DNA of 64,000 nucleotides from Desulfosarcina sp. BuS5 (GTDB lineage Bacteria > Desulfobacterota > Desulfobacteria > Desulfobacterales > BuS5): assembly GCF_028752835.1 (NCBI RefSeq), contig NZ_CP087952.1, positions 2,833,041 through 2,897,040 on the forward strand, read 5' to 3'. Positions 1 through 64,000 of this stretch are shown piece by piece. The first letter of the stretch is position 1. The number at the start of each line of letters is the position of its first letter. The position numbers were made by a program, and so were the translations under genes. A model generated the notes under the pieces. The model had not been told where the DNA came from and did no database searches. It worked only from the letters and a program-made list of their open reading frames with translations.

Positions 1-1
1 C

Positions 2-161
2 GCCACAGCTTAAATCCCGAGGTCACAAGCCATTGAAAATGACTTTTGAAGATCAGCTTCACGCACTGATATTTTTCCATCTACAAGAACATGAATCAGC
101 TCGTGATCTTATTCAACACCTTAAAGAAGACGATTTTGCCAAAGAATGTGTCGCTCCAGAT
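2..161 (+). pseudogene. IS4-family transposase, N-terminal fragment
   Basis: The frame reads as about 53 residues matching the N-terminal part of the intact transposase at 57828-58982 (same residues around FEDQLHALIFFH and the stretch ending KECVAPD). Homology stops at 161, where the group II intron begins, and translation runs into a stop three codons later. The true N-terminus is left of the window. Confidence 0.88.
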
Positions 162-2430
162 TCCAGGTAGGAGCATCGGTTACCCGACGCCCCCCCTACA
201 GACCCGTACGTGAAGATTTCCCTCATACGGTTCCTCGGTTCAAATCCTTTTTACCGGATTATCAACCAAACAGGCGACACCCCGTTTGGCGTATAACTTT
301 GCAGCCCTTACGGCATCAAATATTATGGACTATTCTGGGTAATGGCAGTGGGTATGTTGTGCGCAAGTCCTCGAACATTACTTCGCCCTTGTGACTTCTT
401 CGGCTTAACCATCGACGCCATGCTTTCTCAGTATATTCAAACACAACTTCCAGCACTTTGTAGTTACTTATTACTCCAAAGTACTGGTAAAAACCTCGCA
501 GTTTACTGCAAAGAATCTCATACTGCTCGGCCATTGGCTTATGACGGTTATCCTTGCACCATATCCATATTCTCTTCATAAAACGGCTTGAACGCTTTCT
601 TGCCGTCTTTTTCTTTATTACCATGTACCCTTTTAATGATTTTGACCAGTAAAATGTAAACCCTAAAAAATCAAACGTCCCGTTTCCCTTTCCGCTAATG
701 CGTTTGGAAAATCGAATCAGTTTTGTCTTTTCCGGGTGAAGTGACAGCTCGAACTGTTCGAACCGCCTGGGTAATACATCCATGACACGCAATGCGTCTT
801 TTTCATACTCGAACCCGAGGATGAAATCATCCGCCCAGCGTATGATGGAGCATCTCCCTTTCATCCGGGGGATCACTTCTTTCACGTACCAGTCATCTAA
901 AACATAATGAAGAAAGATATTACTGAGCACAGGGGAAATTACTCCTCCCTGTGGAGTGCCCGTTTCAGAGTACGTCAGGTTGCCTTCCTCCATTACGCCT
1001 GCATTCAACCACTTCCCTATCAGGCGAATCATTCCGCCGTCACTTACTCTCCGACGTATCATGTCTTTAAGTAACTCGTGATTAATATTGTCAAATAGTC
1101 CTGTAATATCTGCGCTTACTATCCAGCTGATATTCTGCTTCAAGCATTGCTCACGTAAATCTTTGATTGCCATGTGTTGGCTCCGACCTTTTCTGAATGC
1201 ATGGGAAAAATTGTAAAAATTCCTGTCAAATATGACATTCAATATGGCTGCTGCTGCTTTCTGGACAATTTTATCCTCAAGTACAGGTATGCCAATTGGA
1301 CGCTTTTTCCCTCCTTCCTTGTCTATCCAGATACGCTTTACAGGAGACGCAACGTACTGTCCTCTCCGCAGTCGTTCATACAGATTATAGAGGTTTTGAT
1401 CAAGATTTTCGGCATACTCCTTTGCCGTAACCTTGTCCACTCCTGCAGATTTGCTTTTCCGAATTTTACGAAAGGATTGTTTCAGTAAATCAAAGTCTAT
1501 CCGATGGACTACTGATGTAAATACCAGTTCAGGATTACTTTGAGCAAGCAGCTCGATTTTGATAAGGGATGACCCACCTGTTAACACCGGTGGTTGTCCC
1601 CATTCTATCGGTCTGGAATTGCAAGCGACCGTTCTTGCAATTTCTCGGCTTTTTGTTGATATGGTTTGTGACATCTGTGTATCTCCCATAATTCCTGCCA
1701 AAAAAACGTTATACCCTGCTTCACCTTCCCTGCAGTGGGTCGCTTGGGCATCACTTCCCCACCTTTCCGATCAAGATAGTTCAATTCTTAATCATCGGTA
1801 CTATGATCTGCTAAGACTTCCGAATGTTTATCTCAGGTTCGTTCGCTCTTCGCTATCCTCCCCTGATACCTTGTATCGCCCATCTTTTAATGTTTGTGTT
1901 TCTGCCAATGGCAGACTCGTTGCAAGGCGGGACATTCCTATGCAACGCCGGGATTTCGCTTGCGCTGGATTTCCTGTTACCGTTCTTTTTACCCAAGGAA
2001 ACATCCGGGTCTCCCAAGTTCCCGAGCTACCCCTTTGAGTACATGCCCTGGTCTAAGACCCCGGTGGTGTCCTGAATACTTGCCTTAGCATATTCAGGAC
2101 TGCTGCCTTCCGCTGTCTCCAAAGCGTCGGCTTTTTCCTGCAAGCAGGATTATCACAATGACCACAACCATACATTTTTCGGGGCTCAATACAGAGCCTG
2201 CAATCTTGCTCCGTCCAGCTCCAGACTCCCGTTACCGGGTTTACCTGTGGACTTCGCTACTGACCTGCTGGTTAGTCTTTAGTCAGGTGGGACTATCTTA
2301 ACATCAATGCCAGAGCAAGCCCTGCAGAGATGAAGGAAACAAACCGTTTCCCGAGCACCCACTTGGTAACAATATCGAGTTTCAAAGACCTTGTGTCTTA
2401 TCCCAACGATTCGGATTTATCTTGGCACGA
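162..2430 (-). mobile_element. Group II intron with its own reverse transcriptase
   Basis: Comparison with the intact IS4 copy shows an insertion of exactly 162-2430. On the minus strand the 3' end carries a canonical domain V hairpin (about 205-241; GAACCG arm, loop-side GAGGGAAAT, return arm TTCACGTACGG) followed by a domain VI-like hairpin at about 168-200 and an end just before the exon. The 5' end on the minus strand is near 2428 and begins GTGCC, close to the group II GUGYG start. The intron-encoded protein lies between. Exact exon junctions are uncertain by about 2 bp. The intron is antisense to the transposase, so it cannot be spliced out of transposase mRNA. Confidence 0.9.
316..1701 (-). 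CDS. ltrA: Group II intron reverse transcriptase/maturase
   Basis: A 461-aa intron-encoded protein. It makes the cDNA during retrohoming and helps intron RNA fold and splice. Visible blocks: RT0-1 around KSKSAGVDKVTAKEYAENL, the RT3 region KKRPIGIPVLEDKIVQKA, RT4 VSADITGLFDNINH with a catalytic Asp, the active-site box RWADDFILGF (residues about 290-300; WADD in place of YADD), and a maturase/X region ending PLPLPRIVHNI. There is no recognisable HNH endonuclease domain after the X region, so it belongs with endonuclease-less bacterial intron proteins. It sits inside the ribozyme, between domain IV arms, with about 730 nt of upstream ribozyme. It looks intact. Confidence 0.93.
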   Translation of the reverse strand: MAGIMGDTQMSQTISTKSREIARTVACNSRPIEWGQPPVLTGGSSLIKIELLAQSNPELVFTSVVHRIDFDLLKQSFRKIRKSKSAGVDKVTAKEYAENLDQNLYNLYERLRRGQYVASPVKRIWIDKEGGKKRPIGIPVLEDKIVQKAAAAILNVIFDRNFYNFSHAFRKGRSQHMAIKDLREQCLKQNISWIVSADITGLFDNINHELLKDMIRRRVSDGGMIRLIGKWLNAGVMEEGNLTYSETGTPQGGVISPVLSNIFLHYVLDDWYVKEVIPRMKGRCSIIRWADDFILGFEYEKDALRVMDVLPRRFEQFELSLHPEKTKLIRFSKRISGKGNGTFDFLGFTFYWSKSLKGYMVIKKKTARKRSSRFMKRIWIWCKDNRHKPMAEQYEILCSKLRGFYQYFGVISNYKVLEVVFEYTEKAWRRWLSRRSHKGEVMFEDLRTTYPLPLPRIVHNI

Positions 2431-3336
2431 GGAGGGATCAGTCGTAGCAGTTTTTCCGAAATTATCAATTCTCGAGGGCTTGAACAGCTTGAATATGTTT
2501 TTCAAGCTCTTTGCAGCCAGGCACAAAATGCTTTACCATCAAATTATTCAGATCTCGGTGAACTCGTTTTCATTGATGGATCTTTAATTGATGCAGTTCT
2601 GTCCATGTACTGGGCTGATTACAGAAAAGGCGCTAAAAAAGCAAAAGGCCATTTCGGCTTTGATGTCAATCGCAAGATTCCTATAAAAATTCATCTGACA
2701 AATGGAAATGGCGCTGAACGCCCCTTTGTCAGGTCTATCCTTACAAAAGGCCAAACAGGAATCATGGATCGGGGGTATCAATCACATAAGGATTTTGATC
2801 TTCTTCAGGATGAAAAAAAACATTTTGTTTGCCGCATCAAAGCGAAAACAACAAGAACTATTATCAAAGAGCAGCCTGTTGATCCCGACAGCTATATTTT
2901 TTATGATGCTGTGGTTCTTCTTGGCACTCCTGGGGTAAACCAGACCAGAAAGCCGGTTCGACTGGTTGGTTATAAAATTGCCGGTGTCAAATATTTTGTG
3001 GCAACTGATCGTTATGATCTTACAGCCGAGCAGGTTGCAACCGTTTATAAGCTTAGATGGGATATCGAAACTTTTTTCAAATGGTGGAAGAAACATTTAA
3101 AAGTGTACCACTTGATTGCTCACAGTAGATATGGCCTGATGGTTCAAATCCTTGCGGGGTTAATAACCTACCTGCTTATGGCCATATACTGCCATGAACA
3201 GTTTAATGAACCTGTATCAATAAAGAGGATTCGTCAGCTTAGAAATACCATCCAGAACGAATTACGTACTGACGAAAAAAACGTATGGTCTAATAATCTG
3301 ATTATCAAAGAGCAAATGCTATATGCAAAAACTTAA
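2431..3336 (+). pseudogene. IS4-family transposase, C-terminal two thirds
   Basis: Continues the frame broken at 161. It carries the first DDE aspartate (FIDGSLIDAV), the second (GIMDRGYQSH) and the IS4 YREK signature (YKLRWDIETFFKWWKK), so all catalytic residues survive, but the first ~85 residues are separated by the intron. A downstream ATG just before the junction region exists only because of intron sequence. Compare the intact copy at 57828-58982. Confidence 0.9.
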
Positions 3337-3518
3337 CCGGACACTACTGGGTTTATTTAATAATTCAGCATGATTTAGATTTTCTATATCATAAGGATTA
3401 ACAGAAAACTTGGACTATATTGCTATTTTGGTATAGCATCACCTAAACTATAAATTTTAGTAACCATTCACAGGTTCAGGGTTAAGGACAGAGAAGGCAT
3501 TGAAGACCGAAGCAGTAT

Positions 3519-3541
3519 CGGGCAACCACAAGGGATTGCCC
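3519..3541. repeat. REP-like short hairpin
   Basis: The arms GGGCAA and TTGCCC pair around a 10-nt loop and are followed by CCTACGGGG, a pattern typical of short extragenic palindromes. It lies between the IS4 end and the first copy of the 206-bp repeat. No function can be read from the sequence. Confidence 0.4.
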
Positions 3542-3569
3542 CTACGGGGAGAGTTTAGGGGAGAGTTTA

Positions 3570-3775
3570 GGGACGCCCTTTACATTTCCATATTTACAGT
3601 TTTAGGCTGAAGAATTGATGAGATTATAGCCCTTTTGTTGTACTATTGTCTCTCCTCGCTTTACTGATTGACTCACCCAGGCCAATGAGAACCGTTAATG
3701 TGAACATTTCACCAGCGCCCACCAGTTTCCCCCAATAACCATCATTTCAAAACTGTAAATATAAAGGGCGTCCCC
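3570..3775. repeat. 206-bp RAYT-derived mini-element, copy 1
   Basis: Bounded by imperfect inverted termini (GGGACGCCCTTTA... and ...AAAGGGCGTCCC, then shared ATTTACAGTTTT). Near-identical copies lie at 16466-16649, 17493-17698 and a longer one from 33524. Read on the minus strand the core encodes a helix-turn-helix piece ending LAWVSQSVKRGETIV, the C-terminal motif of REP-associated tyrosine transposases (IS200-like). It therefore appears to be a non-autonomous derivative of such a gene. Confidence 0.8.
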
Positions 3776-3779
3776 AACC

Positions 3780-3974
3780 TTCCATGGCGACGAATCTGCT
3801 ACGGATTTTGCCTATTCCATGGCTCTATTTAGAAGGGGAGCAAGTGAAAATGATGTCCGAAGCAGGTTACTGGATCAAAGAATCGACTGGAAAAATCATA
3901 CCGGCATCAAAAGAAAAGAGGCTTATTTAAAAAGGACCATTCAACGGGCAAAACGGTTGGTTGAATCTACCTGA
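3780..3974 (+). pseudogene. Primase/replication-protein-like C-terminal fragment
   Basis: An open stretch of 64 codons without its own start. It reads ...SATDFAYSMALFRRGASEND..., then LLDQRIDWKNH and KRKEAYLKRTIQRAKRL before a stop. The pattern (hydrophobic helix, R-R-G, DWxxHxG, YLxRTxxRA) resembles the C-terminal helical part of plasmid or phage primases and replication proteins. The upstream part is replaced by the 206-bp repeat. The identification is by memory of family patterns and tentative. Confidence 0.42.
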
Positions 3975-4040
3975 ACATCGTTCAAGATTAATTACAGATA
4001 TGACGGGTAAAATTTAATTCCCTGAAAAGGGTAATTTAAT

Positions 4041-4168
4041 AAGGGTGTTGCAAAGTAAAAAAACTTTGATAATAAAATCAATTAGTTAACCCAGAAAAAC
4101 CCCATTTTTCCATTATGGCGTAACTATTTGTTTTAACTACCGATAATAGCAATCTTTGCAACACCCTT
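4041..4168. repeat. 128-bp MITE with 5-bp target duplication
   Basis: Perfect 15-bp terminal inverted repeats (AAGGGTGTTGCAAAG at 4041-4055 and its complement at 4154-4168) flanked by direct repeats TTAAT (4036-4040 and 4169-4173). It has no coding capacity. The size, perfect ends and duplication fit a miniature inverted-repeat transposable element mobilised in trans. Confidence 0.72.
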
Positions 4169-4295
4169 TTAATGTGATAATTTTTGAAGTTGTTCAAAAT
4201 AATCAGAAAATTTATGCCAGGATTATGTGGTAATCAACACTGGCGTGTAATCCTTTCGTTTTTTTGCCATTTCGTTTTCCTCCATGTATTTCAAC

Positions 4296-4400
4296 TATAG
4301 ATATATGCAACTGAATTGATACCACTTTTCAGTCTGATTCTTGCGCATTTAGCTTTATAAATGGCTTTGTCAAGTATCAATTCATCTGCATGTATCTATA
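4296..4400. repeat. 105-bp long inverted repeat (MITE-like)
   Basis: The arms at 4296-4322 and 4374-4400 (27 bp each, three mismatches; TATAGATA.ATGCA..TGAATTGATAC) enclose a 51-bp centre. Target duplication is not clear. It lies in AT-rich non-coding DNA ahead of the broken transposase; the stretch 4401-4614 shows no gene or clear signal. Confidence 0.55.
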
Positions 4401-4677
4401 ATATGTTTTAAGGAAAACTCCAATTCCGTCTGAGGCAAAACAATAGAATCGAGCTGCATCCTCATCAGTTTTAACTTTTTTTTAACATAAAGCTAATCAA
4501 ACGCTAACTTTCAGCTTTTATATTATTTTTAACACATGGAGATGTATATATGAATTATATTGTTGATCGATATTCAATACCTTCGCCAAACTAAAATTTA
4601 GTTGGGGATGAAAAATGAGCAATTGTTGTGTCATGATATGCGATCATTACAAAGCATATTATAAGGAAGAACTGCTC

Positions 4678-5202
4678 ATGAATGAAATTACCACGCTTTT
4701 AACTTGTATGCACCCCTTACTTGACGCAAACACTTACCGTCATTTTCTGATTATCAGTCAAGCCTTGCTGATGATGACAGGTAGGATTACCATGCTGAGC
4801 ATCAGTCGCTGGACTGAGAAAGGGGGGAGCTATCGTACGGTACAACGTTTTTTTTCAAAAAATATCCCTTGGTGTTCACTCAACTGGGCGATAGCAAAAA
4901 CATTTTTAAAAAAATCAAGAATCATTCTTATTGCTGGTGATGCCACAACCGTAACCAAGTCAGGCAAGAAAACCTTTGGTCTTGGCAGGTTTTTCTCTTC
5001 CATCTACTCACGTGCAGTTCCTGGGATTGCCTTCCAAACACTTTCATTGCTGGATGTCAAAAAACGAACTTCATGGCCAATGTTGATAGAACAGATGCTT
5101 CCAAAGCCAAAGCAAAAAAAGCCGGTAGCAACGAAAAGCAAAAAACAAGAACAACCGCAATGTTGTACTCAATAAAGCATAAACGTAAGTGTTAAAGATG
5201 AT
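4678..5202 (+). pseudogene. IS701/IS4-like transposase, truncated and frameshifted
   Basis: The likely original start is the Met beginning MNEITTLLTCMHPLLD (an upstream ATG at 4615 is in frame but adds an unlikely leader). It retains the N-terminal region with RWTEKGGSYRTVQRFF and the first catalytic block LIAGDATTVTKSGKKT. After about residue 150 the Lys-rich linker shifts frame: the frame read from 4678 ends at 5175, while the next frame continues KNKNNRNVVLN to about 5202. The rest of the transposase, including the remaining DDE residues, is missing. It ends about 100 bp before phnD. Confidence 0.8.
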
Positions 5203-5304
5203 CAGCCGGTAGAATATGCTGTAACACGATTTCGTTCGGTTCGCGTTCAGTTGAACATAACATTATAAAAATGATGAACATAAATTTAAAAAAGGAGAAA
5301 TAAA

Positions 5305-6177
5305 ATGAGAGCTAAATTAATTTTGACTGTCACCCTGACATTAATTGTAATTTTAGGATTAAGTACCGTAACCATGGCACGCACACTTGTGATGGGGTTG
5401 ATACCGGTTGAAAACAACGAAGAGATGGTGCGGCAATTTGAACCGATGCGGATCTATCTGGAAAAAAGGATTGGCATGCCTATCAAAGTTTTTACGGCTA
5501 CGGATTATACCGGTGTAATAGAAGCCATGCGCAAAAAACGTATTGATATTGCCTGGTTTGGCCCTCTTTCCTATTTTCTGGCAGAAGAGGAGGCAGGCGC
5601 TGAGGCGTTTGCCGTTGGTGTGCGCAAGTCAACAGGAAAATCTAGTTATCGCAGTTGTTTTATTGTGCCGGCTGATTCAACAATAAAAACATTAAATGAT
5701 TTAAAAGGAAAAAGCGTTGCTTTTGTGGATCCTGCTTCGACCTCCGGCGGTCTTGTGCCTGCTTATTTGATAAAAAAAGAGACCGGCAAGATGCCGCGGA
5801 ATTTTTTTGGTAAATTTACCTATGCCGGGTCGCATGATGCAGTTGTGATGGCAGTAAAAAACAAAACTATTGATGCAGGTGCAACCAATGAGATTACTTA
5901 CAATAAAATGATAAAAAAAGGTTTGATTACCGATAAAACAAATCGCATTTTGCTGTTTTCCGATCCACTGCCAGGTTCACCACTGGCTTATCGCAAAGAT
6001 ATTGATAAAGACTTAAAACGTAAAATTCGTGACGCTGTTCTTTATGCTCATTATGAAATAAAAGTAACCGGTTATGGTGAATTGATTCGATATGATGCAG
6101 CAGCACCTCCGGATTATGAAATTATTCGGGATTTGGCTAAGCAATTGAATTTGCGCAAAAAAGATATTCTGAAGTAA
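5305..6177 (+). CDS. phnD: Phosphonate ABC transporter substrate-binding protein
   Basis: A 290-aa periplasmic binding protein with an N-terminal signal peptide (residues 1-25, ending around STVTMA). It captures phosphonates for the PhnCE importer. Family landmarks: GLIPVENNEEMVRQFEPM near the mature N-terminus, IDIAWFGPLSYFLA, the hinge GKSVAFVDPASTSGG and AGSHDAVVMAV. The start follows an AAAGGAG ribosome site at 5292-5298. First gene of the phn operon; 82 bp separate it from pstS. Confidence 0.93.
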   Translation: MRAKLILTVTLTLIVILGLSTVTMARTLVMGLIPVENNEEMVRQFEPMRIYLEKRIGMPIKVFTATDYTGVIEAMRKKRIDIAWFGPLSYFLAEEEAGAEAFAVGVRKSTGKSSYRSCFIVPADSTIKTLNDLKGKSVAFVDPASTSGGLVPAYLIKKETGKMPRNFFGKFTYAGSHDAVVMAVKNKTIDAGATNEITYNKMIKKGLITDKTNRILLFSDPLPGSPLAYRKDIDKDLKRKIRDAVLYAHYEIKVTGYGELIRYDAAAPPDYEIIRDLAKQLNLRKKDILK

Positions 6178-6259
6178 AAACAGCCTGTTGAATAAATTAA
6201 ATTATCCGCCGCAGAGGAATAAATCATGCGGCCGATAATTTTAACCTGAAATCTTTATA

Positions 6260-7402
6260 ATGGGAAATAAAAGGCTCTCTATGTTTATCATGACCAGATT
6301 TTTATTTTTTATATTAGCATTTTTTTTGCCGATTATTTCAGGCTGTCAGGTGCATGAGGCTTCAAACAGGATCACAGGAGCAGGTGCATCTTTCCCTGCC
6401 CCTGTATATCGGGCGTGGTCTGCTGAGTACAGCAGCAGGAACCCTGTGATAGTTCGCTACAAATCAGTAGGATCCAGTGAAGGTATACGTTTTGTCAAAT
6501 CTGGCAAGGTCGATTTTGGAGCCTCAGATATAACTCTATCTGCTGAAGAGTTAGAGCAGGAAGATTTGATTCAGATCCCGGTATTGATTGGCGGGGTGGC
6601 TGTAGTGATAAATATGCCAGGAATTATAAATAAAGAGATGGTCTTTTCAGGGCCGGTTTTGGTTAATATTTTTATGGGCAGAATTACGAAATGGGATGAT
6701 CCTGAGATTAAAAAGCTAAACCCAAATCTGCGTTTGCCTGAACGAAGTATTGCCGTGGTATTTCGTTCAGATGGATCGGGGACTGCCTGGCTTTTTACTC
6801 AATATCTCAATTCTGTATCTTCCACATGGAAAACCGGCCCCGGCTCTGGCGATCGTATTATATGGCCGACAGGCACAGGCGCTTCAAAAAACGAAGGAGT
6901 ACTTCGCAAGGTAATAGAAACACAAGGGGCAATAGGGTTTGTGGAGTACACCTATGCCAAAAAAGCGGGGATTGCCTGCGCAAGCCTTATTAATCGTTCC
7001 GGCCGGTCAGTTAATCCTTCTATTCAGACATTTTATGCTGCGGCTGTAAAAAGTGCTGAAAATCAGTCTGAAACAGATACTTTTTCCCTAATAAATCTTA
7101 AAGGGGAAGAATGCTGGCCAATTACCGGCTACACTTACATACTGCTTCATAAAACATTAAAAAGCGAAAAAAAAGCTAAAGCTTTAATCGATTTTTTAAC
7201 ATGGTGTTATGGAGAAAAAGGAAAAAAAATCACCAGGCAATTACACTATCTGCCTATTGAAGGTAATATATCAAATCAGTTTATTCAAAAAATAAAATCT
7301 TATTTACTGCAAGATACAGACCTTTTGGGTCTTAAAACGCTATTCAGGAGTAGTCTTAATGTCAATCATAGAATTATACGATTCCGGCAAAACATATCCT
7401 AA
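6260..7402 (+). CDS. pstS: PstS-type phosphate-binding lipoprotein inside the phn operon
   Basis: A 380-aa phosphate-binding protein. The N-terminus has a hydrophobic segment ending in lipobox PIISGC (Cys29), so the protein is probably lipid-anchored. Phosphate-site motifs of the PstS family are present: TGAGASFPAP, KSVGSSEGI, VDFGASD, FRSDGSGTAW and GATQ-like GTGASKNEGV. Its C-terminus overlaps phnC by 44 bp, and the last ~20 residues (after LLQDTDLLGLKT) may be an extension. No pstCAB is nearby, so it either delivers phosphate (or another oxyanion) to the PhnCE permease or serves a PstCAB encoded elsewhere. A pstS between phnD and phnC is unusual. Confidence 0.88.
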   Translation: MGNKRLSMFIMTRFLFFILAFFLPIISGCQVHEASNRITGAGASFPAPVYRAWSAEYSSRNPVIVRYKSVGSSEGIRFVKSGKVDFGASDITLSAEELEQEDLIQIPVLIGGVAVVINMPGIINKEMVFSGPVLVNIFMGRITKWDDPEIKKLNPNLRLPERSIAVVFRSDGSGTAWLFTQYLNSVSSTWKTGPGSGDRIIWPTGTGASKNEGVLRKVIETQGAIGFVEYTYAKKAGIACASLINRSGRSVNPSIQTFYAAAVKSAENQSETDTFSLINLKGEECWPITGYTYILLHKTLKSEKKAKALIDFLTWCYGEKGKKITRQLHYLPIEGNISNQFIQKIKSYLLQDTDLLGLKTLFRSSLNVNHRIIRFRQNIS

Positions 7403-8153
7403 TGGGTGCAAAGCGCTTGAAAAAATTAATCTTAGCATTCAGGAAGGTGAATTTGTATCTGTAATAGGAGCAAGCGGTGCCGGGAAAACAACATTAATAA
7501 GGCTGATCAACGGTCTGGAAAAAATTTCAGAGGGAAAGGTTATAGTAGATGGTCTTGAGATTTCTGAATCAAATGTAAAAAAAATTCGCAGGCGGGTAGG
7601 AATGGTTTTTCAGCATTTTAATATTGTTGAACAATTAAGCGTTATGACCAATGTGCTAAGCGGTTGTCTTGGCAGATTGCGTTGCCTCCCAAGCCTTTTC
7701 TACTTTTTTCCCAAAACGGATATTCAGGTGGCTGCCATGGCCATTAAGCGTGTCGGCCTTATAGATAAAACCTGGATCAGGGTTGATAAACTTTCAGGTG
7801 GACAGCGGCAGCGAGTGGGAGTAGCACGTGCGCTTGCCCAGAAGCCCAGAATTATCCTTGCAGACGAACCGGTAGCCAGTCTTGATCCTGTAGCAGGATT
7901 ACAAATTATGAAAATTTTAAAAGAAATATCAGTAAAAGATGGAATAACGGTTGTAGCCAATTTGCATCAGCTTAGTCTGGCCAGGCAGTTTTCAGATCGG
8001 GTGATCGGATTGTATCAGGGGAAAATAGTTTTTAATGAAAAACCGGATCAATTAACCGAAAATATTATTTCAGGGATTTATAATGGCAAAACCCAAAACC
8101 ATACTTACAAGAGAGCAAACAACACAAAAAGGCTGGCAGTGGCCAACCTCTAA
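7359..8153 (+). CDS. phnC: Phosphonate ABC transporter ATPase
   Basis: 264 aa. It powers phosphonate import. Walker A GASGAGKTT (about residues 37-45), Q-loop VFQHFN, signature LSGGQRQRVGVARAL, Walker B IILADEPVASLD and the H-loop NLHQ are all intact. The start overlaps the pstS end and the C-terminus overlaps phnE1 by 71 bp, indicating translational coupling. The C-terminal ~25 residues after IISGIYNG are longer than is usual for the family. Confidence 0.93.
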   Translation: MSIIELYDSGKTYPNGCKALEKINLSIQEGEFVSVIGASGAGKTTLIRLINGLEKISEGKVIVDGLEISESNVKKIRRRVGMVFQHFNIVEQLSVMTNVLSGCLGRLRCLPSLFYFFPKTDIQVAAMAIKRVGLIDKTWIRVDKLSGGQRQRVGVARALAQKPRIILADEPVASLDPVAGLQIMKILKEISVKDGITVVANLHQLSLARQFSDRVIGLYQGKIVFNEKPDQLTENIISGIYNGKTQNHTYKRANNTKRLAVANL

Positions 8154-8943
8154 CGGCAGACCCGCTATCTCAATTGTGTTAATTATTACAACTGTTTTTT
8201 CAATACTGATTTTATCTTCCTCAAGCGTAGAATTCAGTATTTTACGAATATTTTATTCTATTGGTCCTTTTTGGGATTTTACACGTAATTTATTAGTAGA
8301 ACCTGATTGGCCTTTTTTGACCACACTTCTGAAAAAAATGCTAGAAACGATTGAGATGACAATTCTTGCTACAGCCATTGCATTGCTGATCAGTTTCCCT
8401 ATAGGAATTCTGGCTGCCCGCAATACTTCACCACATCCGTTTATATCCGGTTTTGCCCGTAATCTATTAAGCGCTATACGAGCGCTGCCGGAGCTTGTAT
8501 GGGCTATGATTTTTGTCTCTGCTCTGGGATTGGGTGCATTGCCTGGTGTTATGGCTCTTGCTTTTGTAACCATAGGCTTTATGGGTAAGTTTTTTGCTGA
8601 AAGCATGGAAGTGGTCGGCAAGCAGGCTGTTGAAGGTGTGCAGGCTCATGGAGCAAGTAATCTGCAGGTAACCTGGTATGCTGTGCTACCTCAGGCTATG
8701 CCTGATTTTATTAGTTCTCTGCTTTATATGCTGGATCACAATCTCCGTGCTGCTGCTATTCTCGGTTTGGTTGGCGCTGGCGGTATTGGTTATGAAATGC
8801 TGATGTCAATGCGTCTTTTCAACTATAACCGCATTATTCTTATTGCATTAAGCTTTTATTTACTTGTGACTTTTTTGGACCGGGTTTCAGTTTATCTGCG
8901 AGCAAAAGTAATTCACGGCAAAACAAAGGAGCGTAAATCATGA
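8083..8943 (+). CDS. phnE: Phosphonate ABC transporter permease, first copy
   Basis: A 286-aa inner-membrane permease with about six membrane segments. The first hydrophobic helix is at ~30-50, and the EAA-like cytoplasmic loop reads EGVQAHGASNLQVTWYAVLPQAMP. PhnE hallmarks: RALPELVWAMIFVSALGLG and GLVGAGGIGYEM. Its stop overlaps the next permease start by 4 bp. Paired with the second PhnE it probably forms a heterodimer. Confidence 0.92.
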   Translation: MAKPKTILTREQTTQKGWQWPTSNGRPAISIVLIITTVFSILILSSSSVEFSILRIFYSIGPFWDFTRNLLVEPDWPFLTTLLKKMLETIEMTILATAIALLISFPIGILAARNTSPHPFISGFARNLLSAIRALPELVWAMIFVSALGLGALPGVMALAFVTIGFMGKFFAESMEVVGKQAVEGVQAHGASNLQVTWYAVLPQAMPDFISSLLYMLDHNLRAAAILGLVGAGGIGYEMLMSMRLFNYNRIILIALSFYLLVTFLDRVSVYLRAKVIHGKTKERKS

Positions 8944-9725
8944 TATCAAGTCATTTAAAACTTCCGGAGCGGCCTGCAACTTACAAGTGGATCTGGGGAA
9001 TTTTAACTTTACTTATCCTTTTTTTTATTATTCGTGATCTGGAGCTTAATTTTCAGACTCTGATATGGAGTTATAAGGATATTTCGGAGTATTGCAGTCG
9101 TTATGGAAAGCCGGATTTTTCAGAATGGCAGCAATATGCAGTCTTAATGTTTCAAACCATTGCAATTGCTTATTGGGGAACCGTTATGGCTTTTGTTACG
9201 GGATTTATTATAGCTCCCTTTGCTTCCAAGGCTTTAAGACCAAATAGAGTAGTTTATCATGTATCACGGGAACTTTTAAATTTTATGCGGGCCATGCCGG
9301 ATCTTTTACTTGCTCTTATTTTTGTCAATTCATTCGGGCTAGGTCCTCTGCCGGGAATACTTGCTATTGGTCTTCACACAGGCGGATTTCTTGGCAAATT
9401 TTTTTCCGAAAGTCTGGATCGGGTGCCAGCCGGAGTTTATGAAGCCCTTTCTGCTGTTGGGGCAGATTTTCAGCAGCAGGTCATGTTTGCCGGATGGCCC
9501 AATATAATGAGGGAGACCATTGGCTACACCCTTTATATTTTTGATCGTAATGTACGCATTTCTTCCGTACTCGGACTGGTAGGCGCCGGCGGCATCGGAA
9601 TGGAGCTGTATTGCAGACTCAGGTTGTTTGACTATAATCAGTCTGCATGCATTATTTTGTTTATATTATTAACCATTTTTTTAATAGACCATTTTTCCGG
9701 ATGGTTAAGGAAAAAAATAAAATGA
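8940..9725 (+). CDS. phnE: Phosphonate ABC transporter permease, second copy
   Basis: 261 aa, homologous to the preceding permease: RAMPDLLLALIFVNSFGLGPLPGI, the coupling loop EALSAVGADFQQQVMFAGWP, and GLVGAGGIGMEL. Two non-identical PhnE proteins in tandem are common in phosphonate transporters outside enterics. The start ATG overlaps the previous stop (ATGA), and the stop overlaps phnG in the same way. Confidence 0.92.
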   Translation: MISSHLKLPERPATYKWIWGILTLLILFFIIRDLELNFQTLIWSYKDISEYCSRYGKPDFSEWQQYAVLMFQTIAIAYWGTVMAFVTGFIIAPFASKALRPNRVVYHVSRELLNFMRAMPDLLLALIFVNSFGLGPLPGILAIGLHTGGFLGKFFSESLDRVPAGVYEALSAVGADFQQQVMFAGWPNIMRETIGYTLYIFDRNVRISSVLGLVGAGGIGMELYCRLRLFDYNQSACIILFILLTIFLIDHFSGWLRKKIK

Positions 9726-10123
9726 AAACAGATATATTAATACATCTTGGTGCCAGGCAAATAAAATGCCTTTTTGAAATGCTTCCATCAAATGATTTAA
9801 CTATTATCAATCCCCCAAAAGCAAAACTTATTATGATGCGGGTTGAAGATTCGTTCGGGGTTTTATTTAATCTTGGAGAAATCCTTATTACTGAAACCGA
9901 GGTTGATTATCATGGAAACGATGGATATGCCATGGTTATGGGTGATGACCCGGAGAGGGCGCTTGCTGTGGCCGGAGTGGACGCAATACTAAAAAAGGGG
10001 GAAAGTTCTGATGCTGAAAAAATAAACCTTTTTCTTTTAGATGCTGAAAAAAAACTTAAGGCAAAACAAAACAGAGAAAATCTTCTTGCAGCATCTACAA
10101 AGGTAAATTTTGAAATAATGTAA
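9722..10123 (+). CDS. phnG: C-P lyase core subunit PhnG
   Basis: 133 aa; start chosen at the ATG overlapping the phnE2 stop (ATGA), since an upstream in-frame ATG lies inside phnE2. PhnG is part of the PhnGHIJ core and, with PhnI, attaches the phosphonate to ATP-derived ribose. Family patterns include MMRVEDSFGVLFNLGEILITETEV, GYAMVMGDDPERALAVAGVDA. A 55-bp gap precedes phnH. Confidence 0.9.
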   Translation: MKTDILIHLGARQIKCLFEMLPSNDLTIINPPKAKLIMMRVEDSFGVLFNLGEILITETEVDYHGNDGYAMVMGDDPERALAVAGVDAILKKGESSDAEKINLFLLDAEKKLKAKQNRENLLAASTKVNFEIM

Positions 10124-10178
10124 TAAAAAATCTCATGGCAGTATATTTTGCTCATTTTTTTACTGCTGTAGTTTTTAA

Positions 10179-10775
10179 ATGGATATGGATAAAAAAATTA
10201 TGATGCAAAAAAATTTTAAAGTAATTTTAAATGCAATGAGTCATCCTGGCCAATTATATATGCTTCCATATATAACAACCTTTTTTGATACAAATAATAA
10301 AAATAACTCTCACAGGTCTTTATTTTCGATTTTAGAACTTCTTCTTGATCATGAAGTCAGTTTTTGTGCATTGAATGACCAAAACAAAAAGCTTGAAAAA
10401 GAGATCAAAATGCAAACAGGAGCCCATGTTTCAGATTTAAATAATGCTGATTTTATTATTATTTTGTCAGGCTGCAGCAATGGCCTGATACAAAAGGCAA
10501 AAAGAGGACCACTTGAATATCCTGATAAAGGATCCACGCTGATTTATTTAGTTAAGGGATTAAATAACAGCGATGACGCCGAAGTAAATATTGAGTTAAA
10601 AGGTCCAGGGATAAAAAATAAAATCATATTACATATAAAAGGGATATCGGAAAAAGAATTTTTTTTTATTAAAAAACTAAATTCGGAATTTCCTTTGGGT
10701 GTGGATTCTATTTTTGCCGATTTTAATGGCAATGTAGCATGCATTCCAAGATCAACAGAAATAGAGGTGAAATAA
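10179..10775 (+). CDS. phnH: C-P lyase core subunit PhnH
   Basis: 198 aa. PhnH is the structural subunit of the C-P lyase core with a PLP-transferase-like fold lacking cofactor. Typical pattern: FKVILNAMSHPGQLYMLP near the N-terminus, LLDHEVSFCALN, and GPLEYPDKGSTLIYLV. The stop is followed without a gap by the phnI start. Confidence 0.9.
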   Translation: MDMDKKIMMQKNFKVILNAMSHPGQLYMLPYITTFFDTNNKNNSHRSLFSILELLLDHEVSFCALNDQNKKLEKEIKMQTGAHVSDLNNADFIIILSGCSNGLIQKAKRGPLEYPDKGSTLIYLVKGLNNSDDAEVNIELKGPGIKNKIILHIKGISEKEFFFIKKLNSEFPLGVDSIFADFNGNVACIPRSTEIEVK

Positions 10776-11882
10776 ATGGGTTATGTGGGTGTAAAAGGTG
10801 GAGAAGAAGCAATTAAAAACGCAAATAAATTTCTTGCTTTTGAAAGAATTAAAAATGAATCAAATCCGATTGAGATTGAACAAATTAAAAAACAACTTTA
10901 TTTTTGTGTAGATCGGGTTATGGGAGAAGGAGCCTTATACGCTCCGGATCTTGCAGCCCTTGCCATAAAACAGACAGCAGGAGATAGCCTGGAGGCATCA
11001 TTTATGCTTAGGGCATATAGAACAACCTTGCCGATGAACGGTTTTACACTGCCGAAAACAACAAAGAAAATGAGGGTTATAAGACGGATATCTGCTGCTT
11101 TTAAAGAGATACCTGGGGGACAGGTACTTGGACCTACAAGTGATTATACGCTCAGGCTTCTTGATTTTAATCTTTTAAAAGATTCAAAAAAATTAAGAAC
11201 AGAGTATATCAAAAATATTTTTCAGGATCTTCCTTTTGTAGACCCTGTTCCCAAATCATTTCCCAAAGTTGTTGAAATATTACGAAAAGAGGGACTTATT
11301 GCCGCTAAAAAGGGAAACAGCAAAAAAGAAGATATAGATGATATTACAAGGCAGCCTATCTCTTTTCCAGCTAAAAGGAGTGCTGCCCTTCAGACCATGG
11401 CAAGAGGGGAAACCGGCGGACTTTTACTTTTAGCCTATTCCAATATGAGAGGTTATGGAGATATTCATCCTACGATTGGAGAATTAAGAGTCGGATATCT
11501 TCCTGTAGAAATTAAACATCCCCATACAGGCAAACCATATCTCGTAGGGGAAATCAAAGTAACGGAAGCAGAGGTTATTGCAAAATTTGTTGAAAAAGAC
11601 GGACTGCCAAAATTTACTCTCGGCTATGGGCTTTGTTTTGGACATAATGAAGTAAAGGCAATCTCCATGGCTGTTTTAGATAGAGCCATGAATACAATAG
11701 AACCCAGAATGATTTCCGAAGATCAGGAATTTGTTCTTTCGCATATTGACGGCATAGAATCAATGGGGTTTTGCACTCATTACAAGCTGCCACATTATAT
11801 TACGTTTCAATCTGATCTTGACCGGCTCAGAAAATCCAGGGATTTAAAAAGTATTGAGGAGGAAATCAAGAATGAAACTTAA
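10776..11882 (+). CDS. phnI: C-P lyase core subunit PhnI
   Basis: 368 aa. Catalytic subunit for displacement of adenine from ATP by the phosphonate (with G, H and L). Recognisable by MGYVGVKGGEEAIKNA at the N-terminus, SNMRGYGDIHPTIGELR, and the metal-type cluster LCFGHNEVKAISMAVLD plus FCTHYKLPHYITFQSDLDR. The RBS is inside the end of phnH (AGAGGTGA, about 10763-10770). Overlaps phnJ by 11 bp. Confidence 0.94.
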   Translation: MGYVGVKGGEEAIKNANKFLAFERIKNESNPIEIEQIKKQLYFCVDRVMGEGALYAPDLAALAIKQTAGDSLEASFMLRAYRTTLPMNGFTLPKTTKKMRVIRRISAAFKEIPGGQVLGPTSDYTLRLLDFNLLKDSKKLRTEYIKNIFQDLPFVDPVPKSFPKVVEILRKEGLIAAKKGNSKKEDIDDITRQPISFPAKRSAALQTMARGETGGLLLLAYSNMRGYGDIHPTIGELRVGYLPVEIKHPHTGKPYLVGEIKVTEAEVIAKFVEKDGLPKFTLGYGLCFGHNEVKAISMAVLDRAMNTIEPRMISEDQEFVLSHIDGIESMGFCTHYKLPHYITFQSDLDRLRKSRDLKSIEEEIKNET

Positions 11883-12759
11883 TGTCTGGATAAACAGGCA
11901 AAATGAAAATACCCCTGAAAAAGAAAAAGGACTAAAAGGATATAATTATGCCTTTATCGGTGAAGATGTCAAAAAAGAAATCAGACGCAAGATTTTAAAA
12001 GCTGTGGCAATTCCTGGATATCAGGTTCCGTTTGGTTCAAGAGAACTTCCAATTGCCAAAGGATGGGGTACAGGTGGGATACAGATAACCCTGTCTTTAA
12101 TCGGCAGCGATGATCTGCTCAAGGTGATTGATCAGGGCTGTGATGAAAGTGTGAATGCAGTCAATATAAAAAATTTTATAAATCGGGTAACAGGGGTAAA
12201 AATTACCACTAACACCAAAACAGCAACCATTATACAAAGCAGGCACAGAATTCCTGAAGAAAGAATGACAAAAGACCAGATTCTTATTTTACAGGTACCT
12301 TACCCTGAAGCCCTAAGAACAATAGAACCTTCAGAAACAGAAACGAGAAAAATGCATGCTGAAGCCGACTACAGCCGCATGTGGCTGTATCTTTATGAAG
12401 ATATTGTTAAATACAGAGAAATAACCATAGGAGCAAGATATCCTGTAATGATTAACAAAAGATATATTATGGATCCAAGCCCTATCCCAAGGTGGGATAT
12501 ACCTAAATTAAATATGTCGGAAACACTTTTTCTTTTTGGGGCAGGAAGAGAAAAAAGAATATATGCAGTACCTCCATATACAGAGGTTAAACCGCTGGAA
12601 TTTGATGATTATCAATTCAGGGTAGAAGACTTTAAGGGGGCTTTTTGTAATAAATGTGGAAGCAGAGAAACATTTCTTGATGAAATTATTGATGATGAAA
12701 CCGGCAAAAGGACATATCTCTGCTCAGATACCGGATATTGTAACAAAAGGTGCAGATAA
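11872..12759 (+). CDS. phnJ: Carbon-phosphorus lyase, radical SAM PhnJ
   Basis: 295 aa; start placed at the ATG 10 nt after a strong GAGGAGG site (11855-11861) rather than the in-frame ATG at 11854. PhnJ homolytically cleaves the C-P bond to give the hydrocarbon and ribose cyclic phosphate. The cysteine pattern is C-x2-C-x21-C-x5-C near the C-terminus (FCNKCG ... YLCSDTGYC), matching the cluster ligands plus the thiyl-radical cysteine of the E. coli enzyme by spacing. GWGTGGIQIT is the other family hallmark. Confidence 0.95.
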   Translation: MKLNVWINRQNENTPEKEKGLKGYNYAFIGEDVKKEIRRKILKAVAIPGYQVPFGSRELPIAKGWGTGGIQITLSLIGSDDLLKVIDQGCDESVNAVNIKNFINRVTGVKITTNTKTATIIQSRHRIPEERMTKDQILILQVPYPEALRTIEPSETETRKMHAEADYSRMWLYLYEDIVKYREITIGARYPVMINKRYIMDPSPIPRWDIPKLNMSETLFLFGAGREKRIYAVPPYTEVKPLEFDDYQFRVEDFKGAFCNKCGSRETFLDEIIDDETGKRTYLCSDTGYCNKRCR

Positions 12760-13637
12760 TGGAACCTGTTTTAAAGGTCAGGAAACTGACAAAATTTTTT
12801 GGCAATGGCTGTATTGCATGTCTTGATTCTGATGATTCTAATATAAAAAGTAATATATGTTCTGAATGCGGAACAGTGGCTGCTGTATGCAATGTTTCCT
12901 TTGACCTTTTTCCTGATGAAATTCTTGGAATTGTAGGAGAAAGCGGATCAGGCAAAAGTACATTGCTAAGGCTTTTATGTTTTGATCAAAAAGCATCAAA
13001 CGGAGAAATATATATCAATAACAGCAATCATAAAACTGCAATCAGCAAAAACAGCAGAAGAGTTATAAAAGAAGTTTGCGGCAAAAACCTTCTTAATCTC
13101 AATCCATTTCAAAAAAGGCAGGTAAAAAATGCAATTATGAGTATTGTATATCAAAACCCTCATCTTGGTTTAATAATGGATATAAGTTCAGGCGGAAATA
13201 TTGTTAAGCAACTTCTTAACAGTGGCCACAGAAATATTTCTGAAATGAGAAAAAGAGCTTCCGAGCTTTTGGATAAAACAGAAATTCCTGTTTCCCGAAT
13301 GGATGAGCCCCCAAAAAATTTCAGCGGAGGAATGCAGCAAAGAGTCCAGATTGCCAAAGCCCTGTCTAATAATCCCATTGTGCTGTATCTTGATGAAGTT
13401 ACTACCGGCCTTGATCTTTCGGTACAGGCAAGGGTGCTTGACCTTTTAAGAAATCTTCAGATGGAGTTTTGTATGTCTATTATCGTAGTTTCCCATGATC
13501 TTGGTGTTATCAGACTTCTTACCACCAGGACAATCGTTATGAGATATGGGACGATTGTAGAGGAAGGTTTGACAGATCAGATCCTTGAAGATCCGCAGCA
13601 TGCCTATACACAACTTCTTGTCAGATCTCAATTATAA
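12759..13637 (+). CDS. phnK: C-P lyase ATP-binding subunit PhnK
   Basis: 292 aa from the ATG overlapping the phnJ stop (TAATG); a GTG 9 bp upstream is the alternative. ABC-type ATPase that docks on the core complex. Walker A GESGSGKSTLL, signature NFSGGMQQRVQIAKAL, Walker B VLYLDEVTTGLD. Between strand one and Walker A there is an insertion with CIAC and CSEC, a possible metal-binding loop. 13 bp separate it from phnL. Confidence 0.92.
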   Translation: MEPVLKVRKLTKFFGNGCIACLDSDDSNIKSNICSECGTVAAVCNVSFDLFPDEILGIVGESGSGKSTLLRLLCFDQKASNGEIYINNSNHKTAISKNSRRVIKEVCGKNLLNLNPFQKRQVKNAIMSIVYQNPHLGLIMDISSGGNIVKQLLNSGHRNISEMRKRASELLDKTEIPVSRMDEPPKNFSGGMQQRVQIAKALSNNPIVLYLDEVTTGLDLSVQARVLDLLRNLQMEFCMSIIVVSHDLGVIRLLTTRTIVMRYGTIVEEGLTDQILEDPQHAYTQLLVRSQL

Positions 13638-13650
13638 GGAACAGTTAAAT

Positions 13651-14355
13651 ATGAATCAAAATAAAATATTGAATGTCCTCAACTTATCCAAGATATTTAA
13701 CATCCATATACTTGAAGAGAAGACTATTCAAGGATGCAGTAAAATTACATTTGATCTTGAAGAAGGTGAATCACTGGGTTTGTCAGGCCCGAGCGGTTCC
13801 GGAAAGAGTTCTATTTTAAAGTGTATATACCAAACATATATTCCTACAAAAGGTACAATATGGTACAAATCGAAAAAATACGGTAAAGTTGATCTTACTG
13901 TGCTGGCTCATCATCAAATTTTATCCTTAAGAAGAAACGAGATTGGCTATGTTTCGCAATTTTTAAATATTATTCCCAGAATACGGGCTGTTGATATAGT
14001 TGCCTCAAACCTTTTGCAAAATGGTGTTTCACAAAAAGATGCCAGGAAAAGAGCAGCCGAAATACTGGAAATGTTGAAAATACCTTCTCATCTCTTTGAT
14101 GCGTACCCTTGTACTTTCAGTGGAGGAGAACAGCAGAGAGTAAATATTGCCATGGGTGTTATTAAAAAGCCGAGACTTCTTTTACTTGATGAACCGACAG
14201 CATCTCTTGATGAAGTATCTATTGCCGCAGTCATAGAGGTTCTTGAGGAGCTTAAAAAGGAGGGAACAGCTATAATCGGCATTTTTCATGACACAAAAAT
14301 TATGAATTTAATTACAGATAAAGTTTACAACGTTACAGCAGAGGCTGGTTTATGA
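13651..14355 (+). CDS. phnL: C-P lyase ATP-binding subunit PhnL
   Basis: 234 aa from the ATG preceded by AAGGA (13637-13641); in-frame upstream ATG codons lie within phnK. Second ABC-type subunit of the C-P lyase complex. Walker A GPSGSGKSSIL, the Q-loop GYVSQFLN with the PhnL-type IIPRIRAVDIVA, signature TFSGGEQQRVNIAMG, Walker B LLLLDEPTASLD. Overlaps phnM by 4 bp. Confidence 0.92.
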   Translation: MNQNKILNVLNLSKIFNIHILEEKTIQGCSKITFDLEEGESLGLSGPSGSGKSSILKCIYQTYIPTKGTIWYKSKKYGKVDLTVLAHHQILSLRRNEIGYVSQFLNIIPRIRAVDIVASNLLQNGVSQKDARKRAAEILEMLKIPSHLFDAYPCTFSGGEQQRVNIAMGVIKKPRLLLLDEPTASLDEVSIAAVIEVLEELKKEGTAIIGIFHDTKIMNLITDKVYNVTAEAGL

Positions 14356-15506
14356 AAAACAAAAATTTTATTATTGAAAATGCCTCGATTTCGACTCCGG
14401 CCGGAATAGTGGAAAAAGGCTCATGTAAGGTCGAAAATGGAATTATTTCCAGAATTATTAAGGGCAGAATAGAATCAAACATGCACAGAATTAATGCTAA
14501 AGGAGCTTATCTTTTACCAGGTTTTATAGATCTTCACAGTGATGCCCTGGAAAAAGAAATTGAACCAAGACCCAATACTTATTTTCCGATAAATATCGCT
14601 TTGCTTGAACTGGATAAAAAACTTGCATCTTGCGGGGTGACTACTATATTTCATGCTATCTCCTTTGCAGAGGGTGAAATAGGGGTTCGTTCCAATAAAA
14701 TGGCTGCAAACGTTATTAATGAAATAAATCGTCTTAAAGCCCTGATGTGCATAAATGTAAGGGTTCATGCAAGATTTGAAATAACCGATCATAAAGCAGT
14801 TGCCTATCTTGAGGATAGTTTAAAAGCAAAAAAAATTAATCTTCTATCTTTTATGGATCATACTCCCGGTCAGGGGCAATTCAAAAAAAAAGCCTCTTTT
14901 AAAGCCTACTTCGGGAATGTTTACAAAAAAAATGAAGCTGAAATTATAAAAATTATTGATAAAAAAATTGCAAACGAAGATAAAAAGAAATCTAATATGG
15001 ATTATCTTGCAAATCTTTGCCGGTCTCTGAAAATTACCATGGCGTCCCATGATGATGATACAACTGACAAAATAGATCGGTTAAAAATAATGGGCATAAC
15101 CATATCGGAATTTCCGGTAAATCAGAAAACAGCTAAAGCTGCACTGGATAAAGGGTTTCATGTCTGTTTAGGCGCTCCCAATGTTTTAAGAGGAATATCC
15201 CAGACACAGAACCTTAATGCAAGAAAAGCTATTATGGCGGGATATGGAGATATTCTTGCTTCTGATTACGCACCCATGACACTTCTTCATGCGGTTTTCA
15301 CCATCTTTAAATTAAATATTCTTCCCCTGCATGAGGCTGTTAACATGGTATCTATCAATCCTGCTAGGGCTGCAGGGATTATAAATCATACAGGATCACT
15401 GGATAAGGGAAAAGAAGCAGATATTCTTCTGGTTGATGCACTGGGCGAGATACCTCGAATTTTAAAAACATTTGTCTCAGGTAAGGAGGTTTTTTCAACA
15501 TGTTAA
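14352..15506 (+). CDS. phnM: Alpha-D-ribose 1-methylphosphonate 5-triphosphate diphosphatase
   Basis: 384-aa amidohydrolase-fold enzyme that removes pyrophosphate from the ribosyl triphosphate intermediate. Metal-site motifs: PGFIDLHSDALEKEIEPRP, FMDHTPGQGQF, MASHDDDT and ILASDYAPMTLLHA. The last codons overlap the next gene by 7 bp. Last of the canonical phn genes here; no phnF, phnN, phnO or phnP is present. Confidence 0.93.
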   Translation: MKNKNFIIENASISTPAGIVEKGSCKVENGIISRIIKGRIESNMHRINAKGAYLLPGFIDLHSDALEKEIEPRPNTYFPINIALLELDKKLASCGVTTIFHAISFAEGEIGVRSNKMAANVINEINRLKALMCINVRVHARFEITDHKAVAYLEDSLKAKKINLLSFMDHTPGQGQFKKKASFKAYFGNVYKKNEAEIIKIIDKKIANEDKKKSNMDYLANLCRSLKITMASHDDDTTDKIDRLKIMGITISEFPVNQKTAKAALDKGFHVCLGAPNVLRGISQTQNLNARKAIMAGYGDILASDYAPMTLLHAVFTIFKLNILPLHEAVNMVSINPARAAGIINHTGSLDKGKEADILLVDALGEIPRILKTFVSGKEVFSTC

Positions 15507-16411
15507 ATATAGGAAGCAAAATAGATGATGTAAGAGTAGACGGAAATCTGAATAAATTTAAAAATGACCTTGAACATTTTGCAAGTATCGGCCTTGATTA
15601 TGTTGAGCTGCCTGTTCATGGCCTTGATGCTGTTATGAACGGCAGGCTGAACAGAAAAAAAGTTGGGAAAATCAAAGAAATATTAAGTGATTTTGATTTC
15701 AGATATACTATACATTCCCCAAATCCTCTTAATCTTATGGATAGGGAAAATTTTACTCTGCATCTTGATGTATTTCGGGCAAGCCTTGAATTTGCAGCAG
15801 AAATCGGATCTGAAATACTTGTTTACCATTCAGGCAGATTTATTCCTGAAGAAAAATTTCCGATTAATAAAATACGTAATTTGCCGGCTGATGAAAAAAA
15901 AAGACTTCTGAAAATTGAAGCCGAGGCATTGGAAAAGCTTTCTGATGAATATCCTGAAGTAATAATTTGTCTTGAAAATGCAAGACCTTATCTTTTCCAC
16001 AGCCCTTATTGTTATGCGGAAAAAATTACCCCTTTAAAGGAACAGGTAGAAAGAATAAATAAAAAAAATGTCAAAATCATACTCGATATCGGTCATCTTA
16101 ATATGGCGGCAAATTTTTATCATTTCGATCCTGTTAAGGAAGTTTCCGGCATAAAAAATCTTATTTCACATACACATATTCATGATAATTTTGGAGGAGC
16201 TGTTTATCATTATGAAAAGATTCAAACATTTCAGCTCCCTTTTGGACGGGGAGATTCTCACATGCCGGTTGGATGGGGAAATATTCCGATCAGGGAAATA
16301 CTTTCAACGTATATCGATTCCTACAAAGGGGCGCTCATAATGGAGCTTCGCAGCAGATATTTTTATGATATTGAAGAGTCGGCGGATAACATAAGAAGAA
16401 TAATGGGTTAA
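15500..16411 (+). CDS. TIM-barrel sugar phosphate isomerase/epimerase-like protein
   Basis: 303-aa protein of the xylose isomerase/AP endonuclease 2 superfamily, translationally coupled to phnM. Barrel landmarks: YVELPVHGLD, YTIHSPNPLNLMD, ILVYHSGRF, ICLENARPY, LDIGHLNMAA, HTHIHDNFGG and a terminal IMELRSRY; the conserved His, Glu and Asp residues would bind divalent metal. The exact substrate cannot be read. Position suggests action on the ribose (cyclic) phosphate leaving C-P lyase, possibly taking the place of phnP and/or phnN (inference). It ends the operon; no clear terminator follows. Confidence 0.8.
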   Translation: MLNIGSKIDDVRVDGNLNKFKNDLEHFASIGLDYVELPVHGLDAVMNGRLNRKKVGKIKEILSDFDFRYTIHSPNPLNLMDRENFTLHLDVFRASLEFAAEIGSEILVYHSGRFIPEEKFPINKIRNLPADEKKRLLKIEAEALEKLSDEYPEVIICLENARPYLFHSPYCYAEKITPLKEQVERINKKNVKIILDIGHLNMAANFYHFDPVKEVSGIKNLISHTHIHDNFGGAVYHYEKIQTFQLPFGRGDSHMPVGWGNIPIREILSTYIDSYKGALIMELRSRYFYDIEESADNIRRIMG

Positions 16412-16465
16412 GGAATGATTAGGCACTTTAAACAGGTTGTATTATCTTCAGTAAAGGGGAGTTTA

Positions 16466-16649
16466 GGGACGCCCTTTACATTTCCATATTTACAGTTTTA
16501 GGCTGAAGAATCGATGAGATTATAGCCCTTTTGTTGTACTATTGTCTCTCCCAGGCCAATGAGAACCGTAAATGTGAACATTTCACCAGCGCCCACCAGT
16601 TTCCCCCAATAACCATCATTTCAAAACTGTAAATATAAAGGGCGTCCCC
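16466..16649. repeat. RAYT-derived mini-element, copy 2 (22-bp deletion)
   Basis: Same termini and core as 3570-3775 but lacking 22 bp in the middle (the stretch between two CTC triplets). It sits immediately downstream of the phn operon. The remaining DNA up to the toxin-antitoxin genes (16650-16850) shows no supported gene. Confidence 0.8.
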
Positions 16650-16853
16650 AACCTCCACCTTCAGGACGGAGAGCTCATTTCCAACCGCCTGGGCAATTCT
16701 TTAAGCGATATCCCCAGCCCCTCAAAGATTTTTTTCTGTTGGGGCAACCAATATTCCAATGGATGTCCCCAAATACGGCCCAACTTTTTGATATTACAAC
16801 GCAATAAAAAAGTTCTTGAAATTTTAAAAATAAGATGTATATTTATTGTAATG

Positions 16854-16866
16854 GTATTGTCAATAC
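16854..16866. promoter_or_regulatory. Candidate operator of the toxin-antitoxin operon
   Basis: Perfect palindrome GTATTG-T-CAATAC about 28 bp upstream of the antitoxin start, inside an AT-rich promoter region. RelB-type antitoxins bind such palindromes to repress their own operon; binding here is inferred. Confidence 0.5.
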
Positions 16867-16893
16867 ATATAGCCCCATAAGTAGGAGAAAGCT

Positions 16894-17154
16894 ATGGCAA
16901 AAACAGCAACAATTCAAACCCGTGTAGATCCCGAGATAAAACAAAATGCCCAAATGATATTAAAAACATTAAATATATCAATGTCAGAGGCTATTTCAAT
17001 GTACCTTTCACAAATAACGTTACATAAAGGAATTCCTTTTGAAATAAAAATTCCGAATGAGGTTACAGCTAAAACACTTAGAGACGCTGAAAATGGAAAT
17101 GAACTTCATAAAGTTGACTCTGTTGATGCATTATTTCAGGAGCTTGATAGTTGA
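16894..17154 (+). CDS. RelB/DinJ-family antitoxin
   Basis: 86 aa. The N-terminal ribbon-helix-helix region (TIQTRVDPEIKQNAQMILKT, then LNISMSEAISMYL) binds DNA, and the C-terminal tail (VDSVDALFQELDS) would wrap the toxin. Preceded by GTAGGAGA. It overlaps the toxin gene by 4 bp, the usual coupled arrangement. Confidence 0.9.
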   Translation: MAKTATIQTRVDPEIKQNAQMILKTLNISMSEAISMYLSQITLHKGIPFEIKIPNEVTAKTLRDAENGNELHKVDSVDALFQELDS

Positions 17155-17420
17155 ACCTACATTACACAACTCAATTTAAAAAAGACTATAAAAGGATCAA
17201 AAAACAAAATAAAGATCTTGATAAATTAAGGGTTGTCATCAAAAAATTGGTTGCAGGTCAATTGTTGGAACCAAAGTATAAAGACCACCAATTATCTGGA
17301 AACTGGAAAAACCACCGCGATTGCCACATTGAACCAGACTGGATCTTCATCTATCAAATCACAGACGATGATTTGTATTTAGAAAGAACTGGTTCCCATT
17401 CTGAGCTATTCAAAAAGTGA
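17151..17420 (+). CDS. YafQ-family mRNA interferase toxin
   Basis: 89 aa, TTG start overlapping the antitoxin stop. RelE-superfamily ribosome-dependent endoribonuclease. YafQ landmarks: FKKDYKRIKKQ, KDHQLSGNWKNHRDCHIEPDWIFIYQI, LERTGSHSELF; the His residues of the active site (H50, H63 and H87 equivalents) appear present. Flanked on both sides by the 206-bp repeat. Confidence 0.9.
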   Translation: MNLHYTTQFKKDYKRIKKQNKDLDKLRVVIKKLVAGQLLEPKYKDHQLSGNWKNHRDCHIEPDWIFIYQITDDDLYLERTGSHSELFKK

Positions 17421-17492
17421 TAAATGACGGTAGCGAACAACGAGCTAACCAGCGGCGGGTAAAGGGTTAAGGGAGAGTTTAGAGGAGAGTTT

Positions 17493-17698
17493 GGGACGCC
17501 CTTTATCTTTCCATATTTACAGTTTTAGGCTGAAAAATCGATGAGATTATAGCCCTTTTGTTGTACTATTGTCTCTCCTCGCTTTAATGATTGACTCACC
17601 CAGGCCAATGAGAACCGTAAATGTGAACATTTCACCAGCGCCCACCAGTTTCCCCCAATAACCATCATTTCAAAACTGTAAATATAAAGGGCGTCCCC
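17493..17698. repeat. RAYT-derived mini-element, copy 3
   Basis: Full-length copy almost identical to 3570-3775, with the same inverted ends. Together with copy 2 it brackets the toxin-antitoxin pair at about 1 kb spacing, in the same orientation. Confidence 0.8.
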
Positions 17699-17761
17699 AA
17701 CCTTCCATGCCCCGCTTACAAAACGGAACTATAAGGTATAACCAATAAGATATAAAAATAA

Positions 17762-17963
17762 CGCCGGCTGTTGAGCCGCGAGAATCGCAGGCACTGAATG
17801 AAAAAGGCGGTTTTTTTTCATTCAGTGTCGAGAATCGCAGTCGGCTCGAACGCCCTTGATAGGTGGAGCGTGAGCGGAACCTGTCAAGGACGTTCGAGGA
17901 ACTCGACAGCCGGCGATAAGTTGACCGTGTGCGTAGCGTAGCGGAGCTCACGGTCAACTTATC
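17762..17963. repeat. Cluster of nested inverted repeats before a methyltransferase gene
   Basis: Four paired arms fill this stretch: an outer pair 17762-17775/17902-17915 (CGCCGGCTGT type), 17792-17805/17814-17827 (CACTGAATGAAAAA), 17845-17863/17880-17898 (CTCGAACG.CCTTGA.AGG), and 17915-17929/17949-17963 (15-bp perfect GATAAGTTGACCGTG), plus a 12-bp direct repeat CGAGAATCGCAG at 17779 and 17829. The last hairpin ends at the base before the ribosome-binding site of the next gene, so it could affect translation. Confidence 0.8.
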
Positions 17964-17973
17964 AGGAGGATAT

Positions 17974-18969
17974 ATGGATACAAACGAGTGGACCCCGGCC
18001 ATGGCCCTTGAAACGTCCGGAAGTTATTGGGCTGCATCTACTCTTCATTCAGCAATAGAACTCGATCTGTTCACGATTCTGGGTGACCGACAGTACGACA
18101 TCGAAGAGATCGTAAGAATAATCAATGCGGACGAACGGGGCTTGTCCATGCTCCTGAACGCCCTTTCCGCATTGAAACTCATTTCAAAAACCGGCAGGAA
18201 ATACTTCAACACTCCTTTCAGTAAATCTTTTCTGTCCAAAGACTCTCGACAGTACATCGGTTACATTATTATGCACCATAAGCATCTCACAGATGTCTGG
18301 GTTAAGCTTTCCCGTGCGGTCCGGAGCGGTCTCCCCGTCAAAGACCGGGAATTTTTGAATGACAAAGAACAGCTTGAAAACTTCCTGATGGGTATGTTCA
18401 ACGTGGCCAGTAACGTAGCGCCCAAGGTAGCTGAAAAAATCGATTTATCCAATTGCAATCACCTTCTCGATATAGGTGGCGGCCCAGGGACATACGCCAT
18501 TCATTTCTGTATGAAATATCTACAACTTAAAGCCTCGATTTACGACCTGCCACCAACTAGACCCTTTGCCGAAAAAACTATTCTCGAATTCAATTTGACC
18601 GATAGAATACGATTCGTTGAGGGCAATTATCTCCTGGACAAGATTGAAGGATCCTATGACGTAGTCTGGCTTTCGCACATCCTCCATGCAGAAGGTCCGG
18701 AATCCTGCCGAACCATACTGCAAAAGGCCGTTTCCGTCATGGAACCTGGGGGTATAATCCTTGTCCACGATTTCATATTGAACGACACCATGGATGGCCC
18801 GGTCTTCCCCGCGCTATTTTCCCTGAACATGCTTCTGAATACGCCTTCCGGTCGGTCCTATTCCGAAAAGCAGATTATGGATATGCTTTCAAGTGCAGGC
18901 GTGCGGGAGCTTCGACGTGTGCCCTTCCAGGGGTTCAATGATTCAGGAATTATTTCTGGTATGGTTTAA
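17974..18969 (+). CDS. SAM-dependent O-methyltransferase family protein
   Basis: 331 aa. Start chosen at the ATG 5 nt after AGGAGG (17964-17969); an upstream ATG lies in the hairpin region. The N-terminal winged-helix dimerisation domain (about 1-100) is followed by a Rossmann SAM-binding domain with motif I LLDIGGGPGTYA (about residues 160-171), acidic loop YDLPPTRPFA, and late motifs GGIILVHDFIL and SEKQIMDMLSSAGV. This fits the O-methyltransferase family 2 fold. The substrate is unknown. No operon partner. GC content is visibly higher than in the flanking DNA. Confidence 0.82.
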   Translation: MDTNEWTPAMALETSGSYWAASTLHSAIELDLFTILGDRQYDIEEIVRIINADERGLSMLLNALSALKLISKTGRKYFNTPFSKSFLSKDSRQYIGYIIMHHKHLTDVWVKLSRAVRSGLPVKDREFLNDKEQLENFLMGMFNVASNVAPKVAEKIDLSNCNHLLDIGGGPGTYAIHFCMKYLQLKASIYDLPPTRPFAEKTILEFNLTDRIRFVEGNYLLDKIEGSYDVVWLSHILHAEGPESCRTILQKAVSVMEPGGIILVHDFILNDTMDGPVFPALFSLNMLLNTPSGRSYSEKQIMDMLSSAGVRELRRVPFQGFNDSGIISGMV

Positions 18970-19001
18970 GAAACTGAGGATCGGCCCTTTCAAGGTACTA
19001 C

Positions 19002-19120
19002 TATAGATTGTCACATAAATAATTTCACTGCGTTATCGGTCGTCGGAGTATTACAATACGCCTTCCTCCCTCTGGCCTTGTGCTAAATTTTAAAATCAGG
19101 TAATTATCTGACAATCTATA
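19002..19120. repeat. 119-bp palindromic repeat with variable centre, copy 1
   Basis: The ends TATAGATTGTCA... and ...TGACAATCTATA are inverted repeats. The body shares TTTCACTGCGTTATCGGTC and CTCCCTCTGGCCTTGTG plus TTTTAAAATCAGGTAATTAT with 53856-53984. The centre is self-complementary here as GTATT-AC-AATAC. Confidence 0.75.
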
Positions 19121-19497
19121 CCAGGCTTATTTTTAAGAATAAACACTTTCGGGCAAACAGGTGCTCTATACTCAACAGCCTTTATTCCCAGTCGATTCCA
19201 TGTAAATATCCGACTTGACAGTCCTATGGGTATCAGGTATTTGAATCCTTATTGGATTTATAGCTTTTCATCTACATTAATTATCTGAAAATAAATTCTT
19301 ATCCTTTATTCCAGGCGGCACAGGTCCCAATTAGCTAAAAGATATCAATAAAGGCAAACGGGTAAAGATGCCGGCGCCTCTTGGGAACCTCGAAAATCCT
19401 GCATCCTGGCGATTCAAAGGAATAACCGGGAAGAATACTCGCGCTTCTGTACTGATAGACCTATGTTCGACCCGGGAAAAACCTGCTGGGAAAAATC
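19121..19497. other. Intergenic region upstream of pyrD, no supported feature
   Basis: 377 bp without an open frame I trust. A GGCAAAC segment near 19350 was examined for a c-di-GMP-I riboswitch, but the required partner motifs are absent. The pyrD start has only a weak upstream purine tract (CTGGGAAAAATC). Confidence 0.5.
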
Positions 19498-20460
19498 ATG
19501 GAAAACATGCTTCAAGTCTCTTTGAATAATTTAAAACTGAAAACCCCCTTAATGACTGCGTCCGGAACATCAGGGCATGGGAATGAGATTGATGTCCTGG
19601 AAAACAGCCCTGAAGTCCGCTCTTCCCTGGGCGCATTTATTACAAAAGGGGTTACCCTTAAGGCTAAAGAAGGGAATCCTGAATTCAGGATTGTGGAGAC
19701 CGATTCCGGCATTCTCAACGCAATCGGCCTCCCGAACGAAGGGGCGGAGTTTTTTGTAAAAACCGAACTTTCAGGGTTGCTTAGTTTTGAGCTACCTGTA
19801 ATAGTTAATATATCGGCGGACTCCATTGAAGAATTCGGCGTTCTCTCTTCCTATCTTTGTGATAACGATATTAATCAAATAATTTCCGCGATAGAAGTCA
19901 ATCTTTCCTGCCCGAATATTAAAAAAGGCGGGATCGCATTCGGAACCGACCCCGCAATAGTTGAGCGGATAGTAAATATAGTAAAAAAAAATGTAGATGA
20001 CAGGATTTCTGTTATTACAAAACTGACCCCGAATATCACAGACATAACAATACCAGCGCGCGCCGCAATTAACGGAGGCACTGATATTCTTGCCATGATA
20101 AACACGCTTCGTGGAACAGCTATAGACATTTACACTGCCAGGCCTTTGCTGGGCAACAAAACAGGCGGTCTTTCGGGGCCCGCCATAAAACCCGTAGGCC
20201 TGTATATGGTTTATGAATGTTTTTCAAAAATTTCTGAATGCAGTAGCAGGCAGATACCTATTATCGGCATAGGAGGAATTTCAAGATGGGAGGATGTAAT
20301 CGAATATATTATGGCCGGCGCCAGCGCCGTTGGGATAGGCACGGCCTGGTTTGTCAATCCCGATCTTTTTCCGGATATTTACAAGGGAATAAAAGAATTT
20401 GTTAAACAAAAGGGTGTTCCAATATCGGAATTGACGGGAATTGCGCATCAGGACGGATAA
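19498..20460 (+). CDS. pyrD: Dihydroorotate dehydrogenase, class 1
   Basis: 320 aa. Oxidises dihydroorotate to orotate in pyrimidine synthesis using FMN. Class 1B-like features: LKTPLMTASGTSGHG at the N-terminus, NAIGLPNEGAEFF, VNLSCPN with the catalytic-base Cys, KLTPNITDI, NTLRGTAIDI, GLSGPAIKP, the phosphate loop PIIGIGGISRWEDV and AGASAVGIGTA. A second ATG three codons in is an alternative start. No pyrK (electron-transfer subunit) is adjacent. The HD gene follows after 7 bp. Confidence 0.9.
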   Translation: MENMLQVSLNNLKLKTPLMTASGTSGHGNEIDVLENSPEVRSSLGAFITKGVTLKAKEGNPEFRIVETDSGILNAIGLPNEGAEFFVKTELSGLLSFELPVIVNISADSIEEFGVLSSYLCDNDINQIISAIEVNLSCPNIKKGGIAFGTDPAIVERIVNIVKKNVDDRISVITKLTPNITDITIPARAAINGGTDILAMINTLRGTAIDIYTARPLLGNKTGGLSGPAIKPVGLYMVYECFSKISECSSRQIPIIGIGGISRWEDVIEYIMAGASAVGIGTAWFVNPDLFPDIYKGIKEFVKQKGVPISELTGIAHQDG

Positions 20461-20467
20461 ATTATAG

Positions 20468-21100
20468 ATGCTGGATACTATAATACACGCAGCCAAAAAA
20501 AAATTTCAGGGAGCAAGGGGGAGCCATGACTGGGATCATACCCTGCGTGTTGCAGGTTTATGCAAACGTATCGGGGGGGTCGAGGGGGCGGACATGGACG
20601 TTCTCTTAAGCGCCGCTTATCTCCACGATATCGGAAGAGCCCTGCAGGATTCCTCTAATGGCGCGGTATGCCATGCGGAAAAAGGAGCTGCCATGGCTCG
20701 GCCCATTATAAATATTCTGCCTATTTCAGATGACCGGAAAAAAAATATAATCCATTCAATTAAATCACACCGTTTCAGGGGAACCGTTGCGCCGGCTACA
20801 ATAGAAGCCAGGGTGCTTTTCGATGCGGACAAAATAGACGCCATCGGAGCAGTAGGCGTAGCCAGGGTGTTCCTGTTTGCCGGGGAACTAGGCGCCAGAC
20901 TGCACAGTCCGGATATTGCGGTTGATGATGTAAAACCATATTCAATTGACGATACCGGATACAGGGAGTTTAAAGTAAAACTATGCAAAATTAAAGATAG
21001 AATGCTGACACAAACAGGGATGAGGATTGCCATAGCCCGACACCGGTTTATGGAAAATTTTTTCGAACAGTTTTTAAAGGAGTATGAAGGGAAAAGGTAG
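20468..21100 (+). CDS. HD-domain phosphohydrolase
   Basis: 210 aa. Metal-dependent phosphohydrolase fold with H...HD...D: SHDWDHTLRVAGL (first His), YLHDIGRAL (HD pair), and LFDADKIDAIGAVGVARVF (distal Asp). It resembles uncharacterised HD hydrolases of about 200 aa in the YedJ-like group. The substrate is unknown. Likely cotranscribed with pyrD. Confidence 0.85.
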   Translation: MLDTIIHAAKKKFQGARGSHDWDHTLRVAGLCKRIGGVEGADMDVLLSAAYLHDIGRALQDSSNGAVCHAEKGAAMARPIINILPISDDRKKNIIHSIKSHRFRGTVAPATIEARVLFDADKIDAIGAVGVARVFLFAGELGARLHSPDIAVDDVKPYSIDDTGYREFKVKLCKIKDRMLTQTGMRIAIARHRFMENFFEQFLKEYEGKR

Positions 21101-21379
21101 CCGTTATCGGCCAAATTTATCTGGCTGTGGTTATTGCTCGCTTGATAGGTATGCACATTTCACAATCAATGGATAGGGAATCCCATTAGGGCTCTTTATT
21201 AAACATTGACTAAGTGAATCTGATATTCTGGTAGTCCCTACAAAACAATGCAGGTGATTAAAAAGTGTCTCTGAAAACATGAATAAAAAAGATTTTTACT
21301 AAAAATTAAGATTGTTATAGACCAAAAGCAATATATTTTGTAGAAGCATGGTTAAAACTCTATTCAAAGGATCGCAACC

Positions 21380-22646
21380 ATGCAAAATACAGCAAATACA
21401 GCCCTAACACTTTTTTGTCCCGGGAAAAGCTGCAAATATTATCAATCAACCGAGAACAAAATCGCCAAGGATGGAGTTTACATAACAAAATCCGATTTTG
21501 AGCCAAGACAAATGTTTTACTGCAATGGTGGCAAACATAGATTCTCAGAAACAGGATATTCCGATCTTTTTGGAAAGCATGGCAGTTTTAAAGAATATGA
21601 GCAAACGGCAAAGCTAAACTTTTACGGCCTTGGCACTGATGCAATTGCCGATGTACTTCAAAAAGATCGAAGGACAATTGAACAATGGCAAAAAGCTATT
21701 GGGCAAAAAGGCCAGCAATTTCACCTATTTCTTTGTTTTACTATCGGGCTTACCATTGTATTTCTCCAGATGGATGAACTATGGTCTTACCTTAAAAATA
21801 AAAGTCAACAATTATGGGTTTTTATCGCTCTTGAATCCACAACAAAATTCTGGATCGGTTTCGAGTTGGGTTCAAGAACAACTTACACTGCAAACCGTTT
21901 AGTAAAGGGCATTAAAAAGTTGGGCAAATGGGGAAAAGATAATATATTAAAGGTCGCTACAGATAAATTAGCGGCTTACAAAAATGCGCTCGAAAACATT
22001 ATGTCTGAAATTCCTTATGCTTACCTGCAAATTGTTAAGCGCCGAATAAAGCGTCGGCTTGTAACAGTTAAAAAATATTTTGTAAAAGGTACTGTAAAAG
22101 ATTTCCCCGGAAAAAGCCAAAACACCTCATTTATTGAGAGACTGAACCTTACCCTGAGGCAACATATCTCCTATCTTCAGAGAAAAACCCTGGGGTATTG
22201 CAAGAACAAGCTGAATTTTAGTAATGTAATCTGGATTAACTTATTCAACTATAATTACATACAATTTCATAAGAGCTTACGAATACGAATTAATAATGAA
22301 AACGAGAAATTTATAAAAAAGTAGGCATCCTTCATAAACCATAAAAAGTAGTTTACACTTTTTGAAAACGATATTTGATTGTATTAACTATTTACTGATA
22401 AGGGACTTCCCTTATAATGAATTTGATAGAGTAAGCATTTTAGCCCTGAAAGGGCGCTACATACCAGCCCAGGGCAACGCCCTGGGCTGGTATGTCTAAC
22501 ACCTTCAGGGTTTTTGACTAAAGTGTAAACTAAATTTGAAGGATGCCAAAAAGTATAACCATAATACACCGGCAATGCAGATGGGACTTACGAATTTTCC
22601 ACTAAACTGGAGATATCTCATTACAGTCCCAATACCTTGTAAGTAG
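21380..22646 (+). pseudogene. IS1-family-like transposase interrupted by a MITE
   Basis: The frame runs 21380-22323 and, after removal of the MITE and one copy of its target duplication, continues to a stop at 22644-22646 with KYNHNTPAMQMGLTNFPLNW. N-terminal zinc-ribbon Cys (CPGKSCKYYQ), then a recognition-helix region (DAIADVLQKDRRTIEQWQ), catalytic blocks MDELWSYL, ATDKLAAYKNAL and FIERLNLTLRQ. The interrupted gene still gives a 314-aa product ending NEKFIKK with all catalytic blocks; whether it is active is unknown. Confidence 0.88.
22324..22547. repeat. 224-bp MITE with 8-bp target duplication
   Basis: The ends GGCATCCTTCA.../...TGAAGGATGCC are inverted, with a second inner pair AGTTTACACTTT/AAAGTGTAAACT. 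Flanking 8-bp direct repeats AAAAAGTA at 22316-22323 and 22548-22555. A long hairpin (ACATACCAGCCCAGGGC with its complement, about 22459-22495) fills the right half. Excision restores the transposase frame. Confidence 0.85.
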
Positions 22647-22684
22647 CTGATTTTTCGAACCTGCATTGTTTTGTAGGGACTACC

Positions 22685-23131
22685 CGTAAAGGGACACTTT
22701 CAGCAGAGGAGCGGTTCAAGATCAACGAGCACATCGCACAAACCATTATTATGTTAGGAAAGCTACCCCTGCCCTCTTACATGGCAAATATATTTGAAAT
22801 CGCCGGCGCTCACCACGAGACTATGGATGGAAAAGGGTATCCCCGGAAGCTCACCCGAAATGAGATGTCCTTTCCTGCAAGGATCATGGCTATTGCCGAT
22901 ATTTTCGAGGCGCTCACGGCATCTGATCGTCCTTACAAAAAAGCTAAAACGCTGAACGAGTCACTGCGAATCATGAGCTTCATGCGCAATGACCGGCATA
23001 TTGATGAAGAGTTGTTTGACTTGTTTTTGCAGAGCGGCGTATATAAAGAGTACGCAGCAAAATACTTGGACCCGGAGCAAATCGCTGAAGTGGATATCAA
23101 TGGATATTTATCCACTTTAAAGGAAAGGTAG
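22685..23131 (+). pseudogene. HD-GYP domain protein, C-terminal fragment
   Basis: Read from the IS edge the frame gives RKGTLSAEERFKINEHIAQTI and continues GAHHETMDGKGYPRKLT, PARIMAIADIFEALTASDRPYKKA: the C-terminal half of an HD-GYP (c-di-GMP phosphodiesterase) domain, with the HHExxDGxGYP motif intact. The first half of the domain, including the HD pair and any sensor domains, is missing to the left of the IS1-like element. An internal ATG at 22751 opens a 126-aa frame, but this would lack half the active site. purH follows after 5 bp. Confidence 0.88.
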
Positions 23132-23136
23132 TTGTT

Positions 23137-23814
23137 ATGAGCATAAATGTCGTTGAAAAAATTGATGATCTTATAAAAATAAAACATATCCTGATAAGTG
23201 TTTCCGATAAAAAAGGGCTGGATCAACTTATACCTGAATTAATCGGAATTAATCCTGAAATAAGATTCCTCTCCACCGGGGGCACATACAGCCGGATTAA
23301 GGAAATACTCGGTTCCGGGGCAGGATCTTGTCTCACCCAGGTTTCGGACTATACCGGACAGCAGGAGACCCAGGGCGGACTTGTAAAGACCCTGGACTTT
23401 AAAATCTACCTGGGACTTCTGACCGAAACCTACAACTCTTCCCACCAGGAAGATATGTCGCGTACCGGCGCAGTGAACATAGATATGGTGGTGGTAAATC
23501 TTTACCCTTTCAAGCAGACCATAGAGAAGCAGGGGGTGGTTGTGGAGGAGGCAAGAGGAAATATTGATATTGGAGGTCCATGCATGATCAGAGCCGCAGC
23601 CAAGAATTATCTCAGGGTTGCACCGGTGGTCGATCCTGCGGATTACAGCAGTATTATTTCATTTATTAAGGAAAATGAGGGTTCCCTGTCCCTTGAGCAG
23701 CGTTTTTACCTGGCAAAAAAGGCTTTTAAGCATACTGCTGTTTATGACGGCGCTATTGCCGAATATCTTGGCTCTCAATCTTTTGATAATGTTAAGCAAT
23801 GTTATAGCTTATAA
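23137..23814 (+). CDS. purH: IMP cyclohydrolase (PurH N-terminal domain as separate protein)
   Basis: 225 aa. Closes FAICAR to IMP, the last purine step. MGS-like domain: ILISVSDKKGLDQLIPEL, FLSTGGTYSRIKE, VSDYTGQQETQGGLVKTLDFKIYLGLL, VVVNLYPFKQT, and NIDIGGPCMIRAAAKNY. In most bacteria this is the first ~200 residues of bifunctional PurH; here it ends after YLGSQSFDNV and the transformylase is a separate downstream gene. Confidence 0.92.
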   Translation: MSINVVEKIDDLIKIKHILISVSDKKGLDQLIPELIGINPEIRFLSTGGTYSRIKEILGSGAGSCLTQVSDYTGQQETQGGLVKTLDFKIYLGLLTETYNSSHQEDMSRTGAVNIDMVVVNLYPFKQTIEKQGVVVEEARGNIDIGGPCMIRAAAKNYLRVAPVVDPADYSSIISFIKENEGSLSLEQRFYLAKKAFKHTAVYDGAIAEYLGSQSFDNVKQCYSL

Positions 23815-23816
23815 AT

Positions 23817-23854
23817 AGTGTCCACCCATAAATGGCTATTTATGGACTGACACT
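23817..23854. promoter_or_regulatory. Hairpin between the two purH genes
   Basis: AGTGTC...CCATAAAT-GGCT-ATTTATGG...GACACT forms a two-part stem of about 14 bp. No U-run follows, so it is not a classical terminator; it may tune processing or downstream translation. Function inferred only. Confidence 0.5.
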
Positions 23855-23886
23855 CAATAGCGTTTATTGATAACTGGAGTTAAAAA

Positions 23887-25137
23887 ATGACCGAAGATTT
23901 AAAAAAAATGTACCGAACAATAATGGACGACAACTTTTCTCCGAACATGGAGATCAGTTTCATTGATGGAGATAACAGACAGACTCTATTTTATGAAAAG
24001 GTTGTCTGGACCATAGATGCCGTGCAAAAAGGTCTGCGATACGGTGAGAACCCGGGGCAGGAAGCCGCTCTTTACAAGCTTGTAAACGGAAACCTGGTTT
24101 TGGGTGATACGGAAACAATACAGCCGGGAAAATATCTTGCTTCTGATATAGAACTTTTGCAATCCGGAAAACATCCCGGGAAAACCAATCTGACCGATAC
24201 TGACAACTCCCTTAACATACTAAGATATTTTACGGATAAACCTGTTGCCGTTATTGTAAAGCATAACAACCCCTGCGGCGTTGCAATGTCCGATTCCCTG
24301 GAAAATGCCTACCATAAAGCGCACATGGCCGACAGGATTGCTGCTTTTGGAGGATGCATCGCTTTAAACCGGGCCGTTAACAAGGCCACGGCTGAAGCAA
24401 TATGCAAACAGTTTGCCGAGGTTGTGGTCGCTCCTGATTTTGAAGATGGTGTGATGAATATTTTTGAAAAAAAAAAGAACCTTAGAATTATCAGGGTGCG
24501 TAATATCGAACGTCTGCAAACCTTTGTGGGGCAAAGATGTGTGGAATTCAAAAGTCTCATCGACGGTGGAATTATAGCCCAATGGTCTTTTGTTCCAGAA
24601 GCCAGGTCACAGGAAGATCTGAAACCGGCTGAAACCGAATATAAAGGCAAAATATACAGAATCAACAGGGAACCTACGGCAAAAGAATATGAAGATATGC
24701 TCTTTGGCTGGCTTGTGGAATCGGGAATCACATCAAATTCGGTTATTTACGTGAAGGATCTGGCAACCGTGGGCATAGGCACCGGTGAACAGGATCGGGT
24801 CGGTGTAGCTGAAATCGCACGGGACAAGGCCTATCGAAAGCTTGCAGACAGATACTCTTATGAAACATATGGAATAGGCTATAACGAGCTGAAAGATAAA
24901 GATAAAAAAGATGAAGCCGACGCAAGGGCCGAAGAAGAAAACGGGGGACTTAAAGGCGCGGCTATGGTCAGTGACGCTTTCTTCCCTTTCAGGGACGGTA
25001 TTGACGTCGGTATAAAGGAAGGCATATCTTCGGTTATTCAGCCGGGAGGCTCAGGGAATGACTATCAGTCCATAGAAGCATGCAACGAAGTCGATGCCAC
25101 CATGGTTTATACCGGTCAAAGGAGTTTTAAACACTAG
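23887..25137 (+). CDS. purH: AICAR formyltransferase (PurH C-terminal domain as separate protein)
   Basis: 416 aa. Transfers formyl from 10-formyl-THF to AICAR. Key motifs: LRYGENPGQEAALY, VIVKHNNPCGVA with the catalytic Lys-His pair, RIAAFGGCIALNR, GDAFFPFRDGID-like SDAFFPFRDGIDV, and QPGGSGNDYQSIEACNE. A charged insertion (KDKDKKDEADARAEEENG, about 335-352) is present. The start follows AACTGGAG (about 23872-23879). Split PurH is known in some deltaproteobacteria (memory, not verified). Confidence 0.9.
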   Translation: MTEDLKKMYRTIMDDNFSPNMEISFIDGDNRQTLFYEKVVWTIDAVQKGLRYGENPGQEAALYKLVNGNLVLGDTETIQPGKYLASDIELLQSGKHPGKTNLTDTDNSLNILRYFTDKPVAVIVKHNNPCGVAMSDSLENAYHKAHMADRIAAFGGCIALNRAVNKATAEAICKQFAEVVVAPDFEDGVMNIFEKKKNLRIIRVRNIERLQTFVGQRCVEFKSLIDGGIIAQWSFVPEARSQEDLKPAETEYKGKIYRINREPTAKEYEDMLFGWLVESGITSNSVIYVKDLATVGIGTGEQDRVGVAEIARDKAYRKLADRYSYETYGIGYNELKDKDKKDEADARAEEENGGLKGAAMVSDAFFPFRDGIDVGIKEGISSVIQPGGSGNDYQSIEACNEVDATMVYTGQRSFKH

Positions 25138-25138
25138 C

Positions 25139-26314
25139 ATGGATCAAATCTATGATGTGGCGGTTATCGGAGCAGGCCCAGGCGGCGGCAGAGCCGCCAT
25201 GGGCTGTGCCGGCAAGGGCCTGTCCACCGTCATCCTGGAGAAAAAATCCGTTGTCGGCATCCCTGTGCACTGCGGTGAATGCCTCTCATCTTTTGCCGCT
25301 GAAAACACAGGTCTAAAAATCCCCGATCATACTATCTCCAGGCGTGTTAAAGGCGTAAAGGTAATCTTTCCCAATCATTCCGCAAAAAAACTTTATGAAC
25401 CCGGTTATGTTCTTTTCAAGGATCGATTCGAACAATGGCTGGCTGAAACTGCATGTAATGCCGGCGCCGAGCTTTGTCTCCATTTTAACGTAAAGGATCT
25501 TGAACGAACAAATAATATCTGGATAATCAGATCTGATTCCGGAGAAACTGTCCGGGCAAGGCTTGTGATTGATGCTTCCGGGGTAAATTCCATATGCAGC
25601 AATCTGCTGAAAATAAACCGGAAATTGATTACAATTACCGGCATTCAGTATGAAATAGAGGGGGTCTCTACAGACGGATTCATAGAGTTCTATCTATGGC
25701 CCGGACTTGCTCCCGGAGGGTACCTATGGGTTATTCCCAAGAGCGGCAATTCATCCAATGTCGGTCTGATCTCTACAAAAACCGGGGACCTTAAAAAAAA
25801 TCTGGATGATTTCATAAGCCGGAAAAAATTTAATATTATAAAGATCCGAAAAACATTTGGAGGAAAAATCCCTTCTTCCGGACCGCTGCTTGTAACATTC
25901 TCGACCGGGCTGCTAATTATTGGAGATGCTGCAGGTTTCACAAGTCCACTCTTTGAAGGTGGCACACATTTTGCTTTGAAATCAGGTTGCATTGCTTCGA
26001 AAATTGCGGGGAATGCCTTGAAATCTAATGACTTGAGCAAAGAGCGGTTATCCGGATATCAAATATTTTGGAAAAAGAAGTTCCCTGATTATAAAAGGAT
26101 TCTAAAGGGACGTTCAGCGTTCTATAATTTTTCCGAGCAGGAGTTAAACCTATTTACAAAATATCTACCCGATAAAATAAAAAATTTTACTTTAAATAAA
26201 AAAATATCAACAGGTCTTCGAATGATTTGCAAAAATCCGGGACTGATTGGAAATGGCGGCATCAGCATGCTGAAAGCTTTTGAATTGTCACGAGCCGGAC
26301 ATTATGGGTGGTAA
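25139..26314 (+). CDS. Geranylgeranyl reductase family FAD-dependent oxidoreductase
   Basis: 391 aa from the ATG right after the purH stop (in-frame ATG at 25094 lies inside purH). FAD fold: VAVIGAGPGGGRAAMGCAG at the N-terminus, E-rich second strand TVILEKKS, VIDASGVNS, and the GD motif LLIIGDAAGFTSPLFEGGTHFALKSG. Such flavoproteins reduce isoprenoid chains of lipids or quinones; cysteine-containing HCGECLSS is typical of the archaeal-like digeranylgeranylglycerolipid reductase group. The substrate here is unknown. Confidence 0.82.
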   Translation: MDQIYDVAVIGAGPGGGRAAMGCAGKGLSTVILEKKSVVGIPVHCGECLSSFAAENTGLKIPDHTISRRVKGVKVIFPNHSAKKLYEPGYVLFKDRFEQWLAETACNAGAELCLHFNVKDLERTNNIWIIRSDSGETVRARLVIDASGVNSICSNLLKINRKLITITGIQYEIEGVSTDGFIEFYLWPGLAPGGYLWVIPKSGNSSNVGLISTKTGDLKKNLDDFISRKKFNIIKIRKTFGGKIPSSGPLLVTFSTGLLIIGDAAGFTSPLFEGGTHFALKSGCIASKIAGNALKSNDLSKERLSGYQIFWKKKFPDYKRILKGRSAFYNFSEQELNLFTKYLPDKIKNFTLNKKISTGLRMICKNPGLIGNGGISMLKAFELSRAGHYGW

Positions 26315-26406
26315 AAGCCAGGGTAATATATACAAAAAAGTTACACAAATTAATGCTTATAATCGAATAACTTTTTCATATTGCACCCTCGGAAACAGAC
26401 GGATAT

Positions 26407-27000
26407 ATGCATCGTAACAATAAAAAAATAATCTGCGCCGTATCTCTTTGCGTTCTCATGATTATATCCGTTCTGTCCATCCCTGCCGCAGCGGATATTT
26501 TTATGTTTACGGACAGAGATGGAGTGCTTCATTTTACAAATGTTCCAACATCATCATCCTATAAACTTTTTATTAAAGAGTATCCCCGCAAATCAAACAA
26601 ACATCATTCAACCGACAAGTATGATCACCTTATAACGGAAGCATCAAAAAAACATGACATCCCCTTTCCATTGCTTAAAGCCATAATCAAGGCGGAATCA
26701 AACTTTGACAAAATGGCTGTTTCAAGGGCGGGAGCCCTGGGTCTTATGCAGATAATGCCGAATAACCTGAAGGAGTTCAAGATTGATGATCCTTTTGACC
26801 CCTGGGAAAATGTTATGGGAGGCACGCGTTATTTTAAAAAACTACTCTTACGTTTTAACGGAAAGCTTCCTTTGGCAATAGCCGCTTATAATGCAGGACC
26901 TGAAAGGGTAAACAGATATAATGATATACCTCCCATAAAAGAGACCGAAAATTATGTAAAAAGGGTCATGAAATATTATTATATCTTTAAAAAGGGATAG
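26407..27000 (+). CDS. Lytic transglycosylase with DUF4124-like N-terminus
   Basis: 197 aa. Signal peptide (1-29, ending PAAA) followed by a short DUF4124-like domain (DIFMFTDRDGVLHFTNVP) and an SLT domain: IIKAESNFDKMAVSRAGALGLMQIMP with the catalytic Glu, and AIAAYNAGPERVNRYNDIPPIKET. It cleaves peptidoglycan in the periplasm. Transcribed alone. Confidence 0.9.
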   Translation: MHRNNKKIICAVSLCVLMIISVLSIPAAADIFMFTDRDGVLHFTNVPTSSSYKLFIKEYPRKSNKHHSTDKYDHLITEASKKHDIPFPLLKAIIKAESNFDKMAVSRAGALGLMQIMPNNLKEFKIDDPFDPWENVMGGTRYFKKLLLRFNGKLPLAIAAYNAGPERVNRYNDIPPIKETENYVKRVMKYYYIFKKG

Positions 27001-27265
27001 TTGAGCCATCATAAGAATAAACATATAAAATATTTGATATTCTTCACAAACTATAAAAAATAACTAATTAGTGCTTGAACGAAAACTAAAAACAGATACT
27101 ATTTCGGATATTTAAACATTATGCAAGAAACGAAGATTTTCGAAAAGCTGCTAGCATTTAGCCGTTAGCTATTGGCTCAAGGAACTATCCGTTTGATTTT
27201 AAAAGCTAACAGCTAAAACATACTAATGGCTCAAAAACTTCAATTTTAAAAACACCCTTAACCTA

Positions 27266-27451
27266 CCGGTTGTTAACATCCTTTTGAGTGATGATGCACC
27301 TCAATTCAAAAAGCTTACTGAGGGACACGCACTGTGCTGGATTCATGAAGGAAGGCACTATCATCGGTTAAGCCCGCTTGTTCCCTTTAATGTTGATGAA
27401 CTTAAACTCGATGTTCAAGTTTTTGATGATGAACTTGCCAAAAGCACTTAG
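27266..27451 (+). pseudogene. Transposase fragment (IS66-like DDE type)
   Basis: A 61-codon open stretch without a start reads PVVNILLSDDAPQFKKLT, then HALCWIHEGRHYHRLSPLVP and ends at a TAG. The D-D-A-x-Q-F-K and C-W-x-H-x-x-R-H-Y patterns belong to IS66-related transposases. Both ends are missing. The bases 27001-27265 before it hold no supported gene. Confidence 0.6.
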
Positions 27452-27914
27452 CAAGGACAATATTTACGTGATAGAGAAGGTGTTGGCCCCAATCTACCTA
27501 TAGTTCTTCCGCTCATATGTTTTCCCGATGGCATAATAAGGTACTCCCCATTGTCAAGACAAAAAACAAGGTTTTTTAAGGTGCGCTTTTGAGCTATAAA
27601 TAATCCTGAAAATTAAAAAAATAATAGTAAATAAAAAAAATATGTTTCTGTTTATCATAAAAATGTTCATAAACAACTTAACTAATTGATTTAATAAATA
27701 ATAATACCATTCTAAAATGTTCATAACTTATTGATAAAATGTTTATAACTTTTTTGTATCTCATTAACATACTGTTAAAATTCAATATTAATATGTTTAT
27801 AACTTATGCCGCACGTTGAATAGGGCATTCACCAAAATATATTATTTTTACAACCTCACATTGATCACCATTGCTGATAAATCTTGCCTGTTACTTCCTT
27901 TAATTTGTCCGATC
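27452..27914. other. AT-rich non-coding region with iteron-like repeats
   Basis: At 27649, 27714, 27737 and 27790 the sequence repeats variants of AAAATGTTCATAACTT / AATATGTTTATAACTT, four direct copies over about 150 bp. They lie just past the 3' end of the small minus-strand gene 27915-28112. No coding frame is supported. Confidence 0.5.
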
Positions 27915-28112
27915 TTAACTATCAATTTCGTAATCATCCGGCAAATTCAAAAAATCTTTTTTCGCCAATTGACTCTCAATTAAATAACCAATTTGACCAT
28001 TCCTCTTGAGCTGTGAAATCATCCACTGTGGTAATCTAATTGTCACAAGCTCTCGTTTCAAATGGTCTGGTTTCTTTTTTCGACCAGCCCCTGCACGTTT
28101 TCCTCCTCTCAT
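27915..28112 (-). CDS. Small basic protein, putative ribbon-helix-helix regulator
   Basis: 65 aa. The N-terminus MRGGKRAGAGRKKKPDHLK is the Arg/Gly/Lys-rich tag seen in small plasmid and phage DNA-binding proteins; then a strand-helix-like VTIRLPQWMISQLKRNGQIGYLIESQL that could form a ribbon-helix-helix core. Preceded by GGAGG (28120-28125 on the minus strand). An inverted repeat upstream (28152-28205) may be its operator. Function inferred from pattern only. Confidence 0.62.
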   Translation of the reverse strand: MRGGKRAGAGRKKKPDHLKRELVTIRLPQWMISQLKRNGQIGYLIESQLAKKDFLNLPDDYEIDS

Positions 28113-28151
28113 TTTTTTACCTCCAAAACATATAGCATGTTGAATTAAGTG

Positions 28152-28205
28152 TAACGCTATTCAAAAAATCATCCTAAAAATACGCTATATATTTGATTAG
28201 CGTTA
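28152..28205. promoter_or_regulatory. Inverted repeat upstream of the small regulator gene
   Basis: TAACGCTATTCAAA (28152-28165) pairs with TTTGATTAGCGTTA (28192-28205) with one mismatch, and a third TACGCTATA half-site lies between. It is 40-95 bp upstream of the minus-strand start at 28112, where an autoregulatory operator would be expected. Confidence 0.45.
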
Positions 28206-28346
28206 TGCAATATTCAAATAAACTCTACTACCAACTGATTATGTGTTGGATAGTACGCTTTTATCTTGTTTGCAGCAGGAAACATTTTTTATAATATCAA
28301 TACGACTTAATGGTATTCTAATTAATTATACAAAGTGGTTCTGAAA

Positions 28347-29141
28347 TTACCCTGGAAAAGTTTTAAAATATATCTCTGCCGGGGTCTGGTAATCCAAAGA
28401 TTGATGGAGTCGTTCATTATTGTAAAAGCCAAAATATTCTCCAATGTTTTGAATAGCCTCCCTGACGGTCTCATAATTGTGAAGATAAACACGTTCATAT
28501 TTCACGGTACGCCAAAGGCGCTCTACGAAAATGTTATCCAGAGCACGGCCCCGGCCGTCCATGCTGATCTTCACATCGGCTTTTTTTAAAACGCCGGTAA
28601 AGGCATCACTGGTAAACTGACTGCCTTGATCCGTGTTAAAAATCTTAGGTTTTGCAATTTTTAAGGCACCCTGTAAGGCTTTTATACAAAAATCCTTATC
28701 CAATGTGGTTGAAAATTCGTAGCTCAGGACATACCGACTAAACCAGTCTATCACTGCTACAAGATAGATAAAACCTGAATTCAAACGGATATAGGTAATA
28801 TCCGTTGACCACACCTGGTCAACTTGCTCAATGGAAACGCCTCGCAGCAAGTATGGATAAATTTTATGCTCTTTTGATGCTTTGCTCAAATTTGGTTTTG
28901 GATATATAGCTTCAAGTCCCATAAGCCGCATCAAACGTCTTATTCGTTTAGGATTAACAGTGTGCCCTTGTCGCTTTAATACGGCCGTCATTTTTTCAAC
29001 ACCGTAGAACGGATATCGGGTATATTCTTCGTCTATCAATCGCATGAGAGCCAGGTTATAGCTCTCATCTTTGCAGGATTGATAGTAATAGGTTGATCTG
29101 TTTATTCCCAAAAGATCACACTGGCGCATTACCGGTATCAA
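28347..29141 (-). CDS. IS3-family transposase OrfB (integrase catalytic domain)
   Basis: 264 aa. rve integrase core with DDE residues in WSTDITYIRLNSGFIYL, FNTDQGSQFTSDAF and ALDNIFVERLWRTVKYE, and an N-terminal HTH_21-like MTAVLKRQGHTVNPKRIRRLMRLMGL. In the native protein it is made as an OrfAB fusion by -1 frameshifting. It looks intact. Confidence 0.93.
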   Translation of the reverse strand: MIPVMRQCDLLGINRSTYYYQSCKDESYNLALMRLIDEEYTRYPFYGVEKMTAVLKRQGHTVNPKRIRRLMRLMGLEAIYPKPNLSKASKEHKIYPYLLRGVSIEQVDQVWSTDITYIRLNSGFIYLVAVIDWFSRYVLSYEFSTTLDKDFCIKALQGALKIAKPKIFNTDQGSQFTSDAFTGVLKKADVKISMDGRGRALDNIFVERLWRTVKYERVYLHNYETVREAIQNIGEYFGFYNNERLHQSLDYQTPAEIYFKTFPG

Positions 29142-29175
29142 AGAATGATTCGGCTCAATGTATTGACGCTTTATA

Positions 29176-29466
29176 TCAATTGAGAAGGTTAGATTTTTTT
29201 TTTAGCCAGTCCAATTCGACCTTTAATTGGCCGATTTGCTGGTAAAGCTCCGCCTGGAATTCTTCAGCGTCTTTTTCTTTTTTTTGACGCTTTTTTGAAA
29301 ATATATCGGGCAATTCTTCTAATAGACGCTTTCGCCATTGATTTATTTGATTTGAATGAACTCCATATTCACTAGATAGTTGAGAAATCGTCTTTTCCTT
29401 TTTAACCGTTTCAAGCGCTACTTTAGCTTTGAATGATGCACTGTAATTTTTTCGAATTTTACCCAT
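29176..29466 (-). CDS. IS3-family transposase OrfA
   Basis: 96 aa. HTH domain (YSASFKAKVALETVKKEKTI, EYGVHSNQINQWRKRLLE) followed by a leucine-zipper-like helix. Near its end the minus strand has a run of ten A (T-run 29194-29203), the expected slip site for programmed -1 frameshifting into orfB. Preceded by AGGAGG at 29473-29478 (minus strand). Confidence 0.92.
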   Translation of the reverse strand: MGKIRKNYSASFKAKVALETVKKEKTISQLSSEYGVHSNQINQWRKRLLEELPDIFSKKRQKKEKDAEEFQAELYQQIGQLKVELDWLKKKSNLLN

Positions 29467-29641
29467 TGATGAGCCTCCTTTTTGTTGATCAGGATATACT
29501 CATTTTACACCTTAAACAACTGTCCAGTTTTTGGGGAGTATTATACATTTTTACACCGCCGCTAACAAATATATTTTGAATTATTGACGGCATTTTGTTA
29601 TGGTCTACGCAAATTTTACTGAAAATATTGAAGGTGCCTGA

Positions 29642-29947
29642 ATGACATATGATAGATTGCAAGCAAAAATAATCCCTGGCAAACATTGTAGCTTTTGTGG
29701 AAACGATTCTGTTTCTTTAATAAAAACAAAATGTTGTGATCAATGGATTTGCTGTGACACTTCTTTTGCATCTATAAAAGGTGGAGATTATTGCCAATAT
29801 CATCACGAGCACGAGAGTCTCTGTCATTTTCATTACAATAACAGCCATTCAGGGATATGGCAGGAGTGCAAAGAATGCCGGGATTTGGTTGGGGAAGATA
29901 ATTTTAATGCTGCATTTCATGACCCCAACAATGTGCCAAGATATTAA
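29642..29947 (+). CDS. Small Cys/His-rich protein, putative zinc binder
   Basis: 101 aa. Contains CSFCG, KCCDQWICCDTSF, YCQYHHEHESLCHFHY and ECKECRDL: about ten Cys and several His, enough for two or three zinc sites. Similar short proteins exist as uncharacterised families (from memory); no function is known to me. A weak GAAGGTG precedes the start. It stands alone between the IS3 element and a thioesterase gene. Confidence 0.65.
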   Translation: MTYDRLQAKIIPGKHCSFCGNDSVSLIKTKCCDQWICCDTSFASIKGGDYCQYHHEHESLCHFHYNNSHSGIWQECKECRDLVGEDNFNAAFHDPNNVPRY

Positions 29948-30068
29948 TCGCACTCATGATAGGGCCAAAAGTTGAGCAAAAAAAGTAGCCACAAAACTGA
30001 GTTTTTGGACACCCCAGACTATGTGGACTCACCTCAGACTTCAAGCCCCTCATACAAGGAAATATATT

Positions 30069-30563
30069 ATGATAAGCTTAAAAAAACCGATGCAGGACAT
30101 TATTCCGGGAGAAACCCCGGGTCGTGATTGTTTTGGGTGTGGAGCTGATAATCCGCACGGTCTCCACCTTAAGAGTTACATGGAAGGTGATATAGCCGTG
30201 AGCCGGTTTACGCCCGAGCCATACCATATTGCTTTTCCAGGAATCGTAAACGGAGGTATTATCGCAACCATAATTGATTGTCATGGAATATGGGCTTCCA
30301 TCGGTTATTATATCTTGCATTATAAACCTGAAGTAATAGACAGACCGAATGTGATGTATGTAACCAGAAAATTGACAATTGAATATCTGAAACCGACTCC
30401 AATGGGAGAACTTGCCCTGCGAGGCTGGGTAACAAAAGAGTGCGGTCGTTCATCAACTGCCCAGGTTGAACTGTTTTCAAAAGATCAACTTTGTGCGTGT
30501 GGCGAAGTTGTTGGCGTGCGCCTTCCTACTTTTGACCTTATGTCAAATTTTAAAATCGGGTAA
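30069..30563 (+). CDS. PaaI-type hotdog thioesterase with repeat-derived C-terminus
   Basis: 164 aa from the ATG at 30069 (in-frame 30021 start lacks a ribosome site). Hotdog fold: CFGCGADNPHGLHLK, FPGIVNGGIIATIIDCHGIWAS, VTRKLTIEYLKPTPMGELALRG. It hydrolyses acyl-CoA thioesters; substrate unknown. The last eight or so codons (DLMSNFKIG) are encoded by half a copy of the palindromic repeat found at 19002 and 53856, so the natural C-terminus has been replaced. Confidence 0.83.
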   Translation: MISLKKPMQDIIPGETPGRDCFGCGADNPHGLHLKSYMEGDIAVSRFTPEPYHIAFPGIVNGGIIATIIDCHGIWASIGYYILHYKPEVIDRPNVMYVTRKLTIEYLKPTPMGELALRGWVTKECGRSSTAQVELFSKDQLCACGEVVGVRLPTFDLMSNFKIG

Positions 30564-30580
30564 TTATCTTACAATCTATA
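30541..30580. repeat. Half copy of the variable-centre palindromic repeat
   Basis: TGTCAAATTTTAAAATC.GGTAATTATCT.ACAATCTATA is the right half of the elements at 19002-19120 and 53856-53984. It supplies the stop codon and final residues of the thioesterase gene. Confidence 0.8.
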
Positions 30581-30617
30581 GCTTAAATTGAAATCAAATG
30601 GGTAATGGGTCAGGCGC

Positions 30618-31778
30618 ATGATAGCAAAAAAAGATATCAAAAAAGCACTAGAAAAAAACGAGCTTGACTATTTTTATCAGCCAAAAGTGTCAGCAATCAC
30701 AGGTGACATTGTTGGTGCAGAGGCTCTTATTAGATGGATAAAACCGGATGGAAAAGTCATACCCCCGGGTGCTTTTATTCCTCTTGCTGAAGAAAGTGGT
30801 CTAATCAAAGAAATCACACTACAGTTATTCAAAAAATTAGAACGTAGTATTAAGCTTATTCACGAAATAAAACCATTGTGTGTTTCATTTAATGTTACTG
30901 CGGATGACTTGGAGACTGACAAGCTGTCGCAAGAGATTATTGATGCGCTTAAAGAAAAAAGGTTAACTCCAAGCAGCCTGGAATTAGAAATAACAGAATC
31001 AAAACTAATCAAGTCGAAACCATCAGTTAAGAACAATCTGAATAGAATCGTTGATATTGGTGTTGGGGTTGCTATGGATGATTTTGGGACAGGTTATTCG
31101 TCACTAAACGTTTTGTCAAATTACCCATTTTCAACTCTTAAATTAGATTATAATCTTATAAATGGTATCACAAGCGACAATAAAAAAAAATTCATCACTA
31201 AAACAGCTATCAGGATGGCGCACTTGTTGAAAATCGATATTGTTGCGGAAGGAGTAGATAATAAGCAGCAATATAATCTGTTACAGTATATGGGATGTAC
31301 TATAATACAAGGCTATTTGATAAGTAAACCGTTACCACTTGATGAATTTATAGACTTTCTCAAAAGAGATATTCGTTATCCAGGGAGTACAGCGGGTAAA
31401 CTTCACATGATCTCTATAGATCATATCTTATGGTATAGAGATTTTGTTTACTATGTTATGTCAAGATTACAAAAAATAAGCTATATATCTTTTCCTCCAC
31501 CAATACCATCCCCTCACCAATGTATGTTTGGAGAATGGTTTTATAAAGAGGGTAAAACATTTCTAACGGAAAGTCTTTCTGACCAATCTGTAAAAGAACT
31601 AGAAAAACTGCACCTAAGCATTCATGATGAGGCACAAAAAATTATTGAAATTTTTAAACAACGTGTTGAAACCACACAATATTATGCTGATATATTAATT
31701 AATTTTAACAGATTTCATCAAGACTTCATCAATAAACTACAGGAGTGTGAGAACTCTCTTGTATATAGTATCTGCTGA
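30618..31778 (+). CDS. EAL-domain c-di-GMP phosphodiesterase with CZB zinc-sensing domain
   Basis: 386 aa. The EAL domain (about 5-245) has AEALIRWIKPDGK, LELEITESKL, AMDDFGTGYSSL, STLKLDYNLI, IVAEGVDNKQQ and IQGYLISKPL, so metal and c-di-GMP ligands look complete. Residues about 260-380 form a chemoreceptor zinc-binding (CZB) domain: the helix with His in SIDHILWYRDFVYY, the signature CMFGEWFYKEGK, and HLSIHDEAQKI. CZB domains usually regulate diguanylate cyclases or chemoreceptors, so zinc- or redox-controlled c-di-GMP hydrolysis is inferred. Confidence 0.88.
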   Translation: MIAKKDIKKALEKNELDYFYQPKVSAITGDIVGAEALIRWIKPDGKVIPPGAFIPLAEESGLIKEITLQLFKKLERSIKLIHEIKPLCVSFNVTADDLETDKLSQEIIDALKEKRLTPSSLELEITESKLIKSKPSVKNNLNRIVDIGVGVAMDDFGTGYSSLNVLSNYPFSTLKLDYNLINGITSDNKKKFITKTAIRMAHLLKIDIVAEGVDNKQQYNLLQYMGCTIIQGYLISKPLPLDEFIDFLKRDIRYPGSTAGKLHMISIDHILWYRDFVYYVMSRLQKISYISFPPPIPSPHQCMFGEWFYKEGKTFLTESLSDQSVKELEKLHLSIHDEAQKIIEIFKQRVETTQYYADILINFNRFHQDFINKLQECENSLVYSIC

Positions 31779-31888
31779 ATTTCTTTTTTATGAAAGAAAT
31801 GCTTTGCTATCCATAGCAGTATATGCCATTTTTTAAATTGCAGCTAAATGGTATTTTAAGCACTCTAAAAAGGATAGGAGGTATTCTG

Positions 31889-33205
31889 ATGATAAAAAAT
31901 ACTTTTGAAGAAGTTCTTTCTGATGAATGGGTGAAAGCAAATATAACCAATCCAGTTCAGGAATTGGTTATTATCCGTGGGATAATTCCATGGCAAAAAA
32001 TGATTACAAAGTTGTGTAAATTTTATAACACCAGTCAGGGTGCTTTTGGAAAATCTCTCAGGATGATGACAGCGATTTTGATTTGTATAAAATACTATCA
32101 ATTAAGTGATAGGCAAATGGTTAAGCATATAAAAGAAAACCACTATATTCAATATTTTTGTAACATCACAAATGAGGAATTGCAAACATGCCTGGATCCG
32201 AGTTCTATATGTGTATTTCGAAAACGTATAGGTGAAGAAGGTGTTGAAATTATAGAAAAAGAAGTTTTTGAGGTTCTACGCAAAGCTGGGATAATACAGG
32301 GTGATAATGCTATGATAGATTCAAGCGTATTGAAAAATAACGTTATCTATCCAAATGATGTACATTTAATTTTTAAAGCTTTTGACAAAATGAAACAATT
32401 TGCCGTTTTGCATCAAATCTCCTTGTGGTGGGACAATAATGAAGTAAAAAAATTATGGCGAGAATTTTTTTTGAACAAAAAACAAAACCGTTTGGAATGG
32501 TTACTCAAATTTAATATATTATTTATTCCTGCTCTAAAAATATTTGATAAAAAAGTTGAATCATTAAAGACCACAAAGAAAAAACAAATAAAAGCTGACA
32601 ATATGTTTGCTATTCTTACTATTCTTGAAGCACAAACCTTAGAAAAACTCGAAGGTAAAAAACAGATAAAAAACCGGATTGTATCCATTGATGAACCGGA
32701 TGCCCGCCCGATTGTAAAAGGAAAAGAGCATCCGAAGTGTGAATTCGGCACAACAATGGAAATGACTTTCAATAGGGAAGGATTCATGATTACCATTGAA
32801 AATTTTATCGGTAATCCAAATGATAAAACGCTTTTTGCTGGAACACTCGAACAGTTCAAAAAACGGATGAAAGGCGAACCGGAAAATATTATTACCGACC
32901 TTGGTTACAGAAGCAATGGTAATTTTAAAATTGCAGACAATATCAGTAACGTTTTTTTGGGGCGTAAAAAAGATGTATCCGAAGAAAAACAGAGTTTTTG
33001 CTGTAAAGCCCGTTCAGCAACAGAAGGTTTCATAGCTATTGCAAAAAATATTAGAGGTTTTGGATGCAGTCTTTATAGAGGATTTGAAGGAGACCGTATA
33101 TGGTCATTGCTTTGTCAAACCGCTTATAATCTTAAAAAGTTTATTCAGCTTCTAATGGGAGAAAAGATTGAAGAAAAAAAACTGATGAAACTCGGGCTGG
33201 CATAA
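31889..33205 (+). CDS. IS5/IS1182-type transposase
   Basis: 438 aa from the ATG that follows GGAGGTATTCTG (upstream in-frame ATG at 31823 rejected). InsH-like N-terminus (RMMTAILICIKYYQLSDRQMVKHI), first Asp in DNAMIDSSVL, second in IITDLGYRSNGNF, and a C-terminal Glu block SATEGFIAIAKNIRGFG. It looks intact. Element ends could not be fixed; TGGTATTTTAA occurs near both sides (31849 and, inverted, 33313). Confidence 0.85.
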   Translation: MIKNTFEEVLSDEWVKANITNPVQELVIIRGIIPWQKMITKLCKFYNTSQGAFGKSLRMMTAILICIKYYQLSDRQMVKHIKENHYIQYFCNITNEELQTCLDPSSICVFRKRIGEEGVEIIEKEVFEVLRKAGIIQGDNAMIDSSVLKNNVIYPNDVHLIFKAFDKMKQFAVLHQISLWWDNNEVKKLWREFFLNKKQNRLEWLLKFNILFIPALKIFDKKVESLKTTKKKQIKADNMFAILTILEAQTLEKLEGKKQIKNRIVSIDEPDARPIVKGKEHPKCEFGTTMEMTFNREGFMITIENFIGNPNDKTLFAGTLEQFKKRMKGEPENIITDLGYRSNGNFKIADNISNVFLGRKKDVSEEKQSFCCKARSATEGFIAIAKNIRGFGCSLYRGFEGDRIWSLLCQTAYNLKKFIQLLMGEKIEEKKLMKLGLA

Positions 33206-33523
33206 GCCGAACAAGGATTTTATCAAAAATAGTTGATTTTAAAAAATATGCGGATAGGAGAGGTGCGTCTATAGGTGTTAACAATTTGCCGTTTTTTACC
33301 AAAATTCAATTAAAATACCACAAATGAGCTTAAAATTTTAGATTAAAATTCTCTATGATTAATATATGAACAATGCTGATATACTATGTTATTATCGAAA
33401 TTCAGCGGATACTATATAGTTACCTGACTCCGTTGGATTGAAAAAACCTAACGAATAAAGATAGATTGTGAGAACGAAGCGAACCACAATTTTATCCGGT
33501 TGTTATGTTGGTAGAGGAGTTTA
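33206..33523. other. Non-coding region with a loop-conserved hairpin
   Basis: No gene is supported. At about 33466-33491 the arms ATTGTG/CACAAT enclose AGAACGAAGCGAAC, a loop resembling those in the 17762-17963 cluster and the 230-bp MITEs. Confidence 0.45.
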
Positions 33524-33802
33524 GGGACGCCCTTTATATTTCCATATTTACAGTTTTAGGCTTCAGAATCGTTGTACTATTGTTTCTCCTCGCTTTACTG
33601 ATTGACTCACCCAGGCCAATGAGAACCGTAAATGTGAACATTTCACCAGCGCCCACCAGTTTCCCCCAATAACCATCATTTCAAAACTGTAAATGTAAAA
33701 GGCCAACCTCCCACAAAGTTCGGCTGGCTCAACCTGCATAAGATCACACACCCTGGATGCAAGCTTTTCAAGGTCAAGGAGGTGAACATATTGGGTAAGC
33801 AT
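33524..33802 (-). pseudogene. RAYT (IS200-like) transposase C-terminal relic; long copy of the mini-element
   Basis: The first ~170 bp match the 206-bp repeat, then the minus-strand frame continues into a longer REP-associated transposase tail: LTQYVHLLDLEKLASRVCDL, VEPAELCGRL ... LAWVSQSVKRGETIVQRF. It lacks the HUH and Tyr catalytic part. It shows the parental gene from which the short copies derive. Beyond it, 33828-33875 holds GGACGTCCC and two AAGTGCG direct repeats of REP type. Confidence 0.7.
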
Positions 33803-33901
33803 GTTTTGGAAATCACAGACATTTTCCGTTGGACGTCCCCCCTAAGTGCGCGTCCCTTAAGTGCGCTCGAGTAAAAAATCGCTCAATTTAGATTGTGCCC
33901 C

Positions 33902-36568
33902 CTACTTCAGATGAATCTCAGGTTTCCAGGCGAGCCATTTTTTATGCGCTTTTTCATGGAGAATAAAGTGGTGTCCCCCCAAAACCGGACTGCCGGCCTT
34001 GTCGTTTTCAGGGGTTGCCATGGCAATCCCTCCCGCGATGATCGACTCAAGTGATTCGGTATCAATATCCACTCCTGAAAAGATACCTGCATCTACCCTG
34101 ACTCCGCTCACATTCCAGAACCTGGTATTTTTCCGGACAAGGGCATCGTAAGGTGTGCGGATGTTTACATATACCCACACTTTCCGGGCGGTGGGGGAGA
34201 GTTTGTAACCGGTTACACTTCCTACCTGAACCTGACGGTAATAAAGATGAGAACCTTTTTCCAGAGAACCAAGTCTGGGTGTTTCGAGAATAATATTTAA
34301 TCCTTCCTCGACCTCTTCCATTAGAGGAGGCCCATCCAGAGCTTCAAGATCCAGACATCGACTTCCACGTCCGGGATTTATGGCAATATACGGGCCATTT
34401 ATCAGAGTGTCGAGATGCTTCGCTCCTGACAGGCTGAACTCAGGGGTTACAAGCCAGATACGGGTATTCTTACGAAAAAGGGATGCCGCGTCACTCTCTA
34501 CGAGGGCCTCGGCAATAACCGATTCCATTCCATGGCCGTATCGTACCTTTTTTACTTTACCTACTGTTATACCCTGATACCTTATTTCAACGTCCTTTTT
34601 AAGACCTTGAGGTTCGGCAAACCTGATAACCACTTCTGTTTTGTCCGCGTCAAGCGCGGTCTGGTAATCATCATAAAGTTTAAAGCTGTGGCCCGCCTTA
34701 ACCTTTTTCCCTTCAGACGGCGCCCAAAAAACTACACCTCCTGCCATGATGCTCTTCAACGAACCTGTCCTCAGGCGAACGCCTGAGAATCCGGCTTCAA
34801 TATCTATCCCGCTTGCATTGTAGAACCTGCATGTTGTTCTAAGAAGATGAGCATATTTTTTTTGAATAAAAGCAGAAAAAATAATGCTATGTCCATTTTT
34901 TTCAAGATGGAACCCTGTGATTTTACCCACTTCGATCTGTTTATAGAGAACCGGTGAACCGGGCGGAACTGATTTAAGGGTTGACGTTTGCAAGTGCACG
35001 ATCAATCCTTGCTGCTGCAAGGCAGGAACGGCATCTATGGCTTCCTGGTAACTTTCATAAAGAATAAAAGAATCTTTTTCATGTGCTGCCGAGGCAGCCT
35101 TATGCCCGGTCGTTGGGTTGGCAAATGCCAGGCCCCCGGCAAGCAGGGATATTACTGTCCCGGTTTTAACACTGATCCCGTCCAGACCGGCATTTACGTC
35201 TATTCCTCCTATTTTCCAAAATATTGAATTGGATTTGACAAGCTGAACGTATTTTTCATAAATAAAAATTTCTGCCAGAACATGATTACCATCCGGAGCA
35301 AGGTTAAAACCAGTAATCTCACCTACATGCATTTCCTTATAAAGAACCGGGGCGCCGCGTGAAAAAGATTTTGCATTTTCAGACACCAGTACAAACCGGC
35401 TGCCCGGCATCAGAGCTTCCTCTGAATCCGGCTGCTCCTGTATTGTAAAATCATTACAGAATTCACCTCTACCGACCTCTAAGGCTATATAGGCTCCGCT
35501 GACGAGGGTCTCCAGGTTTTCAATCTTGTTGATTGATAACCTCGGCCTGACCACCCAGAATCTGGTTTTTTTCCTTAGTATAAACTCCGCATTGGGATTG
35601 ATGATAATATCGGCGGTAACAGTACATTTTTCATCTTGATTAAACTTCAGCTCTGCTACCTGCCCCACCTCAAACCCCCGATACATCACCTTGGTAACAC
35701 CAGCCCTGAGGCTCTCGGCCGAAGGGAGCTGAAGGGACATATCAAGTCCGAAACCGGCATCGTCAAAATCCGGATACAAAGTAAAAATCCGGCCGTTTTG
35801 GGCTGATGGGCTGTCCATCTTTGATTCCGGTGTATATAAACCTATCCCTCCATATATCAAGGTGGCCAGACTCTCCAGGTGCAGATTAAATCCGGAAAAA
35901 TCACCTTTCAGCGTTATACCGCTGGCATTCCAAAACCTGGTTTCCGTTTTAACAAGACCAGCATATTCCGGTTCGATATAAGCATCAATCAGAACACTCT
36001 CATCGCTTTTTAAAACATATTCCTGCACTGAACCTACAGAAATATTTTTATAATAAATTTGTGATCCTTTCTGGATGGAATGTAGAGCGTCAGCCTTCAG
36101 TTTTATATGCAGGCCAGGAGCATTTCCACTAACGGGAGGAGGATCGGACAGGCCTTTGAACTCTCTGGATGCAATTTGGGAAACTCCGCGCCTCGCCTCG
36201 ATATGGCTGCCGGAAAGAATCGTCTGCAGACCGCTTATTCTACCCGCTGAGATCTGCGGTTTTACAAGCCAAAATCGGGTATCTTCCACCAGGCCGTCTT
36301 TGGTACCTCTGTCCATCTCAATATAAAGACTGATTCCTTCCATATCAGGATCGACTTTTGTTTCCCGGACAGTGCCTACCGGAATCCCCTTGTACATCAC
36401 TCTGGTCTTGCCGGGAGCAACGCCTTCAGCATCTTCAAAGTGAACTATAATAGTGATGCCGGCGTCCCGGACACTTTTGTAAAGCAGCCACCCCCCAATA
36501 ATAAGGGCTATAAGCGGCAGAATCCAGATCGGGGATATTCCTTTTCTTTTTATAATGGGAGTTTCCAT
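33902..36568 (-). CDS. letB: Seven-MCE-domain lipid transport protein LetB (YebT/PqiB family)
   Basis: 888 aa, close to the 877 aa of E. coli LetB. One N-terminal membrane anchor (about 14-31) with the rest periplasmic. Seven MCE repeats are visible by their G...YKG..VG.V cores: VMYKGIPVGTV, IYYKNISVGSV, VMYRGFEVGQV, VLYKEMHVGEI, VLYKQIEVGKI, IRYQGITVGKV and LYYRQVQVGSV. In E. coli the stacked hexamer makes a tunnel for lipids between inner and outer membranes. Last gene of the operon; 16 bp after letA2. Confidence 0.93.
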   Translation of the reverse strand: METPIIKRKGISPIWILPLIALIIGGWLLYKSVRDAGITIIVHFEDAEGVAPGKTRVMYKGIPVGTVRETKVDPDMEGISLYIEMDRGTKDGLVEDTRFWLVKPQISAGRISGLQTILSGSHIEARRGVSQIASREFKGLSDPPPVSGNAPGLHIKLKADALHSIQKGSQIYYKNISVGSVQEYVLKSDESVLIDAYIEPEYAGLVKTETRFWNASGITLKGDFSGFNLHLESLATLIYGGIGLYTPESKMDSPSAQNGRIFTLYPDFDDAGFGLDMSLQLPSAESLRAGVTKVMYRGFEVGQVAELKFNQDEKCTVTADIIINPNAEFILRKKTRFWVVRPRLSINKIENLETLVSGAYIALEVGRGEFCNDFTIQEQPDSEEALMPGSRFVLVSENAKSFSRGAPVLYKEMHVGEITGFNLAPDGNHVLAEIFIYEKYVQLVKSNSIFWKIGGIDVNAGLDGISVKTGTVISLLAGGLAFANPTTGHKAASAAHEKDSFILYESYQEAIDAVPALQQQGLIVHLQTSTLKSVPPGSPVLYKQIEVGKITGFHLEKNGHSIIFSAFIQKKYAHLLRTTCRFYNASGIDIEAGFSGVRLRTGSLKSIMAGGVVFWAPSEGKKVKAGHSFKLYDDYQTALDADKTEVVIRFAEPQGLKKDVEIRYQGITVGKVKKVRYGHGMESVIAEALVESDAASLFRKNTRIWLVTPEFSLSGAKHLDTLINGPYIAINPGRGSRCLDLEALDGPPLMEEVEEGLNIILETPRLGSLEKGSHLYYRQVQVGSVTGYKLSPTARKVWVYVNIRTPYDALVRKNTRFWNVSGVRVDAGIFSGVDIDTESLESIIAGGIAMATPENDKAGSPVLGGHHFILHEKAHKKWLAWKPEIHLK

Positions 36569-36584
36569 ATAGTTTCCTTAATTT

Positions 36585-37220
36585 TTATGCATCCCACATT
36601 AAACGCGGGTCAAGGGTGATCGCAGCAAACATGGTGGCCAGCACCACACCGGCAAAATAGGTAGCAGCGGGCGCAACCTCGACAGATGTTAAATAACCGA
36701 AATTAACAAGTACCTGGAGAAGCGATATAACAAAAATATCAATCATTGACCAGCGCCCGACAAATTCGATCACCCTGAACATCAAAGCCGTATGTCTGAG
36801 CCATGTTTTCCATTTAAAATGAATTGAAAGGAGTATCAGGCTAATCCCTATTATCTTGAAAAGAGGCACCAGAATACTGGCGGTCAGGATGATTATACCG
36901 ATAGCATAAGAGCCTTCTTGAAAAAAATATATGATCCCGTCCATTATGGTGGATTCCTCAGGCACTCCAAGATAATCAACCCGCATAACAGGAAGCAGAT
37001 TAGCAGGAAAAGCGAGAAGAGCCGCAGTAACTATCAGCGCCCAGGTTCGAACCATACTGTCAGGCTTCCGGAGATGTATCCTTGCCCCGCATCTCGGGCA
37101 GAACCCGGATTTTACCCCATGCTGCCCATTGATTGGAAGAAGTTTGCCGCAATCACGGCACAGAGCAAGTCCAGCTTCCAGGGCGGTAATATGACGATTG
37201 GTATTGGCCATAAATTTCAA
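36585..37220 (-). CDS. LetA/PqiA-like half protein, second
   Basis: 211 aa. Zinc-ribbon CRDCG...CPRCG at about residues 17-45, then four predicted membrane segments. It matches one half of the ~420-aa PqiA/LetA (YebS) inner-membrane partner of LetB. Overlaps the upstream half by 4 bp. The pair probably assembles into one LetA-like unit. Confidence 0.87.
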   Translation of the reverse strand: MKFMANTNRHITALEAGLALCRDCGKLLPINGQHGVKSGFCPRCGARIHLRKPDSMVRTWALIVTAALLAFPANLLPVMRVDYLGVPEESTIMDGIIYFFQEGSYAIGIIILTASILVPLFKIIGISLILLSIHFKWKTWLRHTALMFRVIEFVGRWSMIDIFVISLLQVLVNFGYLTSVEVAPAATYFAGVVLATMFAAITLDPRLMWDA

Positions 37221-37852
37221 ATTTCCCCTTTTCTCTCAATAAGATCCCAAAAAAGGTGTTCATCCATGGCTGTCGAAGAACAGAGGGTGGCAAACAAAAG
37301 GCCGACAAAGCAAAAAAAGCCGAGATCATAATGGATATTCGCCAGATGATACATTTTGATAAGTGTCACCAGAATACCTATCAGATATACTTCAAGCATC
37401 CCCCATTCATCGAGGTAGTGAAAAGATCGCATCAGCAAAGGAAGAGTGTCCGGATAGCGCTTCAACTTAAGGCTCAGGGAAACAACAAAAAGGAGTGAAA
37501 GCTTGATCAGCGGAAACAGGAGGCTTGTCAATAAGACCAGCAGAGATACAAATAGATAGCCCTTATCATAAAGCCGTACAACCCCGTCAACGATGGAGCC
37601 GCTCTCTTTAAATCCCAGGGTGTCGAGAGTCATCAGAGGCATGAAAGCGGCCGGCATATAAAGCAGAAGAGCAGTAATGCTGAGAGCAAGTGTTTTGTCA
37701 ACGGAATTCTTTTTGGGGGTCTGAAGTTTTTTTCCGCATCTTGGACAGAATAGAGCAAGCCCCGGCTCAACTTCAACCTGTTCAAGCAGCAGATCACAGC
37801 CGTTGCAGGCGATCAATCCGGATATATCAATCTTTTGGCTTAGGGTTTCCAT
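37217..37852 (-). CDS. LetA/PqiA-like half protein, first
   Basis: 211 aa. Zinc ribbon CNGCD...CPRCGKKL (about 16-46) and four membrane segments with LYMPAAFMPLMTLDTLGFKE, the PqiA family pattern. Same length as the second half but diverged in sequence. Its start lies 26 bp inside the HAD gene. Confidence 0.87.
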   Translation of the reverse strand: METLSQKIDISGLIACNGCDLLLEQVEVEPGLALFCPRCGKKLQTPKKNSVDKTLALSITALLLYMPAAFMPLMTLDTLGFKESGSIVDGVVRLYDKGYLFVSLLVLLTSLLFPLIKLSLLFVVSLSLKLKRYPDTLPLLMRSFHYLDEWGMLEVYLIGILVTLIKMYHLANIHYDLGFFCFVGLLFATLCSSTAMDEHLFWDLIERKGEI

Positions 37853-38768
37853 AGAATTTGATTAGATCATTTGGATAGCATATATAATCAATTAATTGAG
37901 CAAGATCCGTAATCACAAGATCCGCTTTTATATTTTTGCATAACGGCTCATCTTTTCTTAGCCTCAGAGATCTTTTATCCCCCGCAAACAGGGCTGTTTT
38001 AAAACCAGTTTTTTTTGCTGGCATTATATCATTCAGCATATCATTACCCACATAAAGAACCGACTCTTCGGCAATTCCCATACTTTTAAGCCTTGCGGCA
38101 GCAGTTTGAAAAAGACATAGTGAAGGTTTTGCACATCCGAATCTGTATGAGTATATGGTGAGGTCGGGGTGAAATCCCAGACCTTCCGGATCGGAATCGA
38201 AAAACCGGTTAAACAGGTAGGGTGTATAAAACTGGGCGTTCGAAATAATACCCATCAGAATTCCGGAATCTTTACATGCTGTAAGGAGTTCTCCCAGGTC
38301 AGGCATCGGATATACAGGATTGACTATAAGCTCAAACAATTCCGCGAATTGCCTGATCTTGGATTGCCTGGTCTTGGATTGTTGATCCTCCCCATGATTA
38401 CTCTTCCCCAAAATATTCATCAGAACATTCATCCAGACACGGTCTACCTCAACCTCAGGATAATCGACGCCCTTGCTTCTTGATTCTGCATGTCTTTTTT
38501 CAATTTCACGGAAAAGATCTTTGCGAAGGGCTTCCGGTTTTTTTTCTATTCCAAATTGATTCAGCATCCGCTCAAGCCCCGGCATCTTTACCGGTTTTTC
38601 CTGTGAAATACTTATATCCCCTGCCCCGCTGATAAAAAGGGTGCCGTAAATATCAAACATGAAGCAACGAATTTTATGCTCTATCCTTCCGCTCGGGGTT
38701 AAATATGTGGGTACGGGTAAGAGCGGTGATATATAATTTAATACCGTCTCTTTATTCAACATAGTCAC
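37827..38768 (-). CDS. HAD-superfamily hydrolase
   Basis: 313 aa. Motif I MFDIYGTLF (Asp nucleophile, about residue 38), motif II region GIISNAQF, and motif III/IV RFGCAKPS ... VLYVGNDMLNDIMPAKKTGFKT. A C1-type helical cap lies between. Phosphatase substrate unknown; coupling to a glycosyltransferase (17-bp overlap upstream) suggests a sugar phosphate (inference). An ATG two codons later is possible. Confidence 0.82.
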   Translation of the reverse strand: MTMLNKETVLNYISPLLPVPTYLTPSGRIEHKIRCFMFDIYGTLFISGAGDISISQEKPVKMPGLERMLNQFGIEKKPEALRKDLFREIEKRHAESRSKGVDYPEVEVDRVWMNVLMNILGKSNHGEDQQSKTRQSKIRQFAELFELIVNPVYPMPDLGELLTACKDSGILMGIISNAQFYTPYLFNRFFDSDPEGLGFHPDLTIYSYRFGCAKPSLCLFQTAAARLKSMGIAEESVLYVGNDMLNDIMPAKKTGFKTALFAGDKRSLRLRKDEPLCKNIKADLVITDLAQLIDYICYPNDLIKFYGNPKPKD

Positions 38769-40170
38769 CCCATTTTAAAAGGCTTAATTCTTCAGGGTTT
38801 AAAAAACTTTTGAGAAGAAAATCCCTATTTATCCTCTGACGCACCCTGCTTTTTACAACAGTCGAATATATCTTCAAAAGATTTTCTTTATATGCTGCAA
38901 TATTATAGCGCTCTTTAACCACCTTCAGATTGTTCTTTAAAAGCCGCTTATCATCAGGCAAATCTCCCGGAATGGCCATATAAGGATTCAACAGCAATAA
39001 TCTCTCCGCATCCTTCCTGTCCGTCAAAACACGACGTATTATATCTTTTTGAAAAGATTCATCAAGCAACCCGAAATCTATATTCTCGTTTTCAACTATT
39101 TTTTCACAGGATTCCGCCACCTTTTCACTATATATCCTGCTCTTGTATATGTTGATATTTTTCATCATGGCCGCCTTGAACCTTCGGTACAGATTTTTTC
39201 TGCCGATCCAGTTTACAGGAACAAGCAGTTTGGTGTAAAGATGTCCCAGATCTATCCCGTTATCCTCAAAACCATCACATATGCCAGGCAGCTTTCTTCC
39301 CCACACGACTTTTTTTGACATCCATGGTTCAAGAAAAGAAAAGCCGAAACCTTCGGTGATGCTGGTTGTTATGATAAATCTTGCCGACTGCACCAGTTCC
39401 GGAAAACTCTTTTGCAACCCGGCTTCGAACTGCACATTCAACCTGTTTTCTCTTACAAAATCCTTCCAGCCTGAATAGCTCTCAACATCCAAAGGGCTGG
39501 CAGGAGGAAGTGTAACAGCGAGGTTTTCATTATGTTTAAAGAATATCGACAGGAGTATCGCCTCTCCGATATTTTTTCTCCTGATGCCCCGCACGGGATA
39601 TAGCGCAATATTGCTTGCTGCAACTTCAGGAAGGCAACCCCCAAAGCAGTCGACAATATTGGGGATTAAATGAAGTCCCTCTTTTTTCAAGCCGGCCCCT
39701 GACAATATTTCATAATCACGCGAATTAATCACACCATAATGAGAATCCGCCGGATACTCGTCTTTCTTATAATAAAATAAAGGTCTGCCGTCTTCGGCAA
39801 AATCATGTACATGGAGAAAGAGTCTTATGCCTTTCTTCTGCAGATGCCTTAATATACTTAAAAAATTAACGTTTTTGGCAAGAACCGGATTATGAACATG
39901 GATTAGATCACACTTGCCCTTAAACTTGTATTTAACAGCCCTAATAACAGATTCCGCGACCTCTTCGGGCTTAAAACCCTGATCCGACGACCCGTCAAAA
40001 TAACCTAACCCAGGGATATGGACTACCTCAACAGAAAATGATATTTCAGGCGGCTCACCAGTTAAAAGCAGCATTTGGCATACATCTTTAAGGGCTTCTA
40101 TCTGCTGCCTTAAAACGGTTGTCACACCTCCTGTTCTTAAATGATAATGTATAAAAACTATCTTCTTCAC
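38752..40170 (-). CDS. GT4-like glycosyltransferase
   Basis: 472 aa. GT-B fold: N-terminal FIHYHLRTGGVTTVLRQQIEAL, ICDLIHVHNPVLAKN-type middle (LIHVHNPVLAKNVNFL), and the C-terminal donor-site block ITTSITEGFGFSFLEPWMSKK with the E-x7-E-like pattern. First gene of the minus-strand operon GT-HAD-letA1-letA2-letB. Product unknown; a glycolipid or glycosylglycerate is possible. The C-terminal ~100 residues are not recognisable. Confidence 0.78.
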   Translation of the reverse strand: MKKIVFIHYHLRTGGVTTVLRQQIEALKDVCQMLLLTGEPPEISFSVEVVHIPGLGYFDGSSDQGFKPEEVAESVIRAVKYKFKGKCDLIHVHNPVLAKNVNFLSILRHLQKKGIRLFLHVHDFAEDGRPLFYYKKDEYPADSHYGVINSRDYEILSGAGLKKEGLHLIPNIVDCFGGCLPEVAASNIALYPVRGIRRKNIGEAILLSIFFKHNENLAVTLPPASPLDVESYSGWKDFVRENRLNVQFEAGLQKSFPELVQSARFIITTSITEGFGFSFLEPWMSKKVVWGRKLPGICDGFEDNGIDLGHLYTKLLVPVNWIGRKNLYRRFKAAMMKNINIYKSRIYSEKVAESCEKIVENENIDFGLLDESFQKDIIRRVLTDRKDAERLLLLNPYMAIPGDLPDDKRLLKNNLKVVKERYNIAAYKENLLKIYSTVVKSRVRQRINRDFLLKSFLNPEELSLLKWGDYVE

Positions 40171-40390
40171 AACTCACCACCTGACGATAGATTGAGACTT
40201 GCTCAAAAGAGTAATTCTCTCGTTTTTCCGGCTAACCAGTATACAATTTTATGTATTTTTTGGCGTCTTTCATTTGTCGTTGACACTTTTAAAACAACAA
40301 TGGGACACAGATAAATACAAATCGGTTTATTTTTTAAAACATTTTTTCTATTTTACAATCAACCCTGATGTTTTACAATTAATATTTGGC

Positions 40391-40419
40391 TTGACAACCG
40401 CAAACCAATACCATAACAA
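40391..40419 (+). promoter_or_regulatory. Possible sigma70 promoter of the small gene 40473
   Basis: A perfect TTGACA (40391-40396) is followed after 17 bp by TAACAA (40414-40419). The -10 box is weak. An AGGAGG site then precedes the start at 40473. Confidence 0.4.
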
Positions 40420-40472
40420 TTGTATTAAAATATATGTTAATTTAATTGACCTTTAACTCAGGAGGTAAGCGA

Positions 40473-40685
40473 ATGGATGAAAAACGTTTAATGACAATGA
40501 ACATAGTATCAAACCTTTTAAATGCTTATTATACTGCAAAAAACAGTTTCTGTATTGTAAACCAGAAAGAGCCTGAACTCAAGGAAAGGGAAGAGTTGTT
40601 TAAAACAGTTATTAGAAGTTTTGAAAATTTATCCACCTCCTACTTTAAAGATATTGAAGATATTGCTGAAGGCATCTCTAAATAA
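40473..40685 (+). CDS. Small hypothetical helical protein
   Basis: 70 aa, start chosen after AGGAGGTAAGCGA. Mostly alpha-helical and charged (MDEKRLMTMNIVSNLLNAYY, ELKEREELFKTVIRSFENL). I do not recognise a family. A good terminator follows directly, so it is likely a monocistronic gene. Confidence 0.6.
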   Translation: MDEKRLMTMNIVSNLLNAYYTAKNSFCIVNQKEPELKEREELFKTVIRSFENLSTSYFKDIEDIAEGISK

Positions 40686-40709
40686 CCACTTGATATTATT
40701 TGTTTTCAT

Positions 40710-40745
40710 AACAAGCTCGTTAATTATTAGCGGGCTTGTTTTGTT
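40710..40745 (+). terminator. Rho-independent terminator
   Basis: AACAAGCTCG, loop, CGGGCTTGTT (about 10-bp stem) followed by TTGTTT, 24 bp after the stop of the small gene. Confidence 0.75.
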
Positions 40746-40828
40746 TGGGGTTTAAAGGGTAAGTCTATATTTTTATAATTTATCTTATCAAAAATGTCAC
40801 CTATAAAAACATAAAGAAAAAAAAATCA

Positions 40829-42013
40829 ATGACAATTTCAAAAAATATTAAGGCTATTCTGCATCAATCTTCATGGATACGAAAAATGTTCGAAGAGGGA
40901 GCCCGTCTGAAAAAAATACATGGGCCGGAAAATGTTTACGATTTCAGCCTGGGCAATCCAAATCTGGATCCCCCGGAAGAATTCCTGGAAAGGCTAAAAA
41001 ACATTGTGCATATTTCCGGCCATGGTGATCACGCTTATATGCCCAATGCAGGATATCCCCATGTTAGAAATTCAATTGCCGCATTCATATCAAAAGAGCA
41101 CCAAATAAACATCACCGGAGATGATATTATAATGACCTGCGGAGCTGCCGGAGCTCTGAATGTTATACTGAAAGCGATACTTGATGCCGGAGATGAGGTA
41201 ATCACCCCTGCCCCATATTTTGTCGAGTACGGTTTTTATGCAAGCAACCATGGAGGTATACTTAAAACGGCGCCGACAAATCAGGATTTTACCCTGAATG
41301 TAAACGCCATAGCTGATGCAATTACAAAAAAAACAAGGGCTGTTATAATTAATTCTCCGAACAATCCCACCGGTCAAATATATTCGGAAGCAAGCCTTGC
41401 TGAGCTCGGAACTCTTTTAAAAGAGGCCGAAAAAAAGATGAACACCAACATTTATCTTATTTCAGATGAACCATACAGAAAGATCGTATATGATGATTTT
41501 AAAGTCCCCTCTATTTTTAAATGCTGCAACAACAGCATAATGGTCACTTCATATTCAAAAGATATTTCCATACCCGGTGAGCGCATAGGCTTTATTGCTG
41601 TTAATCCGGATGCTGATCATAATATGGATCTTGTTGAGGGAATGACCCTGGCAAACAGGATCCTCGGCTTTGTAAATGCGCCCGCTCTTATGCAGCGAGT
41701 GGTTGCGGAAATACAGGGAATCAGCGTCGACATCTCAGAATATGCCGGAAAAAGAAAACTTCTATGCGAAGGGCTTGCCGACTGCGGATACGACTTTATA
41801 CCCCCCCCGGGAGCGTTTTACCTTTTCCCCAAAACGCCCATTCCTGATGATGTTGAATTCATTACCGAACTTCAGAAAGAGAGAATTCTTACAGTCCCGG
41901 GCAGCGGCTTTGAAGGACCCGGTCACTTCAGAATAGCCTTTTGCGTGGATGATAAAACAATTATCAATTCCATGCCCGGATTCAGAAGAGCAATTGAAAA
42001 AATCAACAGATAA
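40829..42013 (+). CDS. Class I/II PLP-dependent aminotransferase
   Basis: 394 aa. Fold-type I: YDFSLGNPNLDPPEEF, MPNAGYPHVRNSIA, VIINSPNNPTGQIYSE, SDEPYRKIVYDD, the PLP-lysine in SYSKDISIPGERIGF, and C-terminal HFRIAFCVD with the carboxylate-binding Arg. Substrate specificity cannot be told; close to uncharacterised aspartate/aromatic-type aminotransferases. Just upstream of the methylmalonyl cluster but with a 72-bp gap. Confidence 0.88.
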   Translation: MTISKNIKAILHQSSWIRKMFEEGARLKKIHGPENVYDFSLGNPNLDPPEEFLERLKNIVHISGHGDHAYMPNAGYPHVRNSIAAFISKEHQINITGDDIIMTCGAAGALNVILKAILDAGDEVITPAPYFVEYGFYASNHGGILKTAPTNQDFTLNVNAIADAITKKTRAVIINSPNNPTGQIYSEASLAELGTLLKEAEKKMNTNIYLISDEPYRKIVYDDFKVPSIFKCCNNSIMVTSYSKDISIPGERIGFIAVNPDADHNMDLVEGMTLANRILGFVNAPALMQRVVAEIQGISVDISEYAGKRKLLCEGLADCGYDFIPPPGAFYLFPKTPIPDDVEFITELQKERILTVPGSGFEGPGHFRIAFCVDDKTIINSMPGFRRAIEKINR

Positions 42014-42085
42014 AAAAATAATCGGAATAGGAACTTATAAAGTGGCATAACGGTTAACAACTATAAACTAAGGAGCAGTAGTAAA

Positions 42086-42490
42086 ATGAAAATAGAAAAA
42101 ATCGATCATCTCGGAATTGCCGTAAATAGCATAGAGGAAGGTAAAAACTTCTGGACTGACGTGCTTGGACTCGATATCGAAGCCACAGAAATAGTTGAAA
42201 CACAGAAAGTGCTCACCGCCTTTCTCCCAATCGGCGAAAGTGAAGTGGAACTACTGGAGTCCACCTCCCCGGACGGGCCGATAGCAAAATATATAGAAAA
42301 AAAGGGAGTAGGCATACAACATGTTGCTTTCCGAGTCAAAAATATTGACGCAGCTCTGGACGAACTTAAAGAAAAAGGTATAAAACTTATAGATCAGAAA
42401 GCGAGAATCGGGGCCGGCGGCGCCAGAATGGCATTTTTACACCCCAAAGCCACAAACGGAGTTTTGGTTGAACTGTGCGAAAGGGATTAA
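42086..42490 (+). CDS. mce: Methylmalonyl-CoA epimerase
   Basis: 134 aa, glyoxalase/VOC fold. Converts (S)- to (R)-methylmalonyl-CoA. Metal ligands lie in KIDHLGIAVNSIEEG (His), GIQHVAFRV (His) and GVLVELCERD (Glu). Preceded by AAGGAGCAG. First gene of the propionate cluster; 151 bp including a promoter separate it from mcm. Confidence 0.93.
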   Translation: MKIEKIDHLGIAVNSIEEGKNFWTDVLGLDIEATEIVETQKVLTAFLPIGESEVELLESTSPDGPIAKYIEKKGVGIQHVAFRVKNIDAALDELKEKGIKLIDQKARIGAGGARMAFLHPKATNGVLVELCERD

Positions 42491-42524
42491 TCCCTAAGTG
42501 CAGTTTTTCAAACATACAAATTTA

Positions 42525-42553
42525 TTGACTCTTACAGAATTTTATATTAAAAT
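42525..42553 (+). promoter_or_regulatory. Sigma70-type promoter upstream of methylmalonyl-CoA mutase
   Basis: TTGACT (42525-42530), 17-bp spacer, TAAAAT (42548-42553), about 90 bp before the mutase start. Suggests a second transcription start within the cluster. Confidence 0.55.
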
Positions 42554-42641
42554 ATTTTGTTATATAATATTTATAATAAATCTGTAACATGCTAACATAT
42601 TATAAAATTATATTTTTTCATTGTTATTGGAGCACCTTATT

Positions 42642-44771
42642 ATGTCGGAACATAAAGACAAACAGAAATGGCTGGAAACAGCTGAAAAAGAATTAAGAGG
42701 CAAATCTCTTGAATCCCTTGACTGGGACACCCCGGAGGGAATTAAGGTAAAGCCCATTTATACAGCGGAAGATATTGAAGAGCTTGAATGTGTGAACAGT
42801 CTCCCCGGCATGCCGCCGTATACCCGGGGGCCCAAAGCCACCATGTATGCGGGCAGACCCTGGACGATACGTCAGTATGCCGGTTTTTCCACGGCCAGGG
42901 AGTCAAACGAGTTTTACAGGAGAAATCTGGCGGCCGGACAAAAGGGCCTTTCCATAGCATTTGATCTGGCAACCCACAGGGGATACGATTCAGACCATCC
43001 CAGGGTGGTAGGTGATATCGGCAAAGCAGGAGTCGCTGTCGATTCAATTGAGGATATGAAGATTCTTTTCGACCAGATTCCACTTGACAAAATGTCAGTC
43101 TCCATGACCATGAACGGGGCGGTTCTACCGATCCTTGCCGGTTATATCGTGGCGGCTGAAGAACAGGGCGTGGGTCAGGAAAAACTGGCCGGAACCATAC
43201 AAAACGATATCCTGAAAGAATACCTTACACGCAACACATATATATATCCACCCATACCTTCAATGCGGATTGTTTCGGATATTATAGGGTACTGTTCAAA
43301 AAACATGCCTAAATATAATACGGTAAGCATAAGCGGTTATCACATGATGGAGGCCGGAGCCAATTCGGTGCTACAAACGGCCTTCACCCTGGCCGACGGA
43401 CTTGAATATGCCCGGGCCGCCATAGGCGCCGGGCTTGATATTGATACTTTTGCCCCGCGTCTTTCATTCTTCTTCGGAATAGGAATGAATTTTTTCATGG
43501 ACATCGCCATGTTAAGAGCCGCCCGCTTCCTGTGGCATGAGATCATATCAAAATTCAACCCCAAAAACCCTAAATCAGCCATGCTGAGAACCCACTGCCA
43601 GACCTCTGGCTGGAGCCTTACTGAACAGGATCCATACAATAACATCATACGCACAACACTTGAATGTATGTCCGCCACCCTTGGCGGGACCCAGTCATTG
43701 CATACCAACTCATTTGATGAAGCGGTCGGTCTCCCAACCGATTTTTCAGCCAGAATAGCCAGAAATACACAGATCATCGTACAGGAAGAATCACAGATAT
43801 GTCATGTTGTCGATCCCATGGGAGGTTCTTATTATGTAGAAGCTCTTACAAACGGGATCATCGAAGAAGTCAGAAAGATCATGTCTGAAATCGAAGAACT
43901 CGGCGGAATGGCCAAGGCGATTGAGTCGGGAATGCCCAAAATGAGAATCGAAGAGTCTGCGGCCCGCAAACAGGCCAGAATCGATATGGGCAAGGATGTT
44001 ATCGTAGGGGTCAACAAATATAAACTGGAAAAAGAGGATTCCCTGGATGTGCTTGAGGTCTCGAACACAGTTCGCGAAGAGCAGATCGCCATGCTCAAGG
44101 AAATAAAAGCGAAACGGAATTCCAAAAATGTTGAAAATCTCCTGGAAGCGATTACAAATTGCGCCGGGTCGGACGGCAACCTGCTTGAAGTTTGCATTGA
44201 AGCTGCAAGGGCGCGCGCGACCGTTGGCGAAATCTCGGATGCCATGGAAAAAGTTTTCGGAAGATATGTGGCAACAACACAGTGTATATCAGGAGCTTAT
44301 GCTTCCGAGTATGGGGATGATGAGACAATTGCCTCCATACAAAAAAGAACAAAACAATTTATGGAAAGAGAGGGAAGAAGGCCGAGAATACTGGTTACCA
44401 AAATGGGACAGGACGGACATGACCGGGGAATAAAGGTTATTGCAACAGCCTATGCGGACCTTGGCTTTGATGTGGATATAAGCCCCATGTTCCAAACTCC
44501 CGAAGAAGCCGCCAAAATGGCCGTGGAGAACGATGTGCATATTGTGGGATCTTCAAGCCTGGCGGCAGGCCACAAGACTCTTATACCACAGCTTATTGAA
44601 GCTCTTAAAAACGAAAATGCAGAGAATATCAAGGTCGTTGTAGGCGGGGTTATCCCTCCGGGGGATTATGATTTCCTCTATAATGCCGGTGCAGTCGGCA
44701 TATTCGGCCCGGGCACCGCAATTACGGAGTCTGTTAATCATGTCCTCAATGCTATTGAGAATACCGGATGA
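42642..44771 (+). CDS. mcm: Methylmalonyl-CoA mutase, single-chain, adenosylcobalamin-dependent
   Basis: 709 aa; start chosen at the ATG after ATTGGAGCACC. Isomerises (R)-methylmalonyl-CoA and succinyl-CoA. The catalytic barrel begins [20 protein letters not shown], with [15 protein letters not shown], and includes [19 protein letters not shown]; the C-terminal B12 domain has GQDGHDRG (cobalt-ligand His), [10 protein letters not shown] and [10 protein letters not shown]. Both domains on one chain, unlike the split mutases. The stop overlaps meaB by 4 bp. Confidence 0.95.
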
Positions 44772-45751
44772 CACCCAAAGATTCCCAGGATTATATTCAT
44801 GGAGTCATCGACCGGAACAATCGCCTACTTGCAAAAACCATTACACTGATTGAAAGTTCCCTGCCGGCTCATCAGGAGCTGGCAAGGAACATAATCAACA
44901 AACTCCTTCCGCATACAGGGAAAGCCGTTCGGCTTGGTATCACAGGGGTGCCGGGCGCCGGAAAAAGTACATTCATAGAAAGTCTCGGCATGCTTTTGCT
45001 GAAAAAAGGCCTCAGCGTTGCCGTGCTTGCGGTGGATCCTTCCAGCACAAGGGGCGGAGGAAGTATTCTGGCCGACAAGACCCGTATGGAAAAGCTTTCG
45101 GTTGCTGCCAATGCATTCATCAGACCCTCACCTTCCGGAGGAACCCTTGGAGGAGTCGCCAGAAAAACCAGGGAAACGATGCTGGTCTGTGAAGCGGCCG
45201 GTTTTGATGTAATTATTGTTGAAACAGTCGGGGTGGGTCAGTCTGAAACAACAGTAGCTTCCATGGTCGATTTTTTTCTGGTTCTTATGATTGCAGGAGC
45301 AGGCGATGAACTCCAGGGTATGAAAAAAGGCGTTTTGGAGATAGCCGACGCGTTGGCCATTAATAAGACAGATGGGGACAATGTGCAAAAAGCCAGGATG
45401 GCCAGAAAAGAGTATGAAACAGCCCTTCACCTTTTAAGGCCGGCCTCGTTAACATGGTCGCCTCCGGTATTGAATTGCAGCGCCATTGAAATGACCGGCA
45501 TAGACGAAATCTGGGGTACCGTTTTAGAACACCGCAAAAAGTTTACCGCTACAGGTGAATTTCAAGCAAATCGTAAGAAACAGTCTATTGACTGGATGCG
45601 GTCCCTGATTGAGGAGGGACTTAAAGAAAAATTTCATAAAAATCCTGAAGTAAAAAAAGCCTTACCCGGGATAAAAATGGGCGTGGGGAATGGCTCGCTG
45701 GCACCGACTGTTGCTGCAGACAGGTTGCTATCTTTGGTGAATGGGCACTAA
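44768..45751 (+). CDS. meaB: Methylmalonyl-CoA mutase-associated GTPase MeaB
   Basis: 327 aa. G3E-type P-loop GTPase chaperone that loads and protects the mutase cofactor. Walker [16 protein letters not shown], Mg site [19 protein letters not shown], switch region [10 protein letters not shown], and NKTDGDN as the guanine-specificity motif. Translationally coupled to mcm. Confidence 0.95.
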
Positions 45752-45772
45752 CTAAGGAAAGGAAATAAGATA

Positions 45773-47326
45773 ATGGGTATAGTGGAAGATAAAATTAAGA
45801 AATTTAAAGAACTTGAAAAAGCGATCATGCAAATGGGCGGTGAAAAAGCAGTTGCAAAGCACCATAAACAAGGAAAGCTGACTGCAAGGGAGAGGCTAGA
45901 TTCTCTTTTCGATCCCGGCACATTCCGTGAGATCGATATGTTTGTCAAGCACCACTGCACAAATTTCGGGATGGAGAATGTCGATATCCCCGCCGAAGGC
46001 GTCATAACCGGGCATGGCCTTGTAAATGGAAGGCCGATTTTTGCATATTCCCAGGATTTTACCTCAAGAGCCGGAAGCCTTGGTGAAATGCATGCAAAAA
46101 AGATCTGCAAAGTTATGGATCTGGCTTTAAAAGCCGGTGTCCCTTTTGTCGGTATTAATGATTCCGGGGGAGCAAGAATTCAGGAAGGAGTCGATTCTCT
46201 TTCCGGTTACGGCGACATTTTCTTCCGTAACTCGGCCGCGTCGGGCACAATTCCGCAGATTTCGGCAGTCATGGGCCCAACCGCAGGGGGCGCCGTATAT
46301 TCTCCCGCCATGACCGACTATGTCTTTATGGTCAAGAAAACAAGCTACATGTTCATTACCGGCCCTGCGGTTATCAAAACAGTAACCGGTGAAGATATAT
46401 CCTTTGAGGATCTGGGCGGAGCCATGACCCACAATACCAAGAGCGGAGTAGCACAGTTTGCTTGCGAAGATGACAAAGATGCCATAGAACAGATCAAGAA
46501 ACTGCTCTCATATCTTCCTTCAAGCAACATGGACGACCCTCCTGTTGTCGATACAGGAGATGATCCCAAACGGACCGATCCGAAACTGAATACTATAATT
46601 CCTGATAATCCCAACAAAACCTATGAGATGAAAGATGTGATTGCTTCGATTGTAGATAACGGTGAATTTTTTGAACCCCATAAGCACTATGCCAAAAATA
46701 TAATAGTCTGTTTTGCCAGGCTCAACGGCAGAAGCATTGGTATTATCGCCAACCAGCCCAAATTTCTGGCAGGATGCCTCGATGTTAATGCTTCGGACAA
46801 GGCTACACGGTTCATACGCTTTTGTGACGCTTTTAATATCCCTTTGCTTACAATTGCGGATGTACCTGGTTATCTGCCGGGAAGCGATCAGGAATATGGA
46901 GGAATTATCCGTCACGGCGCAAAGCTGCTATGGTGTTATTCCGAAGCTACAGTACCCAAACTTCTGCTGGTGACACGCAAGGATTACGGCGGCTCTTATC
47001 TTGCCATGTGTTCCAAACACCAGGGGGCGGACATGGTCTTTGCCTGGCCCAGTGCCCAGATAGCCGTAATGGGGGCCGAAGGAGCGGCAAATGTTATCCA
47101 TGCCAAAGAGATTAAAGCAGCAGATGATCCGGTTGCAAAACGCAAAGAGAAAATCAAGGAGTACGAGGATCTTTTTTCCAATCCCTACTGCGCTGCTAAT
47201 AGCGGGCATGTAGATGCGGTAATCGAGCCGGCTGAAACCAGAACCCGCCTCATAGACGCGTTAGAAATCATGTGCACCAAACGCGAGATGAGGCCGCCTA
47301 AAAAACACGGCAATATTCCTATGTAG
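45773..47326 (+). CDS. mmdA: Methylmalonyl-CoA carboxyltransferase subunit (12S-like)
   Basis: 517 aa. Crotonase-fold carboxyltransferase that moves CO2 between methylmalonyl-CoA/propionyl-CoA and biotin. Landmarks: KLTARERLDSLFDPGTFRE, GINDSGGARIQEGVDSL, GPTAGGAVYSPAMTDY, GPAVIKTVTGEDISFEDLGGA, PGYLPGSDQEYGGIIRHGAKLL and VMGAEGAANVI. No biotin carboxylase gene is nearby, which favours a transcarboxylase or decarboxylase over an ATP-dependent carboxylase. Confidence 0.93.
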   Translation: MGIVEDKIKKFKELEKAIMQMGGEKAVAKHHKQGKLTARERLDSLFDPGTFREIDMFVKHHCTNFGMENVDIPAEGVITGHGLVNGRPIFAYSQDFTSRAGSLGEMHAKKICKVMDLALKAGVPFVGINDSGGARIQEGVDSLSGYGDIFFRNSAASGTIPQISAVMGPTAGGAVYSPAMTDYVFMVKKTSYMFITGPAVIKTVTGEDISFEDLGGAMTHNTKSGVAQFACEDDKDAIEQIKKLLSYLPSSNMDDPPVVDTGDDPKRTDPKLNTIIPDNPNKTYEMKDVIASIVDNGEFFEPHKHYAKNIIVCFARLNGRSIGIIANQPKFLAGCLDVNASDKATRFIRFCDAFNIPLLTIADVPGYLPGSDQEYGGIIRHGAKLLWCYSEATVPKLLLVTRKDYGGSYLAMCSKHQGADMVFAWPSAQIAVMGAEGAANVIHAKEIKAADDPVAKRKEKIKEYEDLFSNPYCAANSGHVDAVIEPAETRTRLIDALEIMCTKREMRPPKKHGNIPM

Positions 47327-47327
47327 T

Positions 47328-47468
47328 GCCCGATCGAAAACTAGAAATTTTTTTCAAGTTCAAGGAAGGCAAAAATTTTAACCGCAGGAATACATTAAGT
47401 ATTTTGAGGATTAAAATTTTTGACTGACGCAGAAATTGGGAAAATTAGCAGTTTTCGTTCAGGAACGA
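47328..47468. repeat. Structured intergenic element with nested inverted repeats
   Basis: The outer arms CGATCGAAAACTAGAAATTT and AAATTAGCAGTTTTCGTTC pair imperfectly; an inner pair CAAAAATTTTAA/TTAAAATTTTTG lies at about 47370 and 47411. A fragment of the outer arm recurs near 27066 (GAACGAAAACTAAAAA). Confidence 0.55.
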
Positions 47469-47527
47469 TGTAATCCGGCGGCGCTTTCTATCGACATATG
47501 ATTAATTTTTGATCCAACGGAGATAAC

Positions 47528-47734
47528 ATGAAAAACAAAAAAAAAATTGCCGCTGCTCTTGCCGCGGTAGTTAATTATATTAAGACCGGGGAAGAAGGTG
47601 GTTCCATGTACGGCGTATTCGCTCAACCTGACCCGGCTCCGGCTCCCATTAGATCGTGGGGTATAAGCGGCCGGCATGCGCAGATGCAGTTACGCAACCT
47701 TATGCAGTTGAAAGCTTTGCACAGGTTAAGATAA
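47528..47734 (+). CDS. Small conserved protein of the carboxyltransferase cluster
   Basis: 68 aa. N-terminal KKKIAAALAAVVNYIKT, Pro-rich middle (PDPAPAPIRSWGISGRHAQM) and C-terminal LRNLMQLKALHRLR. The pattern of a hydrophobic start, a Pro-rich linker and W-x-x-x-G-R resembles the soluble part of OadG/gamma-type or MmdE-type small subunits that hold decarboxylase complexes together, but it lacks a full membrane helix. Start follows CGGAG. Role as assembly factor is inferred. Confidence 0.62.
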   Translation: MKNKKKIAAALAAVVNYIKTGEEGGSMYGVFAQPDPAPAPIRSWGISGRHAQMQLRNLMQLKALHRLR

Positions 47735-47798
47735 AAATTATTATCTTAAAGTCTATACTTGCAGAATATCTTTATTATTTTAAAGGGAGAACTTAAAT

Positions 47799-49811
47799 AT
47801 GGACGATCATAGTCAGCTGAAAACAACAAAAATTGAATACAACAAAGACAGACCAAAAGCAAAAAACCCGGTAAAAATTATGGATCTGACTTTCCGTGAC
47901 GGGCACCAGTCCCTGTTTGCCACAAGAGGTCGGACTGAAGATATGATTCCTGTTGCCGAGCTTATGGACGAGGTAGGTTTCTGGGCTCTGGAAACCTGGG
48001 GCGGCGCCACATTCGATACAATGCACCGTTTCTTAAATGAAGATCCATGGGAAAGAATACGGACTTTAAAAAGATATATCAAGAAAACCCCTTTTTCAAT
48101 GCTTCTCAGGGCACAAAACCTGGTTGGCTACAGAAACTATGCCGATGATGTCGCTGAGGCCTTTGTTGAACGAGCTGCAACAAACGGTATGGATATTTTC
48201 AGAACCTTTGACGCGTTGAATGATTACCGAAATTTTGAAACAGTAGTTCCGATTATAAAAAAATGCGGAAAACACTTCCAGGGCTGTATATGCTATTCAA
48301 TGACCGAACCAAGGCTTGGCGGAGATGTTTATAACCTCGATTATTACATTAAAAAAGGCAAAGATCTGGAAAAGATGGGAGCGGACAGCGTCTGCATCAA
48401 GGATATGGCCGGCATTATCGCTCCTTATGACGCTTATGCAATTATAGCAGCGCTAAAGAAGAGTATATCCGTACCGATTCATCTTCACAGCCACTTCACA
48501 TCCGGTATGGCCTCCATGTCCCAGCTCAAGGCTATAGAGGCGGGCGTGGATATCCTTGACACTTGTATGTGCCCCTATGCTTATCGCACCTCACATCCGG
48601 CTATAGAACCCCTGGTAATGACACTCCTGGGCACAAACAGGGACACCGGTTTTAACATCAAACAACTGGCAAAGATCAATGAAATCCTCGAAAGAGATGT
48701 TGTGCCGAAATACAGGCACCTGCTGGATGAAACCAAACTTTCCATCATAGACATTAATGTGCTGCTCCACCAGACACCAGGCGGCATGCTTTCCAACCTG
48801 GTAAATCAGTTGCGTGAAATGGACGCTCTCGACAAAATAGATGCTGTTTTTGAGGAATTACCTAGAGTACGCAAAGAACTGGGACAGATACCCCTTGTCA
48901 CGCCAACCAGCCAGATAGTCGGTATCCAGACAGTCAATAATGTTCTCTTTGATGATGAAAAAGAACGTTACAAAATGATAACCGGCCAGGTAAAAGATCT
49001 CTGCTACGGGCTTTACGGCAAAACCGCGGTCCCGATAGACACCAAGGTTCAGAAAAAAGCGCTTAAAGGATACCCAAGGGGAGAAAAGCCTATTACCTGC
49101 AGGCCGGCTGAGGTAATAGAACCTGAACTCGCTAAAGCAAAGGAAGATGTAAAAGGTCTTGCAAAAGATATTGACGATGAAATTCTTTACGCTATTTATC
49201 CTGTAACAGGCAAAAAATTTCTGGAATGGAAATATGGCAAAGAGGAGCCTCCGGAGGAAGTAAAACCAAGGACAATGGAACAGGTCAAGGCAGAAGAGGA
49301 ACTTATCGCCAAAGCCAAAGCCGGAAAACTGGTTGAAAAGATTGAAAAACCAGCTCCTCCGCAAGGTAAAGATACGCGGACATTCAATGTTTTTGTAGAG
49401 GATGAATACTTTGAGGTTAAAGTCGATGAACCAGGTGGAGCCCCGGTAGTAAGTTATCCGCCTCAAATGCAGGCTTTTCCCCCTCCTATGCCGGCTGCTG
49501 CTGCTCCGGCTGCGCCGGCGGCTGCGCCAGCGGTTGCTCCGGCGGCTGCGCCAGCGGCCGCTCCTGAAGCAGAAGAGCCTGAAGCAGTGACTGTTGATGG
49601 GACTCCATTAGAGGCTCCGATGCCCGGCCTTGTCATAGGCTTTGAAAAACAGGTAGGCGATTCAGTGGAAAAAGGAGAGACTGTGCTAATACTGGAAGCT
49701 ATGAAGATGGAAAACGCTCTACCCTCTCCGATAAGCGGTACACTTGCATCTATAAACTGTGAAACCGGCGATAATGTTGCAAAAGGCGATATGCTTTGTG
49801 TAATAAAATAA
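47799..49811 (+). CDS. Biotin-dependent pyruvate/oxaloacetate carboxyltransferase subunit with biotin carrier domain
   Basis: 670 aa. The N-terminal HMGL-like barrel (about 25-300) with [29 protein letters not shown] and [18 protein letters not shown] is followed by the conserved PYC/OADA domain, an Ala/Pro-rich hinge (about 560-600) and a biotinyl domain with [14 protein letters not shown] (biotin-Lys). Equivalent to the 5S plus 1.3S parts of transcarboxylase, or to PycB/OadA. Start after AAGGGAG. Probably pairs with MmdA to transfer carboxyl from methylmalonyl-CoA to pyruvate. Confidence 0.93.
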
Positions 49812-49833
49812 TATTAAAGGAGATATTATATCT

Positions 49834-51009
49834 ATGAAAATTCATGAGTACCAGGCAAAGGAGTTGTTTAGAAAGTTCGATATTGCCGTACCCAAAGGCA
49901 ATGTGGCTTTCAGCCCGGATGAAGCAATGACAACAGCCGAAACGCTGGGTGGTTATCCTGTTATTGTCAAAGCACAGATTCATGCCGGCGGCCGCGGGAA
50001 AGGAGGGGGAGTTAAACTTGCCCAGTCTAATGAAGAGGTCGGAAAACTTGCCGATGAAATAATAGGCATGACTCTTGTTACCCACCAGACAGGGCCGGAA
50101 GGTAAACTTGTCAAAAAGGTTCTTGTTGAACAGGGGCTTAATATTGCCAAGGAGCTGTATCTCAGTTTCATCCCTGACCGTGATACCGCCAAGATAGTTA
50201 TAATGGCAAGCGAAGCCGGGGGCATGGACATTGAAGAAGTGGCTGCCAGCACCCCGGAGAAGATAATCAAGGTTTACATCGATCCCCTTCAGGGCATACA
50301 GGCCTACCATTGCCGCGAAGCGGCTTTTGGGCTGAACATGACGCCTCCCGTGATGAAGCAGTTCAGCGCCATGCTCAATAAATTATATAAACTATTTGTA
50401 ACTTACGACTGTTCCCTGGTTGAAATAAATCCGCTTGTGATCACTGCGGATGATAATGTTATAGCTCTCGACGCAAAGCTGGATGTAGACGGCAACAGCC
50501 TCTTCCGCCATAAAGATGTTGTTGAATACAGAGATCTTGACGAAGAGGATCCCCTTGAAGTTGAAGCATCAAACTACAACCTTAACTATATTAATCTCGG
50601 CGGCAGCGGGAATATAGGAAATATGGTAAACGGCGCCGGTCTCGCCATGGCAACCATGGATATTATCAAAATTGCAGGCGCTGAACCGGCAAATTTTCTT
50701 GACGTAGGGGGCGGAGCCGATGCCGAAATGGTCGAAAACGGATTCAAAATTATTTTAAGCGACAAGAATGTAAAAGGGATTCTGATAAATATCTTCGGAG
50801 GTATCCTGAGATGTGACGTGCTGGCTGAAGGTGTTGTGCAGGCGGCAAAAAAGACGGGGCTTAGCGTCCCGGTGGTTGTGCGCATGGAAGGAACAAACGT
50901 TGAGAAGGGCCGAAAAATATTAGACGAATCTGGTCTTACTCTTATTACAGCGATCGATTTAAAGGATGCAGCTCAAAAAATAGCTGAGATCGCAAAAGGA
51001 GGTAACTAA
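49834..51009 (+). CDS. sucC: Succinyl-CoA synthetase beta subunit
   Basis: 391 aa. ATP-grasp fold: [49 protein letters not shown], and the C-terminal [15 protein letters not shown]. Makes or uses succinyl-CoA with nucleotide phosphorylation. 23 bp after the biotin gene with AAAGGAG, and 2 bp before sucD. Confidence 0.95.
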
Positions 51010-51011
51010 AA

Positions 51012-51884
51012 GTGAGCATATTCGTTAACAAAGATACTCGTCTGGTAGTCCAGGGAATAACAGGCCGGGAAGGGATGTTTCACACTCAGCAGTGCGTAAT
51101 CTACGGCACCAACGTAGTTGCAGGCGTCACCCCCGGTAAAGCCGGCCAGAAAATGGATGACATCCCTGTTTTCAATACTGTTAAAGATGCAATAGCCTCT
51201 ACCGGCGCAAATTGCAGCATGATTTTTGTACCGCCGCCTTTTGCAGGTGATGCCATTATGGAAGCTGCTGATGCCGGAATCGACCTTATTATAGCCATTA
51301 CAGAAGGCATTCCGATAATGGACATGATGAAGGTCAAAAATTTCCTTGGCACAAAAAGTTCACGCCTTATAGGACCTAATTGCCCCGGAATCATTACTCC
51401 GGGTGAGTGCAAAATAGGAATAATGCCCGGGCCGATGCACAAACCCGGCGGACCTATAGGAGTTCTTTCACGTTCCGGAACCCTTACCTACGAGGTTGTG
51501 CATCAGTTGACCCTGCAGGGAATAGGTCAAACAACATGCATAGGAATAGGCGGAGATCCAATTAACGGCACCAATTTCATTGATGTACTCGATGCTTTTG
51601 AAAAAGATGATGAGACCAAAGGTGTTGTCATGGTAGGTGAAATCGGTGGAACCGCTGAAGAGGAAGCTGCTGAATTCGTCAAAAACAACATGTCTAAACC
51701 TGTTGTAGGTTTCATAGCGGGATTAACGGCTCCTCCAGGGCGCCGCATGGGACATGCCGGAGCGATTATCAGCGGCGGAACAGGCACGGCAGGGGCTAAA
51801 ATAGATGCATTTAATGCCTGTGGCGTCCATGTTTGCAAAAATCTGGGCACTCTGGGCGAAATATGCACAGAAGTATTTAAATAA
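51012..51884 (+). CDS. sucD: Succinyl-CoA synthetase alpha subunit
   Basis: 290 aa. CoA-binding Rossmann domain ([15 protein letters not shown]) and the ligase domain with [33 protein letters not shown] and the phosphohistidine loop [16 protein letters not shown] two codons before is excluded: the frame begins GTGAGC at 51012 after AGGAGG. Confidence 0.95.
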
Positions 51885-51891
51885 CAAATAG

Positions 51892-51918
51892 TAGGAGCGC
51901 CCCTTGTGGTCGCTCCTG
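51892..51918. terminator. Hairpin after sucD (terminator or REP-like)
   Basis: TAGGAGCG-CCCC-TTGT-GG-CGCTCCT makes a GC-rich stem 8 bp past the sucD stop without a U-run, so it may be a REP-like element rather than a true terminator. Confidence 0.5.
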
Positions 51919-51952
51919 CGGAACCATCCCCCATTTCTAAAATGGTGCTGTC

Positions 51953-52804
51953 ATGTCTGCCAGAAAAGCAATTTTTGCCGGAAGCTGGTATCCCGAGACT
52001 GCTTCCGAATGTGAAAAAGAGATAAATAAATTTCTGAAAGAAGCAAAAGTAAAGTATACTTCTGCCATTAAATTAAAGGGCGGAATAGTGCCCCATGCAG
52101 GATGGTATTTTTCCGGCAGCATAGCATGCGGCGTGATTCAGGCGCTTTCCGCGGACAAGCATCCCGATCTTTTTGTTATTTTCGGGATGCACCTGCACCC
52201 TGGCTCTCCCTGTTATATTATGAGCGGCGGAACATGGGAAACACCTTTCGGCGAAATAGAGATTGAAGCGGAACTTGCCAAAAAACTTGAGAAGAAATTT
52301 TCCTTTAAAATAGAAACAGCGACTGATTTTTCCCAGGATAATACAATCGAGCTCCAGCTTCCTTTTATTAAATACTTTTTTAATAAAGTAAAAATTCTTC
52401 CCATAGGCGTACCACCCACAAAAAGTTCCATTGAGATAGGAAGAGAGGTTGTTAAAAGCGCGCAAAAGCTCGGCCTTTCAGTAAAACTGATCGGCTCTAC
52501 AGATCTGACCCACTATGGGTACAACTACGATTTTTTGCCAAAAGGCACCGGGCCCGATGCCATAGACTGGGTGCGCAATAAAAATGATCGCATCTTTATC
52601 GACGCTGTTCTGTCAATGAACCCGGAAAAAATACTAAATGAGGCTAAAAAAAATCACAATGCATGCTGCTCAGGAGCCGTAGCCGCAACTATTTCTGCTG
52701 CACGCCAACTCGGCGTTAAAAAAACCGAACTGGCAGCATATGCTACCAGTTATGACAAAAGACCGGACGACAGTTTTGTAGGGTATGCCGGAATTCTTTT
52801 TTAA
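51953..52804 (+). CDS. MEMO1-family protein (AmmeMemoRadiSam system protein B type)
   Basis: 283 aa. MEMO1/extradiol-dioxygenase-like fold: AGSWYPETASECEKEINKFL at the N-terminus, GGIVPHAGWYFSG (metal-type His), IFGMHLHPGS, IGSTDLTHYGYNY, and AYATSYDKRPDDSFVGYAG at the C-terminus. In many bacteria it is encoded with an AMMECR1 protein and a radical SAM enzyme; neither is here. Function unknown. Confidence 0.88.
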   Translation: MSARKAIFAGSWYPETASECEKEINKFLKEAKVKYTSAIKLKGGIVPHAGWYFSGSIACGVIQALSADKHPDLFVIFGMHLHPGSPCYIMSGGTWETPFGEIEIEAELAKKLEKKFSFKIETATDFSQDNTIELQLPFIKYFFNKVKILPIGVPPTKSSIEIGREVVKSAQKLGLSVKLIGSTDLTHYGYNYDFLPKGTGPDAIDWVRNKNDRIFIDAVLSMNPEKILNEAKKNHNACCSGAVAATISAARQLGVKKTELAAYATSYDKRPDDSFVGYAGILF

Positions 52805-52915
52805 AACAGCAATGGGACACAAATGCACACAGATAAACACAGATGGGTTTGTTTAAAAAAAAGTGTAAAGTTCTTTTAAATTCCAAAAATTCAATGGCAG
52901 TAGTACAAATAGATA

Positions 52916-52942
52916 TTGACACATACTATCCTCTCTGATAGT
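52916..52942 (+). promoter_or_regulatory. Possible tRNA-Ala promoter
   Basis: Perfect TTGACA at 52916-52921; GATAGT at 52937-52942 after 15 bp is the best -10 candidate. Position 19 bp before the tRNA fits, but the -10 is poor. Confidence 0.4.
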
Positions 52943-52960
52943 CACTTCCTTAAATTGATT

Positions 52961-53036
52961 GGGGCTGTAGCTCAGCTGGGAGAGCGCATGACTGGCAGTC
53001 ATGAGGCCAGGGGTTCGAGCCCCCTCAGCTCCACCA
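52961..53036 (+). tRNA. tRNA-Ala (anticodon GGC)
   Basis: Cloverleaf: acceptor GGGGCTG/CAGCTCC, D-arm GCTC..GAGC, anticodon stem CATGA/TCATG with loop CTGGCAG (anticodon GGC), T-arm AGGGG-TTCGAGC-CCCCT, and an encoded CCA end. 76 nt with CCA. Confidence 0.95.
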
Positions 53037-53296
53037 CAAATCTTGAACAAAAATCCTCATAAAACACACCAGTCTTAAAGCCCGATATAACCGTTTTTAA
53101 ACCCAAGTCAGGATAAATGCCAACAGGACACAAAGATTGATTCTGACGTTTGTCCATTTATCTGCTTTCCAGAATCGGCTTTAAAATATCCGGGCTTTTT
53201 AAGGATGCCAATTTGTTTTTAAAATGCATTATTTTTTCCCTCATTCCCAAGCTCTGCCGGGGAATGCATACCACAAGGCTCTGCCTTTTTTAGATC

Positions 53297-53412
53297 AGCG
53301 GTTTTACTGCCACCAATCCTTTTAACCCGATATAGCCACAGCCGCTGGAATATCTCCAATGCCCAGGTTTGTCAACATACCCTCGTTTAACAGGATTATA
53401 GTAAATATACTC
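53297..53412 (-). pseudogene. RAYT (IS200-like) transposase C-terminal fragment
   Basis: Minus-strand frame EYIYYNPVKRGYVDKPGHWRY, then SSGCGYIGLKGLVAVKPLI before a stop. The YIHxNPVKxGxV and W.YSS patterns are diagnostic of REP-associated/IS200-like transposases. Its upstream part is cut by the 230-bp MITE. The stretch 53037-53296 holds no supported gene. Confidence 0.75.
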
Positions 53413-53642
53413 GTAACCGTTCACGGTTATAGGTTCACAGTTAACGGTTGAAAAATACAGCGGGTTTCGATGGATTCGCTTCGCTTAATCCACCCTACAA
53501 ACTTACGTTGCTCTTGAACCGTAGGGTGGATTAAGGAGCGTAAGCGACGAATCCACCAAAGTAGCTGTCCCGCCTTACGCTGATGGCCTGAAATTCAATT
53601 TATAAACAGGAAATTATGCCGCTTGTAACCATGAACGATTAC
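53413..53642. repeat. 230-bp MITE, copy 1, with 8-bp target duplication
   Basis: The ends GTAACCGTTCACGGTTA and GTAACCATGAACGATTAC are inverted (two mismatches); direct repeats ATATACTC flank it at 53405-53412 and 53643-53650. Internal hairpins have GGTGGATT/AATCCACC stems around CGCTTCGCTT and GAGCGTAAGCG loops. The second copy is at 62975-63204. Confidence 0.9.
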
Positions 53643-53733
53643 ATATACTCTATATATAGACCTCGGTATTTGAGTTCGACAATGTTTTTATAAATTTTAC
53701 CACTAACTTATTGAATTAATTTAAACAAAACGA

Positions 53734-53750
53734 TGGCATGAAAATTGCAA
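53734..53750 (+). promoter_or_regulatory. Sigma54-type promoter, no clear downstream gene
   Basis: TGGCATG-AAAA-TTGCAA matches the -24/-12 consensus TGGCACG-N4-TTGCW with correct spacing. No convincing gene starts in the next 900 bp; the target may be an sRNA or a lost gene. Confidence 0.6.
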
Positions 53751-53855
53751 TGTCCAATTTTTATACAGCTTTATACTATAGCTTTAATTATAAATATATT
53801 CAGATTATTAGATGTTATAGCGTCTAATTAATATTGATAAAAGTACGAGGTCTGA

Positions 53856-53984
53856 TATAGATTTCCACAGAAATAATTTCACTGCGTTATCGGTCATCGA
53901 AGTAGGGGTTCAAGATTTTGACCCCCTACCTCCCTCTGGCCTTGTGTCAAATTTTAAAATCAGGTAATTATCTGAAAATCTATA
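53856..53984. repeat. Variable-centre palindromic repeat, copy 2
   Basis: Shares both flanks with 19002-19120, but the centre is different and still self-complementary: GTAGGGGT...ACCCCCTAC. Confidence 0.75.
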
Positions 53985-54401
53985 GTTCCAATCAGCATTT
54001 TTATGCTTTTTTTATAAAACTTTAACTGCTCCAAGAAAAATTTCGGTCCATTGACTTTCTGTCAAGCGACAATAGATCTTGCTGTATATGATTTATTTTT
54101 TCTCATTTCACTGGATATATTTGTAGATGTTACAACAAGATGAAAATGAATCTCCATTAAAACCTAGGCATGAATTTTGATTCTTTGCTGTTGCTGCAGA
54201 AAATTCAACGAATCAATGACAATTCCGGCTGGCGCGGGCAGGGCAAACAAAAAAAGCCGGTTTATAACACTACTTGTTATGAAATATGTTTTACCGCTCT
54301 CAATAATTTTATTTATATCTGCTTCTTCCCATAAAAAGTATTATATTTTAGTGACTTTTGGTGCGTAAGGCAGAGCCTGGGAACGAAGGTAAAATAACTT
54401 T
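53985..54401. other. AT-rich region without supported gene
   Basis: A 63-codon frame at 54177 has a hydrophobic segment but a Cys-run start and no ribosome site, and is not called. 54392-54413 shares 22 bp (ATAACTTTTTCATATTGCACCC) in reverse-independent fashion with 26367-26388. Confidence 0.4.
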
Positions 54402-54525
54402 TTCATATTGCACCCGTTTCCAAATAGCCAAGACAGGCCTTTTCGCTTGCAAACCATTCATCAAATTCTTGCAATGTTCGTGGATAATCAATTCCGCCAA
54501 CAGGATGTGAATCTTGAGTATCCAT
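54402..54525 (-). pseudogene. IS1595-like transposase N-terminal fragment
   Basis: 41-codon frame from ATG: DSHPVGGIDYPRTLQEFDEW, FASEKACLGYLETGAI then stop. The YPRTLxEFDEWFxxExAC pattern is the N-terminus of IS1595-type transposases, just before their zinc ribbon. The rest is lost. Confidence 0.6.
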
Positions 54526-54748
54526 ACATCCATGATAACATAAGGGGTAAAGTGGATACCCCCCCCTTTAAATAAATAAGCAAATAATATTTTTTATTAA
54601 TTTGGCATAATTATTGCCGCTTTTTTGACTTAAAAATTAATGCCTCTTCTAGGCATTCAATTAATTTTGCTTTTGGACCATGACGGAATCTATGTTTATT
54701 GTTTATTTTGCATCATATTTACTTTAATATCATAATAGGTGTAAAAGT

Positions 54749-56806
54749 TTGCTAATAAACGTAATATGTGTACTAAATATATATTTTATACAGGTTTTAT
54801 TATTTCATATATGCGTAAAAAAATGCGGCCTATATGCGAATGCATTAATTCCTGAATATTATACAAATGACGAAGAATTGATTATCGAGCGGTTGGGTAA
54901 AGAATTTTATATTACAAGTATTGGAAAGGAATTAGTAGTCGGAAAAAGTGTATATCGATATATTCTCGTGAAACCAACAGATATGTATAAAGAAATGTTT
55001 AATCTTGACCGTGAAATTGTTTTAACTTTTAGCCCTTATGTGCCATTTGAACCCAGATCATTAGATGCCATCCCTCTCGCGATTAACCGCCACCAAAACC
55101 TCAGGATAGAACGTATATGTAGCGTTATCGTCAGCAAAGATGACGATGTTGGATATAAACTTTCAGAATTACTAAAAAATGATCAAGAAGCACAAATAGT
55201 AGTACCTTTCGCATACCAAGAATTAATTGAAAAAATCGATGATTCATTTTTTTTCAGGAATAGGTTTAAAAAGCATTTTTTTTCAAGGGATCTTTTTGCA
55301 TCAGAAGCACCCTTAAAAAAAGATTTATATTTTTTTGGTAGACATGATTTAGTTCACAGTTTTGTAACTAGACATCGATCCAATCAAGTTTCAGGGTTAT
55401 TTGGCCTTCGAAAAACCGGGAAAACATCTGTGCTCTTTGGCATCCAGAGGGCTCTGAATAAAATTAATGGAGTATCAGTTTTTATAGACTGTCAGAATCC
55501 TGCTTTCCATCGCTGCCGGTGGAACAAAGCTCTGAACTATGTACTTACAGAAATAAAAAAGCAGCACAAACTGAGTGTTCGGCTACAGCCAGAGGATAAT
55601 TATTCCGAAGCTAAAGCCCCTATAATATTTGAGGATATAATACTAAAAATGTCAAAGGAATTAGGTGAAAAAAATATTCTTCTAATCTTTGATGAGATTG
55701 AAAATATAACTCCTGGAGTATCACCTTCTGAACATTGGACAACGGAACTTGATTTTATATTTTTTTGGCAAACGTTACGTTCATTGTTTCAGAAACTGCC
55801 AAAAACTTTTTCCTATTTAATTGTAGGCACAAATCCTCTTTGCGTCGAAACGGAAAGTATCCATGGGAAAGACAATCCAATTTATGGCCAAATTCCGCTT
55901 GAATATATACCTCGATTTGATGTTCCACAAACAAGAGAGATGGTTCGTAGATTAGGAAAAATAATGGGCATGAAATTTGATGAAATTCTCTACGGGAAGC
56001 TCACTGAGGATTTCGGTGGGCATCCATATTTAATTAGACACGTTTGCAGCGTCATCAACAAAATATCTAAAAATGAACGCCCAGTGCGGATTGATAAAAG
56101 TGTTTATGAAAAAGCAAAAAAAACATTCATTCGGGACTATAGCCACTTTATGGAAATGATCCTGAACGTTCTGCATGATCATTTCAATGATGAATATGAA
56201 ATGTTAAAGTATCTTTCTCTTGATGACATTGAAACCTTTAAAGAGTTTGCTGACCTTTCACCTTTATATACTAATCATTTAATAGGTTATGGCATTGTAG
56301 AACAAAATGAAGGAAACTACACCTTCCGAATTGAAACAATCCGTGATTTCCTTTCATCAAAGCAAAAGTATAAAAAGTTAAATCAAACTCAAAGCGAAAT
56401 GTGGGCGGAGATATCCGAAAGAAGAAATGTTTTAGAACCAAGGCTTCGTTCGCTTTGCCGGATGCAACTTCAGGCTCATTTCGGTTCTTCCATTGCTCAT
56501 AGAAAGGTTTTAGATTTGTTAGGAAAACCACGTAAGACAAAAAACAACTCCCTTTCTTTTTCAGAGCTGTTTGATGGTAACAAATCTAAAATACTGTTTT
56601 CTGATCTACCAAAGATGATTTCAAAATATTGGGACTGCTTTAAAAATATCCTTGGCCCAGATAAAAATGAAATTATCGGCAATTTAAACAAAATCAATAC
56701 AATGCGTAAAGATGCACATGCTAACAATGTTTCCAAGGAGGAAATGCAAATATTCCGAGCCTATGTTGGCAACGTTGAAAAAAAGGTTGATCAGTTTTTC
56801 GGATAA
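54749..56806 (+). CDS. STAND-like P-loop NTPase with possible C-terminal HEPN domain
   Basis: 685 aa from a TTG; no ATG occurs before about residue 78, so the true start is uncertain. N-terminal domain (to ~200) of unknown fold ending RNRFKKHFFSRDLFA. The P-loop domain has Walker A GLRKTGKTSVLFG (about 222-234) and Walker B ILLIFDEIENI (about 310). A helical/winged region follows (GGHPYLIRHVCSVINK). The last ~110 residues are helical with INTMRKDAHANN, an R-x3-H motif like the nuclease signature of Swt1-type HEPN domains. A role as an NTP-driven defence or abortive-infection effector is inferred. It is followed by an attC-like site and a PIN-domain module. Confidence 0.7.
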   Translation: MLINVICVLNIYFIQVLLFHICVKKCGLYANALIPEYYTNDEELIIERLGKEFYITSIGKELVVGKSVYRYILVKPTDMYKEMFNLDREIVLTFSPYVPFEPRSLDAIPLAINRHQNLRIERICSVIVSKDDDVGYKLSELLKNDQEAQIVVPFAYQELIEKIDDSFFFRNRFKKHFFSRDLFASEAPLKKDLYFFGRHDLVHSFVTRHRSNQVSGLFGLRKTGKTSVLFGIQRALNKINGVSVFIDCQNPAFHRCRWNKALNYVLTEIKKQHKLSVRLQPEDNYSEAKAPIIFEDIILKMSKELGEKNILLIFDEIENITPGVSPSEHWTTELDFIFFWQTLRSLFQKLPKTFSYLIVGTNPLCVETESIHGKDNPIYGQIPLEYIPRFDVPQTREMVRRLGKIMGMKFDEILYGKLTEDFGGHPYLIRHVCSVINKISKNERPVRIDKSVYEKAKKTFIRDYSHFMEMILNVLHDHFNDEYEMLKYLSLDDIETFKEFADLSPLYTNHLIGYGIVEQNEGNYTFRIETIRDFLSSKQKYKKLNQTQSEMWAEISERRNVLEPRLRSLCRMQLQAHFGSSIAHRKVLDLLGKPRKTKNNSLSFSELFDGNKSKILFSDLPKMISKYWDCFKNILGPDKNEIIGNLNKINTMRKDAHANNVSKEEMQIFRAYVGNVEKKVDQFFG

Positions 56807-56828
56807 TTGTGAATCGATTAGAAAAAAA

Positions 56829-56888
56829 ATCCAACAAGGCTAATTCAGCCGACGCAAAAAACCGCGCGGCTGATTAGCGACGTTCGAT
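56829..56888. repeat. attC-like recombination site
   Basis: ATCCAAC (fits RYYYAAC) at 56829-56835 and GTTCGAT (one mismatch to GTTRRRY) at 56882-56888 enclose arms AAGGCTAATTCAGCCG / CGGCTGATTAGC with one unpaired T, the asymmetry typical of integron attC sites. It lies 22 bp after the NTPase stop, as in a gene cassette. No integrase or second site is in the window. Confidence 0.45.
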
Positions 56889-57006
56889 TTGGCTACCAAC
56901 TAAGGCGGGACAGCCTATAAATTCAACCAGTTAGCAACTCCTCAATTTTTGCTTGATTTTGGAATTGCCATAGAGCCAAAATGGCGAGAAGTGTCCCACT
57001 TTAAGT

Positions 57007-57087
57007 TATAGTACTCCTAATATGACTTGATACTCTTTGACCTATATATTATTAGAGATGGTATCAAGTCATATGAGGAGTACTATA
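57007..57087. repeat. 81-bp inverted repeat upstream of the PIN gene
   Basis: The 27-bp arms (TATAGTACTCCTAATATGAC... at 57007-57033, complement at 57061-57087; one mismatch) flank a 27-bp centre. It could be a mini-element or the operator of the toxin module. Confidence 0.6.
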
Positions 57088-57129
57088 GTAGCCTTTAATT
57101 TCAACCTAAAATACAGGTGTGTAAAGCAA

Positions 57130-57618
57130 ATGAAAAGTTGTGTCTACATCGAAACTTCGATTCCAAGTTATTTAACCGGCCGGCCAAGCCGGGATTTGAT
57201 AGTAGCTGGATGGCAGCAAATTACAGCTCAATGGTGGGATGAGTGCCGACAGAATTATGATCTTTATACATCAGAACTTGTTGTTGCCGAGGCTTCATCA
57301 GGCAACCCTGAGGCTGCTGAACGTCGATTGTATTCGTTGAAGGATATTCATGAACTCTTGATAGACGATGAGGTAGAGGACCTTGCGAGCAAATTAATTG
57401 AAAATCGTGCTGTGCCAGCTACTGCAAAAGCCGATGCAATCCATATTGCTGTTGCAGCGGTGCAAAAAATGGATTATTTTTTAACTTGGAATTGCAGGCA
57501 CATTAACAATGCGACAAAGAAGCCTGTTATACGAAAAGTTTGCGCGGATTTTGGTTACATTTGCCCTGAAATCTGCACACCATTAGAATTGTTGATAGAG
57601 GTATCTAATGATTTATAA
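57130..57618 (+). CDS. PIN-domain protein, VapC-like
   Basis: 162 aa from the ATG at 57130 (in-frame 57037 start overlaps the inverted repeat). PIN fold: VYIETSIPSYLTGRPS (Glu in place of the usual first Asp), LVVAEASSGN, ADAIHIAVAAVQKMDYFLTWNCRHINN, and a C-terminal ICTPLELL. This subgroup occurs with a ~50-residue partner downstream. Ribonuclease activity is likely but depends on whether the ETS variant is tolerated. Overlaps the next gene by 11 bp. Confidence 0.82.
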   Translation: MKSCVYIETSIPSYLTGRPSRDLIVAGWQQITAQWWDECRQNYDLYTSELVVAEASSGNPEAAERRLYSLKDIHELLIDDEVEDLASKLIENRAVPATAKADAIHIAVAAVQKMDYFLTWNCRHINNATKKPVIRKVCADFGYICPEICTPLELLIEVSNDL

Positions 57619-57793
57619 AGACGAGATAATATCCGAAGTATGGCGCAATAGGGATGCTTATGTGGAGAAACATGAATATGATCTTAAACGGATCATCTTT
57701 GATCTTAAGAATCGGCAAAAAAAATCGCATTACAAAATTATCGATAGAAGGATATCGAACAATCGGGTAGTCCCTACAAAACAATGCAGGTGA
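57608..57793 (+). CDS. Small partner (antitoxin-like) of the PIN protein, C-terminus replaced by an IS end
   Basis: 61 aa. YKDEIISEVWRNRDAYVEKH, EYDLKRIIFDLKNRQKKSHY matches the short helical proteins commonly encoded after VapC-like PIN genes. The last ~9 residues (VVPTKQCR) are encoded by the terminus of an IS1-like element beginning at 57766, so the native end is lost. Confidence 0.72.
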   Translation: MIYKDEIISEVWRNRDAYVEKHEYDLKRIIFDLKNRQKKSHYKIIDRRISNNRVVPTKQCR

Positions 57794-57814
57794 TTAAAAA
57801 GTGTCTCTGAAAAC
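57766..57814. mobile_element. Solo 49-bp terminus of the IS1-like element
   Basis: Identical to 21230-21278 (GGTAGTCCCTACAAAACAAT to CTCTGAAAAC), directly abutting the inverted repeat of the IS4 element at 57815. The rest of the IS1-like element is absent. Confidence 0.88.
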
Positions 57815-59122
57815 CAGTAGTGTCCGGTTAAGTTTTTGCATATAGCATTTGCTCTTTGATAATCAGATTATTAGACCATACGTTTTTTTCGTCAGTACGT
57901 AATTCGTTCTGGATGGTATTTCTAAGCTGACGAATCCTCTTTATTGATACAGGTTCATTAAACTGTTCATGGCAGTATATGGCCATAAGCAGGTAGGTTA
58001 TTAACCCCGCAAGGATTTGAACCATCAGGCCATATCTACTGTGAGCAATCAAGTGGTACACTTTTAAATGTTTCTTCCACCATTTGAAAAAAGTTTCGAT
58101 ATCCCATCTAAGCTTATAAACGGTTGCAACCTGCTCGGCTGTAAGATCATAACGATCAGTTGCCACAAAATATTTGACACCGGCAATTTTATAACCAACC
58201 AGTCGAACCGGCTTTCTGGTCTGGTTTACCCCAGGAGTGCCAAGAAGAACCACAGCATCATAAAAAATATAGCTGTCGGGATCAACAGGCTGCTCTTTGA
58301 TAATAGTTCTTGTTGTTTTCGCTTTGATGCGGCAAACAAAATGTTTTTTTTCATCCTGAAGAAGATCAAAATCCTTATGTGATTGATACCCCCGATCCAT
58401 GATTCCTGTTTGGCCTTTTGTAAGGATAGACCTGACAAAGGGGCGTTCAGCGCCATTTCCATTTGTCAGATGAATTTTTATAGGAATCTTGCGATTGACA
58501 TCAAAGCCGAAATGGCCTTTTGCTTTTTTAGCGCCTTTTCTGTAATCAGCCCAGTACATGGACAGAACTGCATCAATTAAAGATCCATCAATGGAAACGA
58601 GTTCACCGAGATCTGAATAATTTGATGGTAAAGCATTTTGTGCCTGGCTGCAAAGAGCTTGAAAAACATATTCAAGCTGTTCAAGCCCTCGAGAATTGAT
58701 AATTTCGGAAAAACTGCTACGACTGATCCCTCCATCTGGAGCGACACATTCTTTGGCAAAATCGTCTTCTTTAAGGTGTTGAATAAGATCACGAGCTGAT
58801 TCATGTTCTTGTAGATGGAAAAATATCAGTGCGTGAAGCTGATCTTCAAAAGTCATTTTCAATGGCCTGTGACCTCGGGATTTAAGCTGTGGCGTGTCAG
58901 GAAAAATCTTTTGCAAAGGTTTGAGAAATCGAGCATGAGATTGGGGATTAAAATTCTTTTTTGGGATATTGAATATGTCCATTTTTGTCTTAACTTCTTG
59001 TTATAATTATATTTTATAACAAAACGATAAAAAATTTTTATTTGGTTTGTCAAGTAAAAAATGAACATTTTTCTAATTTTTTTATCCCATATAACATGCA
59101 AAAACCTAACCGGACACTACTG
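57815..59122 (-). mobile_element. Complete IS4-family insertion sequence, 1308 bp
   Basis: 27-bp terminal inverted repeats with one mismatch (CAGTAGTGTCCGGTTA.GT at each end). Contains one intact transposase gene. Target duplication is not evident, perhaps because the left flank was rearranged. Confidence 0.93.
57828..58982 (-). CDS. IS4-family transposase, intact
   Basis: 384 aa. N-terminal DUF4372-like region (FKPL..PDTPQLKSRGHRPLKM), DDE residues in VSIDGSLIDAV and GIMDRGYQSH, and the YREK motif YKLRWDIETFFKWWKK. The same protein is split by the group II intron at the left edge of the window. Confidence 0.95.
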   Translation of the reverse strand: MDIFNIPKKNFNPQSHARFLKPLQKIFPDTPQLKSRGHRPLKMTFEDQLHALIFFHLQEHESARDLIQHLKEDDFAKECVAPDGGISRSSFSEIINSRGLEQLEYVFQALCSQAQNALPSNYSDLGELVSIDGSLIDAVLSMYWADYRKGAKKAKGHFGFDVNRKIPIKIHLTNGNGAERPFVRSILTKGQTGIMDRGYQSHKDFDLLQDEKKHFVCRIKAKTTRTIIKEQPVDPDSYIFYDAVVLLGTPGVNQTRKPVRLVGYKIAGVKYFVATDRYDLTAEQVATVYKLRWDIETFFKWWKKHLKVYHLIAHSRYGLMVQILAGLITYLLMAIYCHEQFNEPVSIKRIRQLRNTIQNELRTDEKNVWSNNLIIKEQMLYAKT

Positions 59123-59158
59123 AAAAAGCAATGGATAAACAGGATTTATTAAGGAAAA

Positions 59159-59788
59159 ATGAATAAAACAACCTTTGATAAAATTTATGAAAATTATTTA
59201 GCAGAAATTGCCGGTCTTGACTTTAAATCCATCAAAGATCAGCTTGGCATTGAAGTCGATAATGATGAAGCTGTTATAGATTTTTTCGGGTCTTCTTACA
59301 GGGTCTCTCCAAAGGGAATTAAAAATCCTTCAGGCAAAAGGCCATCCCATGCAATAAGCGTGGTGCTGTGTAAATATATGCTTTTGTGCCCTGAAAATGA
59401 TCCAGCACAAAAGGATTGGGTATCTTATAAAGATTTCAGGGATGCAGCTCCCTTTGTCGGTGGATTTATCAATAATTCACAAGTGCCAATAGCAAAAAAA
59501 TTCTCAGGAAGGCTTGGAATGCTTGAAAAAGCAGGCAAAATACTTGGCGGCTGTTCTCCTGATATTGATCTTACCTATGAGCTTTCAATGAAATTTGATG
59601 CCCTGCCAAAGGTTCCCATTCTAATGCTTTTTAACGATGAAGATGATGAATTCCCCGCCCAGACTTCCCTGCTTTTTGAAAAAAGGGCGGAAAAGTACCT
59701 TGATATGGAATGTCTCGCTATAATTGGGTGGTCTCTTTATGAACTTTTAATTGAGATTACTGACAATTCAAAAGGGACACTTATATGA
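59159..59788 (+). CDS. DUF3786-type protein
   Basis: 209 aa. Patterns FFGSSYRVSPKGIKNPSGKRP, ILCKYMLL-like VVLCKYMLLCPE, WVSYKDFRDAAPFVGGF and a C-terminal DALPKVPILMLFNDEDDEFPAQ are those of DUF3786 proteins, which are common in anaerobes with corrinoid metabolism. Function unknown. 29 bp before a zinc-ribbon gene; likely cotranscribed. Confidence 0.75.
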   Translation: MNKTTFDKIYENYLAEIAGLDFKSIKDQLGIEVDNDEAVIDFFGSSYRVSPKGIKNPSGKRPSHAISVVLCKYMLLCPENDPAQKDWVSYKDFRDAAPFVGGFINNSQVPIAKKFSGRLGMLEKAGKILGGCSPDIDLTYELSMKFDALPKVPILMLFNDEDDEFPAQTSLLFEKRAEKYLDMECLAIIGWSLYELLIEITDNSKGTLI

Positions 59789-59817
59789 GTTCATGGACAA
59801 TATGAGGAGGTAAAACA

Positions 59818-60168
59818 ATGAAATGTGAAAAATGTGGAAATACAATTATAAACGACGACAAATATGAATATCATGGTCAGATATTATGTGAAGACTGTTA
59901 CATGGATGCACTTTCTCCTGCAAAAATCTGTGATCCATGGGCAGTTTATACTGCAAAATCTTTTTCCGATAAAGAAAACTTTTTAAATGAAACCCAGGAA
60001 AAAATCCTGAAGATATTAGAGGAAACAGGCGGGATTGAGGCAGAGGATCTTGCAGAAAAGCTTAATTTGAAATTAAACGATCTGCAAAGAGAATTAGCTG
60101 CACTAAGACATATGGAAAAGCTAAAGGCCAAAATGGAAAATGGAAAGAAATTAATTTGCCTGTGGTAA
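59818..60168 (+). CDS. Zinc-ribbon plus winged-helix-like small protein
   Basis: 116 aa. N-terminal LIM-like ribbon CEKCGNTI...CEDCYMDA, then TQEKILKILEETGGIEAEDL and LNLKLNDLQRELAALRHM, a winged-helix-like DNA-binding pattern. Preceded by GAGGAGGT. Proposed transcription factor or metal-responsive adaptor; tentative. Confidence 0.68.
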   Translation: MKCEKCGNTIINDDKYEYHGQILCEDCYMDALSPAKICDPWAVYTAKSFSDKENFLNETQEKILKILEETGGIEAEDLAEKLNLKLNDLQRELAALRHMEKLKAKMENGKKLICLW

Positions 60169-60463
60169 GCAGATCATTATTTCCATATTTGTTTTAAAAT
60201 TCATTTCAGGATCGAAAACATAATAAGTTGAACAAAAATTGCCAAAGATTCCAGCTTAGCTGCAAGACGCATCAAAAAGTTAATACTTTAGCTGGTAGTT
60301 ACCTAAATTGAGCGGTTTTAAGATCGAATCATATTCTATAATGTAAAACACTCCACTTGAGCATCGTTTTTAAGCCAAAATATTTTTTTCGGTAAACGGA
60401 TGGCGTATTATTTCAGCAAGACTTGAAAAAATTCGAAAATTGCAACAATCAGACACTTTTTTT
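60169..60463. other. Intergenic stretch, no supported feature
   Basis: AT-rich, with stops in all frames and no clear promoter or hairpin. Confidence 0.4.
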
Positions 60464-60490
60464 CAGTAGTGTTCGGTTAGGTTGTTGCAT
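60464..60490. mobile_element. Solo inverted repeat of an IS4-family relative
   Basis: CAGTAGTGTTCGGTTAGG, continuing TTGTTGCAT: 25 of 27 bases match the right-hand terminus of the IS4 element at 57815-59122. No transposase of that family follows, so it is a relic. Confidence 0.7.
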
Positions 60491-60713
60491 GTTTTTATAT
60501 GAAACACACTCCCCTAAAAAAAGCGTAGGGGTACCATTGATTTTAAGGTAATCTTAAAATTATTAATATTATTAGTAAGTTATCAATGTTGTATAAATAA
60601 AATCAGTTCCTTGGTTAATAATAAGATTGCGGTAATTAGCTTTTCAATGAATTTAGAAATGTCGGTGCTCTCCCGCTACTACATTGATTATAAATCAGTA
60701 GCAATTTTTACAG

Positions 60714-62816
60714 TTAACCCATCTTTTTGAGTTTTATGGGCAAATGCTCAAAATAAGCCTCATTTTAGAATTTTCAAAAATTTAATTTGAATGATTTTAA
60801 TAGGTTAAAAATAATTTGCTCTGGCTTTACCAGTGTAGTGCCATAAAATAAAAAAATAACTTGACTTTTTATTGATATCCGCCTATATTGGGCAACATGT
60901 ATATTAGAAGAACCACAATAAAAAGTCGAAAAGATGGCAAACAATATTACACCTATAGATTGGTTCAATCCGAACGAACTGCAAAGGGAGTCAGCCAGCA
61001 CACATTAATTAATCTCGGTACGGCTTTTTCTCTGCCACGGGATCAATGGCCAGAATTATCTTCACGCATTCAGGAGATTATCAGTGGCCAGCAGAGTTTT
61101 TTCAAAATTTCTGAAGAAATAGAGGAGCTTGCTCAAAATTATGCAGCCCGGATTATTCACGCGCAACACAAAAATAAAGCTGAAAATAATAAGCCGGATT
61201 ATCGCGAGGTAGATGTAGACAGCCTGGAAATGTTCAGGCCACGCAGTGTAAGCTGTGAACATGTGGCGCTGGAAGCGTTTGTTTTTTTAAAACTTGGTGA
61301 AGAACTAAAAGCCCTGGGATTCAATGGCCCTCAGCTCGCAGCAGCAACCGGTACAATAATAGGTCGTATGTGTCAACCAGGTAGTGAACTGGCAACTCAT
61401 TACTGGCTCCAGAATGTTTCAGGCTTGGGTGAATTAATTGATTATGATTTCAACAAAATTAATCTATACAAAATGTATAAAATCTCTGATCAGCTTCTCA
61501 ATAATAAGGAAGCCATAGAAAATCATCTATACTTACAAGAAAAGAATTTATTTGAATTTCAAGAGACAATAACCCTTTATGATCTTACCAACACTTATTT
61601 TGAAGGCAGCAGTAAAGCAAACAAGCTGGGGAAACGCGGACATTCCAAAGAGAAACGTTCTGATTGTCCACTGGTAACTTTGGCTTTGGTGCTGGACAGC
61701 AGTGGCTTTCCCAAGCGCAGCAAAGTATTTGAGGGTAATGTAAGTGAACCGTCAACATTAAAAAAAATGATTGTTGGTTTGGAAAGAAAGAATTTATCCC
61801 AAGAGCTGTTTAAGCCCTCAAAAGCGACTATAGTAATGGATGCCGGAATTGCCACTGAAGATAATATTAAATGGCTCAGGGAAAACAGTTATCCATATAT
61901 TGTAGTTAGCCGAAAACATCATCGCGAATTTAATGAAGATGAAGCAGTTGTGGTAAAACAAGACAATGACTGCACAGTAAAAGTGCAAAAAATTATTGAC
62001 TCAGAAAATGATGAGGTTTTGTTGTATTGTCACTCTACAAAGCGGGAAAAAAAAGAACAGGCTATTAATGATCGCTTTACCATTCGCTTTGAAAAGGCTG
62101 TCAGCAAACTTGAGTCAGGCTTGCATAAAAAAGGATGTCTAAAAAAATACGATAAAGTCCTGGAAAAAATAGGTCGTCTGAAACAGCAATATTCCAAGGC
62201 TGCAAAGCATTATAAAATAGAAGTATCTAAAAACGAAAAAAATGGCAACGCTGTTAAGATCCTTTGGACACGCCAAACGCTTGCGGACACAAAAGATAGT
62301 TTGCCGGGAGTATATTGTCTCAGAACAACCCATATGGAATTTGATGAAGCTACGCTATGGCGTACATATACAATGTTAACGGATTTGGAGGCTGTTTTTC
62401 GTTCACTGAAATCCGAGCTTGGGATGCGGCCGGTTTTTCACCAAATCACAAAACGGGTGACAGGTCATATTTTTATCAGTGTCATCGCTTACCATTTGAT
62501 ACATAGTATTCGTTACCGATTGAAAAAGACGGGGATAAACAGTAGCTGGTCTGATTTGAGAAAACAACTTGCAGGCCAAAATCGAGTAACAGTTTCCATG
62601 CAGTGCCGAAATGATAATGTTGTGCATGTAAGAAAAAGCACACGACCGGAATCACGACAACAGAAAATATATTCTGCTTTAGGGTTAAGCTCTCTCCCTG
62701 GCAGAACGATGAAAACAACTATCAAAAAAATAAAAGTAGTGCCATAACTAAGATTTTAAAAAAGTAACCTACTGTAATTATAGTGTTTGTTTTTTTTATT
62801 CAAAAAGATGGGTTAA
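60714..62816 (+). mobile_element. IS1634-family insertion sequence inserted in an IS1-like relic
   Basis: Terminal inverted repeats TTAACCCATCTTTTTGA (60714-60730) and its complement (62800-62816). Removing it rejoins the host transposase frame at Arg-Glu-Leu-Leu-stop. No target duplication is visible. Confidence 0.85.
60888..62747 (+). CDS. IS1634-family transposase
   Basis: 619 aa. Features: YIRRTTIKSRKDGKQYYTYRLVQ at the N-terminus, TITLYDLTNTYFEG (first Asp), ATIVMDAGIATEDNIKWL (second Asp), and the C-terminal Y-x2-L...E block TYTMLTDLEAVFRSLKSELGMRPVFH. The ATG at 60897 (MYIRRT) is an alternative start. It looks intact. Confidence 0.92.
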   Translation: MGNMYIRRTTIKSRKDGKQYYTYRLVQSERTAKGVSQHTLINLGTAFSLPRDQWPELSSRIQEIISGQQSFFKISEEIEELAQNYAARIIHAQHKNKAENNKPDYREVDVDSLEMFRPRSVSCEHVALEAFVFLKLGEELKALGFNGPQLAAATGTIIGRMCQPGSELATHYWLQNVSGLGELIDYDFNKINLYKMYKISDQLLNNKEAIENHLYLQEKNLFEFQETITLYDLTNTYFEGSSKANKLGKRGHSKEKRSDCPLVTLALVLDSSGFPKRSKVFEGNVSEPSTLKKMIVGLERKNLSQELFKPSKATIVMDAGIATEDNIKWLRENSYPYIVVSRKHHREFNEDEAVVVKQDNDCTVKVQKIIDSENDEVLLYCHSTKREKKEQAINDRFTIRFEKAVSKLESGLHKKGCLKKYDKVLEKIGRLKQQYSKAAKHYKIEVSKNEKNGNAVKILWTRQTLADTKDSLPGVYCLRTTHMEFDEATLWRTYTMLTDLEAVFRSLKSELGMRPVFHQITKRVTGHIFISVIAYHLIHSIRYRLKKTGINSSWSDLRKQLAGQNRVTVSMQCRNDNVVHVRKSTRPESRQQKIYSALGLSSLPGRTMKTTIKKIKVVP

Positions 62817-64000
62817 GAGTTCTCTAAACGTCCAAACGTGGTCAGTAATTCCGGCTGCCATACCTGGAGTTTTTTGATTCCATTTTTTTTGAAAACGTTC
62901 TTCAGAATCACAAATCCTTTCCCGGAGACTCATATGTGGACGAGCAAAGTTATAAAATGCTTGAAAGAAAACAGGTAACCGTTCACGGTTATAGGTTCAC
63001 AGTTAACGGTTGAAAAATACAGCGGGTTTCGGTGGATTCGCTTCTCTTAATCCACCCTACAAACTTACGTTGCTCTTGAACCGTAGGGTGGATTAAGGAG
63101 CGTAAGCGACGAATCCACCAAAGTAGCTGTCCCGCCTTACGCTGATGGCCTGAAATTCAATTTATAAACAGGAAATTATGCCGCTTGTAACCGTGAACGG
63201 TTACGAAAACAGTTTGTTTTTTAAGGTTCTCTCTATTTTTGCTATAGCCAAGAGTCTTTCGTTTCAGAGGAGAGAGATTGCCTGATGGTAAGGTTCAATC
63301 TTTCAAGGAAACTGGTGCCTATTTTGAACCCCAGTTTAGCAAGTCGTTCTGCTCCACACCTGATGCGGTAAGTGATCTTGAGGAGTTTTCCATTTTTTTT
63401 CTCTTTTACCATCTGGCCATATACCAACTCAGAATGAGGCTTTTTAACAGGCTCTTTCGGACGTCCCCTTTGTCCGGTTTTTGGGAAGATTTTTATTTCA
63501 TGGTAGTATTCAAGCAGAGCATTGAAGTAGCAGCTAAACCCGTCGCTAAAGAAGCAGGGAACTCCCAATACTATGCCAGCAGTCATTGCAATGAGCGAAA
63601 GAGCGGTTTCAAATGTCTTGGGGCCAACAACCATAGCCAGAATAAGACGGAATTGCGGAGCATAACCGATCCAGATCCATTGTCGACCATCTTCTGCTTC
63701 TTGACTGCTCTCAGGTTTCGTATTCTCAGATTTTTTACTTACTTTTCGCCTGACAAAGCTCCACATTTCATCCAATTCCACATGAGTTACAGGAAGTTCC
63801 TTGAGAAGCGCTTTGTTAATTGCATCTGCGTTTTTATATGCTTTATCCAACCAGAACAAAACGGTATCCTCTTTAATACCAAGAACGAAAGCGATTCCAC
63901 TTATTCCAACATTTACCAGGATCATCTTCAATGTCATCATTACCTTTTCTTATTCAGTTTTTAAATCGAAAAAAGCAGTGTCACGTGTTTCGGAAAATCT
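62817..64000 (-). pseudogene. IS1-like transposase relic with nonsense, frameshift and MITE
   Basis: The minus strand from the window edge reads RFSETRDTAFFDLKTE, stop at 63950-63952, then EKVMMTLKMILVNVGISGIA, ELDEMWSFVRRK, FLERLNLTIRQSLS. A frameshift near 63268 then gives PLKRKTLGYSKN. A 230-bp MITE splits KKQTVFFQAFYNFARPHMSL, and the end TPGMAAGITDHVWTFREL meets the IS1634 element; the final Leu and stop lie at 60708-60713. The N-terminus is outside the window. It differs in sequence from the element at 21230. Confidence 0.88.
62975..63204. repeat. 230-bp MITE, copy 2, with 8-bp target duplication
   Basis: Perfect 17-bp inverted ends GTAACCGTTCACGGTTA/TAACCGTGAACGGTTAC and flanking duplication GAAAACAG (62967-62974, 63205-63212). 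Body nearly identical to 53413-53642. It sits in the IS1-like relic and its removal restores the frame. Confidence 0.92.

Follow-up and report, generated by a model that had tools for sequence, protein, structure and literature searches.

The locus examined here raises the question whether a dense cluster of hairpins ending at the ribosome-binding site of a methyltransferase gene is a control region of that gene or a mobile sequence that came to lie there. It is located in a stretch of 64,000 nucleotides from Desulfosarcina sp. BuS5 (the window; C1:2833041-2897040 of the 4.18 Mb genome). The first-pass annotation had reported four inverted-repeat pairs, a 12-bp direct repeat, a perfect 15-bp last stem and a differing base composition, and all of these were found. 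The inverted repeats are 17759-17775/17902-17918, 17792-17805/17814-17827, 17845-17864/17879-17898 and 17915-17932/17946-17963, and the direct repeat, CGAGAATCGCAG, occurs at 17779 and 17829. In the last stem, 17915-17929 pairs with 17949-17963, abutting AGGAGG, which starts at 17964. The G+C content is 55.7% in the element, 47.1% in the methyltransferase gene and 40.4% in the window. The gene itself, encoding an O-methyltransferase with Pfam Methyltransf_2 and Dimerisation domains (17974..18969, + strand), is a neighbour outside the element.

The element as delimited here is gene-less, 201 bp long, and occupies 17763..17963 of the + strand. It is preceded by AAC of the target at 17760..17762 (G^TT on the - strand). 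A main stem, identified by inverted repeat, fold and covariation, is formed by a 5' arm at 17763..17775 and a 3' arm at 17902..17914. It encloses inner hairpin 1 (17792..17827, 14-bp arms), which lies between the two CGAGAATCGCAG repeats, and inner hairpin 2 (17845..17898, 20-nt arms), with the loop TGGAGCGTGAGCGGA. The end hairpin of 15 perfect pairs (17915..17963) has R-box-like ends, GATAAGT and ACTTATC. The only 'cargo' of the element is a hairpin extending its stem. Folding of 17740-17990, as the annotation had proposed, gave -121.3 kcal/mol as compared to -70.9 ± 4.4 for dinucleotide shuffles (n = 200), none of which was as good (z = -11.4). In 16800-19400, no Rfam 15 covariance model matched at E values up to 5.

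A genome-wide search, also suggested by the annotation, revealed that the stretch recurs many times. The cluster belongs to a family of near-identical gene-less cassettes of 201 bases, present at 37 places in the genome as 32 full copies (200-202 bp) and 5 partial ones. Nineteen of the full copies, the window copy included, are identical, and two subfamilies about 91% alike differ partly through paired changes. The 'stacked set of mobile hairpins' considered in the annotation was broadly right as to mobility, but the hairpins form one element and not a stack of separate ones. Most copies lie within two clusters, at C1:789-848 kb and 3968-4036 kb. When these were compared with each other, the element was repeated more than any other sequence (depth reaching about 30), followed by repeats of 2.3 kb (about 12; with Rfam group II intron matches) and 1.7 kb (about 8). 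A DNA search of the genome found no longer element sharing its sequence, and no flanking target duplication was seen by eye at the junctions.

The two clusters are integron arrays, and the integron cut consensus has the GWT form. The full copies stand at an attC crossover in 27/32 cases and at attI in 2/32, so that 29 of the 32 are integrated as gene cassettes are; the remaining three, the window copy among them, have no recognisable attC or attI. On the + strand the left junction reads AAC at 30/32 and ATC at 2/32, so that all 32 full copies have A(A/T)C here, which is complementary to G^WT, where integrons are cut. The box after the copy begins with GTT in 30/32 and with GAT in 2/32, and strict GTTRRRY is present in only 5/32. 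The R'' of the element, ACTTATC, is one letter off RYYYAAC. In place of a strict attC scan, which gave 5 matches in the array direction vs 3 in the opposite one in the 80-kb array region and 2 vs 1 in the window, the host flanks were read and scored for arm pairing. All 27 attC-type flanks begin with G, and 26 of them have paired arms with z <= -2.3, the exception being 4024529, where an intron-like stretch lies in the flank. Since both attI flanks also scored strongly (z -3.2 and -5.4), this score cannot separate attI from attC. Host attC sites folded as bottom strands (4/27) showed bulged stem bases. Within the arrays, group II introns matching RF02005 and RF00029 in Rfam were seen at 465-2749 and 14239-16784 of stretch L021, and some such introns are inserted in an attC adjoining a copy of the element.

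The copies also share a direction with the arrays. Of the 29 attC/attI copies, 27 are followed within 250 nt by the start of a forward ORF of 60 aa or more; in 20 of these 27 the start lies within 60 nt. Reverse ORFs, shorter or longer, overlap at seven. With an attC before it and a GTT box and a gene after it, the element therefore takes the place and direction of a cassette. The opposite view, in which the copies would lie in reverse orientation at the R'' end of attC, proved wrong, because the gene starts with ribosome-binding sites lie on the other side and the array thus runs on the opposite strand. In the window, the + strand of the element corresponds to the bottom strand of the cassette and the - strand to the array direction; the + strand is also sense for the methyltransferase gene. 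The fixed array direction has a contrary case in the partial copy at 1029255, which is reversed, so that a toxin gene runs into the element. At this place the end of a toxin gene similar to the YafQ gene of the window is followed by the partial copy in its unusual direction.

One array has an IntI gene without stops (TIGR02249, 428 bits, above cut-off) at 3966820-3967764, separated by 207 bp from its first copy; in the other array, an IntI remnant adjoins the first copy. Further IntI matches above cut-off were obtained at 2180843 and 2958878, giving three genome places in all. The attI stretch occurs at five genome places, one adjoining the IntI without stops and one adjoining the remnant.

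The three full copies outside the arrays are those in the window, at 1541464 and at 3149466. Their flanks show no arm pairing comparable to attC-type flanks (z 1.2, 0.2 and 0.3, respectively), and at each of them the complement of the junction reads GTT or GAT, that is, G^WT outside attC and attI, as at attG sites. We compared ten sites that are neither attC nor clearly attI, related loci included. ATA lay 7 or 8 bases past the junction in 9/10 of them, as compared to 96 of 1529 A(A/T)C|A sites of the window (6%; binomial 1.4e-10, for a motif noticed before counting and loci that are not fully independent). The count comprised sites with an intact right flank (copies cut by a contig end at right, namely L060, L061 at 3890, L062, L066 and L076, were left out), and inclusion of the degenerate L056, which is without ATA, would make it 9/11. 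L055 could also be classed as attI-like, and the left ends of L057 and L072 are cut off. Two loci seen after the count, L046 and L047, both carry ATA and look attI-like. The ATA is present at position 7 or 8 in all nine attI-like flanks listed as well, and in this respect the off-array targets resemble attI. In the window, the attI-like half-site is AGGAGGATATATGG (17964..17977, + strand), which has the ATA at positions 7/8 and doubles as ribosome-binding site and start codon of the methyltransferase gene.

Matches to the methyltransferase protein at E <= 1e-30 were found in 48/58 genomes, the own one included and paralogues not separated, and among the 47 relatives with a match five upstream regions were read. 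Two of these, from relatives of the same genus (57% identical proteins), have AAACAGGAGG without an insert, which fits the predicted empty site. In the three others the element is absent too, and the regions do not align. In genome G026, a copy splits what by eye appears to be a glycosyltransferase gene.

A 24-base core pattern of the element matched 23 stretches in the genome collection. These belong to 12 named MAGs, mostly deltaproteobacterial (Desulfobacterales, Syntrophaceae, Smithella and others), with two labelled only Proteobacteria and one labelled Parachlamydia. Since this pattern corresponds to the loop region of inner hairpin 2, conservation of the loop among the matches proves nothing; one relative found by BLAST (L040) differs slightly in it. 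Among 57 relatives of the own genome, three match, one over 51 bases only. Attachment sites of attC-type, attI-like and other contexts recur in the relatives. IntI above cut-off is encoded in 9 of the 12 carrier MAGs and was not found in 3/12, and several attI-like flanks have no IntI within the sequence stretch examined. One of the latter (L064) has, right of the element, a gene whose product contains a LexA DNA-binding domain. The L062 copy, whose contig was assigned to a Parachlamydia bin without IntI above cut-off, would reflect either a binning error or transfer beyond deltaproteobacteria. Viral contigs gave no exact match to the core pattern and the plasmid and phage collections no BLAST match, and a plasmid or phage origin was rejected on this basis.

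The element is strongly covarying. In an alignment of nine related type-A sequences, from which the structure under test was itself derived, 97.3% of cells were paired and 21/70 pairs had changed on both sides. Four of five covariation measures were reached by 0/500 shuffles, and the fifth, further pair types, was as high in 483/500. These nine sequences are part of a set of 18, which further comprises seven type-B sequences and two more type-A ones (G000c and CG2_30). The outer helix of inner hairpin 1 had 7/8 pairs changed on both sides. The + (bottom) strand was the more stable one in 18/18 sequences, some of them near-identical or partial, by 8-26 kcal/mol with RNA parameters. With the structure taken from the + strand, G-U vs A-C pairs numbered 38 vs 7 (type A) and 22 vs 5 (type B), and with the structure from the - strand 8 vs 13 and 9 vs 11; this test is not decisive for the strand, because its outcome follows the strand used for the structure. 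Folded with DNA parameters as a 201-nt single-stranded circle, the bottom strand has its end hairpin and main stem meeting back to back at the R box (-68.7 vs -64.3 for the other strand, which folds similarly). In two relatives (L058 and L061), shortened copies without parts of the inner hairpins, inner hairpin 2 being missing from both, have by eye apparent attC junctions, and the end hairpin and main stem thus look like the minimal parts. The base of the stem has neither extrahelical bases nor a central spacer, in which it differs from the four folded host attC sites.

We consider it likely that the element is a gene-less integron mini-cassette, an 'integron MITE', moved and amplified by IntI, which probably spread it through the genome. 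An ORF-less cassette reduced to a recombination site would be the simplest account of these data. IntI is described to recombine folded bottom strands, cutting at AAC (PMC11641012, PMC11023631). In the case of the element, IntI would act on the folded bottom strand, the + strand of the window, at G^WT. Its usual targets would be the attC R box and attI in cassette arrays, and its occasional ones attI-like chromosomal attG sites, here directly 5' of the methyltransferase ribosome-binding site. From the sequences we infer IntI as the enzyme, a single-stranded circle and a route of amplification: the circle would form one closed rod with the end hairpin, the R box and the main stem in line, and copies would increase in number since a single strand departs while its partner is copied. 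Points against the mini-cassette account are the stem without attC bulges or central spacer, the few strict GTTRRRY boxes, the reversed copy at 1029255, the carriers without IntI, the attI-like flanks with no IntI in their stretch and the dependence of the G-U/A-C test on the strand used for the structure.

A dedicated RNA leader controlling translation of the methyltransferase, which the annotation had offered as a translational control region, has in its favour that a perfect hairpin abuts AGGAGG and that the + strand is the sense strand of the gene. It is extremely improbable. Elsewhere in the genome, 31 further full copies, 18 with exactly the sequence of the window copy, stand beside other neighbours, and the array copies turn the opposite strand to their genes. 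The element is conserved before the same gene in 0/5 of the relatives' regions read. Together with the empty Rfam search, this recurrence and absence led us to reject a riboswitch or dedicated leader. The hairpin may have a side effect on translation of the methyltransferase. A MITE-like non-autonomous transposon, or an unknown transposase targeting attC and attI, is improbable as well. It would account for a short, non-coding sequence in many near-identical copies, and attC-specific insertion sequences are known. However, the junctions fall on the integron crossover at attC, attI and off-array sites alike, and the genome holds neither a longer relative nor, by eye, a flanking duplication.

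The last rival disputes only selfishness: the same mini-cassette would have been kept by selection for a regulatory role upstream of cassette genes, as a promoter, insulator, terminator or small RNA, and its copy number would reflect use and not selfish spread. The array copies do stand directly 5' of genes, there is one terminator-like match at the exit of the element on the - strand, and gene-less Vibrio cassettes can act as promoters (PMC11014356). On the other hand, a promoter scan found none inside the element, the sole match (- strand) lying in the flank, and off-array copies exist too, in the window with the other strand facing the gene. A regulatory function is possible, and we think it somewhat doubtful. 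The mini-cassette moved by IntI may instead be selfish rather than useful. Whether such elements make up a class of minimal selfish integron parasites of about 200 nt, consisting of a recombination site only, spreading as self-closed single-stranded rods and using host IntI as a genome-wide transposase to enter attC, attI and attI-like chromosomal sites, ribosome-binding sites among them, across deltaproteobacteria, seems to us an evenly balanced question.

Multi-copy gene-less cassettes are already known from Vibrio, as is IntI insertion at genomic attG sites. One gene-less family has 45 and 34 members in two V. vulnificus arrays, and a selfish origin is among the explanations proposed for Vibrio non-coding cassettes (PMC1382264). 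The gene-less Vibrio cassettes described in PMC11014356 measure 491-666 bp, with an attC of 101-127 bp. Like the paralogous non-coding Vibrio cassettes, the element has no gene, a high copy number and near-identical copies; unlike them, it is only 201 bp long and nearly all paired, has a stem without bulges, and is present in several genera and also outside arrays. Canonical attC sites carry extrahelical bases and an unpaired central spacer near the stem base (PMC11641012), and the element differs from them in lacking both. The use of genomic attG sites by IntI for cassette insertion was described by Loot et al. (2024, Nature Microbiology, as relayed in PMC11023631 and PMC11641012). The off-array copies resemble these insertions as cassette-type elements at G^WT outside an array, but, as far as the relayed account goes, they differ in occupying natural sites with a common attI-like half-site and in being a gene-less, repeated passenger.

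MITEs are likewise short non-coding repeats, whereas the element has no autonomous counterpart with the same ends in its own genome and no duplication by eye. IS1111-attC elements and group II introns insert specifically in attC. The element shares the attC insertion with them, but its junctions fit the integron crossover and its stretch of the window has no transposase or intron-model match; group II introns form separate repeats within the same arrays. In the open-access literature, to which the survey was confined, we found no cassette this small, all-hairpin, spread over genera and located outside arrays. Thus, the miniature all-hairpin design, multi-genus and in gene leaders, looks new.

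If IntI moves the element, integrons would harbour a MITE-like parasite of their own, whose copies would form a natural record of IntI action outside arrays, marking attG sites and suggesting that attG imitates attI. The element also tests how little an attC needs: bulged attC bases are thought to steer strand choice, and here full array copies in one direction are found with no bulges. An apparent regulatory leader turned out to be an insertion, which calls for caution in leader annotation.

Some further features of the window were seen around the element. A RelB antitoxin and YafQ toxin pair (Pfam) is present at 16894-17420, and after it, at about 17428, comes sequence that reads like an attC start. 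A second long inverted repeat, GGGACGCCCTTTAT.../...ATAAAGGGCGTCCCC (17495-17698), adjoins the element and, by eye only, looks like a REP/RAYT-type palindrome. A transposase-like gene (DDE_Tnp_IS1) at 21380-22324 has no link to the element. Far downstream, the attI region of the integron has a relic at 54665-54840 (81% alike).
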